Assembly (NCBI GenBank): GCA_027596075.1
Contig: JADGJC010000230.1
Coordinates: 1 to 64,000, forward strand
DNA: 64,000 nucleotides
From: Rhizophlyctis rosea
Taxonomy: Eukaryota; Chytridiomycota; Chytridiomycetes; Rhizophlyctidales; Rhizophlyctidaceae
Reading direction: 5' to 3'
In this document: piece by piece, positions 1 through 64,000 of the stretch
Numbering within the stretch: the stretch's first letter is position 1
Layout of the letters: each line of letters starts with the position of its first letter
Position numbers and translations under genes: made by a program
Notes under the pieces: generated by a model
Databases searched by the model: none
What the model saw: the letters and a program-made list of their open reading frames with translations, nothing else
What the model was told of the DNA's origin: nothing

Positions 1-370
1 CGGGGCGTTGCAGGTGCCCTGGGGCATGGTAGCAGGTTCGTAGTTTCCGAACGGGGTGGCGATGGCGAAGGACTTGCGATGTTCGGGGCGGACAAGGGTT
101 TGGTCGTAACAGGAGGTGAGGTTGACCTTGCCCCAAAACTTGTCGCTGTTGATCACACGTAGAACGTTGTCACCTTCCGGAATGGTGGTAACGTCCTTGA
201 CGGTGTTAACATTGAGGTTGCGATAGTTGATAAGCGAGCATGGAAGGGCGTTGGGGTCTTTCTTGGCTTTCACGAACCATCCGAACGAGTAAAGGCTGTT
301 GCTGGGAGTCCACCGGCCAGAACGCACGTTGTTTTCGACGATTTGACGAGCTGTGGGGTAGAGGTTTGTG
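1..370 (-). pseudogene. Reverse transcriptase fragment of the Ty3/gypsy element
   Basis: About 118 codons are open from near 345 to the left edge and match the N-terminal RT domain of gypsy elements. In order these are a WTPSNSLYSFGWFVKAKK block, an INYRNLN block, a TTIPEGDNVL block, GKVNLTSCYDQ and TPFGNYEPATMPQGTCNAP. The last corresponds to the family signature (T)PFG...MPFGLTNAP. In the block where the family has LDL, which carries the first catalytic aspartate, this copy reads VNL, so the residue is Asn (codon AAC). The upstream stretch 370-509 continues the RT N-terminus in another frame. The fragment has no start codon of its own. Confidence 0.85.
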
Positions 371-550
371 GTATGACGTAGTAGCTGGATTTGTGCACCT
401 TGGACGGGTTGAGGAGTTTGCTTTCGTGGTAGACTGTATCCTTGGTCTCAGGGGGAATGGAGTCAGGCAGCACATCAGAAAACATCGACAAATACTGTGA
501 GAACAACATCTTATTGTTTTCAACTACTTCCTTCTGCTCCGCCTAGCTGA

Positions 551-1253
551 CTAACCCATTGGTCTCCTGTTCTTCCTCTTCTTTGATGGCACCAACAAAC
601 TCATCCAAGTCCCCTGCCCTTCGTACTCTAAGGCCTTCTTCAACTCGTCGACACTGGCAACTACGTTCTTCTTCAGTTGTAAACGACTAAGGGGTAAGGT
701 ACGTCCTATACTAGTAGCTTTCCCGTCCCCGGCATTTCCCTTCTTGTCAGCAGGCTTCTGAGTCGGAGTGAGCTCCGTTTTGGTGCGGGCGGTTGCGCCG
801 CGGCTGGATAGGTACTTGAAGATAATAGTCGGGTGCTGGAGGATGGAGTTGCGTCCGATTATCGCGTCGAAGTTGCGGTTGAGGTCGGCAAGCTCGAGTT
901 CGAATTGGCCAAATTTGTCGTAGTTGGTGTGGATGCGTCCATTCAAGTAGGCGGTGGTCTTGAAGGCGCCCTTGGAGGCTTGGGTGTAGGGGCGGGGTTT
1001 GTCGAGCTTGTGGTAGCGCACGCGGAACTTCTTGATGAATTCGGACGAAACTGCTTGCGGAGCCGGTGTCGATAAGGACGTTGAGGGGATGCTTCTTCAA
1101 GTGGGCGGTGAGGATGAAGTCGAGTTCCGCCGGCCTCGCTTTGGAAACGGCGACGACAAAGGGTTCTTCCGGGAAGGCGCGGGAAATGGCGGATAAAAAG
1201 TCGTCATTGCTGTCGTTGGAGTCGGAGTTGAGGTTGCGGTGGATGCGTTCCAA
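551..1253 (-). pseudogene. Retropepsin (aspartic protease) fragment
   Basis: Between 1253 and 1030 the frame reads a hydrophobic strand followed by LIDTGSASSF, the DTG active-site motif of retropepsins. A +1/-1 break near 1035 moves the continuation to a second frame (1021-551), which carries the flap-side part and ends in IIGRNSIL, the usual ILG strand of the fold. Downstream is a Lys/Arg-rich linker towards RT. Just upstream, near 1420-1380, CFYC followed by a distant Cys looks like a degraded zinc knuckle, without the His of a CCHC box. The function was polyprotein processing; this copy is inactive. Confidence 0.75.
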
Positions 1254-1443
1254 GATGGCTCCGACAACATGGTTGTCGCTATTGTAGTAGACGTTGTCCT
1301 TGTCCGAGTCCGAAGCTTCATTGCCGTTAGTGACAGCGGCGGCAGATGAGTCGTCTTCTGCTTCTTCACGTTCGGGGCAGTTGGAAAAGACAGGGGCGGC
1401 GTTCTCCTTGCGGCAGTAGAAGCAGCCTCAAGTGGCGATCAGG

Positions 1444-2884
1444 TCATCCTTCTCCCCTTGGGTTAGGCGAGTGCGAGTGAAGGCAGCGGATTGGGACGAT
1501 TTCTTGCCGGGGGGAACCCCTGCTGGAGGATTCCTTGATAATACCGCCGCCGCCAACGCTGGGGGTGGTCTTGGTTTTGGTTCCCGTGACTTTGCCCATA
1601 ATCGAGGTGCGGCTAGTAGTGGTGGTTGTAATCCCGCGAGGCTTCTTGTCGAGATTCATGGCGGCGGCGGTGTTGATGATGGCATCGGATAGTTGGTCGA
1701 AGGTGATGTTGGGAGTGGTGACAAGCATGCTTCTTAAGGCTGGCATGATGGTGCCGCTGGTACCCATCTTCAGCTTCAGAATGCCCTCAGCGTCGGACTT
1801 GTTGAGGCGCATCTTGAGTTCCGTGACTTCACGAATCCACTCGGAAGGGGAATTGGCTCCACCCTGGGACATGCAAGCCCAACGTTTCTCCTCCTCGAAC
1901 AACGTGTTGCTAGGCAGGAAGTGAGATTTGAAACGGGCCTTCCACTCATCCCAGGTGACGGGGGCGTAGGCAATACCGGCGGAAGCTGCGGCTGCTTGGG
2001 CTTGTTGGCTTTCTCGACGATAGTTATCCCGCCAAATTGATGCGCCGTTATTGATCCGGCCTTCGGCCATGAGGATACTCCTTGTCCCCCAGGACGCGTT
2101 GGCGCCATTCACGATTGGCGCAGATCTTGATGGCATCTCGCATGGCGGAAATGATAGGAATGATGTAGTGGAGTCGATGGGTTCCGGTGCGGCCCTATCC
2201 GCTGTCGAAGTAGATGTGCTGCATATTCTTGGGGGTGAAGAGGAGTCCGCCGGGAGTTGTCATGTTACCGTCAGCGATTGGGGCAGCCATGCCCAAAGGG
2301 AAGTAAGTGCCGTAACGCAGGTAAGTGGGGTTAAGTTGACCAGCAGCGTTACGAGGAACATTGATGTCAGGGCCTACTGCCCACGGGTGATTGCCGGCGT
2401 GCTCCACACCTTACCAGGCAGGGGCGTTTCCGGCGAGTGCGTCGGCCATACGGTTAGCTTCGAACTCATCCCACATTTCGCATTGTAAGTCGTATGTTGC
2501 TTGTTTGTTTTCGAGGGCTTTCTCGCCAACTTCCGGGGGAGGATTGCCACGATTGGCGAAAAAGTGGAGTTCAAGGCCATTGAGTTAACCTTCAATGTCC
2601 TCCGATTTGGTGGAGCCGGTGTAGACTTCTGGAAGTGGGACTTTTAAGGCGGAGGAGCCGGACATGTCGACGATAGGGGCTTGATAATAGCTTTCGCTGG
2701 AGTCGGGAATGTGGCAGTAGGTCGGTTCTTGGTTATTGGCGAGGTCAATAGATTCGACGGAAGCGGCAGGCGATACGCTGTGGTCGCGAGACGAGCGGAA
2801 TGACCTAAGACTAACGGAGCAAGGCAGCGAACGAGACGGCGAACGGGACGGCAGGCGGGACGTATGTGGGAGTACGATCGGCAA
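1444..2884 (-). pseudogene. Gag-like capsid fragment of the Ty3/gypsy element
   Basis: The minus frame 2136-1444 holds a retrotransposon-gag domain: a W-DEWKARFKSHFLP block, then ...ERWACMSQGG...SEWIREVTELKMRL and an alanine-rich helix. This is the usual capsid-like pattern of Ty3/gypsy Gag. The N-terminal part lies in 2884-2585, with a typical LPEVYTGSTKSEDIEG stretch, and in 2600-2210, but stops and frame changes separate the pieces. The tail after the capsid domain is low in complexity (Gly/Ser/Thr). I see no intact start-to-stop gag frame. Confidence 0.75.
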
Positions 2885-3241
2885 AAGATGGAGTATTCTG
2901 AGTTCAGGGTTGTGACCTAGCTAAGCTACGGCCAGCAAACGGATTGCGGTCGGCCAGTGTGACAGTAAACGGTAGTGAACCTCTAAAAAAGTGGAAAGGC
3001 CAATGTTGCGTGAGCGAAGGCCAAACACTAAGTCAGGAACAATTTGAAACTAGGTGAGAACTAACAAAAGAGCCTAAAACTAGAAGTGGACTTCTGCACA
3101 TTCATTCGGATAACAAGACAAGGGGGAGTCTTGTTAGCGATCGGGTTATAGTACAAAGTCCAAATGTCTCTATCCTAAGTCCAATGTTGCACATTGGACG
3201 CGGTGAATTAATCACAATCATGCGACAATATTTGACCAGGA
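2885..3241. other. Non-coding stretch next to retroelement
   Basis: No convincing coding sequence. For the minus-strand element this is the position of its 5' leader and LTR, but the second LTR is outside the window so this cannot be shown. Confidence 0.3.
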
Positions 3242-3601
3242 TCAGAGAAAAAAATTGCAAGCCAGTGGCGCAGCTCCGGCTAAACCATCTCCATCTAGGC
3301 ACGTGAAACGCGTCGTTGCACCATCTACAATTTGACAGATCTCCTTGCTCCAGATATGTTCAAAAGGAGGGCGCCTGCACTTTCCCCTACGATCATTCTC
3401 TGCCAATGGATAATTTCCCTTATTAAACTCGTCCACATATCGTTGCACGGTGATGAGATGAACCCCGGTGTACTTCGCAATTCGTTGCACCCCTGCCCCC
3501 CATCCCCATCTCACATCCGCTTCCGCTTTGCAACGAGAATATATCCGTAGGATCATATCAATTTTGGTTTGAGTCAACGATTGGTGGGTGCGGTCAGGCA
3601 T
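3242..3601 (-). pseudogene. Transposase-like helix-turn-helix fragment
   Basis: A 119-codon frame contains one clear homeodomain-like helix-turn-helix. A first helix (LTQTKIDMILRIYSRC) is followed by VQRIAKYTGVHLITVQRYVDEF, then a basic tail (NDRRGKCRRPP). This layout (helix, 'VxRIAKxxGVxxxTVxRY', basic linker) is typical of the N-terminal DNA-binding part of Tc1/mariner-type or related DDE transposases. No DDE catalytic domain follows; after about residue 95 the sequence loses similarity to anything I recognise. It sits between a dead retroelement and a tRNA gene. It is either a transposase remnant or a small HTH gene; I favour a remnant. Confidence 0.45.
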
Positions 3602-4174
3602 TGTGGTAGGGGCAGATTGTGAGAAATCCGTTCGATATTGTGTTATAAGGTGCTACGTTTTGATTCGACACCAATATTTGGTATGTTTATGGGGAAGAGT
3701 CGTGCAGGTTAAACACAGCTCATCATCTGTTGGTGGGCGCTTTCGAGTTGGTGTGTAGGAGGGAGGTATTGTTGGAGATTTTTAAATTTAAGCGGGGTGA
3801 TATATTCTGGTGTGGTGTATGTGTTGAGCCCTTCAGGGAGTGGAAGAGACGAACCGGTATCACGGGGGTGGAATTCAGAAAGGAACGAGCAGGTTCATAG
3901 TTTTCTTGTTTATCCATTGATGAAATGCTACGTAAATCAGTGGTACCGGTATGGGTAGGTGCGAGGTGTGTTGCTAGTGTCGGGTTATCAAACGAGCGTA
4001 ATGGGCGTGAATGCAATGCGTCGGAGGTGTTGGTTGTTCGTAAACAAGAAGTTTCAACGCAGTGGAGCGCTTTGCGTTGAATCTGTGGGGGGTCAGGCTA
4101 TAACGCCACATCAGCCTCATGAGCCTCTGTGATGTTCCGTTTCCGGTCTGTACTTGAGATAATGGGTTATCCTG
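3602..4174. other. Non-coding stretch upstream of tRNA-Arg
   Basis: Only short shadow frames are present; nothing with a recognisable motif or codon bias. No terminal repeats or target-site duplications could be identified by eye. Confidence 0.3.
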
Positions 4175-4195
4175 GGCCAGATGGCGTAATGGACT
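4175..4195 (+). repeat. Partial copy of the tRNA-Arg 5' end
   Basis: These 21 bases match the first 21 bases of the tRNA at 4305-4325 at 19 of 21 positions. Both differences are transitions (G to A and C to T). The match covers the acceptor 5' strand and most of the D arm (A box) and then stops. The rest cannot fold as a tRNA. Confidence 0.6.
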
Positions 4196-4304
4196 TCTGT
4201 ACTTGGCTGTTCAACCAACCAATTTCTGACAACCTGTTCTGCAGTTCGCTTCACCTCTTTGTGGTTGCCATTGAGAATATAATTGTCCCAACCGATGAAT
4301 AGAC

Positions 4305-4378
4305 GGCCGGATGGCGCAATGGACTAGCGTGCTCGACTTCGGATCGAGAGGTTGCGGGTTCGAGTCCCGTTCTGGTCG
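4305..4378 (+). tRNA. tRNA-Arg (anticodon TCG)
   Basis: A complete 74-nt cloverleaf can be drawn by hand. The acceptor GGCCGGA pairs with TCTGGTC (with G-U pairs), then TG, D stem GCGC/GCGT, anticodon stem CTCGA/TCGAG around the loop CTTCGGA, a five-base variable loop AGGTT, T stem GCGGG/CCCGT with loop TTCGAGT, and discriminator G. Loop positions 34-36 are TCG, so it reads CGA arginine codons. There is no intron and no encoded CCA. Confidence 0.93.
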
Positions 4379-4381
4379 GTA

Positions 4382-4410
4382 TTTTCGTCGTCATTTTTCT
4401 TTTTCTTTTT
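4382..4410 (+). terminator. RNA polymerase III T-run terminator
   Basis: Four T residues start three bases after the tRNA discriminator base, followed by three further T5 runs within 29 bases. This is the normal Pol III stop signal on the coding strand. Confidence 0.75.
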
Positions 4411-5295
4411 CGCTTTCATTGATTTTTCGAGCCCATGGCTCCCTGTTGAACCATCAAAGCACAAGGTGAAAGGAGGCGAATGGCGACATTGATCTCTAGG
4501 GGCTGTGTACAGCTGACAATCGTCGGAGCGCGGTTGTGCATGGTAGGCGCAGTAGATGTTTCGATCCATTTTGCTTGGCAATGAACTACAGCGTAACTGA
4601 CAAAAAGGCAACGTATGGAACGCGTCGGTCTGTCATAGACTCGTCATTAACGTCGTTTGATACGGGCTCAGTCAACATACCGGTCGGTATGTGAATCGAG
4701 TGCACAACAGCGTCAGCATGAACCTTACGTAATGGCCTAAAGGAACTCAGTCTCTTTCTGCACTACCAAACTTTACCTACCTTCTTTCGGCTTGGTCAAA
4801 CAAACAAACACACAAACCTCCAAACTTACATCCTTTGATCCCTTCCAATGCACTTCTTCCCCTTGATTTAGATCGCAGTCCGCCGGATTCATGCGTTCGC
4901 TGAACGCAATCGATTCGGCCCGGTGGGTCATTGCACATGCCGTTTGCAGGGAGCTTGTTTGATTGCTTTGTATTTCATATTTTCCGAAAAGCAATCATGC
5001 AAGATTGGTCAGCGTGTGCTCGAGTCCTTCCCCCACTCCCTGCTAAGGCATGAGAGTGTTGGATCACCAGGTCATCTTTTTTGCATCAAAATCTTGGCAA
5101 GCTCTTTGCCTCTTTGCATGATTTCCGTGTCGACGGAAATGAAGGGTATCTTGCTGCAGGATTACCGCGTGAGTTGAGAAAGGTTGATTGAGATGTTTCA
5201 ATGGAGTGATAGGTCACTATATCGCGCGACCAGCTAACGTTGGCAACCTTCAGGGTATCGCAATCTATTACTGTGCCAAGAGTCCCACCTGAAAA
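4411..5295. other. Intergenic region before the methyltransferase gene
   Basis: No supported gene. Short frames on both strands lack recognisable domains. The last few hundred bases should hold the promoter and 5' leader of the gene starting at 5296. Confidence 0.3.
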
Positions 5296-6484
5296 ATGCG
5301 TGCTATGTTCAAAAAGTCCTTCCGCGGTTATGGCGGGAATAAGACTGTTCTGGCCATTGCCGGAGCCGTCACGTTCCTTTGTATGATGTATAGCCATTCG
5401 CTTCGGCCAGAGAGCAGCTCCGATCGCCGACAGGTGAGTACGAAGTCAACGCTACGCACATCCAGTCAACAATCACAATTGGTGTTAGATGGACGCGGGA
5501 AGCGTCATTTTGCTCGGATTGATCTTTCTAATCAGAATTTCTTGGCGCAGGCCGTTAAAGATATGATCCGTGAGGTCGGCGCCAAACACAGGGAAGAGGC
5601 TTTCCGAGGGATTTTCAACAGTAACAGCTGGCAATCTGACGAATCCCGCTCTGGACCGGGAAGCGAGATGAACTACACGGTGAATGCTAGGAGATTCATA
5701 GCAGAGGTTATTGAGACACTGAATATCAAGACATTCATGGACGTGCCGTGTGGAGGTCTGAAAGCCGACATTGAATGCCGTATAGTTGAGCGCAAACTAA
5801 GTACACACCACAGATTTCAACTGGCAACATCATATCGAGAGCTTCAACAAAATCAAATATATTGGGGCTGATATCGTCCCTGATATAGTCGCAGCAAATC
5901 AAGTCAAATACCGGGATCTCCCCAATGTTTCGTTCAGACGGCATGATCTGGTCATGGACAAATTCACTTACGGAGAAGCGGACATCATCATGACGAGAGA
6001 TGCTATCCAGCATAATCTTGTGCAGGTGCTTATTTTCTCCTGATTTCGTACATTGATATTTCCTGTTTCGCTCCTAACCGCTACTCCGATGCGCATCAGG
6101 ATGGACTAACGATCATAGCCAATATTGAGGACTCTGGAGCAAAGTACTTGATCAGCAACTTCCATCTGGCTCTCGGCCGACCAATCGATATGAACATTAA
6201 TTTTAAATGGGACATGCAGCCTGGAGGATGGTATGTGCCAACCGCCATGTTTCCGAGATCCTCCGTGGTATCTTACTGAACTCATTAGGTACTTGGTTGA
6301 CCTGATGAGACCACCATTCAATTTCTCCAAGCCACTAGCTTTCATTCGCGAGGGGGTCCTGGGAAAGGACAGGGAAGGCAAAACGATGGCGGTATGGAAG
6401 TTACCAGCTCTCGGACTTGGGGACGGCATGCCTTTAGTCAACCAGGTTCCCGAAAGGGCGGAGAGGGAAGTTGTATGGCTGTAG
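5296..6484 (+). CDS. Membrane-anchored class I SAM-dependent methyltransferase
   Basis: Four exons (5296-5755, 5814-6025, 6100-6230, 6289-6484) join in phase to 332 codons. Residues about 17-34 form one hydrophobic helix behind a basic N-terminus, so a type II signal anchor is likely. The catalytic part has the family pattern of a small methyltransferase group found in bacteria and eukaryotes. It shows NSWQSDESRSGPGS, then the SAM-binding motif MDVPCGDFNW completed exactly across intron 1, YIGADIV with its acidic residue, and an ADIIMTRDAIQH strand. Intron 3 restores GGWYLVDLMRPPFNF, matching the family's GW...NL...PF end. The substrate is unknown. The start was chosen as the first ATG that gives the anchor; a second ATG lies three codons later. 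Confidence 0.8.
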
Positions 6485-7039
6485 AGTGTTGCTGGATAAT
6501 GGCTAATATGAGCTCTGAATCTAATCATTGGTCATTCATTCCTGACGCCCGGGTTATATGTGTTTGGAAAGTAGGCACATTCTCCCTTCCGAGCAAACAT
6601 GACGACTAGTAAGAATCGAATACATTAGAAGTCAGCAGCCCACGACCCAAAACCTTCCTTCGGTTCCCATCGTTCAATTTCAAACATCTGATCCGTTGGA
6701 TGCTATAGATTGTGGGTACCAGCAAGTAGGCAGCCTATATTTCTTCAAACTATCATAAGGTGCTCAAAGGTCGTTCCATTTCGATAATTGGATGTCAAGT
6801 AGAGCATCTAAAATGAAAGAGATGACACTATGATCACATTATGTCCAGCATCAGTTCATGAAACCTTCAATGCATACTCGACGAACAATCGTGCAACGCC
6901 TTTGCAGCTGTTCTGGTAGACCATCCAATCATTACCGGAAAAGTTGTTCCTTCGATATTAGCCAAACTATAGACAACGGATTTAAAAAAAAAACAAACAT
7001 TATGTACATGAAGTTTCTAAAAACACCACCAACTCCCCA
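6485..7039. other. Convergent intergenic region
   Basis: This lies between the 3' ends of the plus-strand methyltransferase and the minus-strand CEP164 gene. No gene seen; an A-rich run near 6984-6993 is the only notable feature. Confidence 0.35.
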
Positions 7040-10000
7040 TCACTTCGCCATCATGCTCGCATTTCGTGCCACAAAGCCCTTCAACCACGCATTATGTTCC
7101 GCCAAAAGTGTTTCGGTACGAGTGTGGCCAACCTCCCAGGCTCTTCTCCTTTCCGGACTGACCATGCGACTCCCTTGAGTGGGGCGGCTAGTGCTCGCCT
7201 CCGCTGCTGTTCGGCTGGCTTGGCGCAACAGTGTTGTTGCATGTAGCTGATAAGAAGAAGAAATTGTTGGAAGTAGTTGGGAAGTACCATCCACCGCCCT
7301 GGGCGCCGTTCTGGAAAATGCAAGTGATGGACGCTCAGTCAGAGGTCAAATTTTCCATACTGATATGTACCTTTGCTTCTCCGGTCGACTTGTTTGCAAC
7401 CGCGTCGACCGCAGCACTCCGAGCAGTTTCCCCAACTCCCCCTCAATCTCGTCCAAGGTAGCGTGTTTGCCGTGGGATGGATGCTGTAATTCCAGCTGTG
7501 TTCGCAAGTTAGTGAGGGATCCGCTCAGTTCATCATGATGCTCAATTGGTAGCTATGCATACTTCATCCAATGGCATGCCTTCATCCCCTCCCTGTACGT
7601 CCAACCGCTGGTTGTGCACAGTTTAGTGTAGGTGCAAGCCCGCTGTGTCTGGAAAGTGTACCGACCTGGGCAATCTTATCAATATCATCTTTCCACTGAC
7701 TCCGGGCCCGCTCCAACTCCCATTGTCTGTCCTCGATGCTTTGCCGTTGACGTTGTAGAAATCGCTTTGCTTTATATAACTGCCTCTCCTCTCGTTTTAT
7801 ACGATGATGCAACTGATGTGTTGGGCTACCAGATCTAAGTTGGAATCTTCATCAAAAATCAAAGTTGCACAGACGTCAGCGAATCAGACATACAGGTTCT
7901 CAGAAGATGATGTGTCGCTCTGGGTTTCGGAAGGCGCAAGCGCAACTCGAGCTCGAAGGTCTGGGTCTGCTCCAATCGAAGCTGTAATGGTATGAGTGCA
8001 CAATCGCCAGTAAGATGAGCATAAGCAAATTGCACCTTCGGATGTGTCATCGAGATCTAAATCTTTATTGCCCAAGCGCCCAAATTCACTCGTGGCCAAG
8101 CTATCCCTCTTTCGACTCCCGCTTCGAGCTGCATCTCCGTGCTTCCGTTTCGACCGACTCCTCTTAGTCAGTTTTGACAGACGATGCTTAAAGTCTTGGT
8201 GCACGTTCTCCAACTCCGCCAGCTCCTTCAAGCCTTTATTGGATGGTAACGGAATCCTATCTGTATTGACATCTGGTAATCCCACCCTCATGCCATTGGT
8301 CATGCCATTGCTGATGCCAGCGCATTGCCCAACAGAATGACCACCAGCGATGATGTTTGAATCCTGGTCTGGGGCCCCCTGCACCCTCTGCGGATATCCC
8401 ACAAGCTCCTTCTCCAAAGCCACCAGGGCGCTTCTTTCATCCTCCAGCCGCTGCCGCATGGCCACTAGCTCCCGCTCAGCAGTCGTCAACGACGCCCTCT
8501 CCCGGTCCAATCGTGCCCTTCGCGCCAGAACATCTGCCTCTATCTCATCCACCGCCTTGGACTCACGGTGTAATGCCTCGGACTGCGCTTGTGACATTCT
8601 ACGCTCCTCTTCTTGCAACTGTTGCCGCCGGGAGGTAAGGTCCTTACTAATCTGTTGGAGTTCCTCCTTCTCGCGTATGAGCTGCTCCTTCTGTCGCTTC
8701 TGGCGCTCCAAGTGGACTTCATTTTCCCTCTGTAACGCCGCTAAATCTGCTGTTGAAGATGATAGTGCTTTGGCCGCTTCAGCGTCCAAATGGGTCAATT
8801 TGGCCCGCAACCCTTCCTCCTTCTGTTTGGCTTCATCTTCAATTGCTTTGATCCGGCGTTCGGTGTCCTCCTTTGCCTGCCCCACAAGACGAGAGCGACG
8901 CTCCTCTTCCTCCCGCATCAAGTGAGCTTCCTTTTTGATGTGTTCTGAGCGAATTGTGTCCAGGCGCTTGGCCAAGTCCAATTGGAGCTGCTCAATCTGT
9001 TCCTTATGAGATTGTTGCACATCCTTCTTCCGCCTTGCAGCTTCCTCATCCATACTCTTACTGAATGTTGCCCGTTCCTGTTCTTTCCGTCCTGAATACT
9101 CTTGTTGCAACTGTTGCCGCAACTCTTTCAGTTCATGTTCCCATCGCTCCCTTTCTTCCATCTCCGTCCGTTGTTTCCGATCCTTATAGTCCTTCTTGAT
9201 ATTATCTATCTCCATCTCGAACTTCCTCCTTTCCTCCTCCTGTGCCCACTTCAAATCAGCCGCAAAGTTCGCTTTTATTCTTTCTATCTCTTTATCCACC
9301 TGGTCGGCTTCCTCCTGACTAACATTCTGGGTGCGGGCAAGCTCTGTTGCTTTTGCAGCCATGATGTTGTTCTCCTCTGCTTCAACTTTGCGCAGCTGGT
9401 GAGCATGCCGGTCCCTAATCGCCTGCACATCTCTTCTAAACCGTTCTTGCTCCTCAGTTTCTACTGCTTGCAATTCCTTCCCCAATTTTTGTTTCAAATC
9501 CTCCACTGCATGTTGATGTTTCTCCTCAATCTCCTTCTGCGTTCGAGTCTCTTCCTGTTTCCACTTAGCTCGTACTCCCTCCACATCCTTCTCAAACTCG
9601 GCCTTTTCAGCACGTTCGATCTCTGCAAAATCGTCTTTGAATTTCCTTCGAAGATTGTCTACTGCTGTGCGCTGCTCCGCCTCCTCCACCTTCCGCACAT
9701 CATCCAACTTTTGATGCCCTCCCACCTGAGCACCTTCCTTAGGTGGCTGCTGTTCAATCAATTTCGGCATGGGGACGGCCTTCAAATTGGAAGGAGGAGG
9801 AACTCGTTGGCCTATTGAGTCATGACTCTCATGACTGAGCTCCTGGCTGATTACAGAGTCCGCATCATTGATTCTGTCCATGACGTTCTTTATGATGTCC
9901 TCCGGTGGTGGCTTCGACTGTTTTTGGGCGGTAGAGGTTGGTAGAGTGGCTTTAGGTTGATCGAACTTTTCGGAACTGTCATCAGGAAGATCAAGTTCAG

Positions 10001-10839
10001 ATCCTTCCGGTGACCAATCTTCAAAGAATTCTGAGGATTTTTGGGGAGGTAGCTTTGACGTCAGGGCGGGTAGTGGTCCTAGCGCGGGTTTGCCCAAACT
10101 GGGTAGTGGTCCCAGCTTTTTAGGCTCGAGGAGAGTATCGGGTGTTTTGCTCAGCAGAGGGCTCTATAAGAACCGTTAATAACTTAATACTAATGTCAGC
10201 TACAGTAACGAAACTACTGTCAGTCAAACCTCATCTGTGGACTTTTTGCGGGCTTGTACTTCAGAGCTCAAACTATCATTGCTCTGTAATCGTAATCGGC
10301 AAAATGTTGCATAGACAACCACGAATGAGTTGAGAGTTGGTTCTTACCTGGTACGGGCGTTCATCACGTTTGGCCTTTTCCCGGTCATACAGTTTTCGAT
10401 AATGCTCGTCACAAGGGTGGTCCCAGATACTTTCTCCCGTTGTGAAGTTGAAGTAGTAGATGTTGCCATCCTCATTCTGGCTGAACATTGGAATAGCATA
10501 AGCTTCATCTTTTCAATTGTTTGTTGCCTTCCGTACCATGGCTTCCAATTCGGCGGCAAAGGAGCTTTTAGCGACTCTCGAGCTATCCAGAAAAGATCCT
10601 GATCCGTATGTGGATCCATTCCCAGGAATTTGGCATACTCGGCAATTTCTGTTCATGAAGTGCGGTTGGTATCTATAATGCAAGTAGTATGTAAGCCAAG
10701 ACATCGACATTACCTTCTTCTGTCGGTTCATAGTCCTCATCAAATCTGCGGGGTTGTTATTCAGTTCATGTCTTCTCTGCCCACACCAATTCTCAAAATT
10801 GCGAACTACTCACTCCTCTTCTAAAACTTGCTGTGACAT
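7040..10839 (-). CDS. CEP164: CEP164 homologue, basal-body distal appendage protein
   Basis: The N-terminal exons are 10839-10814, 10745-10714, 10648-10537, 10480-10348 and a long exon from 10163. Joined, they read [20 protein letters not shown], then [18 protein letters not shown], then a WW domain ([23 protein letters not shown]). This is the order and wording of the CEP164 N-terminus, including the Cys restored at the exon 3/4 junction. Residues from about 110 onward are acidic and Pro-rich, then become a coiled coil of roughly 500 residues (many [21 protein letters not shown] heptads). The last exons (about 7812-7675, 7608-7570, 7530-7370 and 7330-7040) are small coiled-coil pieces; their junctions are my inference. 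In animals CEP164 recruits TTBK2 and docks centrioles to the membrane. The gene is divergent from the Tvp38 gene. It marks the organism as flagellated. Confidence 0.85.
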
Positions 10840-11142
10840 GGCTGTCACGGAGCGCTTTTAGACAAAGGCTTGAGGTATGTAAGTCGTGAAGGTCTGGGAT
10901 TCGAAGGTCTGCGACCAGTTGATCTCGGGAAATGCAGAAGAGGATGTGTTCATGGTTGCTGCCGCATATGAATATTGACATTACGTCATCAACCAAAGAA
11001 GCTGTTTATCACGTGTTTGCGGCCTGGCAAGTTGATCCCATCAATGCAGTGCAATGGGCACCCTATTCTTCACGTTTCCCAATGCTCAGTGTACTCGCTC
11101 AATTCGCTCGTTCCGCAATATTACAGCAATATTCAAGCTACC
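10840..11142. promoter_or_regulatory. Shared divergent promoter region (CEP164 / Tvp38-like)
   Basis: About 300 bp separate two divergently oriented start codons. No specific box could be assigned with confidence; the role is inferred from position. Confidence 0.4.
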
Positions 11143-12184
11143 ATGCTGCCAGAATGGAGGTTCCTCTTCACCCGTCAATGGGCCTTTGCCTGGATACTCG
11201 CCGCCCTCTTCATCATCTTCGCAGCTGTTTTCACCATCTTCCATAAACCCATCTTCGCTTTCTTGGCGGTATTTGCGGAGGCGCTGCGGGGAATGGGAAT
11301 TTGGTACGGACTCGAGTATCTGTTACATGTTTTGTGGTCGGTTGTTGTGCATTGACAACGCGTGTTGCATAGGGGCGCCATCCTATTATCACTCGCACAA
11401 TTCATTACTTGCATTCCCCCAATACCTGGATACGGCACTCTTCTTTACCTCAGCGGTTTTGTTTACGGCCTCCCCAACGGGATTGTTCCAGTTTATGTTG
11501 GAGCTCTGGTGGGAGGCGTCGTCGTCTTTCAACTCGCACGAACATGGATGGCTGGAAGTGGGTGGCAAGCACGGATAAAGACACATATACCCAGCTGGGA
11601 GGCTATCGAGCAAGTCATTGACGAAGGCGGTTTGAAGGTGACTCAACTGTTAACTTCATTGTTACCATCGTGTGTTACAGCCACTCATTGTCAATCGACG
11701 AGCTTAGCTGTCCACTCTCATCCGGCTCGCCCCCTACCCATACAACGTAATGACTGTCCTCTTCTCCGCAACGTCCATCACTTTCTCAACATACACTCTC
11801 GCAACCGCCCTATCCCTTCTCAAACTCGGAATCTATGTTTACATCGGCTCCACAATACACGACATAGCTATAGGCGACACAAAGCTGACGCCCTTCCGTG
11901 TAGCGGCGATGTCATTCGGCGTAGTAGTCGGCGTGGGCGTCCTGGCATACCTCACAATAGCAGTTCGCCGTGTTGTAGCGCAGAAGGTTGCAGATGAAGC
12001 ATTGCTCTTGACTCCGAATGATGTTGAAGTCGGCGATGAGGAAGACGATGCGGGACGAGGAAATTCCAATGAGCTATGGGCTGGCGATTTAGAAGTGGAC
12101 GAAGATGTGTCGCCAACACTTTTGACAAACGATTTCTATTTTCCTGAGGGAAGAAGCCTTCAATCTGAACGGGGTTGGCTATGA
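11143..12184 (+). CDS. Tvp38/TMEM64 family (VTT domain) membrane protein
   Basis: Exons 11143-11303, 11373-11637 and 11708-12184 give 300 residues. Residues about 14-36 are a transmembrane helix (WILAALFIIFAAVFTIF). Exon 2 carries the VTT-domain signature CIPPIPGYGTLLYLSGFVYG followed by a glycine-rich helix. Exon 3 opens with LIRLAPYPYN, the second conserved turn of the family (yeast Tvp38 has LIRLCPLPY), then two further hydrophobic helices and an acidic cytosolic tail of about 70 residues. The family resides in Golgi and vesicle membranes; VTT proteins such as TMEM41B and VMP1 scramble lipids, but the activity of Tvp38 itself is not settled. The start is the ATG directly before the first helix; a longer upstream frame exists but lacks similarity. 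Confidence 0.85.
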
Positions 12185-12651
12185 TACTTCCCTGAATACA
12201 CCTATTCCATGCCGCTACACTCAGACCACACATCAAATCAAAACAGCAGATTCGGGCGGTAAGTCTCTTTATATTTTTTCCTATTTGGATCAGAATTGTA
12301 CAATTAATTACAAGGGGGTTCAGAATGCAGCCTCTACCATCTGCAATCCGACAAAAACGATCATTTACGTAACAAAGTGCTAAATCTCGAAGAAGCGTAT
12401 GTACAAAATACAAAAGATAGGGAGTAGCTGTAGGCAGAAGGCAGAATAGAGAGTTCCTCAAAGTAGGGAGTAGAAGACTGGTAAAACATGCCATCATGCA
12501 TCAGCTGATGCTGATGCTTGTCGAGTCCTGCCCATGTATCCATTCGGCATTTGTGAGGGGTTAGCTTTACGCGGAGAGGGAGTTGCTCGTCCCTTTTTGT
12601 TTGGTGGCGGGCGGGAGGAGGTATCTATAGGTGCGGGCCGTTTCGTAGGAC
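12185..12651. other. Convergent 3' region
   Basis: This lies between the stops of the Tvp38-like and LDB-like genes. No coding sequence recognised; AT-rich patches fit 3' untranslated regions. Confidence 0.35.
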
Positions 12652-14587
12652 CTAGGTAGTAATTTCAGTACCGTCTAACGGTGTTGCAAAGATACATAGA
12701 TACGTCTTCAACTCAAACGTACCATCGGGATTTTGTGGACTCTCGCTGGGGTTCGACATGTTGTGTGACATGATAAAACCGTTTCCGTTCACTGCTGGTG
12801 GAGGCATGGGCTGAGGTGTTGATGAAGGTGGTGGCCGCATAGGTGACCCGTCCATGGATGGTATGCGATTTGGTGGTCCATTTGATGCTGCAGATGGGGG
12901 ACGCATTGAGGCAGGGGTGGGTGGGGTGGGCCCAGAAGGATATGAATCTGGTGGTGTGCGCAGTCCCCTGTTATTTTTTTCTCCACGAACAGCAGACGCG
13001 TACAGTTTCAAACATTCTAGGAGGTCAAAGTGTGAGTTTGCTTGCATCATGATTATGGAACAGCAAGTCGCACGTACGTATAGGACCCTGTTTCATGGAC
13101 ATGCTATAATCAATCAAATCCCTCATATGGCACACCACCTCCGCAATTTCCAAACACCGCATCGTCCACACAGTTATTCCAAACTCATTCACGGATGGTT
13201 CCGTCAAGTCCAATCCTACTCCTCCACCGTTCGCACTTGCCGATGTCCGTCTAGATCGTTCCTTTCCACCCTCCGCCATTCCCTCATCTGATATCCCTGA
13301 ATCCTCTTTGGTCATCAAATCCCGAGGCAAATACTCAGCATGCCGTCTGGTGCGGAATTCAAATAGCTCAATCTTCACATTGGCGTTGAATTGGACCCGC
13401 AAATGTCCATGGCATAACACCTTGAGATAATTTGAGGTGAGATACGCCGACAGTCATAAAAAACGCTCAATATATCACACTACCTGCAAACCATTCTCAT
13501 AAATATACATCAAAGATGCCCGAGGACATTCCACCGTAACCACATTGTTCAGGAAGACTTCGCGCGGATTCGTCATTATCAATTGAATCGACGTGACGCC
13601 GGACTGGAAGTTGACTTGGTAGAACCGTGGTAACAATGCAGTATTGAGTTCTGCGGGTTGCATATGTCAGTCCTGATCACTATATCCCATGTTATGCATA
13701 ACTCAATCAGGCTACGTACCAAACACCTTATGTGTGTCTTTATATTGTGGACTCCACTGTGAATGGGCATTCCATAATGCATACTTCATCATCCCTGCCT
13801 CAACAAAGAACTCGCGTACGAATCTTTTCCAATGTTCGATGTCCTTCCCTAGCTGTTTTTTGATGGGAGACTTAGAATCATACTGGATGTACTGTACTGT
13901 TGTCTGTACATGCAACGTACCTCTGTATTGTTGGGGCAGAGATGCTCACTGTATTCTAGCAACCTCTTGAGAGCCAGATATGGTTGATGCATCGACGACC
14001 GTCTGCTGTAATGTTCCATTCAGTCAAACCACCACATTGTACACATTAGCCAACGGGAACACTCACACAAATGGAGCCGCTCCATTCTGACCTATGTGGG
14101 GCGGATTACTCCCCACTCCCATTCCTCCATTGCTCACACTTCCGCGTCCTCCAGGTAACCCGCCTTGCGATAAGTGTGATCCATTGTTCGATGACCCTAT
14201 TACACCCATCTGCGCGGACCCATTCCCTTGTGGCGGCGGAAACGTATGCTGCACAGGTGAGGGCATCATGCCCATTTGAGGCCCGGACGGTGTCATGGGC
14301 ATCATTTGGGCTCCACCTGGAGTCATTGGCGTCATAGGTGTCATCGGCGCCATGGATGGTCCAGTCGGTGTCATAGGTGAGAAATTAGCATTATGTGAAG
14401 CGGCCGGCGGTATTTGCAGGCGTCCAGGGAGTTGTTGCTGTAAAGACATTCCTTGTCGGCCCATTCCAGGTTGCGAACCCATATTTTGCCGATTCGGGAG
14501 GTATCGAGGTTGGGAGGGTGGATTCATGTGGCCCATGCCAGGGTGCAACCCTTGTCCGCCAGGCATTGCCCCGAAGCGGGCAGACAT
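12652..14587 (-). CDS. LIM-domain-binding / SEUSS-like transcriptional coregulator
   Basis: Exon 1 (14587-14066) encodes a Met/Pro/Gln/Gly-rich region with repeated MTPMTPMTP and MTPxGP motifs, probably disordered. Later exons, joined in phase, hold the LIM_bind domain. They read HQPYLALKRLLEYSEHL, then IEHWKRFVREFFVEAGMMKYALW, then an LPRFYQVNFQSGVTSIQL strand, then LRVQFNANVKIELFEFRTRRHAEYLPRD with MRCLEIAEVVCHMRDLIDYS. These correspond, in order, to the conserved blocks of plant SEUSS and animal LDB proteins, which dimerise and bridge transcription factors to corepressors. The C-terminus is Pro-rich. It is divergent from the Rab7-like gene. The exact junction at about 13050 (GPI to PNSHFDLLE) is inferred from a GTACGT donor. 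Confidence 0.8.
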
Positions 14588-15274
14588 TGTAGGAGTGGAG
14601 ATTGACGACAACAGGGAAAGTGCAAGCAACAGGAAGTTTCAGAGTAAAGTGGACAGGTCGCCGGTTCATAGATTAAAGCAGTGAAGGAGTGTGATACCAC
14701 CGTTGGTATCTTTGTGCTCACTCAGGCATTACAAAGTTAAGAATGCGGGTTGTGGACGACCATGCGGGTTCGGCTGACAGGTCTGGACACAAGGAAAGCG
14801 AGGTGAAAAGCGAGACAACCCGGTAGGTTCCGCACAGATCCAAGTTCGGATGCAGCAGTGAGCAGCTAAATATCTATACAAGGACTTGGAGCACCAAACG
14901 GGTCCCGACCTCACAGATACAGAAGTGGGTGAGGAATGATGAGGAAAGGAGAATGACAACCCCAGGTCAGAACCTCAGAGGGTCTCCGCTTGGGCCAACT
15001 GATGGACACTCAGTTGAATCAGTTCCAAGTGGGTGGCGTGGTGGCGCTGAAGCTCAACATGCGGTGCCAACCCGTGGCGCAGTACATCGGAAACACCTGC
15101 TTCACGACATGCTTGAGTCGAGCAACACCAAACTTAAGTTGTTCCTTTGAAGTTTGCTTCAGCATTGTTTTAAGTCCTTCACAAAATCTTTCCATATAAC
15201 AGCCATATTCAAACGGGGTTGTTTTTCATACCTCCTTTCTCTGGCTATGAAGCCAGTTGCTGCATAGAAGCAGG
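14588..15274. promoter_or_regulatory. Divergent intergenic region (LDB-like / Rab7-like)
   Basis: About 690 bp between two divergent starts. Two overlapping plus-strand frames (14929-15150 and 14990-15199) show no family pattern. Promoter function is inferred from position only. Confidence 0.35.
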
Positions 15275-16789
15275 ATGAAAGACATCCTAAAGGTGGTTCT
15301 GCTTGGCGATGGCGGGGTGGGGAAAACCTCCATGAGAAACCAGGTATGTGCTGCACTCGGTTCCATTTGTCATATCATTCTAACCGTTGGAACTCAACTT
15401 CGCGTTATCCATGCTGTAGTTTATGAATGGAGAATTTACCGCACACTACAAAGCTACAATTGGGGCGGATTTTGTCACAAAGGATATAGACCTGACTAGT
15501 GAGGGGGGGCGAATAACGTCTTTGCAAATTTGGGATACGGCTGGGCAAGAACGCTTCCAATCTCTGGGAATAGGTGAGTGACTACGCAAAAATTCACAGT
15601 CAGCGTGTCCTAAACTATTGTGAAAAATAGCGTTCTATCGAGGTGCTGACGCTTGTGTGTAGGTGCCGTCTTTAGCGTGCACATCTCACAATTCCGTGTA
15701 AGCGGCTCCATATTGACGTGCCTTGGTTTTAGGTTAGTATACGATGTTACCAAACCGGACACTCTGACGCACCTGTCTCATTGGCTACATTCATTCATTC
15801 GTATGGCTGACATACCTAATCCCGACACCTTCCCTTTCGTGGTCGTGGGAAACAAAGTGGATCTGGATTCGGCGCGGGGCGTTTCAAAGAGGGAATGCAT
15901 GCTTGTAGCGAGGAGGTTGCGGGAGGAGTGCCGCGCACTGATGACAGGAGGAGATTTGCCACCGACTCCCAGCGGGCAACCCCGACAACCCGCTGGTGTT
16001 CCCAGATCCCCCTCACTGAAAAACATAAAAGGCAGCCCATCCAGCCCGCACCGTCGAATCTCGCTCAAGGCCACTGGCAGGTCCGAACGCAAATTTGGCG
16101 TTGTGTTACGCAGGAGAACGCTCATTGAAAGAGAGGCTCGTGCAATCAGACCCATGTCCAGTTCGTCGCTACTTAATGGAATCCTCCACGCCAAAACATC
16201 TCAGCATGTGCTAAACCATCGTGCCTCCATCGCTTCATATTACACTACCGCTTCTGAAGGACCAACAGAAGACGGATCTCGCTTATCTATTATGGCCCCT
16301 TCCGAGGACGGGAGTGACTGGTTCCTCTCAGTTGATGGTGAAGAAGACGGGGCGGTTCTTTATGGGTCGGCCTCATCCGTGAATTCAAATGGATCTTCAG
16401 AAGAGCAAACTGACGAGTCAGACCATACCATATCCGATGATGGGGAAGAAGAATCAGAAGATCTTGAAATGACCCCGCGTCCCGCCTCCCTATTGCCGAC
16501 CTTCCTCCATACAAATACCGAATACCCAGGAGATCCCGCACCCTATACCAATGAGCTTTCCTTACCCGTTTCTCCAACCTACGTATCCTCAGATATGGAG
16601 ATACCCTTATTTGAAGTATCCGCCAAACTTGGTGTACGCGTAGAGGGCCCGTTCATCTACATTGCGCGGATGGTGCAGCCCGCCCGTTACGATTTCGAGG
16701 TTGCTGGGTATGAAGAGGAGTCCGTCCATCTCCAGGATGATGAGGGGGATATTTGGGGTTCCACACCATCTAGAGCTTGCGTTTGCTGA
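15275..16789 (+). CDS. Rab7-like GTPase with a ~225-residue internal insertion
   Basis: Exons 15275-15343, 15420-15573, 15631-15658 and 15733-16789 join to 435 residues; Rab7 proteins are near 207. The G domain is plain: P-loop GDGGVGKTS (residues 11-19), [13 protein letters not shown] switch I typical of Rab7, [13 protein letters not shown] switch [17 protein letters not shown], and GNKVDL (123-128). The G5 motif EVSAK follows only near residue 378, because some 225 residues rich in Ser, Pro, Asp and Glu replace the short loop around the fourth helix. The protein ends in CVC, a CxC double-prenylation signal. Rab7 acts on late endosomes and vacuoles. The insertion is continuous open sequence in one exon with no sign of intron ends. 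It is divergent from the LDB-like gene. Confidence 0.85.
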
Positions 16790-17419
16790 TTATATAGTTG
16801 TTTTTCACGTAGTGCCATAATTTTGATGTTATATATGTAGAGCTTGATGTTCATAGTAGACGTTCAGAAGGAATTGTGGATAGTAGACAGCCTTTTAGGG
16901 ATAGAGCAGATAGAATGCAGACTGAATTGTCGCGTGCGTCGATGATGGTCGATAATCATGCAGATGCTAATTTACCTGAGAGCAAGTTTTCCGCTCACCA
17001 ATTGCTTGTAAGGTATGTAAGTAAACCGTTGTAAATAAATTGGAGATTATTTCTCCTGAAGATGTTATCAATCATCCGTCATCCCAGGGCTTGGTCGTTG
17101 CGTTTCCTTGGTAGCCGATAATTCAAAAAGCGTGTAAAGAAATTTGGTCCGGTCCCGATGAACAGGACGTCAATCCATCAATCACCTGAACAGAAAAAGC
17201 CAGAACAAATATTGCTCCACATTGCACAGAGAACGGAAGGGAGGCCTGTGAAACTCCGAATCCGCGCCTCCAGCCACATGCGCTGCGCCTTCAACGGTGA
17301 TGCAATGCGTGATCGCAGCTGTGATGAGTCACACCACCATTTCAATCCTGGCCTTTCAAGGCCCGAGTCCCAAACTTCTCGCCTCCTTCACTAGTGGGCA
17401 AATTCCACCAACATCTGCC
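16790..17419. other. Intergenic region
   Basis: No supported gene. It holds the 3' end of the Rab7-like gene and the promoter of the DUF4286-like gene. Confidence 0.3.
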
Positions 17420-18107
17420 ATGTCCTCTCAAGACGAAGAACCTCCACGCACCCTTGTCCGCCAAGCGTCGGCAGTTGCCAACTCCGCCATTATTTACGAA
17501 ATCAACCTCTCTGTTCCTCGAGACAAGGCGGATGACTATATGTTGTGGTTGAGGGGCTTCACGAAGGACGTGTGTGCAACTATCGATGGTGGGTGGGAGT
17601 GACGTGACTTCGAGCGTTCGCAAAGGATGGCTGTGAGGATTTACAGGCGCGGGGCAACAGTCGATCTTCCAATTCAATTGACGTTTGGGAATTTACGCTA
17701 TTGCAGGTTTTACGGGCGTTCAAGTCTTCAGCCAACCAAAACCTGTTGGACTGCACTGGTTAAGCGAGGAAGGGGACGCCAAGGTACGTGCGTTCGCTCA
17801 ACTTGCTTGTATCAAGTTCAAGCGCGCGCGAGAGTAGGATTCATTGAAAATTGACCTCATCACCCATCCCGTTTCCAGGCATACTTCACAGTCCATTACC
17901 ACGTAGACTCCCAACAGCAGCTCGATGCCTATCTCGCGCAACACCAGGAACGGTAGGTTTGGGTAGGACTGGGATCTGAACCGAATGTCTGAATCGTAGA
18001 TATTGATTCTCTTTTGAAATAGCATTGCGGAAGCCGAACAACGCCGCTTCCAATTCCTCGTGACATCGCGAAGAATACTCCGATTGCAGTTCAGCACCAT
18101 TGAATAA
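17420..18107 (+). CDS. DUF4286-like small protein
   Basis: Exons 17420-17588, 17707-17783, 17879-17952 and 18023-18107 give 134 residues, all junctions in phase. The fold pattern is a ferredoxin-like dimeric alpha/beta barrel. It opens with a strand AIIYEINLSVP, has a helix DDYMLWLRGFTKDV, a strand GFTGVQVFSQP, then AYFTVHYHVDSQQQLDAYLAQH and a final helix and strand. The opening 'IIYxVxxxV...yxxWl' and 'YxVxsxxxldxYl' pattern resembles DUF4286 proteins of bacteria and some eukaryotes. No function is known. It precedes a convergent gene by less than 200 bp. Confidence 0.6.
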
Positions 18108-18248
18108 ATACTGCCCTCTCCCACTGTCAGCCAATACCAAAGCAAAAAGCCCCAGCTTACAAACGACGATACGAAAGGCTTTGTACATACTGTTACAATA
18201 ATCATACTCTCTACCTGTTGCATTTGTACCTATTTATATCCTATTCTG

Positions 18249-18284
18249 CATCTATTTACATATCTATTTACATATCTATTTACA
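18249..18284. repeat. Short tandem repeat, 12-bp unit x3
   Basis: The unit tctatttacata occurs three times in a row (last copy two bases short) between the stops of two convergent genes. Confidence 0.8.
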
Positions 18285-18303
18285 GAGGAGCATCTTATCT
18301 CCA

Positions 18304-19378
18304 TCAGGGTTTCCGCTTTGCGGGTCCACCTCCTTTCCGGACTGGGCCACCACTTTTCTTAACTGACTCACCTTTAGAAAAGCTTCTATTGGCACTAACA
18401 GAGCGCTTGGAGGTCATCGAGAGGGTGGAAGGCTTGCCGCCAGAATCGGCAATGGGGAGTTGCTTTGTCTCCAACCTCTTGATTGGATAACGGTCTTTCT
18501 CCCACGGTCTGACAGCTTTCTCACCCCTACTCCCTATGATCTGAGCACTGGCCTTATGAGGTTTACTTGACCAACCGGCTTGTTCAAGCCTTTGCTTCAC
18601 TGCTACGGCAACCCGCTGTCTCTTACTCTTCCTCAAGTGACGATGTTTCGGTTCATTGGAGGGTGCAGGGGAGGGAGGAGGGATATGAATGACACGATGC
18701 CTGTACTTTTTTGTGTCCTACTCGAGGAATTGGGACGTCAAACGCGTACGGATAAAAATGATGAACCTGCGGTCCATTTCTTACCCATGGTATTTGAGAC
18801 TCCCGTCTGACATCCTGTGCATCCCATATTACAGTTTGAAACCGACTCTTCAGCAATTCCTGTGTGTCGCTACCAAGATTTGCGGGTTGAGGGTCCAATT
18901 CTGTCGCTTCAGAATTTATCGGTCTAAGCTTACCTGTCATATTCATATATTCTGTTATCCGGGGGAACCGGGTGCGAGTCACTCGGGTCGAGGTCAACAT
19001 GCTTAACGGATGTGTGGTCAAACAGGCGAAATGCTGTACGGTGTGCGCTTAGAGCCTGCATAGCAAATTGCGCTACATCCGTGCACTTTCTCAGCTTTTC
19101 TGGCTCTTACCGTTTACTGGTGGAAAATCTGAGTATCCACAGAGTGGGAAAGTGAGAGACTTTCAGTAATGGGTATAGCCAATCACCGGCGACTGGGGCA
19201 ATCTCCACTTACCTTCATCGTGCTGGACCACCCTGTCAGTTCTACTCGTTTCCTCCTGCCCGTCGATAAGTTCAGACAGAATGATTTGGAGTTTTGACCA
19301 ACTTTCTGTATATTGTGGGCTGCTTTGAGGGCTTTCGTCCTCATAGAGCGTTGCACGAACGGAAGGTGGTCGCTGCAT
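18304..19378 (-). CDS. Unrecognised multi-exon protein with basic C-terminus
   Basis: I do not recognise the family. The exon starting at 19378 (MQRPPSVRATLYEDESPQ, then a helix SWSKLQIILSELIDGQ) ends at a GTAAGT donor near 19213. It joins in phase to KLRKCTDVAQFAMQALSAHRTAFRLF near 19100-18945. Further exons follow (LLKSRFQTVIWDAQDVRRES) and a last one (18704-18304) with a strongly basic region, RKSKRQRVAVAVKQRLEQAGW, and a Lys/Gly-rich tail. The junction near 18705 is uncertain: either a 49-nt intron starting at a GTACGC or a one-base frameshift is needed to keep the frame. The basic tail suggests nucleic-acid or microtubule binding, but that is only inference. Confidence 0.5.
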
Positions 19379-19685
19379 TGCAAGAATGGCGCACCAGCAT
19401 CAGGAAATAAATTATTATGCGAAGAACGGTGCTTGTGTGAAGAGGTGTGAGGGGCAAGTCTGTGTGGTCAGCATCCTGTATCGGCGGCACAATCATTTTG
19501 TCTTGTGGCTTCAGGGTTAGGGAAGCAAGAGTTTCCTTCCCCCAAGCATTCTGGTCCCCGGATAACACCAAATGCGCTGCATATGTTTCATGAATGATGA
19601 CTATTAGTTTTATATTAAGCATATAAGAGTCAAAAAGGCAATGGGTACATCGGCATTCCCCTACATGGGTACAAACATCACTAAG

Positions 19686-21056
19686 TCACAGTGCCCGCTC
19701 ATGGATAAGGATAATTTCCGTTGCAAACTCTCCCCATCTGTTGCGCTCCTGCCAAGCAATACGGTATCCGAGTTGATCGAACAAACGCAGTAACTTGACC
19801 ATAGGCTTAACCCAGCTGTCTTCCCAATTCTCAAAAAGGGTTGGGGCGATGTCGAAGGGTTTTGGTGGACCGCCCACAGGCATGCCCGCGTGAAACTCGA
19901 CGAGGATTTGCATCGGTCGATGTTCGGGTTGCTCATTTGCAAGATCCAAGAAGAACGGCCATTCGAAACTACCGCAGCGCAAATTTGTTGAATGGGGAAT
20001 GAGCAAATACAAATCAGCAAAGTTTAAAAGCCCATGTACACATACTTTTCAATGTCCATTTTCAACAGGGATATCGTCTCCACGCCCAGCTCCTTTGCAA
20101 TCGTGGACATGCGCTTGTATTCCCGACCTTGTCCATCCTTTTCGTCTTTGCCACCCATGCACCATGGATGGAAAGTGGTGGATGGATTGGACCAGCTACC
20201 CGTGCAGTCAAACGTGTGAATCTGAATCAAATGATTGCCCGGATGGTCAAATGGTTGTGCAATATCCCGTTTCGTTTAGGCAAGTACTGACCTCGCAATG
20301 GGGGAACAAATTCTTAATATCAACCTCGAAATCGAATTGGTTGTTACATCCAAGCGAGAAAATCACACACTTCTTGTCTTTGCCCATGTCCAGTTTGTCT
20401 GTGCACAACCATTTACCCGTATCGCCGGCCTTTGAAGGTTGGCCAATTCTATACGTAGGGAATGAGTTACTCGCTTGAATATAGAAGCCAGCACGAGCAT
20501 GCTCAAGCATGCAGCTGGAATACACATACCGAATGAAATCCATGGCGTTACATTCGTACGTCGGTTGGAAGAGGTCAAAGATGCCCCATTTTGGAATGAA
20601 CTTCCATGTTTTGTCTTGCGTAATGTACCGTGACAGTTGGTCGTTTGGTAGTGCGTCAACCGCGTTTACAACTTCCATCATATGTTTGCTATCAATGGTC
20701 ATGAAAGAGATTAGTATCAAATCAGTTCGTCATAAAGCTTCCAGTTACTCACTGCTTGATATCAGAAATGCATCGCTGCGCATTGTAGAATGTGGTGTCG
20801 CCATCAGGGGCGGTCAAACAGCGAACCCACTGCTGGATGTCAGATGTGACAAGAGCTGAAGACTGTGCGTGAGACTCGCGGAGTGTCTGAACCTCAGCTT
20901 CAAGCTCTGAAATCGTGTGTGGCTAGTGAGGGAACTGAGGGAGTTGAAAGCCTTGGGCGGCGACACGCTATGTTTCATGAACCCCACAATGCACACTGTG
21001 ACAAAGAATATCACAGCGCAGGAGGCAACGTTGACTTTGCGCTGTGGTCCGAACAT
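19686..21056 (-). CDS. METTL24-like membrane-anchored methyltransferase
   Basis: The N-terminal frame at 21056 encodes a transmembrane helix (VASCAVIFFVTVCIVGFM). A second frame carries a short coiled region (ISELEAEVQTLRESHAQSS) and the stem QQWVRCLTAPDGDTTFY; the junction between the two is unresolved. Later exons join cleanly. They give KKCVIFSLGCNNQFDFEVD (SAM-binding strand of the Methyltransf_22 type, like vertebrate METTL24 'VVFSFG..WDFD'), IHTFDCTG, then ISLLKMDIENFEW, where KMDIE is the family's strand-4 signature completed across an intron, and ILVEFHAGM. The topology suggests a Golgi/ER-lumen catalytic domain. The substrate of the family is unknown. Confidence 0.75.
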
Positions 21057-21418
21057 TTTTTGAAACGCTGATATTGGGGTTCACTGCGTGCAATTGCTAG
21101 TCCGAAACAGAAGAGGGGCAAAATGGGATCACAAGAGTGCTTCCTTTATGGCGTCAGGATGGAATAGCGCCTGAGCAGATCTGCACCCCAACACATGATA
21201 TATGGCTCTATTCTAGAAATCATCTTCGTCAATAAACAGGCAAGGCGGTTTGTCTGGCTGATGATTATGATGTGTTTGCAGGTCCGTCATCTGAAGAGGA
21301 CCCCACACAAGCTGGTCCAAAGGTTGTTCCAATTTGTCTCCCAGTGCAATGAACGCGTCAATCACGTGATTATGAACAAGCCACATTGCGTAGCACATGA
21401 AGCCCTCGCCCTCACCGA
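21057..21418. other. Intergenic region between METTL24-like gene and ELP2
   Basis: Tandem orientation; holds the METTL24-like promoter and the ELP2 3' end. A 69-codon minus frame here overlaps the ELP2 stop and shows no family pattern. Confidence 0.3.
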
Positions 21419-24400
21419 TCATGTTGACACTGCAAAAAGTCTTACACTGTGATCCTCACCACAACTCGCCAGATGTAGCGTTGATTTGCCCCCTGCCACC
21501 TCTACATGCCGAGGTCGCCACGACACGCATTTGACGGGACCGTTATGTAAATCACTGTTGTAAATGGGGAAAGATCCGTTGAACAATTGACCGGACGCTC
21601 ATCACGAAATGTCTCGGGGCCAGGCTCTTACCTGATCGGTATTGTCACTGGTTCATCCCATGCGATCTTGCCATCGGGTAGTACAGACATGAAAAAGATT
21701 CGAATCTGACCATTTTCTAGTCCTACTGCAATGGCGTACCTGTACGTGGTAGATGATTTCATATTAGTCAGGAAACGTCCGATACCGGCAATGATAGATG
21801 CGTACCGCCCATCAATGTCCGCATGCGCCAAATCTACTGCCGTAACCCCTTCTTCGAACTTCAGAGTATCCACGCACTCCCACGTCCCCGCTTTCCACAA
21901 CTTGATCTGTGTGAATTTATGAGCTGAATGATCGTTGAAGCCGTTTGTGATATAAAAATTGAGAGCGTACCGACTTATCCCGACTTCCTGTGACGAAAAA
22001 CCTCCCATCATGAGTCCAGCCCCCACTCCAAACAATCCGTGCATGCGCCTTCTCCCCCAAAGCTTTCAGCTTGTATGGCGGATCATTATCCCCAGCCCCT
22101 ATAACCTTCTCAAAAACAGCCCATGCTCGGTCTCTTCCCATGGTCAAAATCCATTTATCATCCGGAGAAAATCGAATGCCTGTTACAGTCAACGTATGGG
22201 CGGCGAGTGGGGGACAGACTTCCTTCCATGTCTTTGTTGACCAAAGTCTCACTCCAGCATGAGCCGCCTTCGCTGCCTAACAATGTTCCAATAAGTGTGA
22301 GAACTTGTTCATGCCCATTCGATTCAAATCTTCCTTGCGATGGTATCCATACCTTACAAGAACTTGCAACATAGTCCCCGCCTCTGCTTGCCCCCACACT
22401 CACCAACTCATACCCATGCCCATATAGTTTTTCCACTTCAGGCCATAGAGTGTGCTGCAACAGATGCTGCTCAAACGGAGGATGGATTAAGGCTTCGGAC
22501 AAGGATGTTGGAGTACTCGCGACAGCAGTGTAGGATGACAACTTTCTGACTTCATGCGCGTCCGACTCCTTCGCCATATCACCTGCATTCATTCACATTC
22601 AAGACCATCAGCTACGGAACCCAATTTTTCTTTCAAGAACATAAACTATTACGCATTGTACCTTCGAACACAGCCTTATTGCTCAACCCCAACGCTGGTA
22701 TATTTGCTCCTATCGGTCGATCTCCTTTGACTTCTCCAACATCCTCCCCCGTCAAGTTCTTCAGGCTAGTTACAAACGTCGCCGGAGCTTCAAAGACTCG
22801 CAGAACCTTCTCGTCCGCTCCGCTGACGAACGAAAACTTATGAAGGAAGGCCAGACATTTAAGATCATAGCCGTGAATCTGTGGACGCGCACATTCATGC
22901 CAGGATGATACTGGAGGATTTGACCGGCGCCAAGGAGCAAAGAGACGAGTAGTTTGATCCAAACTGCGGACATGTCGTCAGAATTGTAAGAGTGACTGGA
23001 ATTGACAGACCATACCTTGTTGTGAGGAGGAATTGGCCAGTGGGATCCCAAACCAATTGTTCCACCGAAGCAAAATGCCCACTGATGCCCACTTGTGGTG
23101 TCCACTCTACAGGACCGAAAATCAGAAGCAGTCCTATTGACATTATACAGTATAACCCGTACCATCGTTCTCAGCAGTTTTCCACAGTTGAATCGCACCG
23201 TTGTACCCATTGGCCATCATCATGGTTCCATCTGGACTCAACAGTCCGCCATAAAACCCTAAAGTGCTCCCACCTATTTCTCCCACCCGAGCCTACATTG
23301 TTTGAAATGTAAGCGCTAAAAACGACTTCCAAGGCATAATCGCCATTACCTTCTCCACCCAAGTCCCGCTCTGCGGATCTGGATGCCACAGAATGAGTGA
23401 TTTGTCGGCCGATGCGCTCAAAAGCGACATAGGTTGGTGGTATTGGAGTGAACCACCCACATCTACTTATACATCCTGGTAAGTCACAAATCAGGATGTG
23501 TTCGTCGCTACCTGACAAACTCACCGATTTGGGTCGCAGGCCGCCAATGAACGGTATGGACCCAATCTTCGTGCCCAAGCAATAGAGCATCAAACATTAC
23601 AGTGAATTTTTGCTTCCTGATAGTAATGTGAATGAGCTAATCCAACCTTACGAATAAGTGAGTCGCTTTGGGACCCACCTGTCTCCATTTGAGATCTCCA
23701 TTAGATGAGCTTTCATGCTGAGCTGCAGCCCTCCTTCTTCCCTAGAGAGACGAGGAAATATGAAAAGGTTATGATTCATGAATCCAATCAGACGCGAACC
23801 CAATTGTAAATGTTGCTCACATTCCTGCTCCCGCCAATGTCTCCATCATCTCTGCAACCAAGTCTACGCCCCGTCCTTCATCTTTGGTATCCCCATTCTC
23901 ATTGCTCGCATCAGATATTCTCCATAAGCGGATGTATCGATCCTGCGATCCACTCGCTACAATCAGATCCCCGTCGCGGAAGTGAGAATCGGTGGTGGAA
24001 TCATGGGTTGATGTGTAGGTTGCGATTTCCAATGTGCGGACCCAGTCGGTGTGGCCTTGAAGGGACAGCATTTTGGTGAACTACGGCAATGTGAGCGTTT
24101 GATATATTAAGGCATTATGGTGATCGTAAGGAAGCCGTACCTGACTATTTTGCTCCACATATACCGTCAATCGGTTGTCCGTTCCGCCAGCAATGAGGAG
24201 CGGAACTGCCGTGATATGGATGAGTTTTGTATGAAAACAGAAAAGGTACACGGAGAATTTACCGTGGGAATTTGGAAGACATGCAAGGATCAAAGAAGTA
24301 GGATATTTGGCACCAACATTGATAGTTTGTAAGAGCTTTCCACTTGTACCTGATTGTACGCGTCAGCATATCATAAATCAGGACAGAAGCAGTTTGTTCC

Positions 24401-25020
24401 AACCTTCAATCCATTCCCATATTCTTAGTGTACCGTCCGAAGCAGCTGAAGCAATGAGATGCCGTCCTTCTGCATTGTGAATGTATCTGCCTCTCGTGAC
24501 ACCTATACACGTCACTGCCGCTGTATGGCCTTCCAAGATAGCTACCGCGTCCCACTATGGAAACGCCGAAAGTGTCACCGAAAATCCAACAAAAGGTCAA
24601 AGACACCAAACTCACCTGCCCATGATGGTTTCGTGACCATATCCGCAACGATTTGTCCGCGGAAGCTGATACAATTGCAACGTCTCTCTGCTTGAGATCT
24701 GAACCTATTGTATAATATTGGTTGCTAGGCACGGCCGTGACCAGATAACATTGTCAGCTCACCAGACTTCAAAAAGCGCACGCAGTTGACCCTTTCCGTG
24801 TGGCCACGAAGTGTCTGGAAAATACCGTGGGAGTGCTGGTCCTGCAGGCCGGTTGAGTGCATGTGCTTGACCGACTAAGGATGGAACGCACCTGAGGCCG
24901 ATACAGTGCCACAAAGTTCTGGGCAGCAAATGCTACCAACCCATCAGTTGCCCAGTCCGCAGCTTGACCAACCCTATTGCACGCAATGCTGATCAATGCT
25001 GTGGTAGGATGACAAGACAT
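21419..25020 (-). CDS. ELP2: Elongator complex subunit 2 (WD40)
   Basis: The protein starts at 25020 with [31 protein letters not shown], the characteristic ELP2 opening. It then reads [16 protein letters not shown] and a series of WD repeats spread over many short-intron exons: [63 protein letters not shown] and [13 protein letters not shown]. These are followed by the ELP2-typical [19 protein letters not shown]. The second half includes [40 protein letters not shown] and [12 protein letters not shown]...[13 protein letters not shown] at the C-terminus (stop 21421-21419). Elp2 is a double-propeller scaffold of Elongator, which modifies wobble uridines of tRNA. I identified the gene from ordered blocks; not every splice site was traced. 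Confidence 0.88.
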
Positions 25021-25395
25021 TATGCTCAAGCTGCGTGTGAAAGGGATGAGTGTTGAGCAGCTGAGCTGGCGGGGCTATTTTTGAACCGAATTCACAGTAA
25101 ACATTGAACTATCACAGTCACTTGCTGCAGCCACCACACACCGGTCAAAGCCACACTCCGCTGCTGCGTGCGCAGTTGTGGGTTGCCGGGTGTTGATAAG
25201 TGAGGAATTGATATAATGATTATCTGATGTCATTCTATTCCATTCGGCCTTCACTATAGCACCTTTGGTAATCCATAATGGTCTCTGAAAGAAAGCGCGT
25301 CTAATGGGCAGTTGTGAAAGACACGGGTGCAGATGACCGGGGTAAATGCGGAAACCCTGGGATATATTTATCTGATGCGACTGAATGAGTGGTTT
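25021..25395. promoter_or_regulatory. ELP2 promoter region / ALG1 3' flank
   Basis: A 375-bp gap between two genes in tandem. No coding sequence seen; promoter role inferred from position. Confidence 0.35.
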
Positions 25396-27283
25396 TCACC
25401 TACGCTTTACGATCAATTTGTTCAACTTAGGTTTGAGTGCACTGTCCCAGTTATCATCCCACCGCTGTCTCTGAAACTCTACAGTCCCATTTCTTAGGCG
25501 ACCTATTCTAGCACTTTCTTGAGGAAAACCGCGGAACAGCTCCTTCAAATCCCAATTCGTCAATAGTCATCTACTCGGATCTTTCGGGACAAAACCTACC
25601 ACAAGTTGTAGGTGCAACTCGGTTGCATTTCCAAATATCATGCCATTGCGATCATGTTGAACCAACTCATCCACACTGTTGATATGTTGTTCAGTATCAA
25701 ACATTTCTACAACAAGAGCAAAATCAGCAAACGTACCACTTGAACCCCATTGCGCAAACAGGAAGGCCACATCCGAACATGTCTACGACCTTCATGGGAA
25801 GATCTAGCCCGGATGACGAAGTGTGCATGGAGATTCCAAGGTCAGCCGACCCTTCCCAGAACAAGTCACTTAAGATAAGCACATTGATGGGCGTGATTCA
25901 ATAACCATCATACCTAATAACAATGGATAATCGCTGCCTTCCAACCATGCAGTATGAATCCGCACATGTCGCCAATTGGCTTTGCCGACATCCTCCAGAA
26001 AGCGGGCTTTTTGTGGGCCCTGACCCGTAATTACAAACACCAAATCGGGCAACGTCCTGACTTTCAACGCTTGACTTGCAGCTCCTTCGTCGTACATCTT
26101 TGCAGCTTCCAGGAGAATCGTGAAGTCCTCATCCTCCGTCCAACTGGTGCTGCTCACAATCAGTGCTGGCCGGCTCGAGGAGATTGAAGGAGAAGCGTGT
26201 GGACCAGACTTCTCGGTAATGAGTGTCTTCAAAGGAATCTCCTTCGTCCCTTCCAAATACGTCACTTCTGTCTTGTCAAAATCAAGCCGGCATAGCAGCT
26301 GAAGGGAACTGTCAAGGTTGAGCCATTGCAATCACTCAAGAAGGATTGGACGCACATCATGGATTTCCTTCACATTGAGCCTTCTGAAATGTTTTGGCGG
26401 GCGATCATGTAATGTGACGACATCACCTCTAGGGATGCATCTCATCAGAACGCCGTTTTCTTTTATGGCGGAAAAAGGCGGGTTGGAAGAAAGACACTTA
26501 CTTCACTGACCAAACTTGCTTCAATTCAGCGGCCATGGCATCTGTAACGCACAGATGAATGTTGGAGTTTGACCCAAGCAGCATTTCGTACCTTCGATTG
26601 CAAAGTGTTGTGTTACCAATCTGCCAAATACACTTGCTAAGAACGTCAACCCGTTTACCATTTGGCAATCCGAACAATGCTACTCCCCGACCCCAGGCTT
26701 AATGACATGATTGAAAATCCAAAGTTGTGCCAATCAATTATCAACTTGGCTCGACGAAATATGCGAGTGAATTGCGCGACTAGGAGTGTCGGAATCGCCG
26801 GTGGATTCTAGAAGTGAAAACGAATCAGGTGGCCCCCCTTTGGGAATATGGTTTACTATATGATGTTACCTGTACCAAAATGAAGTCCGCTGGTGGGACC
26901 ACGATCAACAACCACATCATAAGCACAGATATCTGTCGAACAATTCTGACTAACGCGAGCCATAGGTACAATAGTCGCCAAGTTCCGGCGGGTATCTTCG
27001 TTGGAGATTCAATGAGGTGGAACGCGATGCTGGGCTCCATAAGGAGCTCATTAAAAGGATCTGTGCCCTCGTACGCTATTATATCCACAGCAAACCCGTT
27101 GCGTGCTAGCGAAAGTGCGTGATATTGCATACGCGGAGATCGCCCCACATCGCCTAAAACCAAGATGGTCACTCGTGGCATATCACCCTCATGTCGGAAG
27201 ATCAGTCGCCATATTGCCGTAGCAAAGAACAGGAATGGGACAACACAGGCCAATGCGACCCCGACAGTTTGGTCCATAGCCAT
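25396..27283 (-). CDS. ALG1: Chitobiosyldiphosphodolichol beta-mannosyltransferase
   Basis: The start ATG is at 27283, followed by a membrane helix ([19 protein letters not shown]). It then shows [21 protein letters not shown], the hallmark of ALG1, [118 protein letters not shown] and a GFP...RWDDNW end. Introns of about 50-60 nt restore each block (for example AA|A before GGTGAT, and ELFRGFP after a 57-nt intron). The enzyme adds the first mannose to GlcNAc2-PP-dolichol on the cytosolic ER face. The GT-B fold lies on the cytosolic side of the single helix. An upstream in-frame TTG is not used. Confidence 0.92.
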
Positions 27284-27621
27284 GTTGGCCAAGTCAATTC
27301 AGTGAGCGGGGTTCACCGGATGTTGATTTTGTTTGAAGTATATGTGGAAAGTTCGGAAGGTGATTTTAGATGCGTAACAGGCGTGGCGCAGGGCATCAAA
27401 TTGCCAGCAATAAGACGCGTACAGTAGGTAGGAGCAGTAGGATTGAACAGGTTCGCACTTCAACGTATTGTCGGCCTATGCATATAAAATGCAAGAGTCC
27501 CGCGCAAGCTTGTTATTACGTTATTACGTTTTTGAGCATATACTCTCCACGAGAAGTCAGCAGCAAGAGTAGTCATATTCATGATGCTATAAATGAGCGA
27601 CAACGAACTAGATATGGATCT
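27284..27621. other. Intergenic region
   Basis: Tandem minus-strand genes flank it; nothing recognised except probable promoter and 3' sequence. Confidence 0.3.
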
Positions 27622-28132
27622 TTAGAGAGAACCGCGAGGATCCCTACTTCCTCCCTTCTTATTAGACTCTGCAGTCTCCCGTCCCCATGCATCGCCCTTC
27701 CATTTGTCCCATCCGGGCGCATCGCGACGTTTCTACAATGGTAGGGAAGAAATTTGATGTTGTCGTCAGTTCTTTTTTGGTTTCCCCGGTCGATGCTTCC
27801 ATATTGACATGAAAATCAGCATCGAAGATCAGATACTGGAGGCTTACCACATTGTCCACATCTAACTCATAATATTTGAAACGATGACCATGGCTTTGCT
27901 CCTTGTTCACTTGGAAGCCCGGAGGTGCTTTGGCATATCGGTCCCCAACGGTGGCCTCTTGATCAAGCTTTGCTTCGCGAGAAGCCATGCCTGCCCCACC
28001 ATGTGGATGCTTCGACTCTCCAGCTGGTGACTCTTTGATGTTCGACATCCCCCGAGTGGGTGTGAGCAGGATACGGGAGATAGAGGTCCGCGGAATGGAG
28101 CGAATAGGGAGGGCGACTTTCATACGCAGCAT
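27622..28132 (-). CDS. Small probable mitochondrial protein
   Basis: Two exons (28132-27848 and 27732-27622, intron 115 nt) give 131 residues. The first 35 residues are rich in Arg, Ser and hydrophobics without acids (MLRMKVALPIRSIPRTSISR), a typical mitochondrial presequence. The middle is hydrophilic. The second exon reads KRRDAPGWDKWKGDAW and ends in a Lys/Gly tail. Short RDAPGW-containing mitochondrial proteins exist in fungi, but I cannot name a function. The exon 2 frame was chosen because it follows the TAG acceptor in phase and fits the family-like motif; reading through the intron would give a different 3' end. Confidence 0.55.
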
Positions 28133-28544
28133 GATTATGTATCGATGTATTGTTTTAGCTGTTGAAACGAGGAATATCTGTACAAGAGGTCTGTTCTGCT
28201 CTGTTGTGTATGAAAAGGATGCGGTTACGATGGAGATGAAGCGGAGAGAAGATAGCACGGAGAAGTCGCGGGCCAAGAGACCCTGGTGCTTATGATGACA
28301 TCACACCCAAAGTGATGTCAAGGTGACTCACACATGGGGGCACCGTGACTGAAAGCTGCAGCACCACCACCACGCGTAAAGGAATCAGGGAATGAGCATC
28401 GACTGACCCTTTTAAGAACAGTAGCATACAACGCTTGGACAAGTTACAATGAAACATATGTTACACAATCTACAGCCTGCAAATTATACAAGATGCGCAC
28501 GGACTACACCGGCTCTTCGCTCCATATTCGTTCCCGACCGTTTC
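28133..28544. other. Intergenic region
   Basis: No gene seen. It contains the promoter of the small mitochondrial protein gene and the 3' flank of the glycosyltransferase gene. Confidence 0.3.
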
Positions 28545-29852
28545 CTATCTCGTTATGGTTTCACCGCCCGTTTCTGTCCTATTCCGCACGGCATCCACAA
28601 CCATTCCAACCATCTTCAAGTTCTCACTCATCAAATATGCCCTCCTCCTCTGTACAGCTTCCTTCATCACCCTCCATCTCTCGGGTCCCATCTCCAAAAT
28701 TCTTGCAAATGTTTCCATATCAGTTTCCCCTGCCGCTTGCAGCCAAAACGCTTCACTATCTGAAACACCGCCCAAGTACGTGTACTTCTCCACAATCTCC
28801 CTAGACGCAATGACAGGTGTTCCCACCGTTATACTGGTAGCGATAGTGGAACTGGCCCGGTTTTGCAAATACCCACTGTGCGCAAATCCAGGAATCAATG
28901 CAATACATTCCGACAGTTTGCTCCAATATTCTGGAAAGCTTAGGTCGCGATATGACACGGCGAAGGGCTGGAGATCAGGGGGAAGACGGGCGGCTTGGCC
29001 TTGACCAAGAAGGAGGAGGGAGGCATTGTGTTTTTGGAAGTCGTATATGCGTTTACTCATGCTATCGAAGACTTTGGAATAATTTCGCCGATGGCTTTCA
29101 AAATTTCCTTGCATGGCAATGCAGGGACGCAGATTATCTGAAAGAGTCGTTTGGATGACGGGTGGGAATGCGGGGAGAACACGTACGGATGGTGTTTCGT
29201 AGGTAGGAGCGAAGGGATCATGTGGTGCCGGTGACATTTTCCAAGCTGTTACTTTGGATGCGACGTATTCGCGAACGTGTTCGGAAAGGGTGACGAAGTT
29301 GAAGCGGGAGGTTTGGATCCAAGGATGAGCTCTGTTCCTCCATTTCGAGTTCCCGGCCGCCCATTCGTTCGCTTGGTGCACAACGCAGAGAATCTCTCTG
29401 GGCGCATATGGGTTCGTCACGTTCACGAAGGCTTCCGGTAGCCACTCAAGATCTCTCGGGCATGTTACTAAAATTGCTAAGTCTGGCACGTATTCTAAGG
29501 TGGTAAGATCATTCACTGAGCGAATGTTGATAGGGTGGGGTGTCGGAACCTGCTGAATGAGGTCCCTCCCGCCAAAGCGTTTGGCCCCATTTGTTGCGAA
29601 AACCTCAACGATAACGTTTGGCTGGTTGCTGAAGGTGTGGAGAATTGGAAGGAGGACTTCAAAGTGGTACTCCGGGTAATTGATGAGAGAGACACGAAAT
29701 GGCTCAATCTTCTGACGCAGGAATGGTATTCGTATCAGCCGCCGAACAACAAGTCCCTCAGGAAAACCCAACAAAAGAATGACGTAGATCAAGATACAAC
29801 ACCAGGCAACAAGCCTAAGTCTGAGGGTTCTAGATAACCAAAAAACCGCCAT
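28545..29852 (-). CDS. Putative GT-B-like glycosyltransferase, type II membrane protein (paralogue 1)
   Basis: A single exon of 435 codons. Residues about 12-30 are a hydrophobic helix after a basic start, so a signal anchor is likely. The rest has the two-lobed alternation of strands and helices expected of a GT-B enzyme. The second lobe contains the most telling part, RASSTIATSITVGTPVIASREIVEKYTYLG, which resembles the donor-binding helix region of GT4-like enzymes. It is clearly homologous to the gene at 49952-51414: both share LEY(V/T)PDL, APREILCVVH..(N/D)EW, RFN(F/L)VT, IPGF and GTP(V/L)(I/V)A. Neither matches a named family that I can recall, so donor and acceptor are unknown. The other copy has one intron; this one has none. 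Confidence 0.65.
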   Translation of the reverse strand: MAVFWLSRTLRLRLVAWCCILIYVILLLGFPEGLVVRRLIRIPFLRQKIEPFRVSLINYPEYHFEVLLPILHTFSNQPNVIVEVFATNGAKRFGGRDLIQQVPTPHPINIRSVNDLTTLEYVPDLAILVTCPRDLEWLPEAFVNVTNPYAPREILCVVHQANEWAAGNSKWRNRAHPWIQTSRFNFVTLSEHVREYVASKVTAWKMSPAPHDPFAPTYETPSVRVLPAFPPVIQTTLSDNLRPCIAMQGNFESHRRNYSKVFDSMSKRIYDFQKHNASLLLLGQGQAARLPPDLQPFAVSYRDLSFPEYWSKLSECIALIPGFAHSGYLQNRASSTIATSITVGTPVIASREIVEKYTYLGGVSDSEAFWLQAAGETDMETFARILEMGPERWRVMKEAVQRRRAYLMSENLKMVGMVVDAVRNRTETGGETITR

Positions 29853-30306
29853 TGTTCAAACCTTGAGGTGAATGGGAGAAGGTCCAAACAGAGCGGCTGG
29901 TGCTTTTATGAAAACATTTTTAGCTTGGATGGGAAACGACCAGTTGACCAAACGAAGTTCAAAACATCTCGAGGGTCAACATGGCACTCGCTGGGCCATC
30001 CGAGACACACGATCACCACCACCTGCTGACGTCTGATGAGCGCTGACCAGTTTCGTTATGGGGTCCTCCCCAGAGTCCCCATTTTGTTCCTGGCAGAAAC
30101 CCGGATGTGGCGTAGTGATTTGGCCACTGATACATTGAAACGCGAAGGTTGATGCACTTCATCTATATCGACTTTTGAAAGCAAAAATGTTCATGTTAGA
30201 TAAGTACGTGTGACACAAGAGGTGCAGCAGATACTACGGGGCGTATGTATACGTATGGGGAAGAAACAATACAATGCATCCGTTATACAGGTTTGGCATC
30301 TGGTAA
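29853..30306. other. Intergenic region
   Basis: Holds the promoter of the minus-strand glycosyltransferase and the 3' end of the RDEL protein gene. No coding sequence seen. Confidence 0.3.
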
Positions 30307-31926
30307 TCACAATTCATCACGCGCGACCACCGGCACCGGTGCTTCCGACGACTGCGTCATGGAGCTCGAAGAGGACATTACCGAATCTACCTTACTCTTG
30401 CCTAACTCCTTGACACCGCTCATTTTCGTCGCTATAGATGACTGGGCCGACGTTACCGATTCTTTCCCCACATCCGTTGCGCTAGCTACTTTGGTAGAAA
30501 CCGATGATTTGCCAGATGCTACCGACTCCTTCCCTACTTGTGTTGCGCTACTGACTGCCGCTGAAACTGACGACCCGGCAGATGCTACCGATGATTTCCC
30601 CGCCTGTGTGGCACTGTTGGCTTTGGATGAGACTGATGACCCAATAACCGACACGCTTTTCGACGCGTTGCTAACTGCGGCACTGGCCTGGGAAGATACA
30701 GACCTCCCAATATCCGTTGCAGCCTCCTTCACTTCAGAAGTAACCGCTTTCGCTTTTGTGGATATCGTCGACTGTACCGATGCCGCCTTTGATGACACGG
30801 ATGAGGTTACAGAACTCGCCGTCTTCTTGCCAGTCGCGGTAGCAGTCTTAATGCTTTCCGTCGCCTTCTTCGCTTGCAAAGTAGCTGCTTTGGAACCTTC
30901 CTTCCCCAACCTTCCGATGTTCCCTCGAATAAAAGTCAACGTTTCATTATTCGCCTTCCTCGCAGCCCGAAGATCCCATCCCGTACTGCGCTCCAGCAAC
31001 ACCAGCGACTTGTGCACTCCCAGCTGAACTCCCTCCGCTAACACTATGATGGTTTCGTGGACCCCCTTGCGGAATTCGGCCCATTCCTCATGGGAGATGC
31101 GATCTTCCAAACCTCGCCAGACGAAGTCAAACCCTCTTGCCCAAACCACAAAAAGTTTTCTACTATGTGCCTGCACATGATTCGAAATGTCCGATACGAC
31201 CAGAAGTGCAGGGGTAATAGTTCCCGCCAGATGTTCCTCGTACGATTTCTTCAAATTCTCAACGGCGGCAGAGTGTGTGGCTTTAGTCACTAAATCGCTT
31301 TCCCGCAACGTCCGAATGGCCTCCACCGTCCTCCTCACAACTTCGGGGTAATAACGGTCCCAGAAAGCCCGCAACGCCACCGCAACCTTGGCCACTTCCG
31401 ACCTGACCAACGGAATCCCCCGGCTCTTCACCCACATTCCGGACGTTTTCGTAAATAGTAACACATCTGGAACCGCTTTGTCGACGAAGAAGACAGCGGC
31501 ATCGTGCCATTCACGTTGGATACGAGTGGAGTAAGGATGGAAGTAGGCATCGTGGAGTGCCACCCACTCCTTTGACTTCTGCATAGCCTTCAATTTGGTG
31601 CATGCGGACTTCACATGAGGAGCAACGGTACGTTCATAGTGAGGTAGGATGTGGGGTTTGATCACATGTGCATCCAAATTGGCTGACTGCTTCTTAAGCG
31701 TCGGAACAATATGTGATTGGGCGAATGCTTGGGCTTTGCGAGCTGTGGGTTCGACTCGTGCGTCCCAAAAGTCCGTTTTCAAAGTATGTACGAGTGGATG
31801 CGAAAGTGGGCAGGTCCTTCCAGATCCGGGAGCGCAGGCGACGTGAACGACTGAGTAATAAAGGAAACCAAACAGGATGCCCCACACAAGCCATCGCAGA
31901 AATGTGCCGAATAGTGTGCGCCGCAT
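30307..31926 (-). CDS. ER-targeted protein with amphipathic Ser/Ala/Lys repeats and RDEL end
   Basis: A single exon of 539 codons. Residues about 8-28 form a hydrophobic helix behind MRRT, either a signal peptide or an anchor. The middle (30-330) is helical, with many aromatic and charged residues and no motif I know. From about 345 onward the sequence is built of degenerate repeats of roughly 20-25 residues of the form SSVSSKxxSATQxGKSSVAS; they look like amphipathic 11-mer helices seen in LEA, perilipin and apolipoprotein-like proteins. The last four residues are RDEL, a variant of the K/HDEL retrieval signal, which argues for residence in the ER lumen. Function is unknown; binding of membranes or lipid droplets from the luminal face is a guess. 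The long plus-strand frame at 30245-31027 is its shadow. Confidence 0.7.
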   Translation of the reverse strand: MRRTLFGTFLRWLVWGILFGFLYYSVVHVACAPGSGRTCPLSHPLVHTLKTDFWDARVEPTARKAQAFAQSHIVPTLKKQSANLDAHVIKPHILPHYERTVAPHVKSACTKLKAMQKSKEWVALHDAYFHPYSTRIQREWHDAAVFFVDKAVPDVLLFTKTSGMWVKSRGIPLVRSEVAKVAVALRAFWDRYYPEVVRRTVEAIRTLRESDLVTKATHSAAVENLKKSYEEHLAGTITPALLVVSDISNHVQAHSRKLFVVWARGFDFVWRGLEDRISHEEWAEFRKGVHETIIVLAEGVQLGVHKSLVLLERSTGWDLRAARKANNETLTFIRGNIGRLGKEGSKAATLQAKKATESIKTATATGKKTASSVTSSVSSKAASVQSTISTKAKAVTSEVKEAATDIGRSVSSQASAAVSNASKSVSVIGSSVSSKANSATQAGKSSVASAGSSVSAAVSSATQVGKESVASGKSSVSTKVASATDVGKESVTSAQSSIATKMSGVKELGKSKVDSVMSSSSSMTQSSEAPVPVVARDEL

Positions 31927-32423
31927 CTTGACACGAAGGAGCAGCTCCTAGTGGGAAAGGGCGGTTATGGACTGGTGGTAGTTTCCGCAAAACATATTGG
32001 GAGCACCTGCACATGTCGATTGGCAAGCTCTGACTGGATGGGCATGGACTGACGTTTGGCCCCGCGACGCAAACTTTTCTCATTTCGGGCACGAAGTGTC
32101 AAAAGAAACGTTCGTAGCGGAAGGCGGTTCAGCTGGTGGTAAAATTTCAGTCTTTGAAAAGAAAATAAAAATTGCACAAAGCCCTTACTGTCTTCCAGAG
32201 CTTTCCACGAGCCCGCTCTTCTCTCACGAGGCGATTGAGCACCAACTGAGATGCTGTAATTCGGTTTTCATATTCTTCATACCAAGCAAGAAGAGTTGAG
32301 TAACTCTCTGGTCTGTTTCCGCGAGATGAACGAGCATCGTCTGCAAAGACCAGCAGAAGTACGTCGACGATCTACAACAATTCCATTGAGAATGAGAATT
32401 GCATTCCATTGACGTCTAACAAT
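31927..32423. other. Intergenic region
   Basis: Short frames on both strands with no recognisable pattern; promoter of the RDEL gene and 3' flank of the TMEM214-like gene. Confidence 0.3.
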
Positions 32424-34313
32424 TCACAGAGCGAATGGTACCTCTGCGGCAACATCCCCGTCTTCTTCTTGTTTCTGCGCCAGAGCATCGAGCAAAATGC
32501 GAGTTGCACTGCCTTTATCGGTTGTAACGATTACACGCGGATAGGCATCCAATCCCCATAGCAGATTCTGGGGCCATGTGTCAGCTTTTCAATACGTAAA
32601 TAAGCTTGACGGATGTACTGACCTTGACCCGAGAATACAAAGCAACGAGCTTTTCCTGTATTTCTTCGCCCTTCCTTCGCTTATTTAATGATAACTTCGA
32701 TTGCATTGATATTGTGGCGGAGAGCAACTCCAAAAAGCTTTCAACCGTGACGAAAGGGATTGAGCATGCCTCTGGGACCTTTCGTTGCTGCTGAAACCCT
32801 TCCAAACTACGCGGAAATAAGTCACGATTGCTTTTTCAAAACCTGCAATGTGAACCCTACTTTTCAACTGCCCGTTCCAGATATTCCAAAGCACTGAGCT
32901 GAATCGACACCGCAACATTATCGGCAGACTCTGCGGCCGGATCAAATAGCGGACAGAAGAATTTGAACCATACTACAAACAATGTAATCAGTTCATAAGC
33001 TTCGGCGATTCAGCCAAGTTATGACCTACACTCCACTCCTTTACTATGTGTGGCTTTTCTGACTTTCCATTTCGTGCCGACAGGCACAGTCTGCTGCGCC
33101 AAGATCCACAAAATGGAATGCCCCACGGCAGGCGTATTTCCGAGCTGTGTCCGGTAGTTTTCCAAAATGTCAATTGCGGGCACGGTCGTTCTGTCATCTT
33201 CTTCAGTGCCCGATACAAAGAAACACGGATATATCGTGGGTATAAGCTGGATGAGCAACTGGTGACCAATAGTAGAAGGTGCATAAGAGCCTCCACCAGC
33301 TGTGGCTGCCAAAATATGGGATATCAATTGAGGGAATCGTTCCACCGAAACCAAAACTTTTTGGGCATGGCTCCTTACCACGTTTTTGCGCTTCTACCAA
33401 TTGCCGAGAAATGGAGGTAAGACCAGAGACGACCTTCTCTTTGTCGGCTCTTTCTAGGAAATCCACAATTGGGTCATAAACATTGGACGAAATGTCTTCC
33501 AGCGGTCCTAAAGCTCGCAAGTCAGTGCATGTCGGCATGAACGTGATATGGCTATGACCAGGAACCTTGCCAATCATTTCCCGTCAGCGTGAAAGACTTG
33601 GTTCCAAAAAGGGGTATCCCGATGCGAAGCTCAGCCGCACGGGTGTCAATATACTCAGCAATGTCACGCAAAGGATCGTCAGCGCTTTGTCGGCTCTCGA
33701 TGAAACGCTTCAGTGCGCCAACATCCATCTTCACAGTTTTGAATTAGATTTCCAACATTAACGATGTCAAAAATGGCAGCATACTTGATTCAGCGTTGTT
33801 AAGCTGTTCGGTTTAGTATTCATTGATGTTGTCCTTTTGGAGGATAGTGCCGCCTGTTGTTGCGGGGTCAACGGTCTGCGAGTTTCAGCGCGTTCTTCCG
33901 GCGGTGATGGGGTCGCCGGTGGCAATGGCTTCTTTTCTTTAACAACAGTCTCTTTGGTTAGGTCGACCACTTCCCTATCTTTCTTGCCGGGCATTGACGG
34001 GATTGAGGAAGTGTTGTCTAAACTTCTTGCCAGATTCTGTGCATACGTAAAAACGGACCTGTACGGTTTGCCAAAGCTTCGTAAAAGGACCCGCTTGGCT
34101 GAAAAGCATCTATTCAGGTTGTACAAGATGAGTGAGTTGGGCCGCAAAAGGTGGAGCGCTTCACAGCCGACTATGCGTACTTTCAACCCTTTGTGACTTT
34201 TGAGGTTTCGGTGATTGTGTAGACTTTCTTGGCATCTTAGGAGAACCTTCAGTGTCCTTCCTCTGCTTTGGTCGTGCAACGGGAACAGTTTCCCAACCCG
34301 GATTTGTAGACAT
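32424..34313 (-). CDS. TMEM214-like protein
   Basis: The start at 34313 reads MSTNPGWETVP and a Lys/Pro-rich stretch. A phase-1 intron leads to TKRVLLRSFGKPYRSVF and a Pro/Glu-rich linker (to about 33800). It continues with MDVGALKRFIESRQSADDPLRDIAEYID, resembling the 'LDVADLQKELDKSQSVF..NPSIWLKDLASYL' block of TMEM214. Later exons carry VDFLERADKEKVVSGL, LPQLISH-like helices, LGNTPAVGHSILWILAQ (compare 'RPAKCLTIMWALGQ') and WFKFFCPLFDPAAES. The last exon ends at 32424. TMEM214 is an ER membrane protein linked to stress signalling in animals. The similarity is a pattern match by eye. Two junctions, one near 32860, remain unresolved. Confidence 0.5.
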
Positions 34314-34548
34314 CTTTATAGCGCGGATGTGGGAGTACCAAACAGAGATGAAGATGGAGTTGGGATTGTGGGAAAACGATTGGCAAGGGTCCAGATGATA
34401 TATGCGTCATGGTGATTCGATGGCTTACCTAATACCGCAAATGGACTCAAATGGTCCCAACATTTCAGGTTATTTTTTGTTCCCACAGTCATTATAATGC
34501 CCCGCATTGTGCACCCATTCGAGCTTCTACGTATTATAGCAGCACAAC

Positions 34549-36767
34549 ATGAACTCCAACAACAAAAAGAGAGACGTTTCCGAGACTGTCGATGGAGTCA
34601 ACCAAAAGAAACGTTCGAAAGTGGACAAGACGCCCGTGCCAGATATTTTTGATTGGGCCACAAGTCACGGTGCAAGGCTGAGCGCATTACGGCTGTCTGA
34701 AAGTCGAAAGGAATCTATCGCAGAGACAGGTGCAATCAGAGAAACTGTGCTGTTTTAACGTGTTGCGTTATGCTGAGTTACCTCTTGCTCGTTTAAGAGA
34801 TCCTTTCAAGGCGGCGCGCACTGTGTTTACTGTCCGTCCAATACTATCCCCCGGGGAGATGGGATTCATACCTCAACGTCTGATCATATCGGAAAGCGTT
34901 GCTCTCGATTCTCCTTTTGGCTTGCAGTTCACATCGTACTTGAAGACCAATCCAAACGAAAGCGCTGCATTATCGCAGCAAGGACGCGATCCATATGCTC
35001 TCGGTCTTGTCCTGCTATCAGGATACCTGGTATACGAGCGGTTCGAAAAGGCCGAGGAATCGTTTTGGGCACCATATCTTTTCAATTTGCCGACTAGTTA
35101 CATGCTGCCAATCTGGTGGGATGACGATAAAGTAGAGCTGGGATTGGCAGGCACACAGCTACTACATGTGGTGCGTGAGAGAAAAAACCTTCTCCTTCGT
35201 GGGTTGACCCTCATAGGCCGGGCATGTGGCACGCTTTTTGGAGAAAAATCGCTCACTTGGTGAGACTTCCAGCTTCACTGGAGCAGAAGAATGATATGCC
35301 CTGACAAACATCACTCAACAGGAACAATCTACTATGGGCGTACTCAGCCATCTCCAGCAGAGCTTTCCCTCGTTCACGGGTCAAAGCGCCACTAACTGAC
35401 GAACGCTATGAGATTGGGCAAGAGACAGTAGAAGCAGCTGGAGAGGCGAGTGAATTGTGTTTATACCCAGCGCTGGATCTGGTATGTTTGTTCCTTGTAG
35501 TTGCTGTAAGAGTCAAATGAGACGAATGACGCGAATCAGATCAATCATCGACGGGGCGAACGCGTCGAATGGAAGATTTTCGAGGAAGGCGATGACGCAG
35601 GCGTCGCATTCATTGCTTTAGACGATATAGCTCAGGGCGTGGAGATATTCAATAATTACGGAGCAAAGGGGAACGAAAATCTATTGGGGAACTATGGTTT
35701 TGTACTAGATCCCAACCCCGAAGGTGCGGTTATTCGATCGTCCGTGACCATCGGACTTCCTCAATGACAGTGTTGCCTTCTAGACTATGTCAAAATAGCA
35801 TTGCAGCTGCGGGATGAAGGGGACCCGGTTGCGCCACAGAAACGCGCACTTTTGCAGAAATGTCATAGTCGACTCATCCACCTTCTCTTTGCGGACGAAG
35901 AGCTCCCTGGGGGGTTAGTAGCGATGACCAGGATGCTAGTAATGACTCCCTATGAGCTGCTTCGATTCGAGCTCCAATCCGTATCCTTGAACGCCCCGAT
36001 CGCCTTGCCCAACTCTCCAGTCAACGCTCACAATGAGCTCAAAGCGCTGCTGACCCTTCTGGCATTGATGCAAGGGAAGTTGGCGGCATCGATCGAGAAT
36101 GAGCCGCCTGAGAGCTGGGCGTCTGACCCGGAACAGAGACGGCTAGTTGGGGTGTATCGGAATGGGCAGCAAAACATTCTCACACGTCACATTGAGGGTG
36201 CCATACGAGATTTACAGAGCTTTGTCGTGAAGACTGTCACAGAGGGTCGGACACCACCATCGTCAGCAGAAGAATTTGGACCAGAGGTGTTGGATCGCCT
36301 GATTTTCTCCGAGTCCAGTCTCAGCGAGGAATTTGTTGATCAATTGGAGGAGATCGATGATGAATGGAAGGACGGTATGGACGAAGACACGTATCTGACG
36401 CTGGCATTGATAAGGGAGCGCCATCTGGATGGGTCACCCTGGAGGGAATTCCTGGATGCGCAGAACATGACGCTGGCGGAAGTGGAGCAAATTTTGGGGT
36501 ATGACGGTCAGTTGGCACATGAAAATTGGCCCAAGTTGAAACCATCTGTTTAGAGACGGTTTGGAGGATGTGAAGGAACATTTCACAAATACTGTTCGAC
36601 CTGCCCTAGACAGCGCCCCAAAAGCGCGTCGGCTTCCTGCCAATGTTTACAACTGGGAGAATTTCGCATGGGCTGCAGCATTGATGGAGACTAATGGCCT
36701 GGATGTACCGGAGGCGGTATCGGTTAGCTCTGGGTTTGGGATCTCCTTTGGGATTGTAATGGCCTGA
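34549..36767 (+). CDS. SET-domain lysine methyltransferase with Rubisco-LSMT-like domain and extra SET-like tail
   Basis: Exon 1 starts at 34549 with a basic nuclear-type stretch (NKKRD...NQKKRSKVDK). After an intron follow the SET blocks: ARTVFTVRPILSPGEMGFIPQRLIISE, ESFWAPYLFNLPTSY, ELGLAGTQLL, then WNNLLWAYSAISSRAFP restored across the intron at 35260-35331. LYPALDLINHRRGERVEW comes across the next intron, and IAQGVEIFNNYGAKGNENLLGNYGFVLDPN. A phase-1 intron (35725-35799) leads to a Rubis-subs-bind domain (ALQLRDEGDP ... FADEELPGG ... YRNGQQNIL). This order is that of SETD3/SETD6/plant LSMT enzymes. After it, TYLTLALIRERHLDGSPWREFLDA and, over a 55-nt intron, DGLEDVKEHF...NWENFAWAAALMETN resemble the SET insert region a second time. 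The 3' end is uncertain and may extend to about 36960. Confidence 0.75.
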
Positions 36768-36949
36768 TTCTAACATGAAAGCCATAGATAAGAGCAAGGA
36801 AAATTGTTGGTTCCCAGGTCACAAAATTATCATCGCGCACAAGCGGAACGAGTGTGTGTTGATCTGGACTGGGCGCCGAAGGAAATCTTGGATAAACTCA
36901 TTGCCTCACGCATATCGACAATTAACGCAACTTTCAATGATGTGGATTT

Positions 36950-37561
36950 TTATTTTCCAATCGCCTCCCGAAAATCGGCTGCATCGTCAACAGCCGGCCC
37001 ATCTCTTGCCTTTGTGAAGGTGGCCGCGTATACATCTGTTACAGCAAGAACGCAACCGAACACGCCCATGCCAACAAAGGTGGACGCAAATAGCCGTGGA
37101 CCCAGCTGTTTGCTGAGTAAGGGGTTGTCAACCGGGCCTCGAAAGAATGGTAGTGCCGCTGCGCGGTGCGCCAAACCCCCAAGTCCGCCAGCCAAAAAGT
37201 TCGTGACGTAAAAGATAGGTTCCTTCAAAGCTTGCTTCCCATTCACAACGTCCGCCGCCTCCCCCTTCCCAATTCGCGCCCTGAAGACTCCGACTCGCAA
37301 ACCTTGGTAGACGGCAGAAAACATAGCCCAACCTATTGCTGATTTAGCAACAGCGTTGAATGGCCGGTACGGACTTGCTCTGAATTCTGCCCAGGACTCC
37401 GGGTATGCGCGGGAGTCGAGCGGGGTCGATACCATAGCTAACGCAGCACCAGACAGTGCGCCACTTGCTATCGATCCATAGGGGGTGGGAGGTAGCTTTT
37501 GTTGCGATAGGTTGTACACTATCGAGAAGACTGTGAGCGACGCGGCTTCGGCTAGAACCAT
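36950..37561 (-). CDS. Small multi-pass membrane protein with GxxxG motifs (Tim17-like pattern)
   Basis: A single exon of 203 codons from the ATG at 37561. Two long hydrophobic stretches (IASGALSGAALAMVSTP and AIGWAMFSAVYQGLRVGVF) and two more (YVTNFLAGGLGGLAHRAAALPFF, FASTFVGMGVFGCVLAVTDVY) have small-residue GxxxG spacing. This is reminiscent of Tim17/22/23-type inner-membrane proteins. The match is weak and no name is given. A mitochondrial location is inferred from that pattern only. The reading frame extends 26 codons upstream only through a TTG. It faces the SET gene tail-to-tail and shares its 5' flank with the OCIA gene. Confidence 0.5.
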   Translation of the reverse strand: MVLAEAASLTVFSIVYNLSQQKLPPTPYGSIASGALSGAALAMVSTPLDSRAYPESWAEFRASPYRPFNAVAKSAIGWAMFSAVYQGLRVGVFRARIGKGEAADVVNGKQALKEPIFYVTNFLAGGLGGLAHRAAALPFFRGPVDNPLLSKQLGPRLFASTFVGMGVFGCVLAVTDVYAATFTKARDGPAVDDAADFREAIGK

Positions 37562-38001
37562 TTTGCGTGAAACGTGACGGGTGGAAAGGCGATGAAAGTA
37601 GGATGGGAAATTCGTGGAAAAAACTGAATGACGTGTCAATTATGGTGCACACATCGCAATTTCGTATCACAAGTAACGAGACAGTACCACGTTGATGCGT
37701 ATTGTTAGGTTGAGAACGTAGGGATTTGTACAGTTGAGGTAGGGTGGATGTCTGAAATCAAGAATGCTGTTGTTGCAATGTTGATTTCCAAACGATTTTG
37801 GGGTGAAAACTCTTCGGGAGGCTGGAGCTAAAAATATCACGGGTGCATGGCCAATTGAAGATGACGCGGGGTGAGTCGACAGACCCCTGACATCATACGA
37901 ATTCCGCAGTCCACTCCCAAGAGTCTCCCATCCTCCATTTCCCACCACCTTTTCTATCTGCAACCACCGTGTAAATTACCACCAGCTGCTCCACTAATAA
38001 A
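37562..38001. promoter_or_regulatory. Divergent promoter region
   Basis: 440 bp between the starts of the GxxxG membrane protein gene and the OCIA-domain gene. Both predicted products are mitochondrial, which would fit co-expression, but no motif was identified. Confidence 0.35.
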
Positions 38002-39000
38002 ATGTCATCAGACGACGGACGAAAAGCCTTTCCTTTTGACATTCCCGTGACACCCGGCCAGGAGAACACTGCCTTCGGCAAGCTTGCCATCCGCCTGCAA
38101 AACTACCGACCTACAGTGGAGGAAGCAAGTGTGATCCGTTCAGGAACTCGGGCAGTTTTTTACTCCGGTTAGAAACAGTCGGGGACAGCAACATAAGGCA
38201 CGTTCTGATTTGTTGTCTAGGTCTTATCGGCTCCCTCGGTGCAAGTTATGTCGGGTATCGCATAGGTACTGTGCCGTCAGCTTAGGCAGATACAGCGACA
38301 ACTGAGGCCTCACACAACTTCATGCAGCGCGCCGCTACAATCTCCGTCCAATTCCGCGCGTATTTTCTATTGGGTTCGGTGGGATGTTTGGCCTATACAC
38401 GGGGGCCATCCTTGGTGCCACTACAGCTGCCAGAAAAATAATGTCTATGGAGAATTCTGAATTGGTGAATATCGTGAAGGGCGCGCTGTAAGTGCTTTCA
38501 GGCAGGTTTTTTATGATGTGGGGAAGAGATGATAACATGTATCACTTTCCAGAAACGAAGAAGCCGTAAGACGTGGCATGGAGCCGAAATTCCCGGATGT
38601 AGCATCAAACGACCCTCCATCATATGATGACTTCCAATCATCAAACCAGACTACTCCGCCGGCTTTCCACCAACCAGTCCGTGACCCGCCACCAGTGGGT
38701 TTCGGTACCACGCCGTCTTATGGAGAGCCCCGGCGCAATTATCAAATCCCTTCCCAGACCAGGCCTCCACCGGACAGTGAGTCAACACGATGGTGGGACG
38801 AGACACCCCGACCTTATGGGTCCGGTCCAGACCGAAAATCATCGCCGCCGCTCCAAGAACCAAACCCTTGGGCTTCCTCTAGCCAAGACCCAGATTCATG
38901 GGCGGTCAAGCAAGACAACAAAGCGTGGGGCCCTGATGCCGACCCATGGGCTGAGGAGCGTGAGTTACATCCATACCCTTTCTTCGCACGCAGTGACTGA
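38002..39000 (+). CDS. OCIA-domain protein with long Pro/Ser-rich tail
   Basis: Exons 38002-38167, 38221-38265, 38328-38487 and 38553-39000 give 272 residues. The OCIA domain is residues about 30-125. It opens YRPTVEEASVIRSGTRAVFYS (OCIAD proteins have 'Y.PT.EE...F.EC...SFW.R'), has two hydrophobic helices (LIGSLGASYVGYRIG and VFSIGFGGMFGLYTGAILG) and ends in KIMSMENSELVNIVKGAL. OCIAD1/2 are inner-mitochondrial-membrane proteins tied to respiratory complex assembly and prohibitin. The remaining ~145 residues are disordered with PPSYDDF and repeated WA-D motifs (NPWASSSQDPDSWA, DADPWAEE). A good GTGAGT donor at the last WAEE and an acceptor near 39038 would give an alternative end, stop at 39080. 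Confidence 0.75.
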
Positions 39001-39517
39001 ACTATTCATTTCTTACAATGCAACATCTTCATTTAGAGAACCAAACTGGCAGTTCCCGGTTTACAAGCCGTCGCTCGTAACGCGACGTACATCGTGCTTG
39101 GCCTCATACTTCCATGATGGCGCCAATCGTACTCATCATAGTCAATGCTTTCGGCATTTCCTGGACGAACATCAACCACCGGTATTACAATTGACTGCTG
39201 CAGTTTGTGGATGTTGACTTCACTATCCAATCATATCCTATTGGAGCGGATCACAATTGGCCCGCTTCGACAAAGGAGCTTTGTTATGGTGTGTTTCAAG
39301 GGAAACGGCCCCTCTGGAGGCGCGCAAACCATGTAAGACGAAATGAATAAATATGCAAACGACAAACTATAACGCATATCTGCCGGACGAGAAAAGCTAT
39401 ACTTCTTGCAATGGCTTATTCATTCAGTATTATCATGTGGAGTGATTTACGTCTGTCTTGAGCCCTCCACGTTGAGCGAGCCCCTGCTTTGAGCCGTCAT
39501 ATGCACAACTTCGTTGC
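39001..39517. other. Convergent 3' region with possible small exons
   Basis: Between the OCIA gene and Aladin. A stretch at about 39211-39345 (+) reads a protein-like 45-residue frame, FVDVDFTIQSYPIGADHNW onward, after a possible acceptor, but I could not attach a start or family. Confidence 0.3.
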
Positions 39518-41790
39518 TCAAGTTTTGAACAGAAGCGGCACAAACCCAATCTTTCCACTCTCCCAACAAACTGCCAGCAGTGCTCCTTTTGCGAAATTAG
39601 GATCAAACGCCATCGTTCCCGCCACCGGCATCGGGCTTCGCGTTAACCCAGCTGTCCCGTCATCAGGGCCAGGGAAAGTGGCATCTGATCGGCAAGGGGA
39701 CCTCGGCGGTTGTGGTTGTGATGCATCTGGGTGCCATCCCGGTCCACGAATGTAACCCCTGCAGTGGCCATGAGTTACCTACCACATTTCGCAAATCAAG
39801 CATGACTCACAATAGTCGGAAATTAGGCAACGCCTTCCGCTCAATTCCGAAGACGGCAAGCAGCTCGAACCCTGAATGTTCGCCATCAAAAGAGACCACC
39901 AATCTGTTGCCGGTGGGATCCACTACGATGTTTTTGATTGGTCCGCCGACCCTGTGGTGCAATGTGCTGTGAGCGGACGAACCAGAAATGGATAATGCTT
40001 CAATTCTCTTGGTCCCACTTGATTTTCTCTCCATTGCCATCAACCACGCTCGTCTCCTGAAGTGGGAGATTGCCCGATGGCACATTCACTTCCTTGTTCT
40101 CTACGCAGATGGGATTAGCTGCAGCAAAATGTCAAAGGGTCTGTAAGATCAACGCTTACCAAGGCTCGGAGCATTCTTGTTCATTTGTCGGACATACACA
40201 CGCGAGCTTCCTTCCAAGGAGAACGCGAAGATCTTGCTGTCTGGCATCCATGTCAAGGTCTGTAAACTCGCTTAGCCATACAAGCTTCACGCTTCCGTCA
40301 GAATCATGCTCACATGAACTGCTGTCTTGCATTCTAGAATCGTGCTCTCCCAACTTCTCGTTTCCCAGATTCGCAATTTCGGTTTTCTAAGTGCTTGTCA
40401 ATCGATGAGCAACAATATTCTTCAGCACAGTGCCACTTACATAGATGATTGCAGCAGGTAATTTCCATCAGGGCTCCACTCCAAAGAGCGCGTACCTCCC
40501 CCGGGCATCTGCAAAGCTGTTGCGACTTCGAGCGATACGTCCCAGATGATGACCGAGGAGTTCGTTCCGGACCCCACGGCCAAGTACAATCCATCCGGTG
40601 ACCAGGCAATTGTTGTCACATCACCAAATCCAGGGTAGCTGAGCAGACTCATCCATGAATTGCCGGGTTGAGTTTGGTTCACGAGACCTGTAACGTTCAA
40701 TCCATCTCCACGAACAGTGGCTGGCGCACCTTGTGGGCCGAAAAACGAGCGCCATAGGCAAACACCGGCTCTGGAAAAAAGCCAGAGTGTCAAACAAACT
40801 TCCATCAAGCTCGTGACGTTGATGCAAATGATCCATACCTGCAACCAACAGCTAGGACTCCACTGGCATTTGGCCGCCAAGCCAAGCATGTTACATCTTT
40901 TTGATATTCATGGACAAGCCCTTTTGGTGCTTGTGGAAACCATGCTGAATGGATTCAATTGAGTGAAGTTGTTCTTCCATTCAGTGCGGCCCGTCTTCTT
41001 ACCTTCAGCTACCAAGTCATAAATATGAACCGAATCCTGTCGATGAGCCACGGCAAATGCTTGTCGGTAACGGTGCCAAGCAAATGCCTTGATGGGCGCT
41101 TGATTTGATTGATGTCGAAGATTTTGGTAATATGATGGCTGAAAGCTCTGCTGCAACATCTCGATAGTTACTTGGACGAGCTACGCAAATGAGGACGAAG
41201 GAATTTTCCTACTTACCCTTGGGAAACGTTGTAAAGGGCCCGCAAAGTTCTTTACAGAGGTCAGTGCAGTATCGCGCCACGGATCCAAGTATGTCCTCCT
41301 AAGTCCCGATGTTACTGAGGGTTTTCACAAGCGAAACTGAAAGGGAGCGCACTTTACCAATCGGACGCCATCTTGATCAATGACTTAGCTTGCCCTACCC
41401 ATCCTTCGCTTGGTTGCAGTTTCTGTCGCGCATCCGCGAACAGCAATTCGGTGCCCGCCGGATTTGCGAATGCATACGGAACAAGTATATGCGGATATGC
41501 AATGCCCTACGCAGCAGTTAGTCTAGCAATTAAATGTCGTCACAAAAGGGGGGAAGCTCATTACCTCTGCCCTTGCGTATGTATGCAGTGTGTGGTCTGA
41601 ATTGCTGCTGCAAGTGACTGAATATGCGGTTGAGCGAGTTTGCAAGGGCCGTGACAAGTACCCTCTACAAGTTATATGTCAAGTACTCACTTAATTCGCC
41701 ATCCAACTCACAAAGAGTCACTTCATCTGAAGTGGGTAGGGGTATGCTGGCTGCCAAAAACCGCAAGGGTTTGAGTTGAGGCCGCAAACG
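39518..41790 (-). CDS. AAAS: Nucleoporin Aladin
   Basis: The WD40 core is clear: APIKAFAWHRYRQAFAVAHRQDSVHIYDL (human Aladin has '[25 protein letters not shown]'), then VTTIAWSPDGLYLAVGSGTNSSVIIWDV, TRSLEWSPDGNYLLQSS, VGGPIKNIVVDPTGNRLVVSFDG and the C-terminal MAFDPNFAKGALLAVCWESGKIGFVPLLF (compare '[26 protein letters not shown]'). The stop is at 39520-39518. Upstream exons include MASDW at 41371, preceded in frame by FADARQKLQPSEGWVGQAKSLIK, then HTAYIRKGR and IPLPTSDEVTLCELDGEL. Translation therefore begins before 41760; the first exon was not resolved. Aladin sits on the cytoplasmic side of nuclear pores bound to NDC1. Confidence 0.83.
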
Positions 41791-42169
41791 TACCCCTGAA
41801 AAAAAGGTAACGAACCTCTGTAAGCAGACTGCATAGTCAAACGTGTCGAAGGGATTTGTTAAATGGCGTGAGGTTTTGTGGGCGTCGGTCTGCGAAGCTT
41901 GTGTGTGAAAGCAACAGGGCGAGAAATTAGATGTACGTCAACTTTGGGGAAAGTTTGTGTGAGAAGGCTACAATTTATGGGTCATTGGGTTGAGCGCAGC
42001 AGTGCTGTCCGAGATGTGGCTTGCAGCGCCAGCAGCGTTGGTGCTCCACTTGCAGACTTGCTCCCCCAGGACCCGCGCGACATTTACCTTCGCCATTAAC
42101 ATCAGTACCAGTCAGATCAAAAAACAGTGTACCAAAACAATGCTACTCCATATTCTTTATTCTTGCCCC

Positions 42170-43687
42170 CTATATAACAACTTCTGCTTCCTGACCTCGC
42201 ATGGTTTTCTCCATCCACCTCTTCCAGTCCCTGAATTCTGTATCCTTCACAGTAGCATTTCCAAGCTCTACGGCTTTTGCAAAGAACGACCCATCCTTCC
42301 GACCTTTCGGTGGCTGCTCCCTTCTCAACGGCCATGACAGGTCCTGTGGGCGTTGCCAATCCCTAGTGTATTGACTACGAGGACGAGAGAACTTCACCAT
42401 GAAATCTTCCCAGGCTTGGGCTTTGTAATGTACGTGGTGAGCTTGTCCAACAGGGATTGTTACCGTGTTTCCGCGAGATGTCTGGAACCGATGGATATTG
42501 GTGGAGAGGCTTGCCACAGGGGTATGGACGATTGATTTGGGAATGGCGTGTTGATATGCTTGGGGCAGCGGGGAACGAAGGATGTATGTTTCGGGAAGGG
42601 TATAAGGCGCTTGCGGGCGGAGAACTAGATTTGATGACCCGAATACCTTGGGGACGATGAGGAGTGAGGTGATTGCTGGTGGGTGAGGGGACGAGAAATT
42701 GTATCCCGAATGAGCGGAGATGAGGTTGGGAAGGCAGTCTTTGAAGGAGGGAGTTTCGTCTGGAGTTTCGTCTGGACCCACGGCGATATTTGAGGGAATG
42801 CAGTCTGTGATGAATAGGTATTCGTCGACGTCTGGGAAGAATGTCCAATGGCAGAGTCGTTCTGCAAGTAGTCGGCCGTGGATGAAAGCATGTACTTGGG
42901 CCTTCCTCCATGGCCATCGAATGACAGTCGCCTGATGCATCAAGTCGCTACCTTGCATGAATTCGAGAAGGTTGTCGTCGCTGTCGTTGTCGTATATCAG
43001 GAAATGGTCTACACCGATTGCGGAGTGGTATGTCATCCAATCTTTCAAAATATGGGTTTTGTTATATATCTGAGTGACAATGCATATTCCGTATGGGAGC
43101 GTCCTGCTATCTGTTTCTTCGGGGGGCGCCATCGTGCGTGAGACTTCGAATCTAAACTGACTCTCGATAACCTTCAATCTGCGTCCTTCACGAGCCTGAA
43201 AGCTAAGAGCTACCACTTCCCCATCTAAATCGCAGATTTCAAAGTCGCCATCACCAAAGCCGGTGAGAAACAGACATTCCACCACTACCCAAGTCCGGTA
43301 CCTCCAAACTCTCTCCATACTTATTGGCAGCCGATGGCCCCCCACCGTGCAGCTGATCACATCCCAATCTTGTATTTCGCCTATTCCCTGCACAAATGCC
43401 ACCAACGATCGCGTGTCATGGAGGATACTCATGATTAAGGGTGTGGTAACATTACCCTGCCCCACATCTTCCTCGAGGGTAGGATATGCATGCTTAGCGA
43501 CTATTGCGGCGGCGGTGTGACTACGGCTAGGAGGCAAAAGCGTCGCCCGCAAAGACCAGTCGTCTGGATGGCGATAGACCCAAAACAGGATAAAAAGAAC
43601 GATAAGTGCCGTTACTTGCCGCCTCCAACTGTGACTGGTACAAGCAGTGGATGGCAGGACCCGTCGTTGTGTTACCGGCAAAAACAT
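42170..43687 (-). CDS. GT92-family glycosyltransferase (DUF23)
   Basis: A single exon. An upstream frame starts only at TTG, so the ATG at 43687 is chosen, giving 505 codons. Residues about 22-38 are a signal anchor (VTALIVLFILFWVY). The GT92 catalytic block is textbook: GICIVTQIYNKTHILKDWMTYHSAIGVDHFLIYDNDSDDN, then VIRWPWRKAQVHAF, then the metal-binding stretch WTFFPDVDEYLFI, where DVDE is the DxD-type motif, and HYKAQAWEDFMVKF near the end. Characterised GT92 members (nematode GALT-1, plant GALS1) transfer galactose; the donor here is not determined. The long plus-strand frames opposite it are shadows. Confidence 0.85.
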   Translation of the reverse strand: MFLPVTQRRVLPSTACTSHSWRRQVTALIVLFILFWVYRHPDDWSLRATLLPPSRSHTAAAIVAKHAYPTLEEDVGQGNVTTPLIMSILHDTRSLVAFVQGIGEIQDWDVISCTVGGHRLPISMERVWRYRTWVVVECLFLTGFGDGDFEICDLDGEVVALSFQAREGRRLKVIESQFRFEVSRTMAPPEETDSRTLPYGICIVTQIYNKTHILKDWMTYHSAIGVDHFLIYDNDSDDNLLEFMQGSDLMHQATVIRWPWRKAQVHAFIHGRLLAERLCHWTFFPDVDEYLFITDCIPSNIAVGPDETPDETPSFKDCLPNLISAHSGYNFSSPHPPAITSLLIVPKVFGSSNLVLRPQAPYTLPETYILRSPLPQAYQHAIPKSIVHTPVASLSTNIHRFQTSRGNTVTIPVGQAHHVHYKAQAWEDFMVKFSRPRSQYTRDWQRPQDLSWPLRREQPPKGRKDGSFFAKAVELGNATVKDTEFRDWKRWMEKTMRGQEAEVVI

Positions 43688-44097
43688 GATGACAGAAAGG
43701 ACGATCACATGGTGCGAAATGCTCAAGCAGCCTCGGCCTGTATATAAGACATTATCGGGGATCCATCTTTGCTCTTCTTGTCTGATTGAATGAATGGAGT
43801 GAATGGCGTCACCGATCCAAATTTAATGGCACTGAAAGGAGAAAGGTTCCAGGATCACACCGAGCATGTTGTTGACTAGATTGACTGCGGATTTCTCGAA
43901 ACAAGGAAGTTTGATGATTTCAAACTTTCCGGTGTGTGCGGACAACGTCCAGCCTCCGAAAAACTTCCGAAATCGTAAATTTATGAAAGCTTGTTAACAT
44001 CATGTGGCGACCCAAGAGCCCCCAGGGTCCAACTGAGGTAAGCAGGAATATGACATATCGTTCCACCGACAACTCACTAAAAATCCCCTATCTGACC
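43688..44097. other. Intergenic region between GT92 and SNF2 genes
   Basis: Tandem minus-strand genes flank it. It holds the GT92 promoter and the SNF2 3' flank; no coding sequence recognised. Confidence 0.3.
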
Positions 44098-47000
44098 TTA
44101 CGTTCCAAGCCTATTCTTCTTTGCAGCCACTAGGATCTCATCGTCCTCGTCTCCGGAGATGAACAGCCGTAATAGATCCTCAGTAGTCAACTTCTTGTTC
44201 CTCAACGCCGAAGCCGCTCCCTCATCCAGTGCTCCATTGATCATTTCTCTCTGTGCGGGAAATGAGTTGATTGGTTCGGTGACAGTTCGGTGACGAAGGA
44301 GACTTTAAAATCACCTTCTTGTCTTGCAATTGCAGTATACGGTCTTCGACGGTTCCTTCTACCGTCAAGCGGACGACTTCAACTGGTCGCGTTTGCCCAA
44401 TTCTGCATCAAGTTATGTATAAGAGCAAGGAATTAACACAACATTATACATTATTTGAAACTCTTACCGGTGAACTCGATCAATGGCTTGGTCCTCCAGT
44501 GCCGGATTCCACCTGTAAAATCGTAATGAACAAGGCAAAATTGTCAACGACGGCCCTAATAGGATCAACGGCAGCATCAGCGCTCCCAATCCAAAAGAAG
44601 CATATTACCAAATATCCAGAAATATGACCCGATTCGCGACCGTGAGATTTAACCCAAGTGATCCGCACTTGAACGAGAGCAGCAAGATTTTTACATCAGC
44701 GTTTTCTCGAAAGGTCTTCAAACTGGATTCCCTTTCCTTGGTATTCATGGATCCGTCATCTACAAAACCTTGTCAGAATTATTTGCGATTCTTCTTGTGA
44801 GCCAGAACCTACAGCGACAGAATTGATGACCAGCAGCTCTCAAAGGGAGTTCAACAATATCTGAATATGATGTTGGTAAGCCAATAATCAAATTCAACAA
44901 AATGTTGATATCACATACCCAGCATGGACGTAAACTGTGAGAATATGATGATCTTCGCGTCAGGTTCTGCTTGGCGGAATTCTGCAAGCACTGAGATCAT
45001 CTGCATGTACATGAGTAAGTGCAAAAAACATCGTAAATTCTGGCAATGCACTTTAGCTGGGACCTTGTCGATCTTTGCCGAGCTTTCCCACTGTTTCATC
45101 AGCCACGAGATCATAGCGGTGTTCTTCCCTTTCTTCGTGCCAATGAAGGTTGCAGGCTCGGCCAGTCGCTCTGAACAATCAGTGCATATTGTTTTGTCCG
45201 TGACCGAACCAATGCTGCATAGAAGAATGTACACAATGAGAAGGTCGCACATTTCTATCGAGGTGCAGTACTGACACCATACCTCTCCAAACAGATGGTG
45301 CACGTGCGCTGCTTGACTTTGACTGATAGATTATCCAATAACTCCGTCATCTCATCAACAGCGGTATCGCCGTCAGCACTAAGCTGATCCTCTTCCACAC
45401 CGATATCACCGACCAAATATCGGTGATTGCACGCTGTTGCACAAGGTTAACACCCAATTTGTGAGGTTCGACCCAGATTCCAACTACCTTGGCGAAGTCT
45501 AAGAAACAAAGATCAGTCTGAAGGTCAATCAAAAAAAGAGAGCTATTTCCTGGACGTACCGGAGCAGTAGGCAGAGGATGTTTGCATATGTATTTTGTTT
45601 GTCCTGTAATTCATGGAAAGATGATGAATAACCCAGATCACCTTATTCAGCACATCATCATACATCACCTTCAGCAAGCTCTTCAACCGCGTTTTCATTT
45701 TGCTCTCCAAGGAAGAATAGAAGGCCAATTCTCTGGGCGTGAAGGGAACCCGTAACAGCCTTACGTTGCGCAGTGGAAGGTCCAGGAGAGGCTTTCCATT
45801 GAGTTTGGACGTTTTCGTTCGCCTTAGCGTCGTTGCGGCCAGGACAACCTGTAAGCGCTTGGTCACCAGCTTCATTCGGCCTCGGCTCATGGGTTCGATG
45901 AAGTGCTTTTTGAAATCCGCTGCAAGATACGGCATGGATATCTAATTTACTTTCTTAAACTATCGACGTGCACTTACCATACTCCTCAAATTGTTTCAAT
46001 TTCAAGAATTTGAAAAGACTATACAATTCCCCGATGTTGTTTTGCACAGGTGTGCCTGCATTGTCGTTACGGCTCAGTTTCGGTATGTCCCTGACTGCGA
46101 CGCGCGTCACTAACCGGTCAGACACCACCGCCTATCAGCGTCAATTTCGAAGCAAGCTGTGGCAGCGCGAGTAGATCGGTTCTTGATATTCTGCGCTTCA
46201 TCTAATCCGAATGCAAGTTAATTCGGATGCATGTAAGTGACTTCAGGGACGGATACGAAAGCATTTCACACTGACCAAGAATGACTCTGAACCATTTCAC
46301 ACCGAACAGGGCTCCCTTCTTGGCGGCGATCTTCGGGACCTCCACATCCTCTTCCGAGGAGTCACCATGGTTGTCATGCTTCTTCTTCTTGGCAGGTTGC
46401 TTCGGAAACTCAGATGACAGAACTATTCAAACTTTGTTAATTGTCGAACTTCCCAGTTTCGGTACGAAGGTATAGTACCGTTGTAAGAGGTCAGTACAAT
46501 ATCATACTGCGTAAGTATGTTGGGATCTAGAAGCAGACCGTCAATGTCAATATGGGGAACATTGGGTCCGGTTCGTCAATATCTACTCGCCTTTTGGTCT
46601 TTTGGGTCCGTGGTGAATCAAGATGCGGAGGAGACCTTTTTTGGTCTTGGTTTTGATTTCGGCTTCCCATTGGTGCAGCAAGGCAACAGGTGCCACAATC
46701 AAGGTGCTTTTGTAGGTGCGATCGGAAGGTTTATTACTGACAATGAGTCCGAGAGTTTGAACAGTCTGCAACGGATATCAGCCTTCCAACCGCAAAACGC
46801 AGCCCACCACCGCCCTTTAACCATACCTTTCCCAAACCCATGTCCTATAATGTAATATGTAAGTTGGAGTTCCAAGAATGCAAATTTGGGAAGGCGTACA
46901 TCGGCCAATATTCCTCCACTTTTCTTCTCATCCTTTTCTTTCATCCACTTCACTCCTGAAGGAGGTTCAAGATCAAATTGGCTCATGCAAAAAGAGGAAA

Positions 47001-47806
47001 AGAATGTTCAAACCTTGTAACTGATGGGGCATGAGTTGCACCAGGAGATCAGTCGGTTGGTGTTCATCCATTTGGGGGCCTATTGTTCAGTGCCCATTAG
47101 CGAAGTCAATATGCAAATAAGTCTTTGTATCCATACCAACTTCATCATTCTCCTTGGTAATGCTCCCTAGTAGTTCTCGGAGACCCTCTTCAGAACCGAG
47201 AGCAATGCCCGGCTCAGGGCCAAGCTCTTCCTCGTCTGCATACATAACATTCCTTGACGGTACATAAGTGGGTGGAGCTGCGTACACCGCTTCACTTCTT
47301 GCAAGTGCTTCGCTCCGGTTGTTCCAATACTGCGCTTTGACGGAGTATAGCGGGATTTGAGGAATGTTTGGCTGAGGATGGTATTGTGATCGCTGTTGTG
47401 GTGCAGCATACGCGGGCCGTATGGCATCATTCACGTGAGAGGTTCCTTGCTGAACGTAAGTTGCTCCTCGCGGGTGGCTACTTGGCACGGCAGTCGCAGC
47501 ACTGTGAAATCGATACAAGTCCGCTTGATAATTGTTGAAAGGCTGGGAGATTGGTTGGCCTCTGCTTGTGCTGTTTTGACTTGGTGCATGTTGCGATACG
47601 AGCTGAGGGCGAGAAGTTTGGGATCGTTGTTCTAAATGCGGCCTGTCGCGCTCTTTTCCTGGATGGTGTGGAGGCTCACGCGTGATTGCTTGCTGGCGCT
47701 GGTAGAGTCCCTGCTGGGAGGCACCGGCAAGACCGCCTATAGTATAAGGACGTCTCGACGTGTCCATTGAACGATTGAGGGTTTGCTCTGGCTTTTGTCC
47801 TTCCAT
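44098..47806 (-). CDS. SNF2-family ATPase, Rad16/Uls1/HLTF type
   Basis: The start ATG at 47806 is followed by ~240 residues of Gln/Pro/Ser-rich low-complexity sequence. The ATPase then reads LMPHQLQGVKWMKEKDEKKSGGILADVMGLGKTVQTL (motifs Q and I), TLIVAPVALLHQWEAEI (Ia), LDEAQNIKNRST (II, DEAQ), [22 protein letters not shown] (III), LRRTKTSKLNGKPLLDLPLR, KIIIFSQFTSML, a KTFRENADVKILLLSFKCGSLGLNLT block and the C-terminal arginine finger HRIGQTRPVEVVRL. It ends DEGAASALRNKKLTTEDLLRLF. Between the lobes, CTICLES and ICTDCSERL are the remains of a RING finger inserted as in Rad5/Rad16/Uls1. Such proteins combine translocase and ubiquitin/SUMO-targeted ligase functions. About a dozen short introns were inferred. 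Confidence 0.85.
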
Positions 47807-48075
47807 CTTTGCGCTTACAAATTCCAAACCGATGTGAATTGGAGGAAAGTTCAATGTCAAGCAGAAAGGCCGGTGGGAAAGAGCCAAGACTTTGCGGATG
47901 ACAGCGGGGCACCCCCGTATCCGAAAGTCACGGACGTGAACCCGTCAGCCACGAAGTTTGAGGTGGTGTTTACGCCACATGTGGCTTGGGAGTCCAAAAG
48001 TTCCAAAACCAAACCAAAAATATTTCCCCAAACAGTAGCCATTTTGCAACTTTGTGCTGTTCGACTTGGTGTTCA
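47807..48075. promoter_or_regulatory. Divergent promoter region (SNF2 / CCDC137)
   Basis: Only 269 bp separate the two divergent starts; the regulatory role is inferred from position. Confidence 0.4.
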
Positions 48076-49085
48076 ATGAAACGAAAACGAAGTTCCCATG
48101 CTTCAGCCACGGCAAAGGGGTCTTCTGATCGTGCAGTAACTGCTGCTGACGAAGGTCGTGATCTGCCCCGAAAATTTCGGCGAGTTTTGGCATATCGGAA
48201 AGCCAAGGAGCACGCTCCAAACAAGAAACAAACAAAGCAGAAAAGTGTTATACCTCGTAAGTTACACAGTAATACACACGACTGAAATGGTCTGCTCTGC
48301 TTTGTTCCAGACTACTCAAACAATATCCCCTTTCTCCAGAGCGACAGGTGCGTGTGTGTGTCGTCTAGTTCGAAGCGTATCGCAATTTCAGCGCTCATTA
48401 TGACTTTCTCAGGCTGGGGAGACAATAGGTCAATACAATCGGTAAAGTAGATTTATGAACGCGCGTTTTTTTTTTGAGGCCTTCTCATCAAACTCGTCAA
48501 CCGCAGACGTGTTGATGACGAGCTACGCACTGCGGTGAATACCGCTGCACAATCCGAAAGCAAAACTCGTCAAAAGAAGAAATCCTGGTTAGCCGAGAGA
48601 AAGCTTAAGGCCAAGTCAAAGAAGAAGGCGATTGATGAAGATGAGATTGATTTGAAAGACGAGGTCAAGTTCGGCACGGTTCGTGCTTGTTGCTGAATTA
48701 CAAGTTTATTGAATCACTCTGATTGTCCGCATCCAGGTTGCCATGCAACCACCCAGTATCTCGGTTGTTCCGAAACAAAGGGGACATAACGTGCGTCCTC
48801 TTCGTTTTCACTTTATCAGATCTTTATCTGACTTCCACATTCCAGGCTCAAGCGGTGAAGCAGTTGCAAGCGGCATTGTTGGCTGCTGAATCAAAGTCAA
48901 CGGAAGCAGAGGAAGCATCCGCAGCACCCGATCGACCGGCGCAGGCCAGAGATGTGCCGGACATTGGAAGAAAGAGGAAATTGAAGACACTACCACAGGC
49001 GGAAAGGAAAGCACTCTTGAACGAGCGCGAGGAGTTGATTGCGAAGTATAGAGCAATGAAATCCGCAAAATCCGGGAATGGTTGA
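48076..49085 (+). CDS. CCDC137-like nuclear protein
   Basis: Exon 1 (48076-48256) is basic with LPRKFRRVLAYRKAKE. A later exon (about 48481-48679) gives VDDELRTAV, a Lys-rich region (RQKKKSWLAERKLKAKSKKK) and DLKDEVKFGT. A 58-nt intron then restores VAMQPPSISVVPKQRG, matching the vertebrate CCDC137 signature 'DTVKFGEVVLQPPELTARP'. The C-terminus AERKALLNEREELIAKYRAMK corresponds to its 'EEERERAVQAYRALK' end. CCDC137 is a chromosome-periphery and nucleolar RNA-binding protein. The splice between 48400 and 48481 is not fixed; the stop at 49085 is firm. Confidence 0.7.
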
Positions 49086-49951
49086 TAGCATTTAATTAGT
49101 TTGCAAGCACCATTCTTTCCAAAGCGATTGTGTATGCACAATCAACAACTTACGAGCGGGACTTCTTTTCAAGGGGTTGAACTTTTCTGTTGTCGGAAAA
49201 TATACAATCTAAACAAAATCACACCAACATTTCTTTTGTCCACCTGTATGTTTTGCATTGATCAAACCTAAGAGCCAGTTTGGTTAACCATCTTGGTGGA
49301 TACAATGTGCCCTTGTGCTAATGGTCCTTCAACAAGACATTTCATTTCTCATGGCCTTGTAGGCAGACATGTGGCGCAGTCGAAGGTGGCATGTGCCATG
49401 GACCCTCGCGTTAGTTGCAGGAGTTTGATCTGTTTGTTACCAACACCTCCGGTTGCATGTAAACGTCACATCCCCATGATTGTTGCACAGGTGATCTGCA
49501 GTGCACAACATGTATGTTTTTTTTGAGTCAGAATATTTGTCTTGGCAATATTTACTATGCCTGCGACTTGGGACCTTCCAGCCCCGGATCTCTGGACGTG
49601 GGAGCAGAAAACAGGTGTCAGAGTCGGCGTCGGAGGAGATCATACGCATGTTGATCTGACCGTGTTGTGCAACACGTAACGCCCCGGATGCTTATCCAAT
49701 TTCAGTTCTCTCTCAATCCCCACTTTTTGCCGAATGCCTCATAGAATCTCAGCGTCTGCAACAGTTTCTTGATGGGGTGGAACGGCAGCCTTTTGGGGAA
49801 ACATGTGATGTCATCCCATACTGATAGTTTTGGTCTTCCACCCCGATCCCTCGGAAACTAACAATAATGGTGTAAGGTGTGAGAAACGGGAATCTGCAAA
49901 ACTCCCTCGGTCTTTTTTGTCGGTTCTGAATAAGTCACCCTATATCGCAGC
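49086..49951. other. Intergenic region
   Basis: About 870 bp without a supported gene. Short frames on both strands lack codon bias or motifs. It contains the CCDC137 3' end and the promoter of the glycosyltransferase gene. Confidence 0.35.
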
Positions 49952-51414
49952 ATGAGACGATGGTGCTATGTGAGGTCTCGAAGAGTGTGGGGTCAGATCG
50001 CGCTTTTGCAGCTTGCGATATTTATAGTTTATCAGCTTCACCACACGTCATGGACAAACTCCAACCAGGCGATGATTCTCGGCAATGCTCGCCGCCAACT
50101 GCGAATTGCCATCGTTCACCGTCGTGACACCATCCCGTAAGTCCAAGATTTGATATTGGAGAAAAGATGCATGTGCTAACGCAAAGATGTCGAATCAGGC
50201 CCGTGCACTTTGAACCTGCTCTTCCGTTCATCCACACATATAGCCGCCAACCTAACAGCCATGTCGACGTTTTCCTCGCTGGCCAATATGCAACTTCAGC
50301 CGCCATCAACACGAACGCCCAACCGGGAATCAGTGCAACTTTCCGCAACCGTGATGTGGACGACTTGCTAGACTTAGAATACACACCTGACTTGTTGATC
50401 TTAACGACATGCCATGACGAGCTGCCTATTCTGCCAAAAAGAATGACGAATGTCACACATCCTGCAGCGCCAAGAGAAATCTTATGCGTTGTTCATGGGA
50501 CAGACGAATGGGACCGACAAAGGGAGAGTGTGTGGGCTATCGTGAATACGTGGGTGAACGCCGCCCGGTTCAATCTTGTCACCACGTCAGATCATGTTAC
50601 GGATGCGATGCTCTACAAAGTATCAGAATGGGGTCTTCCATCCCCTGGCAACGCCCTCTTGAGAACATACCCGTGCGACACCCGCCATATCCGACTCCTC
50701 CCCACCTTCCCTACAATATATCCTGCACTCTCGAGCACACGGACACTGTCCTCGACCACTCAGAAATCTCTCTACGCTACTATACCAGGGCATCTTCCTG
50801 GCCGACACTCCTACCACCAAATTTTCCAAACCCTATCGCAACACACTCAAACTCTGGCCCATCACAACGTTTCCATGCGTCTCATAGAATCTGCACAAGC
50901 AATACAGACCCCGCCAAAAGATTACAAAATACCAAAGGATCTGGACCCATTCATCTCCATTCACCAAAATCTGAGTTCGGCGGACTACTGGCAGATGCTC
51001 GCAGACAGTGTAGCTATCATCCCAGGCTTCAATACCCGCGCGCCACACTTTACGGAACGGTCCAGTGCCACGATTGCTGCCGCACTGATTGCTGGAACGC
51101 CCTTGGTCGCCAAGCGATCATATCTCAAAAAATATCGATATTTAGGTAGTTCCCGTTTGGATGGAGGCATGAAGGAAGGTGGACCGCTCATCATTCAGCG
51201 ATTTGGAGAAGAGGAGGTAGAAGCCTTCATGAGATATCTAGAAATGGGGCCGGCAGTGTGGGAGGATCATAAGAGGGCCATTGAGGTTAGGAGGAAGGAA
51301 GTTGTGGAGGACAATTTCTGGAATGTTGAGGTATTCTTGGAAGCGCTCAGGGAAAGGATCGAGTGGGGAATGAGGAATGGCGTTTATGAGTCTTCAGGTT
51401 GCCATGGAGAATAG
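49952..51414 (+). CDS. Putative GT-B-like glycosyltransferase, type II membrane protein (paralogue 2)
   Basis: Exons 49952-50136 and 50199-51414 (62-nt intron, GTAAGT..CAG) give 466 residues. The N-terminus is MRRWCYVRSRR followed by a hydrophobic helix (VWGQIALLQLAIFIVYQL), a type II anchor. The catalytic part is homologous along its length to the gene at 28545-29852: LEYTPDLLILTTC, APREILCVVHGTDEW, RFNLVTTSDHV, LLPTFP, DYWQMLADSVAIIPGF, SSATIAAALIAGTPLVAK and KKYRYLG. The conserved glycine/threonine-rich helix near residue 375 probably binds the donor. Function is inferred from fold pattern only. The two paralogues lie on opposite strands about 20 kb apart. Confidence 0.65.
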
Positions 51415-51738
51415 TTAGACGGCCACGCACTTAGAACGTCAGCATTAGGATCCCCCAGAAGCGCAAAATGGTGGCTGCTTGCTTTCTTTCAAGCTGGATG
51501 AACTCTGGACCAAATATAGCTACCCAGCCGTCTTCCGCCCATCCGTTCATCAGTTTCGAGGTCATTATCGGCAATTCGGGAGACCTTTTGTTCCACCCAT
51601 TCACAATCGCGCAACCGCCCTGAAATTCAGCATTCTGCTTCCGGACAGCGATGGTTATGGTATACAATTACATTCAACGGTGCTACGTATATACATTTAG
51701 TGAGCTCCAAATAAGTGCATGCCCATCTCCCCTCTCGT

Positions 51739-53696
51739 TCACTCCGTCGGTCGTTTTCCCACCGGCACACTAATCTGCTTCCAAGGCGCCGCGCTGTTCT
51801 TCACTCCCAACATCCCCCTACACCAAACCTTATCGGTCGGATCTTCCCATACAACACGTTCCCCCTCTCTGGCTCCAGCTCCCGCATTTTCATTACCAAA
51901 CTGCGCCATCTTCATCTTGTGCTTCCCCTCCAATTTGACCAACTCCTCATATTCCTCCCATCCATATGCGACCCTCACGTCGGGAACCACGAGTGTTCGC
52001 GCATAGCCTTTTGTTTGGAAATCGTTGCAGAGCAGCGTGCACTCTGATGCTGCGCATTCTCCTGCCGACAGGTTTCCTGAGCGAAACAATATAGGGTCTT
52101 CGGCGGAAAGGAAAGGAGCAGCTCGGAGGAACGCCATGCCGTTCCAGCAGCACTGGGCCTGAAATGGGAATGAGAGGGACATTCGATGGGTGGATTTGGA
52201 ATCGACGGGGATGGTGTTGTGGTCGTGTTCGCCGTTGAAGAAAGCTTCGCCTTTGATGTTGCGGGATATCCTGATCATCATGTAGCGTGAAGAAGATCGA
52301 CGATGAAGAAAGGGACAGGATTTGGTCAGTAGTTGCAGGAAGAACAACGAAAGCAGAACAGGCCGCATCAGAATGGCAACCCCCCTCATTCTCAAAAGGT
52401 CACTCAGATACATGCTAATTCGGACCCAACGCCCAAAAAGCACGTGAACGACGTGCTGGGGCACCGCTTGAATCCATCCATGCGAATTACTTGGTGGCGC
52501 TATGGCCACTTCTTGATGATGATAGCCCAGCGACCTCTGTCAGAAAAACAAAAACTCACCAACGATCCCAGAACAATGGCGGGCTGCCGCCGTCTTCCAA
52601 ATGCCAGGGCCACTGATAATCCAATCCGCACGTGATGTCGGAATCTTGCATTAGACCCTGATGGATCAATTCCAGTGCATCTTCTGCACAAAAGACTATG
52701 TCATTGATGAAGAGCACATGGCTGAACCCCTTCCGTTTCCCCTTCGCCTTTCCTCTTTCCGCGTACAAGCTTTCCATGGCACGGTTGCGAATCTGGGCCA
52801 ATCGAACGATACGGTTTGTGGATGCTCTGGGTGGGGATGTGCCGCTCACGATCTTATGCGGGACGGAAAGGGCGCTGAGGAGAGCATGAAATTGTTTGAG
52901 CAGCTTGGGTGTGTGATCTTCACTGGCGCTTTCGAAGATAGAGATGAAAACATTTTTGGAGCCGAGATGATGGACCAGGCGTATGAGTTGCGTGAAGATC
53001 CCCGGTGCGACGAGCACAGAGTTGTAGAGGTTCAATGCTATGTAGTAGGGTCCCGGTCGATTTTTGAGGTACGCGAAACGAGGATGAGAGGCAAGTTGTG
53101 GAGATGGTGGTGGATTGGAGTAGCGGCTAGAGCAGTGTTCGTTTGGCGCAGGATGGAGGGTAAAGGCCATCAAATAATCAAGGGTGGGTTGACGAAGTGT
53201 GTCAAAGATACCGTTTGAAGATTGGTGCCGTGAGACAAGGCCGGGTGGATCGTCGTCCTATATGTGTACATTGTAAAATAACATGAGAAGGGGCAGGAAG
53301 GATTGATTGCCATTTTCATTAGAGAGAAACTATATTACCAAATAATGGATCTCTGCTATCCCAAGCCGTGCATTCTTCTATGGGGCGCATCACGACAGTA
53401 TTTACCTCTTCATCCGCATCAAACACAGAACCGCCATCCACAACGAAGTCGACGAAATCCATCTCGTCATTTTCAACCAATCTCACCCAGTCATCCCAAG
53501 AGGCTTGCGAGGTCCGTTTTGTTCCGCTCTTTCTGACGTCATGAACATTTGACCGAGGGGCAGGCACCACATCCACTGCAGTCCAAATGCAGGCCACGAA
53601 TAATGCGAGCAATACTATGCAAATATAGAATTTCAGCCGCGAAGATCTCCGCGGTGTATATGCCCAAGACGTCCATGAGTGCATTCTTCTATGCAT
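51739..53696 (-). CDS. GT69 / CAP59-family alpha-mannosyltransferase
   Basis: The N-terminal exon (53696 to about 53330) has a basic start and one transmembrane helix (FYICIVLLALFVACIW), then an acidic stem. The middle exon (about 53240-52557) carries YYIALNLYNSVLVAPGIF, HLGSKNVFISIFESASEDHT, RIVRLAQIRNRAME and HVLFINDIVFCAEDALELI, the conserved core of the Cap59_mtransfer (GT69) family, of which Cryptococcus CMT1 is an alpha-1,3-mannosyltransferase. A GTGAG donor after WDRW and an acceptor near 52275 (about 280 nt) lead to ISRNIKGEAFFNG, CCWNGMAFL, ECAASECTLLCNDF and VPDVRVAYGWEEY, the C-terminal family blocks. The first intron could not be joined in phase by eye. It probably acts on surface glycans in the Golgi lumen. 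Confidence 0.82.
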
Positions 53697-55349
53697 GGAG
53701 GTTGACTATTTTGAGTTGTGATAGTGATGGTTCAAGACGGACCGAACTTCAACTTTTCGAACTCCCGTGCTTCGCGTGGGCGCCCTGCTGATTCAGCACT
53801 TTTGGGGACACAGAACCTTGGTACCTACCGTAAAAGCTGTGTGGCTTGTCCACTCTTTGAGGGTCTATATCTCACTAATGCATTGGTGCTTGGGAATTTG
53901 TGGGGAACTGTACTGATGAAGAGTGATCGCTTCATGATTCGCAAGCCGCATAAACTATACTAGATCTTATCAGGGAAACCATAAACGGCAATCGAAATTC
54001 AACCGTGAATCACATCACCGATTTATACCAGTCTGACATCAACACTCAACCAAGGTTGTTGAGATACCAGTCTCTTGAACGACTGGGCAAATCTGCTTTG
54101 GGAAGGAAGGCAAAAGGTGTCTCTCGGTCACTAAGTTCAAAATTGCTGCGTTCGTTGGCTCCCTAGGATGGCGGGCAAGATCAGAGATTCTTCGAGAGGA
54201 GCGGGTAGCAGGAAGCAAAAATCAAAGCTGCAACGTGTGAGCTGGGAGAAGACTGAAAAGTCTAAAATGATTGCAGTGGCGAATTGGTGATGAATGAATT
54301 GAGATCGGAAGTCAGCCAAAAGTAACGCTGTTCCCTCCATGGAAAAAAGGCTCTCACTGATCTTTTCCATAAGTTTCCAGAGAAGTGCCCCTCCCGAGAA
54401 AAGTAACGCAGCCGGAAATCCTACAATTCTCGGGTATGAATAAAGATGGTGCAGTAATAGTAGCGCCAACACTTGAAGAGTGTGAATGCGATGACCGTGG
54501 AAGGTACACAGGTTAGAACATGCGTGGACCCGATCAATGAGTTCAAACATTTGTCTATCGGCCATCTTTCTAGTCGGGCTACCATGCCACAACCACTTAG
54601 CGACACCCCGTCCTCCCAAAAGAAGTTAAAAGAACGCGTGGGTGGGGAACATATGCTATTGTAATGCCAAGCCTATATTGCGCTCACGTCTTGAAGAGCA
54701 AAAGAAACTACCCGGGGCAGATTCTCGAACCTGGAGCCATTAAGGAGATCGTTCGCCGTATTGGCAAAGAAGGGGCACGTCTTCGGGATTGCTGGATTGG
54801 AGGGTCTATGATATCCTAAGTCTCGCCCAGAGGGAACCATTTAGACATCGCCCCGCTCAGCGCTTGGAACCTGCCGCACATTGGAAAGTCAGTGCTCATT
54901 TGTTGGACGAATTCCTATTTATGCGTAAATGTGTGTTTGGGGCGGGAAAGGCTGCGCTGGCCAAAGGGTGAATTCCTTTTTTCTACTTATATGCATCCAT
55001 CGCTTTTTACATTTTTAGTACTTGCATTTGTGTACTTCCCTCCCGGCTCCACTTACTATAGACTTGAAACCCTTTAGGCGCGGGCGCTTTTTGTTTGCGA
55101 AGTTTGAGATCAAAACAAAGAAAATATGCACTATGAATTACATAGAGAACGAAATTGCACAACTATGCTTCCGCAGGCAAGATGACCCGATGAACCTTGA
55201 TATTCATAATGTGTAGAAGCAGGACCCCCTCCTTTCCTCACGATCGCATCATATTTAAGCTTACAACTAATACAGCCAGCGCCAAATCCCAGATCTGGAT
55301 ATGTGAGCTCCATGTGTCACTTGCTTATTCTCCTTCTCTCGGTAGAACT
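53697..55349. other. Long region without a supported gene
   Basis: About 1.65 kb. A 160-codon minus frame (54137-54619) with several hydrophobic stretches is the longest open frame but shows no family pattern or splice context, so I do not call it. Plus-strand fragments at 54660-54960 are short and broken. The stretch holds the GT69 promoter at its left end and the 3' flank of the fusion gene at its right end. Confidence 0.35.
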
Positions 55350-57640
55350 TCACATCTCGTGGCGGTGGAGGTTCCGAAGTTTTGGAATATACCAATCCAT
55401 ATGCCTTACCGCCAAAGGTGGGAGCATCCTAACTGTAGGCCCCTTCAACCTCCCCATCTGCGTCCCTTTCCGATACATGGCAAAAGTGGTGTCGATAGGA
55501 GCCTCGTTGTAGTAATAGCATCGGTCATTGCGAAGGAAGCATTTGGCTTCCTTGTTGATAAAGGCCGCTTCGTGAACATAGGATTCAAACACCTCCGGGT
55601 TCCAGTCGTCCCAACGAAGCGCGGCCGCGACGTTGTATAGGGATGGCATGTGATCGAGGAGCGCACTGTACACTTCGAGAATATTGTGAGGTGCGGAGTC
55701 CAGCGGATTGTCCGCATCTGTCATGATATAGTAGTTTCCCGTGGCGTTAGTCATATAATTGGCAATGATTTCTGCCCAGATGCTGTACAAGTCGTTGAAG
55801 TGGCCCCATTCGTGAGTTGAATGATAGACGGTAATATCAGAGTTAGAGAGGCGGGAGAGGAAGTTTGCAGCTTGCGGGTAGGTGGAGTTGTCGTCTAGGA
55901 TAACGATCTCAAATGGGGTGCGGATGTAGCGATGGTAGGAGCGGATTGATTCCATCAGTTGGGAGATACGATCTTTGAACATGATGAAGATGATAACGCT
56001 AAATTATAGAATCAAAATGAATTATAGGCTGTAACCGTCTTCGTGCAAAACAGAATTGCTCTCACTGCTTACGGAGGAGTTCCGTCGTCAAACGTCACGC
56101 CTTTCACTGTGTGACTTCCATTCGCAGGTTGCCAAACCTTGGTGAGCGGCTCAGAAACTCTGTATGCCAGTATGCAATTCAAATCCTCGAATTGCAGCGG
56201 GCCAGGCTGATCAAAGTTGCACCGATCTATATCAGCATAGTGCGATGGGTCAAGAAGGCTGCCCGTTGTCAACTTTGTCACCTCTGGGGTGACCGTCCGG
56301 ACCGGGTAAAATGCGGAGGTGAGGGTTGCTAAAAGTGTAGCAACGAGTAGACATTGTGTGCAAGTTATCTCTGGAAGCCATTTCGAGCCCGAGGTTGTTC
56401 GGAAGGTCTCCTTTGACCAAAGCGGCAACGTGGGTGTATAATTATCTGGTAAGTTGTACAGTGCGGTGGCTCCAGAGACCAGCACGATGCCTAAATCAAG
56501 CCGGAGAAGATTTGTGTGTAAGTCGTTTTTAAAAAATTGCATGCCTTTCCGAACTTCATCCAACTTACCTCCCAAAATTTGCAAACTCCATCCAAGTTCG
56601 CCGATTGATATGCTAAATACCGCCCCCAGAACGACCGCAAAGCAGGCTGCAAAATTCTTTTGAATCATTCCAACATACTTCACAACGGCCGCTACGAGCA
56701 ATCCACTCGCCGCCCAGCATATGATTGCCAACCACGTCCATATTGTGTAACCACGGAACAGCTGCCCTAGTGGAATTTTGATTCCATCCCCAAGCATAGC
56801 GAGCATTGCAAACCCCGCAGAGTAGGTCCCAAGATGGACGTTGCGTAGCCAAAGGGATATGGATTCATCCTTGAGAAGCTTCTCAACGTAGACGCCAGCG
56901 AACCCACTGATCACTGCAGCTCCAATTCCAGCGAGGATTCCTATGTAAACTACCGCTATCCCATCGGATTTTTCTGCACCGGGTGGAGCAATTCCGGGTT
57001 GGACGAGTAGAACTCCTGCCAAAAGGATGAAGAGGGCGATCCATTTGCGGATGGAGATGGAACGACTGAGGATTATCACGGAGAATATGGCGGTGGTGAT
57101 GATTTTCAGTTGGTTTAGCATCTAATACTGTACTGCAGCAAGGCTGTATGCACCGATTCATATCATGATGATTCGCAAGGTAGGTAAAATAATGTAAAAA
57201 TTTGTGAGAGATGATATGGTTAGAAAAACGAATGAATGAGACATATCGCAACATAGTCAAAGCTGCATGGAAAATGACAATTTCCAACATGGCTTCAGAG
57301 CAGTCCATACTCACTAGGAAAGACTCACGAAAGCAAGCCAGTTCTGCACCAGATACATCCCAGCTGGCAAAGCGGACGTCTTATGATTCATGCATTTAAA
57401 GGCGTCTAGAAAGTTGGCTTTCAAGGAGGACGAGCCGCGCTCCTGGTACAGGTGCACGGCTAAGGCACAGAGTGTTTTGAGGCATTCTGTCAGGAATAGC
57501 GCGGTGGAAACGAGATAAAGAGGCCCGCCATTGGTGGTGGTACGTGATAGCCGACTAATGGGAGCAGTGAGGGAAGAAATCACAATGAGAAGAATGAAGG
57601 GAAGTACTTTGGTTTTTGTAGATTGGGCGGTAACGGTCAT
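55350..57640 (-). CDS. Nucleotide-sugar transporter fused to a DxD glycosyltransferase
   Basis: Exons 57640-57315, 57143-56569, 56490-56073 and 55998-55350 keep one frame (656 codons with stop). Residues 1 to ~325 are an SLC35A-type UDP-sugar/CMP-sialic-acid transporter: VLPFILLIVISSLTAPISR, FLTECLKTLCAL, YLVQNWLAFVSLS, LNQLKIITTAIFSVIILSRSIS, SGFAGVYVEKLLK and SLQILGGGIVLVSGATALY (restored over a 78-nt intron). Next come a short polar loop, one extra helix (~347-362, CLLVATLLATLTSAFY), a linker, and from ~440 a GT-A domain: PVIIFIMFKDRISQLMESI, FEIVILDDNST, YIMTDADNP (DxD) and a C-terminal RHMDWY. Transporters of this fold end on the cytosolic side, so the extra helix would put the GT domain in the Golgi lumen. 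Codon 57124-57122 is TAG in place of a conserved Gln. An upstream in-frame ATG at 57736 is possible. Confidence 0.72.
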
Positions 57641-58644
57641 TGTGCCGGTGGTGCAAGAAGCAATGTCGAACAACTGGACTAACTGGAGACTTTTACGGTG
57701 TTTTAGGAGGGGTCGTCTCCGCGGTGATGGAATCACCGATTAATGCGGTCAACGACTTCGCCACGGGGACGGACACCAGCGAAATGAAATCAAAAATCTC
57801 CCTGAAATTTACAACCGAAGACACTGAGTTGAGTTTGATTTATTGTGGAGGTTGGCAGCAACAGCATCCAAACAAGATAGGCCCCTATTTGTGTGAAGCA
57901 GGGTCGTGCCCCACCAGTATCATGTTATGCCCTCACTTTGTCCGCCTCACTCTATTTGTTCTCAATTGCGTAAAGAAGGAATTTCTCCGAGAATATTTTC
58001 CGTTCTTTGCTCCAAACAGCCCCATCCCTGCGAAAACCAACTTTGTTGTTCACCCACCAAGGCCAGCCCTGATAACACGATCCGGGAATCGAACCTTCTT
58101 ATTTGCTCATCTGCAAGATCTCGGTTTGACCCCTTTGGATGAACTTTGAGATCCTGAGGTGCCAGCTGCGCCCCCCAAATAATCTGAAATACAATGAGCC
58201 CGGCTTTGGAGGCCGCTTTGCAGCTCGGGGAAACGAGGTAGTAAATCAAGGCTACATTCGGCTGGAATGGAAGAGGACACCCACTATATTACGTACGACC
58301 AGGCCGTTACATTACTGTGCCACATACAGTGGGGGTGGTCCTCACCCATTCTAGGGAAGTGCATTGTTTGAAAGGTAGAAAGGACCTGTTTTCAATATAT
58401 TCTGTTCGGGATTTGAAAATCGTTGTGATAAAAACCGGTGCCCGCGAATTCGAATCCTTTTTCAATTTCAAATTGAGATTTTACAATGTACATTTGAAGT
58501 TCTCCAGCTCGGATGCCTTCATCCATCTTTCCTATCTTACAAACAGAAATAACTGCATCGAACTCAACGTGGATGTGAAGCTCAGCTCCACCTCCCCAAA
58601 ATCACATAGAAGCTCCAAGTCGTCCTTAAGAAGCGGCTCGTGCT
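57641..58644. other. Region between fusion gene and LAPTM-like gene
   Basis: Contains the fusion gene's promoter at its left end. A T-arm-like sequence (minus strand, 58079-58097) and several short frames are present, none supported as a gene. Confidence 0.3.
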
Positions 58645-59536
58645 TTAGACGGCTTTGACAGCCTCATGGTACACCGGCGGTTGAGCGTACTGCACTCCAG
58701 GTTGCGCGTACGGTGGCTGCAAATACTGCTGATGCGGCGGGTACGGCTGGTTTGGATATGGCATCATGTGAACAGCGGGTTGCTCGACGGCAATAGCTGC
58801 CGCTGGGTTCTCCGCCTCGGTCTTGAGTTGTTGGTAGTATGACCAAATGAGAATCACGTAGTAAAGCTGTCAGGAGAAAGGATGAAGGTAAAGGATATCA
58901 GAGATCCGGAAGTTGAGGATTCTCCGAGCATGAGTGTGGGTGTTGACTTGATTCCAAACAAACCTGCAAGAGCATGCCGAGCACAGGAGTGACGTAGCTG
59001 GCGTATGAACGATATGCACACCCATATGTGCCGCAGAGATCGGAAACTCGCTGATTGATGGCGTACACGTTGTAACCTTGTAGAGCTATCCAGATTGCTG
59101 TATGAATCGGGTGGACATCCCCCAATGGTCATCAGTCAGTTCACCGAGAGATATGATAATTATGCTACTTACGAAGCCAGATCCAAGAAAAGAAGGCGTA
59201 CGTCTTCATTCCCATGAGCGATCGCATACAAGCCGACATGAAACCAACGATTGTGAAGAAGGCTGCGATACCATACATCACCAAGTACAGGATCGTGACG
59301 CCTTCCGGGACGTCGCCGAAGGTCAGGAGGGTGAGGTACCCGTCATCTGTTCGGGATGTTACAATTCCCCATATATTTAATCCAAAGGAGATCTGATTGA
59401 CATGTTATTGAGCTGCATGAGTGCTTGCCGATACTTTGAGAATTGAACTTACGGCATTTAGGATCGCGACAATGATCGTTGCGGTGCGAAGGTCGCAGCC
59501 GCAGCAGCATCTGTTGACAGTAGGAAGCTTGGCCAT
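58645..59536 (-). CDS. LAPTM-like four-helix membrane protein with C-terminal PPxY
   Basis: The start at 59536 gives MAKLPTVNRCCCGCDLRTATIIVAILNA, strongly like the LAPTM4/5 opening 'CC.CDVRTGTI'. The second exon carries helix 1's end and helix 2 (ISFGLNIWGI, GVTILYLVMYGIAAFFTIVGFMSAC). Further exons give AIWIALQGYNVYAINQRV with a Cys pair (LCGTYGCAY) in the loop, SYVTPVLGMLLQ and LYYVILIWSYYQQLK. The cytosolic tail is Pro/Gln/Tyr-rich and ends QPPVYHEAVKAV; PPVY is a PPxY motif that binds WW domains of Nedd4/Rsp5-type ligases. LAPTM proteins sort cargo to lysosomes and vacuoles. Introns are near 50-70 nt; I did not place every junction. Confidence 0.6.
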
Positions 59537-60535
59537 GGGGGGTTTTACGAGTTCAGCTTATGAGGTGGGTTTGGCCGTTGATAGAATTGCAATTTCGGAA
59601 TCTTTGGGTGAGTGCAACCGCTTCACCCCACGCTCCTTGTCTTATATATTCTGGACACTCCGTCTGTGGACTCTGTGGTGCACCAACGAAAGCCGCGATA
59701 GCTGTGGCCACTTGAGCTTTCGGCGCCAAATCGACGGTCGCAAAGCTGGAAAGACCCTGAAAAAGCGGTACCACGAGCGGGAGCATATTGATCACAAAGC
59801 GTTATTGAGCTACCATTTCAAGTGTTGATTGTGGTTTTCATGTTTCACAGATCCTGCCCAGCAAGACTGCACTTGCCCTGTGTTCTGATGACTGGTTGGG
59901 CGCGCGCGGTGGGGCTGTGACATCGGAGCTGTGCCATTCACAAATGCGCAGCACATGTGAGGAGGAGGAGAATGATGCCAAGGCACTCCTCTCATGTCGT
60001 TGTCTTATTGTTAGCTGTTCGGCTGTTCGGCGCCCATCCATTTACATGGTCGTCTAAGTCCTTCAATCCACATACCATGCCAAGGGACAGTCATGCATTG
60101 CTGTGGCAATGTCATTGATGTTAAAGATGGATGTCAAGAACATGCCTTGTGTGATGGGCTCGGCGAAGATTCGGGCACAGGATTGACCTGAAGTTGGGCT
60201 TGTCATATGTTCTGTGGAACCATAGTATGTTAGCAACTGCCGTAGCGGCACATTGAGAACTGCGTAACAATAGCAATAACCGATTGGTAGGACCCTTAAA
60301 ATGTTTGGTGACGTGGAATGACTCACTTCACCGCGGGGTTCAATGAGGCTAGTGGCTATTCATATTATTCATATGAGGATATAGAGCTAGCATTCGTACA
60401 CGTGAACTCTGGCCGGAAACGCGTCCATAGCTCGCTAGCCCCCTTGAATGCACACTGTGACGGAAGATGCAGCGTGGGCATCATCCTGCTTGCCCACGCG
60501 CTTCTCGATGCGCACCGATCTCCAAGTGCTGCACG
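59537..60535. promoter_or_regulatory. Divergent interg­enic region (LAPTM-like / RCC1-like)
   Basis: 1 kb between divergent starts with no supported gene; only short frames on either strand. Promoter function is inferred from position. Confidence 0.35.
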
Positions 60536-62262
60536 ATGGACTACCGGAAAACCACCTCCTTATTGAGGAGAATAAGCCGTCTCAGTAGTACCTCACATTG
60601 GCTGAATGCAACAGTTCATGAATTTTCCGCATCTAAATTCACCAGCTTCCAACCACCACCCTGCCTCCTTTCCCGCCAAGCCAGATCACTCACCAACACT
60701 TCCACCCCAACCAACAAAATTTACTCCCACGGCTCAGGCACTGACGGAAAACTAGGTCACGGATCTCAATCGACCCTCCTAACCCCAACACCAATAAAGG
60801 ACCTTGATAATGTCAATCCCATAACTCTCGCTTGCGGCGTCTCCCACTCCCTGGCCCTGGTGAAGTCCCACGCCGGAGGAAAGATTCTCTGCTGGGGCAG
60901 TAACTTTTACGGCCAAGCGGGGCATATTCCGGATCGGGCGGGGTTTTTTGATGAGGATGAGGATGATCAGTTGATGGTGCCGACGATATTGAAGACGGAG
61001 GCTGGGATGGGTGCTGGGGAGGAAGACTCGTCCTTTAAGGATGTTATGTGCAATGATTTTGCCAATGTTGCGCTGACGGAGGGAGGGAGAGTTTTCACTT
61101 GGTGAGCTTTGGCCACAGCGTATTGATATCTCAACGTTCATCCGCGAATGCGAGCTAACCTATCATGCTTAGGGGTGGTGGAATTCTCGGCCACACAACA
61201 GAACTGAACGACTCAAACCCTCTTCCCATATCCTTCTTTTCCGACATCTCACGAGCTGTCATCAAAATTGCTGCCCGCGGATCCATTTCCGCCGCACTTG
61301 CCATACCCTCATCTCACTCCGATCCTAAATCGGCGCCCGCCGAGTTGTATGTCTGGGGATATTTGGGGGGACAAGACAATCTTCTGAAAGCTCTTAGTCC
61401 CGTTCTGGTAGGGAGCACCTTGCAATTGAGCTGCATGAAAGATATCAGTAGAGTGGAAGCTATTGCATGCGGACAAAGTGGGTCTGTCGCAGTAGCAGGG
61501 TTGGAGGAGGTTGGGGGGTTGGAAGGAGAAGGAACGAGGATGGTTTTTGTTGTTGGGAAAACTTGCAAAGATGTTCAAGGAGAGGAAGCCAGGATGCCGG
61601 ATCATCCATTCATGAGAGAAGATGTTGAAAGGGCTGTAGATGTATGGAGGGAGGGAGTTAGTGCACGGGTGGATTTGGGCCGGGAGGGTGGGAAAGTGAA
61701 GCAAATGGAATTGGGTAATGGTTGGGGAATAATCTTGCGAGGTATGCCGGACCTGTTTTTGGCCTCAGCACACCGTAATGAACATGATGATTCTGATGCT
61801 TTGATAATTTTGTCTCCCCATATAGAAAGTGGAAATTTAGAAATTTTTGACATATCATCACAACCTTCAGCAACATCATCATTGCCTCACCACATATCCC
61901 AAACATCCACAACCACACCAATAAGCACACCGTCCTCCACACACTCCACTATAATCTCCATCTCCTTAGGTCCGCACGACCTCCTAGCGCTCTCACAAGA
62001 TGGAACGCTACACCACTGGAGCGCTTCAAATGCGCCTTCTAGGCACCTATCTCTGGACCAACCAAAATTGCCAATAGGAAGATGGGAGTGGAGATGGCCT
62101 TGGAGTTCGGAGAATAAGGGAGGAAATAAGCTGGAAGGGAAGGGTGGGGAGGAGGCGTGGTCGTTGAAGGAGGCGATTGTTAATGATAAGAAAGAAGTTT
62201 TGGGACGGTTTGAGGGTGTGAAGATATGTAAAGTTGGATGGGATCATTTCTTGATTGGGTGA
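60536..62262 (+). CDS. RCC1-repeat protein, probably mitochondrial
   Basis: Exons 60536-61101 and 61173-62262 (71-nt intron, W codon restored) give 551 residues. The first 50 residues are basic and Ser/Leu-rich without acids (MDYRKTTSLLRRISRLSS), a likely mitochondrial presequence. RCC1-like repeats follow: IYSHGSGTDGKLGHGSQ, ITLACGVSHSLAL, ILCWGSNFYGQAGH, VFTWGGGILGH, ELYVWGYLGG, EAIACGQSGSVAVAGL, LGPHDLLALSQDGTLHHW and VGWDHFLIG. This is a diverged seven-bladed propeller. Similar mitochondrial RCC1 proteins are human RCC1L and yeast Fmp25, which act in mitochondrial ribosome or complex III biogenesis. A longer upstream frame lacks similarity, so the ATG before the presequence is used. Confidence 0.7.
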
Positions 62263-62687
62263 TTTGGTGGCGAGTGGGGATTGGTGGGTGTTGGTGGTAT
62301 TAGGTTGTAGCTTGGAGAAAAGTCTCGTCGTCGTTGCATAGAAAGTGGGGCGAAGTGGGGATATGACGAGGGTCCATTTCCTTTGGATCCAAGATAGAAT
62401 ATGCCACTGCATCGGCAATGTAAATTCACAAATTTGTATATAGATTAATTTAAGATAGATAATGCAGTTTTATCTTGTATGATAGGGAATTGCGGTTTTC
62501 ATCACGCCTGCCCTTTATTGAAAAGCGTTGTTCACTGGACAACTGATGGGCGCTCTACCTGGAATTGGTGAAATCTGCATGTTTCTGATGCGGTCCATTT
62601 TGTCCCTGGTGAGGGTGGACATTCCTCCCATCCAACCCTACCCTCCTGGTACAACCAACCTAACATCCACCAACCCAGTCATCCCTT
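62263..62687. other. Convergent 3' region
   Basis: Between the stops of the RCC1-like and GT62 genes. AT-rich sequence near 62430-62480; no gene seen. Confidence 0.35.
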
Positions 62688-64000
62688 CTATGAATCATCA
62701 TGTACCACCTCCAAATTAGGATACCCCCAACACTTCCTCCCAACCGTCTTCGCCAAATAACAAAATCCCTCAGTCTCAATCCCATCCCACCCCTGCGAAT
62801 CCCACGCCGTGCCAATAATATACAATGTCGGAAACGCTATACCCTGACGATGAATATCGGCATTGACAGCTAGGAACGTCGCGCCCACAGAGTCGAGCTC
62901 AACGAGTTTAAGTGGGTCGTCGGTGGTGGTACGGAAGTCGGATAGCCATTTGGTGTTGCCTGGTACGGCGTTTGGGACGAAGAGGCCTCCGTTGCGGATT
63001 GTTTGGAGTTCTTCTGGTGTGGGGACTTTTCGGGATCCTACCCATGCGTTGCTGTCTCGGACGTTGTTAATTGATTGAACGGAAGGCACAGCTCGTGGAT
63101 GGATAACATACAGGTCATAACTTGACATGCCTCCCCTCCGACACCTTGCCGTAATGATATCCTGCCGCAAAAAAAAAAAAGAAAAGTCGGTGTCAGTCAT
63201 GATGTCCCCAAAGGCCCGCACCAATCCCAAATTTTCCCTCCGCCAGCCCCCGTCCCCCAAACCAAAATCCTCACCTTCCCACTCCCCACAGCCCACCCAA
63301 CCAACCCCTCCGGCAACCTCACTATATCCGCATCAATCCATACAACCCACTCCTCGCTCCCAAGACTACTATACAACAACACATTTCTCATCCGCGCAAT
63401 ATTCCTTCTCCTCTCTTGCTGCGCTCCATTGTCGTGTCTCGCATCCCGCGATACGGAGGCGGAATCCTGCGGGCGATAGTGGATTGTTATGCCGGGGTGT
63501 GGGAAGGGGGTGGTGGTTGCTGATGCGGGGGATGAGTCGAATCGTTGGAGAGTGAGACGTTTCATTGTTTCGTATTCTTCTTGATCAGAGACGAGGAATG
63601 CGAAGGATGTTTGGGGTTTTGGGAATGTCGAGGTGGAGATCATGTCCCAGAAATTGGTGATTGTTCGGTTGCGGCCCCAGGATTGGTTGTTTTGGACGAG
63701 GACTAGGATTAAGACTGTGGTGCTGTTGATGTCTCTTGGTGAGTGGGTTGGCGTTGATGGCGAAATCGTCCACCGGATTGTATTCCCTGGTCCTTTGGTT
63801 TCCTCGACCACTATTGGAGGTACTGGCAATGTGTCATAGGGGTGGGTCCCCGTGAGCCATTGGAGGGAGGATGTTGCTGATGTTGGAGAGGGTGTGGTGG
63901 TGTTGGGACGAGTCGTACATGCAGTGCGGAGGTCCCGGATGCTTGGGAAGAGGAGGAGGGCAAAGGCGAATGCGATGACGACAAAGACTTTCCGTCGTGT
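62688..64000 (-). CDS. GT62 mannosyltransferase (Mnn9/Anp1/Van1 family), 5' end outside window
   Basis: Exons 64000-63275 and 63161-62688 are joined over a 113-nt intron (GTGAGG..GGCAG) in phase. The visible N-terminus (TRRKVFVVIAFAFALLLFPSI) is a type II anchor; the start codon is beyond the right edge. The catalytic domain reads TVLILVLVQN, RRNIARMRNVLLYSSLGSEEWVVWIDADIVRLPEGL with the DAD metal site, DIITA, DSNAWVGSRKVPT, VELDSVGATFLAVNADIHRQGIAFP, WDGIETEGFCYLAKTVGRKCWGYPNLEVVHDD, the conserved Anp1 blocks in order. Enzymes of this family extend the alpha-1,6-mannose backbone of fungal N-glycans in the cis-Golgi; the family is typical of fungi. Confidence 0.9.

Follow-up and report, generated by a model that had tools for sequence, protein, structure and literature searches.

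Proteins in which a membrane transport module and a glycosyltransferase share one chain are known from prokaryotes, where a small GtrA-type transport or flippase-like module is joined to a GT2 enzyme; these fusions differ from the protein considered here by their lipid-linked sugar pathway and by another transporter family. In eukaryotes SLC35A2, SLC35A3 and SLC35A4 are reported to assemble physically with MGAT enzymes (PMC6453868). SLC35 transporters are described as having both ends in the cytosol (PMC8411240), and Golgi transferases as usually being type II proteins with membrane helix, stem and lumenal domain in this order (PMC9368800).

The locus characterized here lies at positions 55350-57640 on the minus strand of the window, that is, the whole stretch of 64,000 nucleotides of DNA from the chytrid Rhizophlyctis rosea (Chytridiomycota, Rhizophlyctidales) that was analysed. 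Like the assemblies of nucleotide-sugar transporters (NSTs) with transferases in PMC6453868 it places a transporter beside a transferase that would use its cargo; the partners are separate proteins in that report, whereas here they form one chain. Like the type II Golgi transferases of PMC9368800 it keeps the order of helix, stem and catalytic domain, but a whole ten-helix transporter stands where those enzymes have a short cytosolic tail. The open-licence PMC literature, judged largely by titles and abstracts, yielded no description of a natural fusion of transporter and transferase, and to this extent the statement of the original prediction that no described protein of this architecture is known still stands; the architecture itself, however, recurs in metagenome proteins and in the same genome. 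The component families are known; new are the way they are arranged, the repeated occurrence of this arrangement and the fact that the transferases joined to the transporters are unrelated.

The gene model has four exons, and all three introns are of the GT...AG type. From the start codon at 57640, exon 1 (57315..57640) encodes the N-terminal part of an SLC35A-type transporter with TM1-TM3 (PF04142, E 1.3e-10) and is followed by intron 1 (57144..57314, 171 nt, GTGAGT...ACAG), after which exon 2 (56569..57143) encodes the end of TM3, TM4-TM9 and the start of TM10. Intron 2 (56491..56568, 78 nt) has no in-frame stop and a length divisible by three, so that its retention would insert 26 in-frame residues. 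Exon 3 (56073..56490) encodes TM10, a linker predicted to be cytosolic, TM11, the stem and the beginning of the transferase region, and intron 3 (55999..56072, 74 nt) separates it from exon 4 (55350..55998), which carries a GT2-like (predicted GT-A) glycosyltransferase domain. The last coding base is 55350 and the coding length is 1968 nt, a multiple of 3; the intron lengths, the in-phase joins and the whole number of codons noted earlier were thus confirmed. The assignment of an SLC35A-type transporter, an extra helix and a DxD transferase agrees with the Pfam matches (Nuc_sug_transp in exon 1 and, with E 1.2e-42, in the ORF spanning exons 2-3; Glycos_transf_2 in exon 4 with E 1e-5 and 26 bits against a cut-off of 23.3), with hydropathy and with the sister fusions described below. 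The statement that all parts lie in one reading frame survives in part: the frame is open from TM4 to the transferase, but model codon 116, inside exon 2, is an in-frame TAG (57122..57124) that the original prediction did not report.

When the second half of the model protein was used as a query against protein sequences, the NCBI entry HDV00_004736 (here P0001), a hypothetical protein of R. rosea, was recovered; it is identical to residues 117-655 of the window translation minus 25 residues. It represents the same locus and hence is no independent evidence for the fusion. In the NCBI model translation begins at the Met that directly follows the TAG, and residues 371-395 are treated as an intron. 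This stretch of the stem (56207..56281, coordinates computed by hand), which ends in CNFDQ, holds a C-x-F motif that is kept in standalone relatives of the transferase, and exon 3 of the earlier model is therefore better than the NCBI version.

The transporter half (residues 19-320) aligns with residues 22-321 of the mouse CMP-sialic acid transporter (mCST; PDB 6OH2/6OH4) with E 5e-38. Pocket positions of SLC35A1 and SLC35A2 for scoring were taken from PMC8411240, and all nine tested residues are kept: the counterparts of mCST E52, K55, Q101 and N102 in exon 1, which precedes the TAG, and those of K124, T128, S188, N210 and K272 in exon 2. The residue matching mCST 214 is Gly, as is reported for SLC35A2 and SLC35A3 (PMC6508934), which may be taken as a weak hint of a UDP-sugar donor; since most rows of the alignment have Gly, Ser, Ala or Cys at this place, the position says little about the donor. 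The window protein differs from SLC35A transporters, including SLC35A2 and SLC35A3, by the C-terminal extra helix and transferase, by the loss of the D-N of the usual KY-x-D-N stretch, which here reads KYVGM, and by the TAG at the start of TM4 (57124-57122), which interrupts the coding frame of the transporter.

The transferase domain is 44-48% identical to six standalone relatives, P0002 from Thoreauomyces and P0003-P0007, and shares with them the motifs DxD, WDD, DTTFAMY and RHxD; both Asp of the DxD motif (D-A-D, 55710..55718, computed by hand) are invariant in all seven aligned sequences. The relatives, which score below the PF00535 cut-off that the window domain exceeds, are independent proteins, each with a start, a helix and a stem of its own, whereas in the window gene the helix comes after the transporter and the frame of the C-terminal tail is not that of the domain. 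Of the 69 columns invariant among the six relatives, the window transferase departs at 11. The corresponding counts are 13/71 for P0002, 6/64 for P0003 and 2/60, 1/59, 1/59 and 2/60 for P0004-P0007, the last four being close to one another. By this measure the window transferase is no worse constrained than the standalone protein of Thoreauomyces, and the five other relatives have fewer departures (1 to 6). The predicted structure of the transferase is a weak model (mean pLDDT 60), whose best PDB matches are mostly GT-A enzymes, with SpsA first (E 4e-6) at a TM score of only 0.34. A sequence search of solved structures gave SpsA at an E of 0.84, which is not useful, and a second such search gave no match. 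The family of this transferase was also confirmed in 62 of 149 candidate stretches from bacterial genomes (L047-L108) and in 25 of 60 candidates on viral contigs (L022-L046).

Other candidate glycosyltransferase genes occur in the same 64 kb. A 518-aa ORF at 42170-43726 on the minus strand matches Glyco_transf_92 (1.4e-15) and Glyco_tranf_2_4. Two further ORFs, of 435 aa (28545-29852, minus strand) and 415 aa (50167-51414, plus strand), are similar to each other by eye and share the stretch APREILCVVH; neither matched a Pfam family at E 0.01, and they are perhaps unnamed glycosyltransferases.

A search of the whole R. rosea genome with PF04142 gave 11 matches at 7 places, five of them above the family cut-off, and three of these five loci encode a transporter, an extra helix and a glycosyltransferase, with a different transferase family in each. 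The second fusion, on contig C61 (25137-27485, minus strand), is an intronless 782-aa ORF with PF04142 (2e-9), a helix at residues 348-366 and then a PF04488 DXD glycosyltransferase domain (4.2e-8; also PF05704, 1.2e-5). The third, on C276 (40010-37387, minus strand), was modelled in this analysis with six exons and combines PF04142 (1.3e-37, covering profile positions 12-314 of 315), a helix at residues 347-365 and PF03407 (4.5e-21). A hydropathy scan found 8 segments in the C61 protein and 10 in the C276 protein; since only 9 were found even in a standard NST, the scan undercounts helices. The tested pocket residues are kept at 5 of 9 positions in C276 (the losses being K55R, Q101A, N102H and K124E) and at only 2 of 9, E52 and S188, in C61, divergence making the alignment less sure in both. 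The two remaining loci look ordinary: one is a 438-aa gene at 10.8 kb of C276 and the other, near the end of contig C330, was judged from the ORF list only. Two further candidates, C112 (TPT, 578 aa) and C511 (a 566-aa frame with PF04488), were judged from their translations to be no fusions.

The joining of the two halves might be an artefact, in which a broken transporter gene and a neighbouring, separate transferase gene were wrongly taken as one. The six relatives found beside P0001 are standalone, and annotated chytrid models join transporters to unrelated domains (Mo25 in P0027 and P0028, aminotransferase/MOSC in P0030), perhaps by mistaken joining in some cases. The genomic frame at 57121-56069, however, is open from TM4 through TM10, linker, TM11 and stem, even with intron 2 unspliced. 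Exon 3 has no in-frame Met codon, and in the model protein Met is absent from the stretch between residues 268 and 446. No start of its own is therefore available to the transferase helix at residues 342-360, and, the frame being open between TM4 and the stem, the locus does not encode a membrane-anchored transferase as a protein apart. The same design is found as one uninterrupted ORF on C61, and the C276 exon that carries the transferase helix is preceded in frame by a TAA without an ATG, its first Met coming after the helix. With these data two misjoined genes are most unlikely, and a true junction is the reading followed here: at the window locus a single frame runs from TM4 into the transferase and is broken upstream by the TAG, and in the C61 ORF it is unbroken.

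The TAG stands at the start of TM4, aligned with mCST Q118, in a column that has Gln in 17 of 30 rows (the window row included) and Ala in 5. The GT...AG joins around it were weighed by reading the sequence, and those that preserve the homologous residues all retain the TAG; no splice choice was found by eye that both avoids it and keeps these residues. The single in-phase bypass found, from a donor at 57328 to an acceptor ending at 57122, would join exon 1 to M117, and both of its sites, as read by eye, fit GT...AG. It loses 12 codons, which cover the end of TM3 and the start of TM4 including the column of mCST Y117, and the NCBI model does not take that route; removal of the TAG by splicing is accordingly regarded as very unlikely. 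Still less credit is due to the reading of UAG as glutamine, or its readthrough, in the R. rosea genome, by which the frame would be truly open. The frequent Gln in this column suits it, but among 41 HSP70 matches TAG occurred in four, presumed to be read-through introns, and in none of the six best exon matches, on which ground glutamine decoding was rejected; a recoded UAG would moreover leave the second defect of the gene unexplained.

This second defect concerns the C-terminus. The transferase frame stops at 55350, and the tail common to the six relatives goes on downstream in a different frame (55267..55365, minus strand, computed by hand). The shifted frame scored 233 against the tails of the relatives, a value that none of 1000 shuffles reached, whereas for the four pieces of the two remaining frames 354 to 957 of 1000 shuffles scored as well. 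With an in-frame TAG and a conserved tail in another frame, the full protein is not producible from this copy by standard decoding, and a working import-and-transfer machine of the proposed kind finds no support in this copy.

Both defects could be errors of sequencing or assembly in a window gene that is intact and expressed. There are just two of them within 1968 nt, the pocket and the transferase still appear constrained, and a one-base frame change is a common kind of sequencing error. Indel errors, on the other hand, do not typically turn a codon into TAG. Among the six best exon matches of HSP70 five are free of stops and one has two TGA and no TAG, and long frames elsewhere in the same assembly are unbroken (the 782-aa fusion ORF, the 438-aa standard NST and the 518-aa GT92 ORF). 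At the places inspected, the HSP70 exons and these three long ORFs, the assembly is otherwise sound and uses the standard code. Error is therefore considered unlikely, though it deserves some weight, and a null or dying gene is likelier: the window copy most likely represents either a gene that has recently been inactivated or a null allele. The inactivation, if real, would be recent, because all nine pocket residues are kept and the transferase has no larger share of departures than the Thoreauomyces relative. A genome search found no second, undamaged copy or haplotype of the locus in the assembly, the sole other match of the transferase part being one of E 0.065 on C247.

The fusion would have been refuted, according to the original prediction, by its absence from other genomes, and in this respect the result is divided: the exact pairing was found only here, but the architecture recurs. 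Among the seven proteins found in the search for the exact pairing, which covered 2453 candidates with lengths of 0.55-1.75 times 655 aa, P0001 from the same locus was the sole fusion. Broader searches scored the best 7999 and 8000 candidates by shared words, so that the fusions found are a lower bound. Of the 46 proteins from the search with 8000 candidates 21, P0010 among them, were scanned with Pfam, and the other 25, including P0001, were judged by a precomputed Pfam column, in which no glycosyltransferase family appeared. The metagenomic protein P0062 (794 aa, on a 3369-base contig) has PF04142 at residues 9-304, a helix at 317-335 and a PF04577 glycosyltransferase 61 domain (9.7e-11). 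In P0013, also metagenomic (675 aa, on a 2962-base contig), PF04142 (2-316) and a helix are followed by a tail without a Pfam match, a putative transferase by its DVD motif; in its predicted structure the bundle of ten helices is resolved (pLDDT mostly 80-95 up to residue 318) and the tail is not, and P0017, a relative with 56% identity, is a transporter without additions. The Gonapodya protein P0010 (811 aa) shows the same domain order with a tail that matches no family, and may be a joined model, as a Met-containing stretch before the helix could start a separate gene. These three proteins, known from protein sequences alone, keep 9/9 (P0013 and P0062) and 8/9 (P0010) of the pocket residues. 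No relative of P0013 or P0062 came up in scans of viral sequences. A tree of 29 transporter rows requires 5 changes for its six fusion rows, five of which stand on long branches, and by this tree a single origin of all fusions appears neither supported nor contradicted.

Several other composite proteins were set aside. P0025, from a Lobulomycetales MAG, carries a PF11051 mannosyltransferase domain (GT71) ahead of the transporter on one chain, that is, in the opposite order, and may represent joined neighbours. P0026 and P0055 have no second kind of Pfam family, and P0023 (Actinia tenebrosa) and P0024 (Aphelenchoides besseyi) have two tandem transporter domains on one chain; none of these was counted. 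The unrelated domains of P0027, P0028 and P0030 were not taken as support either. The combination with Mo25 in both P0027 (Synchytrium endobioticum) and P0028 (S. microbalum) is a shared fusion or a joining error made twice.

The hydropathy scan of the window protein gives 11 membrane-like segments, of which ten precede the linker; the eleventh comprises residues 342-360 (56312..56368, computed by hand from exon lengths; hydropathy 1.59). With the cytosolic ends of SLC35 transporters and the type II layout of Golgi transferases, a helix after the tenth would send the transferase to the lumen. The numbers of K/R in the 15 residues before and after this helix are 3/2 in the window gene, 3/0 in P0010, 3/2 in P0013 and 4/0 in C61, an excess that fits a lumenal transferase in these four, and they are even in P0062 (2/2) and C276 (3/3).

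Taken together, the best explanation, which we regard as probable, is that the window gene descends from a real single-chain transporter-helix-transferase gene whose present copy is inactivated or null. The ancestral chain would have begun with an SLC35A transporter of UDP-sugar type, with ten helices and cytosolic ends, followed by an eleventh helix carrying the stem and the GT2-like DxD transferase into the Golgi/ER lumen. Intact, it would have imported a nucleotide sugar and released the donor beside its own transferase, which would have handed the sugar to a glycan, the nucleotide being exported again. Coupled import and transfer, with a kinetic link between the two steps, is plausible from the architecture alone. 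More tentatively, and with rather less than even confidence, it may be proposed that in chytrids and other microbial eukaryotes transporters have repeatedly been joined N-terminally to unrelated Golgi transferases via an eleventh helix, forming a class of one-chain import-and-transfer proteins with three members in R. rosea, one per transferase family.

A different role is a serious alternative, if a less likely one: the transporter fold could be a Golgi anchor, a retention device or a complex-forming module for which donor transport is not required. The poor conservation of the pocket in C276 and C61, two of the three R. rosea fusion transporters, suggests that transport is perhaps not the purpose of the fusions, and both may serve as anchors or transport another cargo; the long branches of five of the six fusion transporters and the known assembly of NSTs with transferases, as reported in PMC6453868, point in the same direction. 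The pocket is nevertheless complete in the window gene, P0013 and P0062 and nearly so in P0010, and a single helix, which the standalone relatives already have, would be enough for an anchor.

The significance of such fusions lies in the dispute whether Golgi transporters feed particular transferases or a common lumenal pool, which so far has been argued from interactions of separate proteins. A natural fusion fixes one transporter-one transferase partnership genetically and makes specificity, coupling and topology testable on one chain, and at least one unbroken sister gene in the same genome, with a different enzyme, allows direct coupling of import and transfer to be tested. In the partly eroded transporters of C276 and C61 one would see the other outcome, conversion of a transporter into an anchor. 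That a single genome repeats the arrangement with several transferases would point to selection for the pairing.
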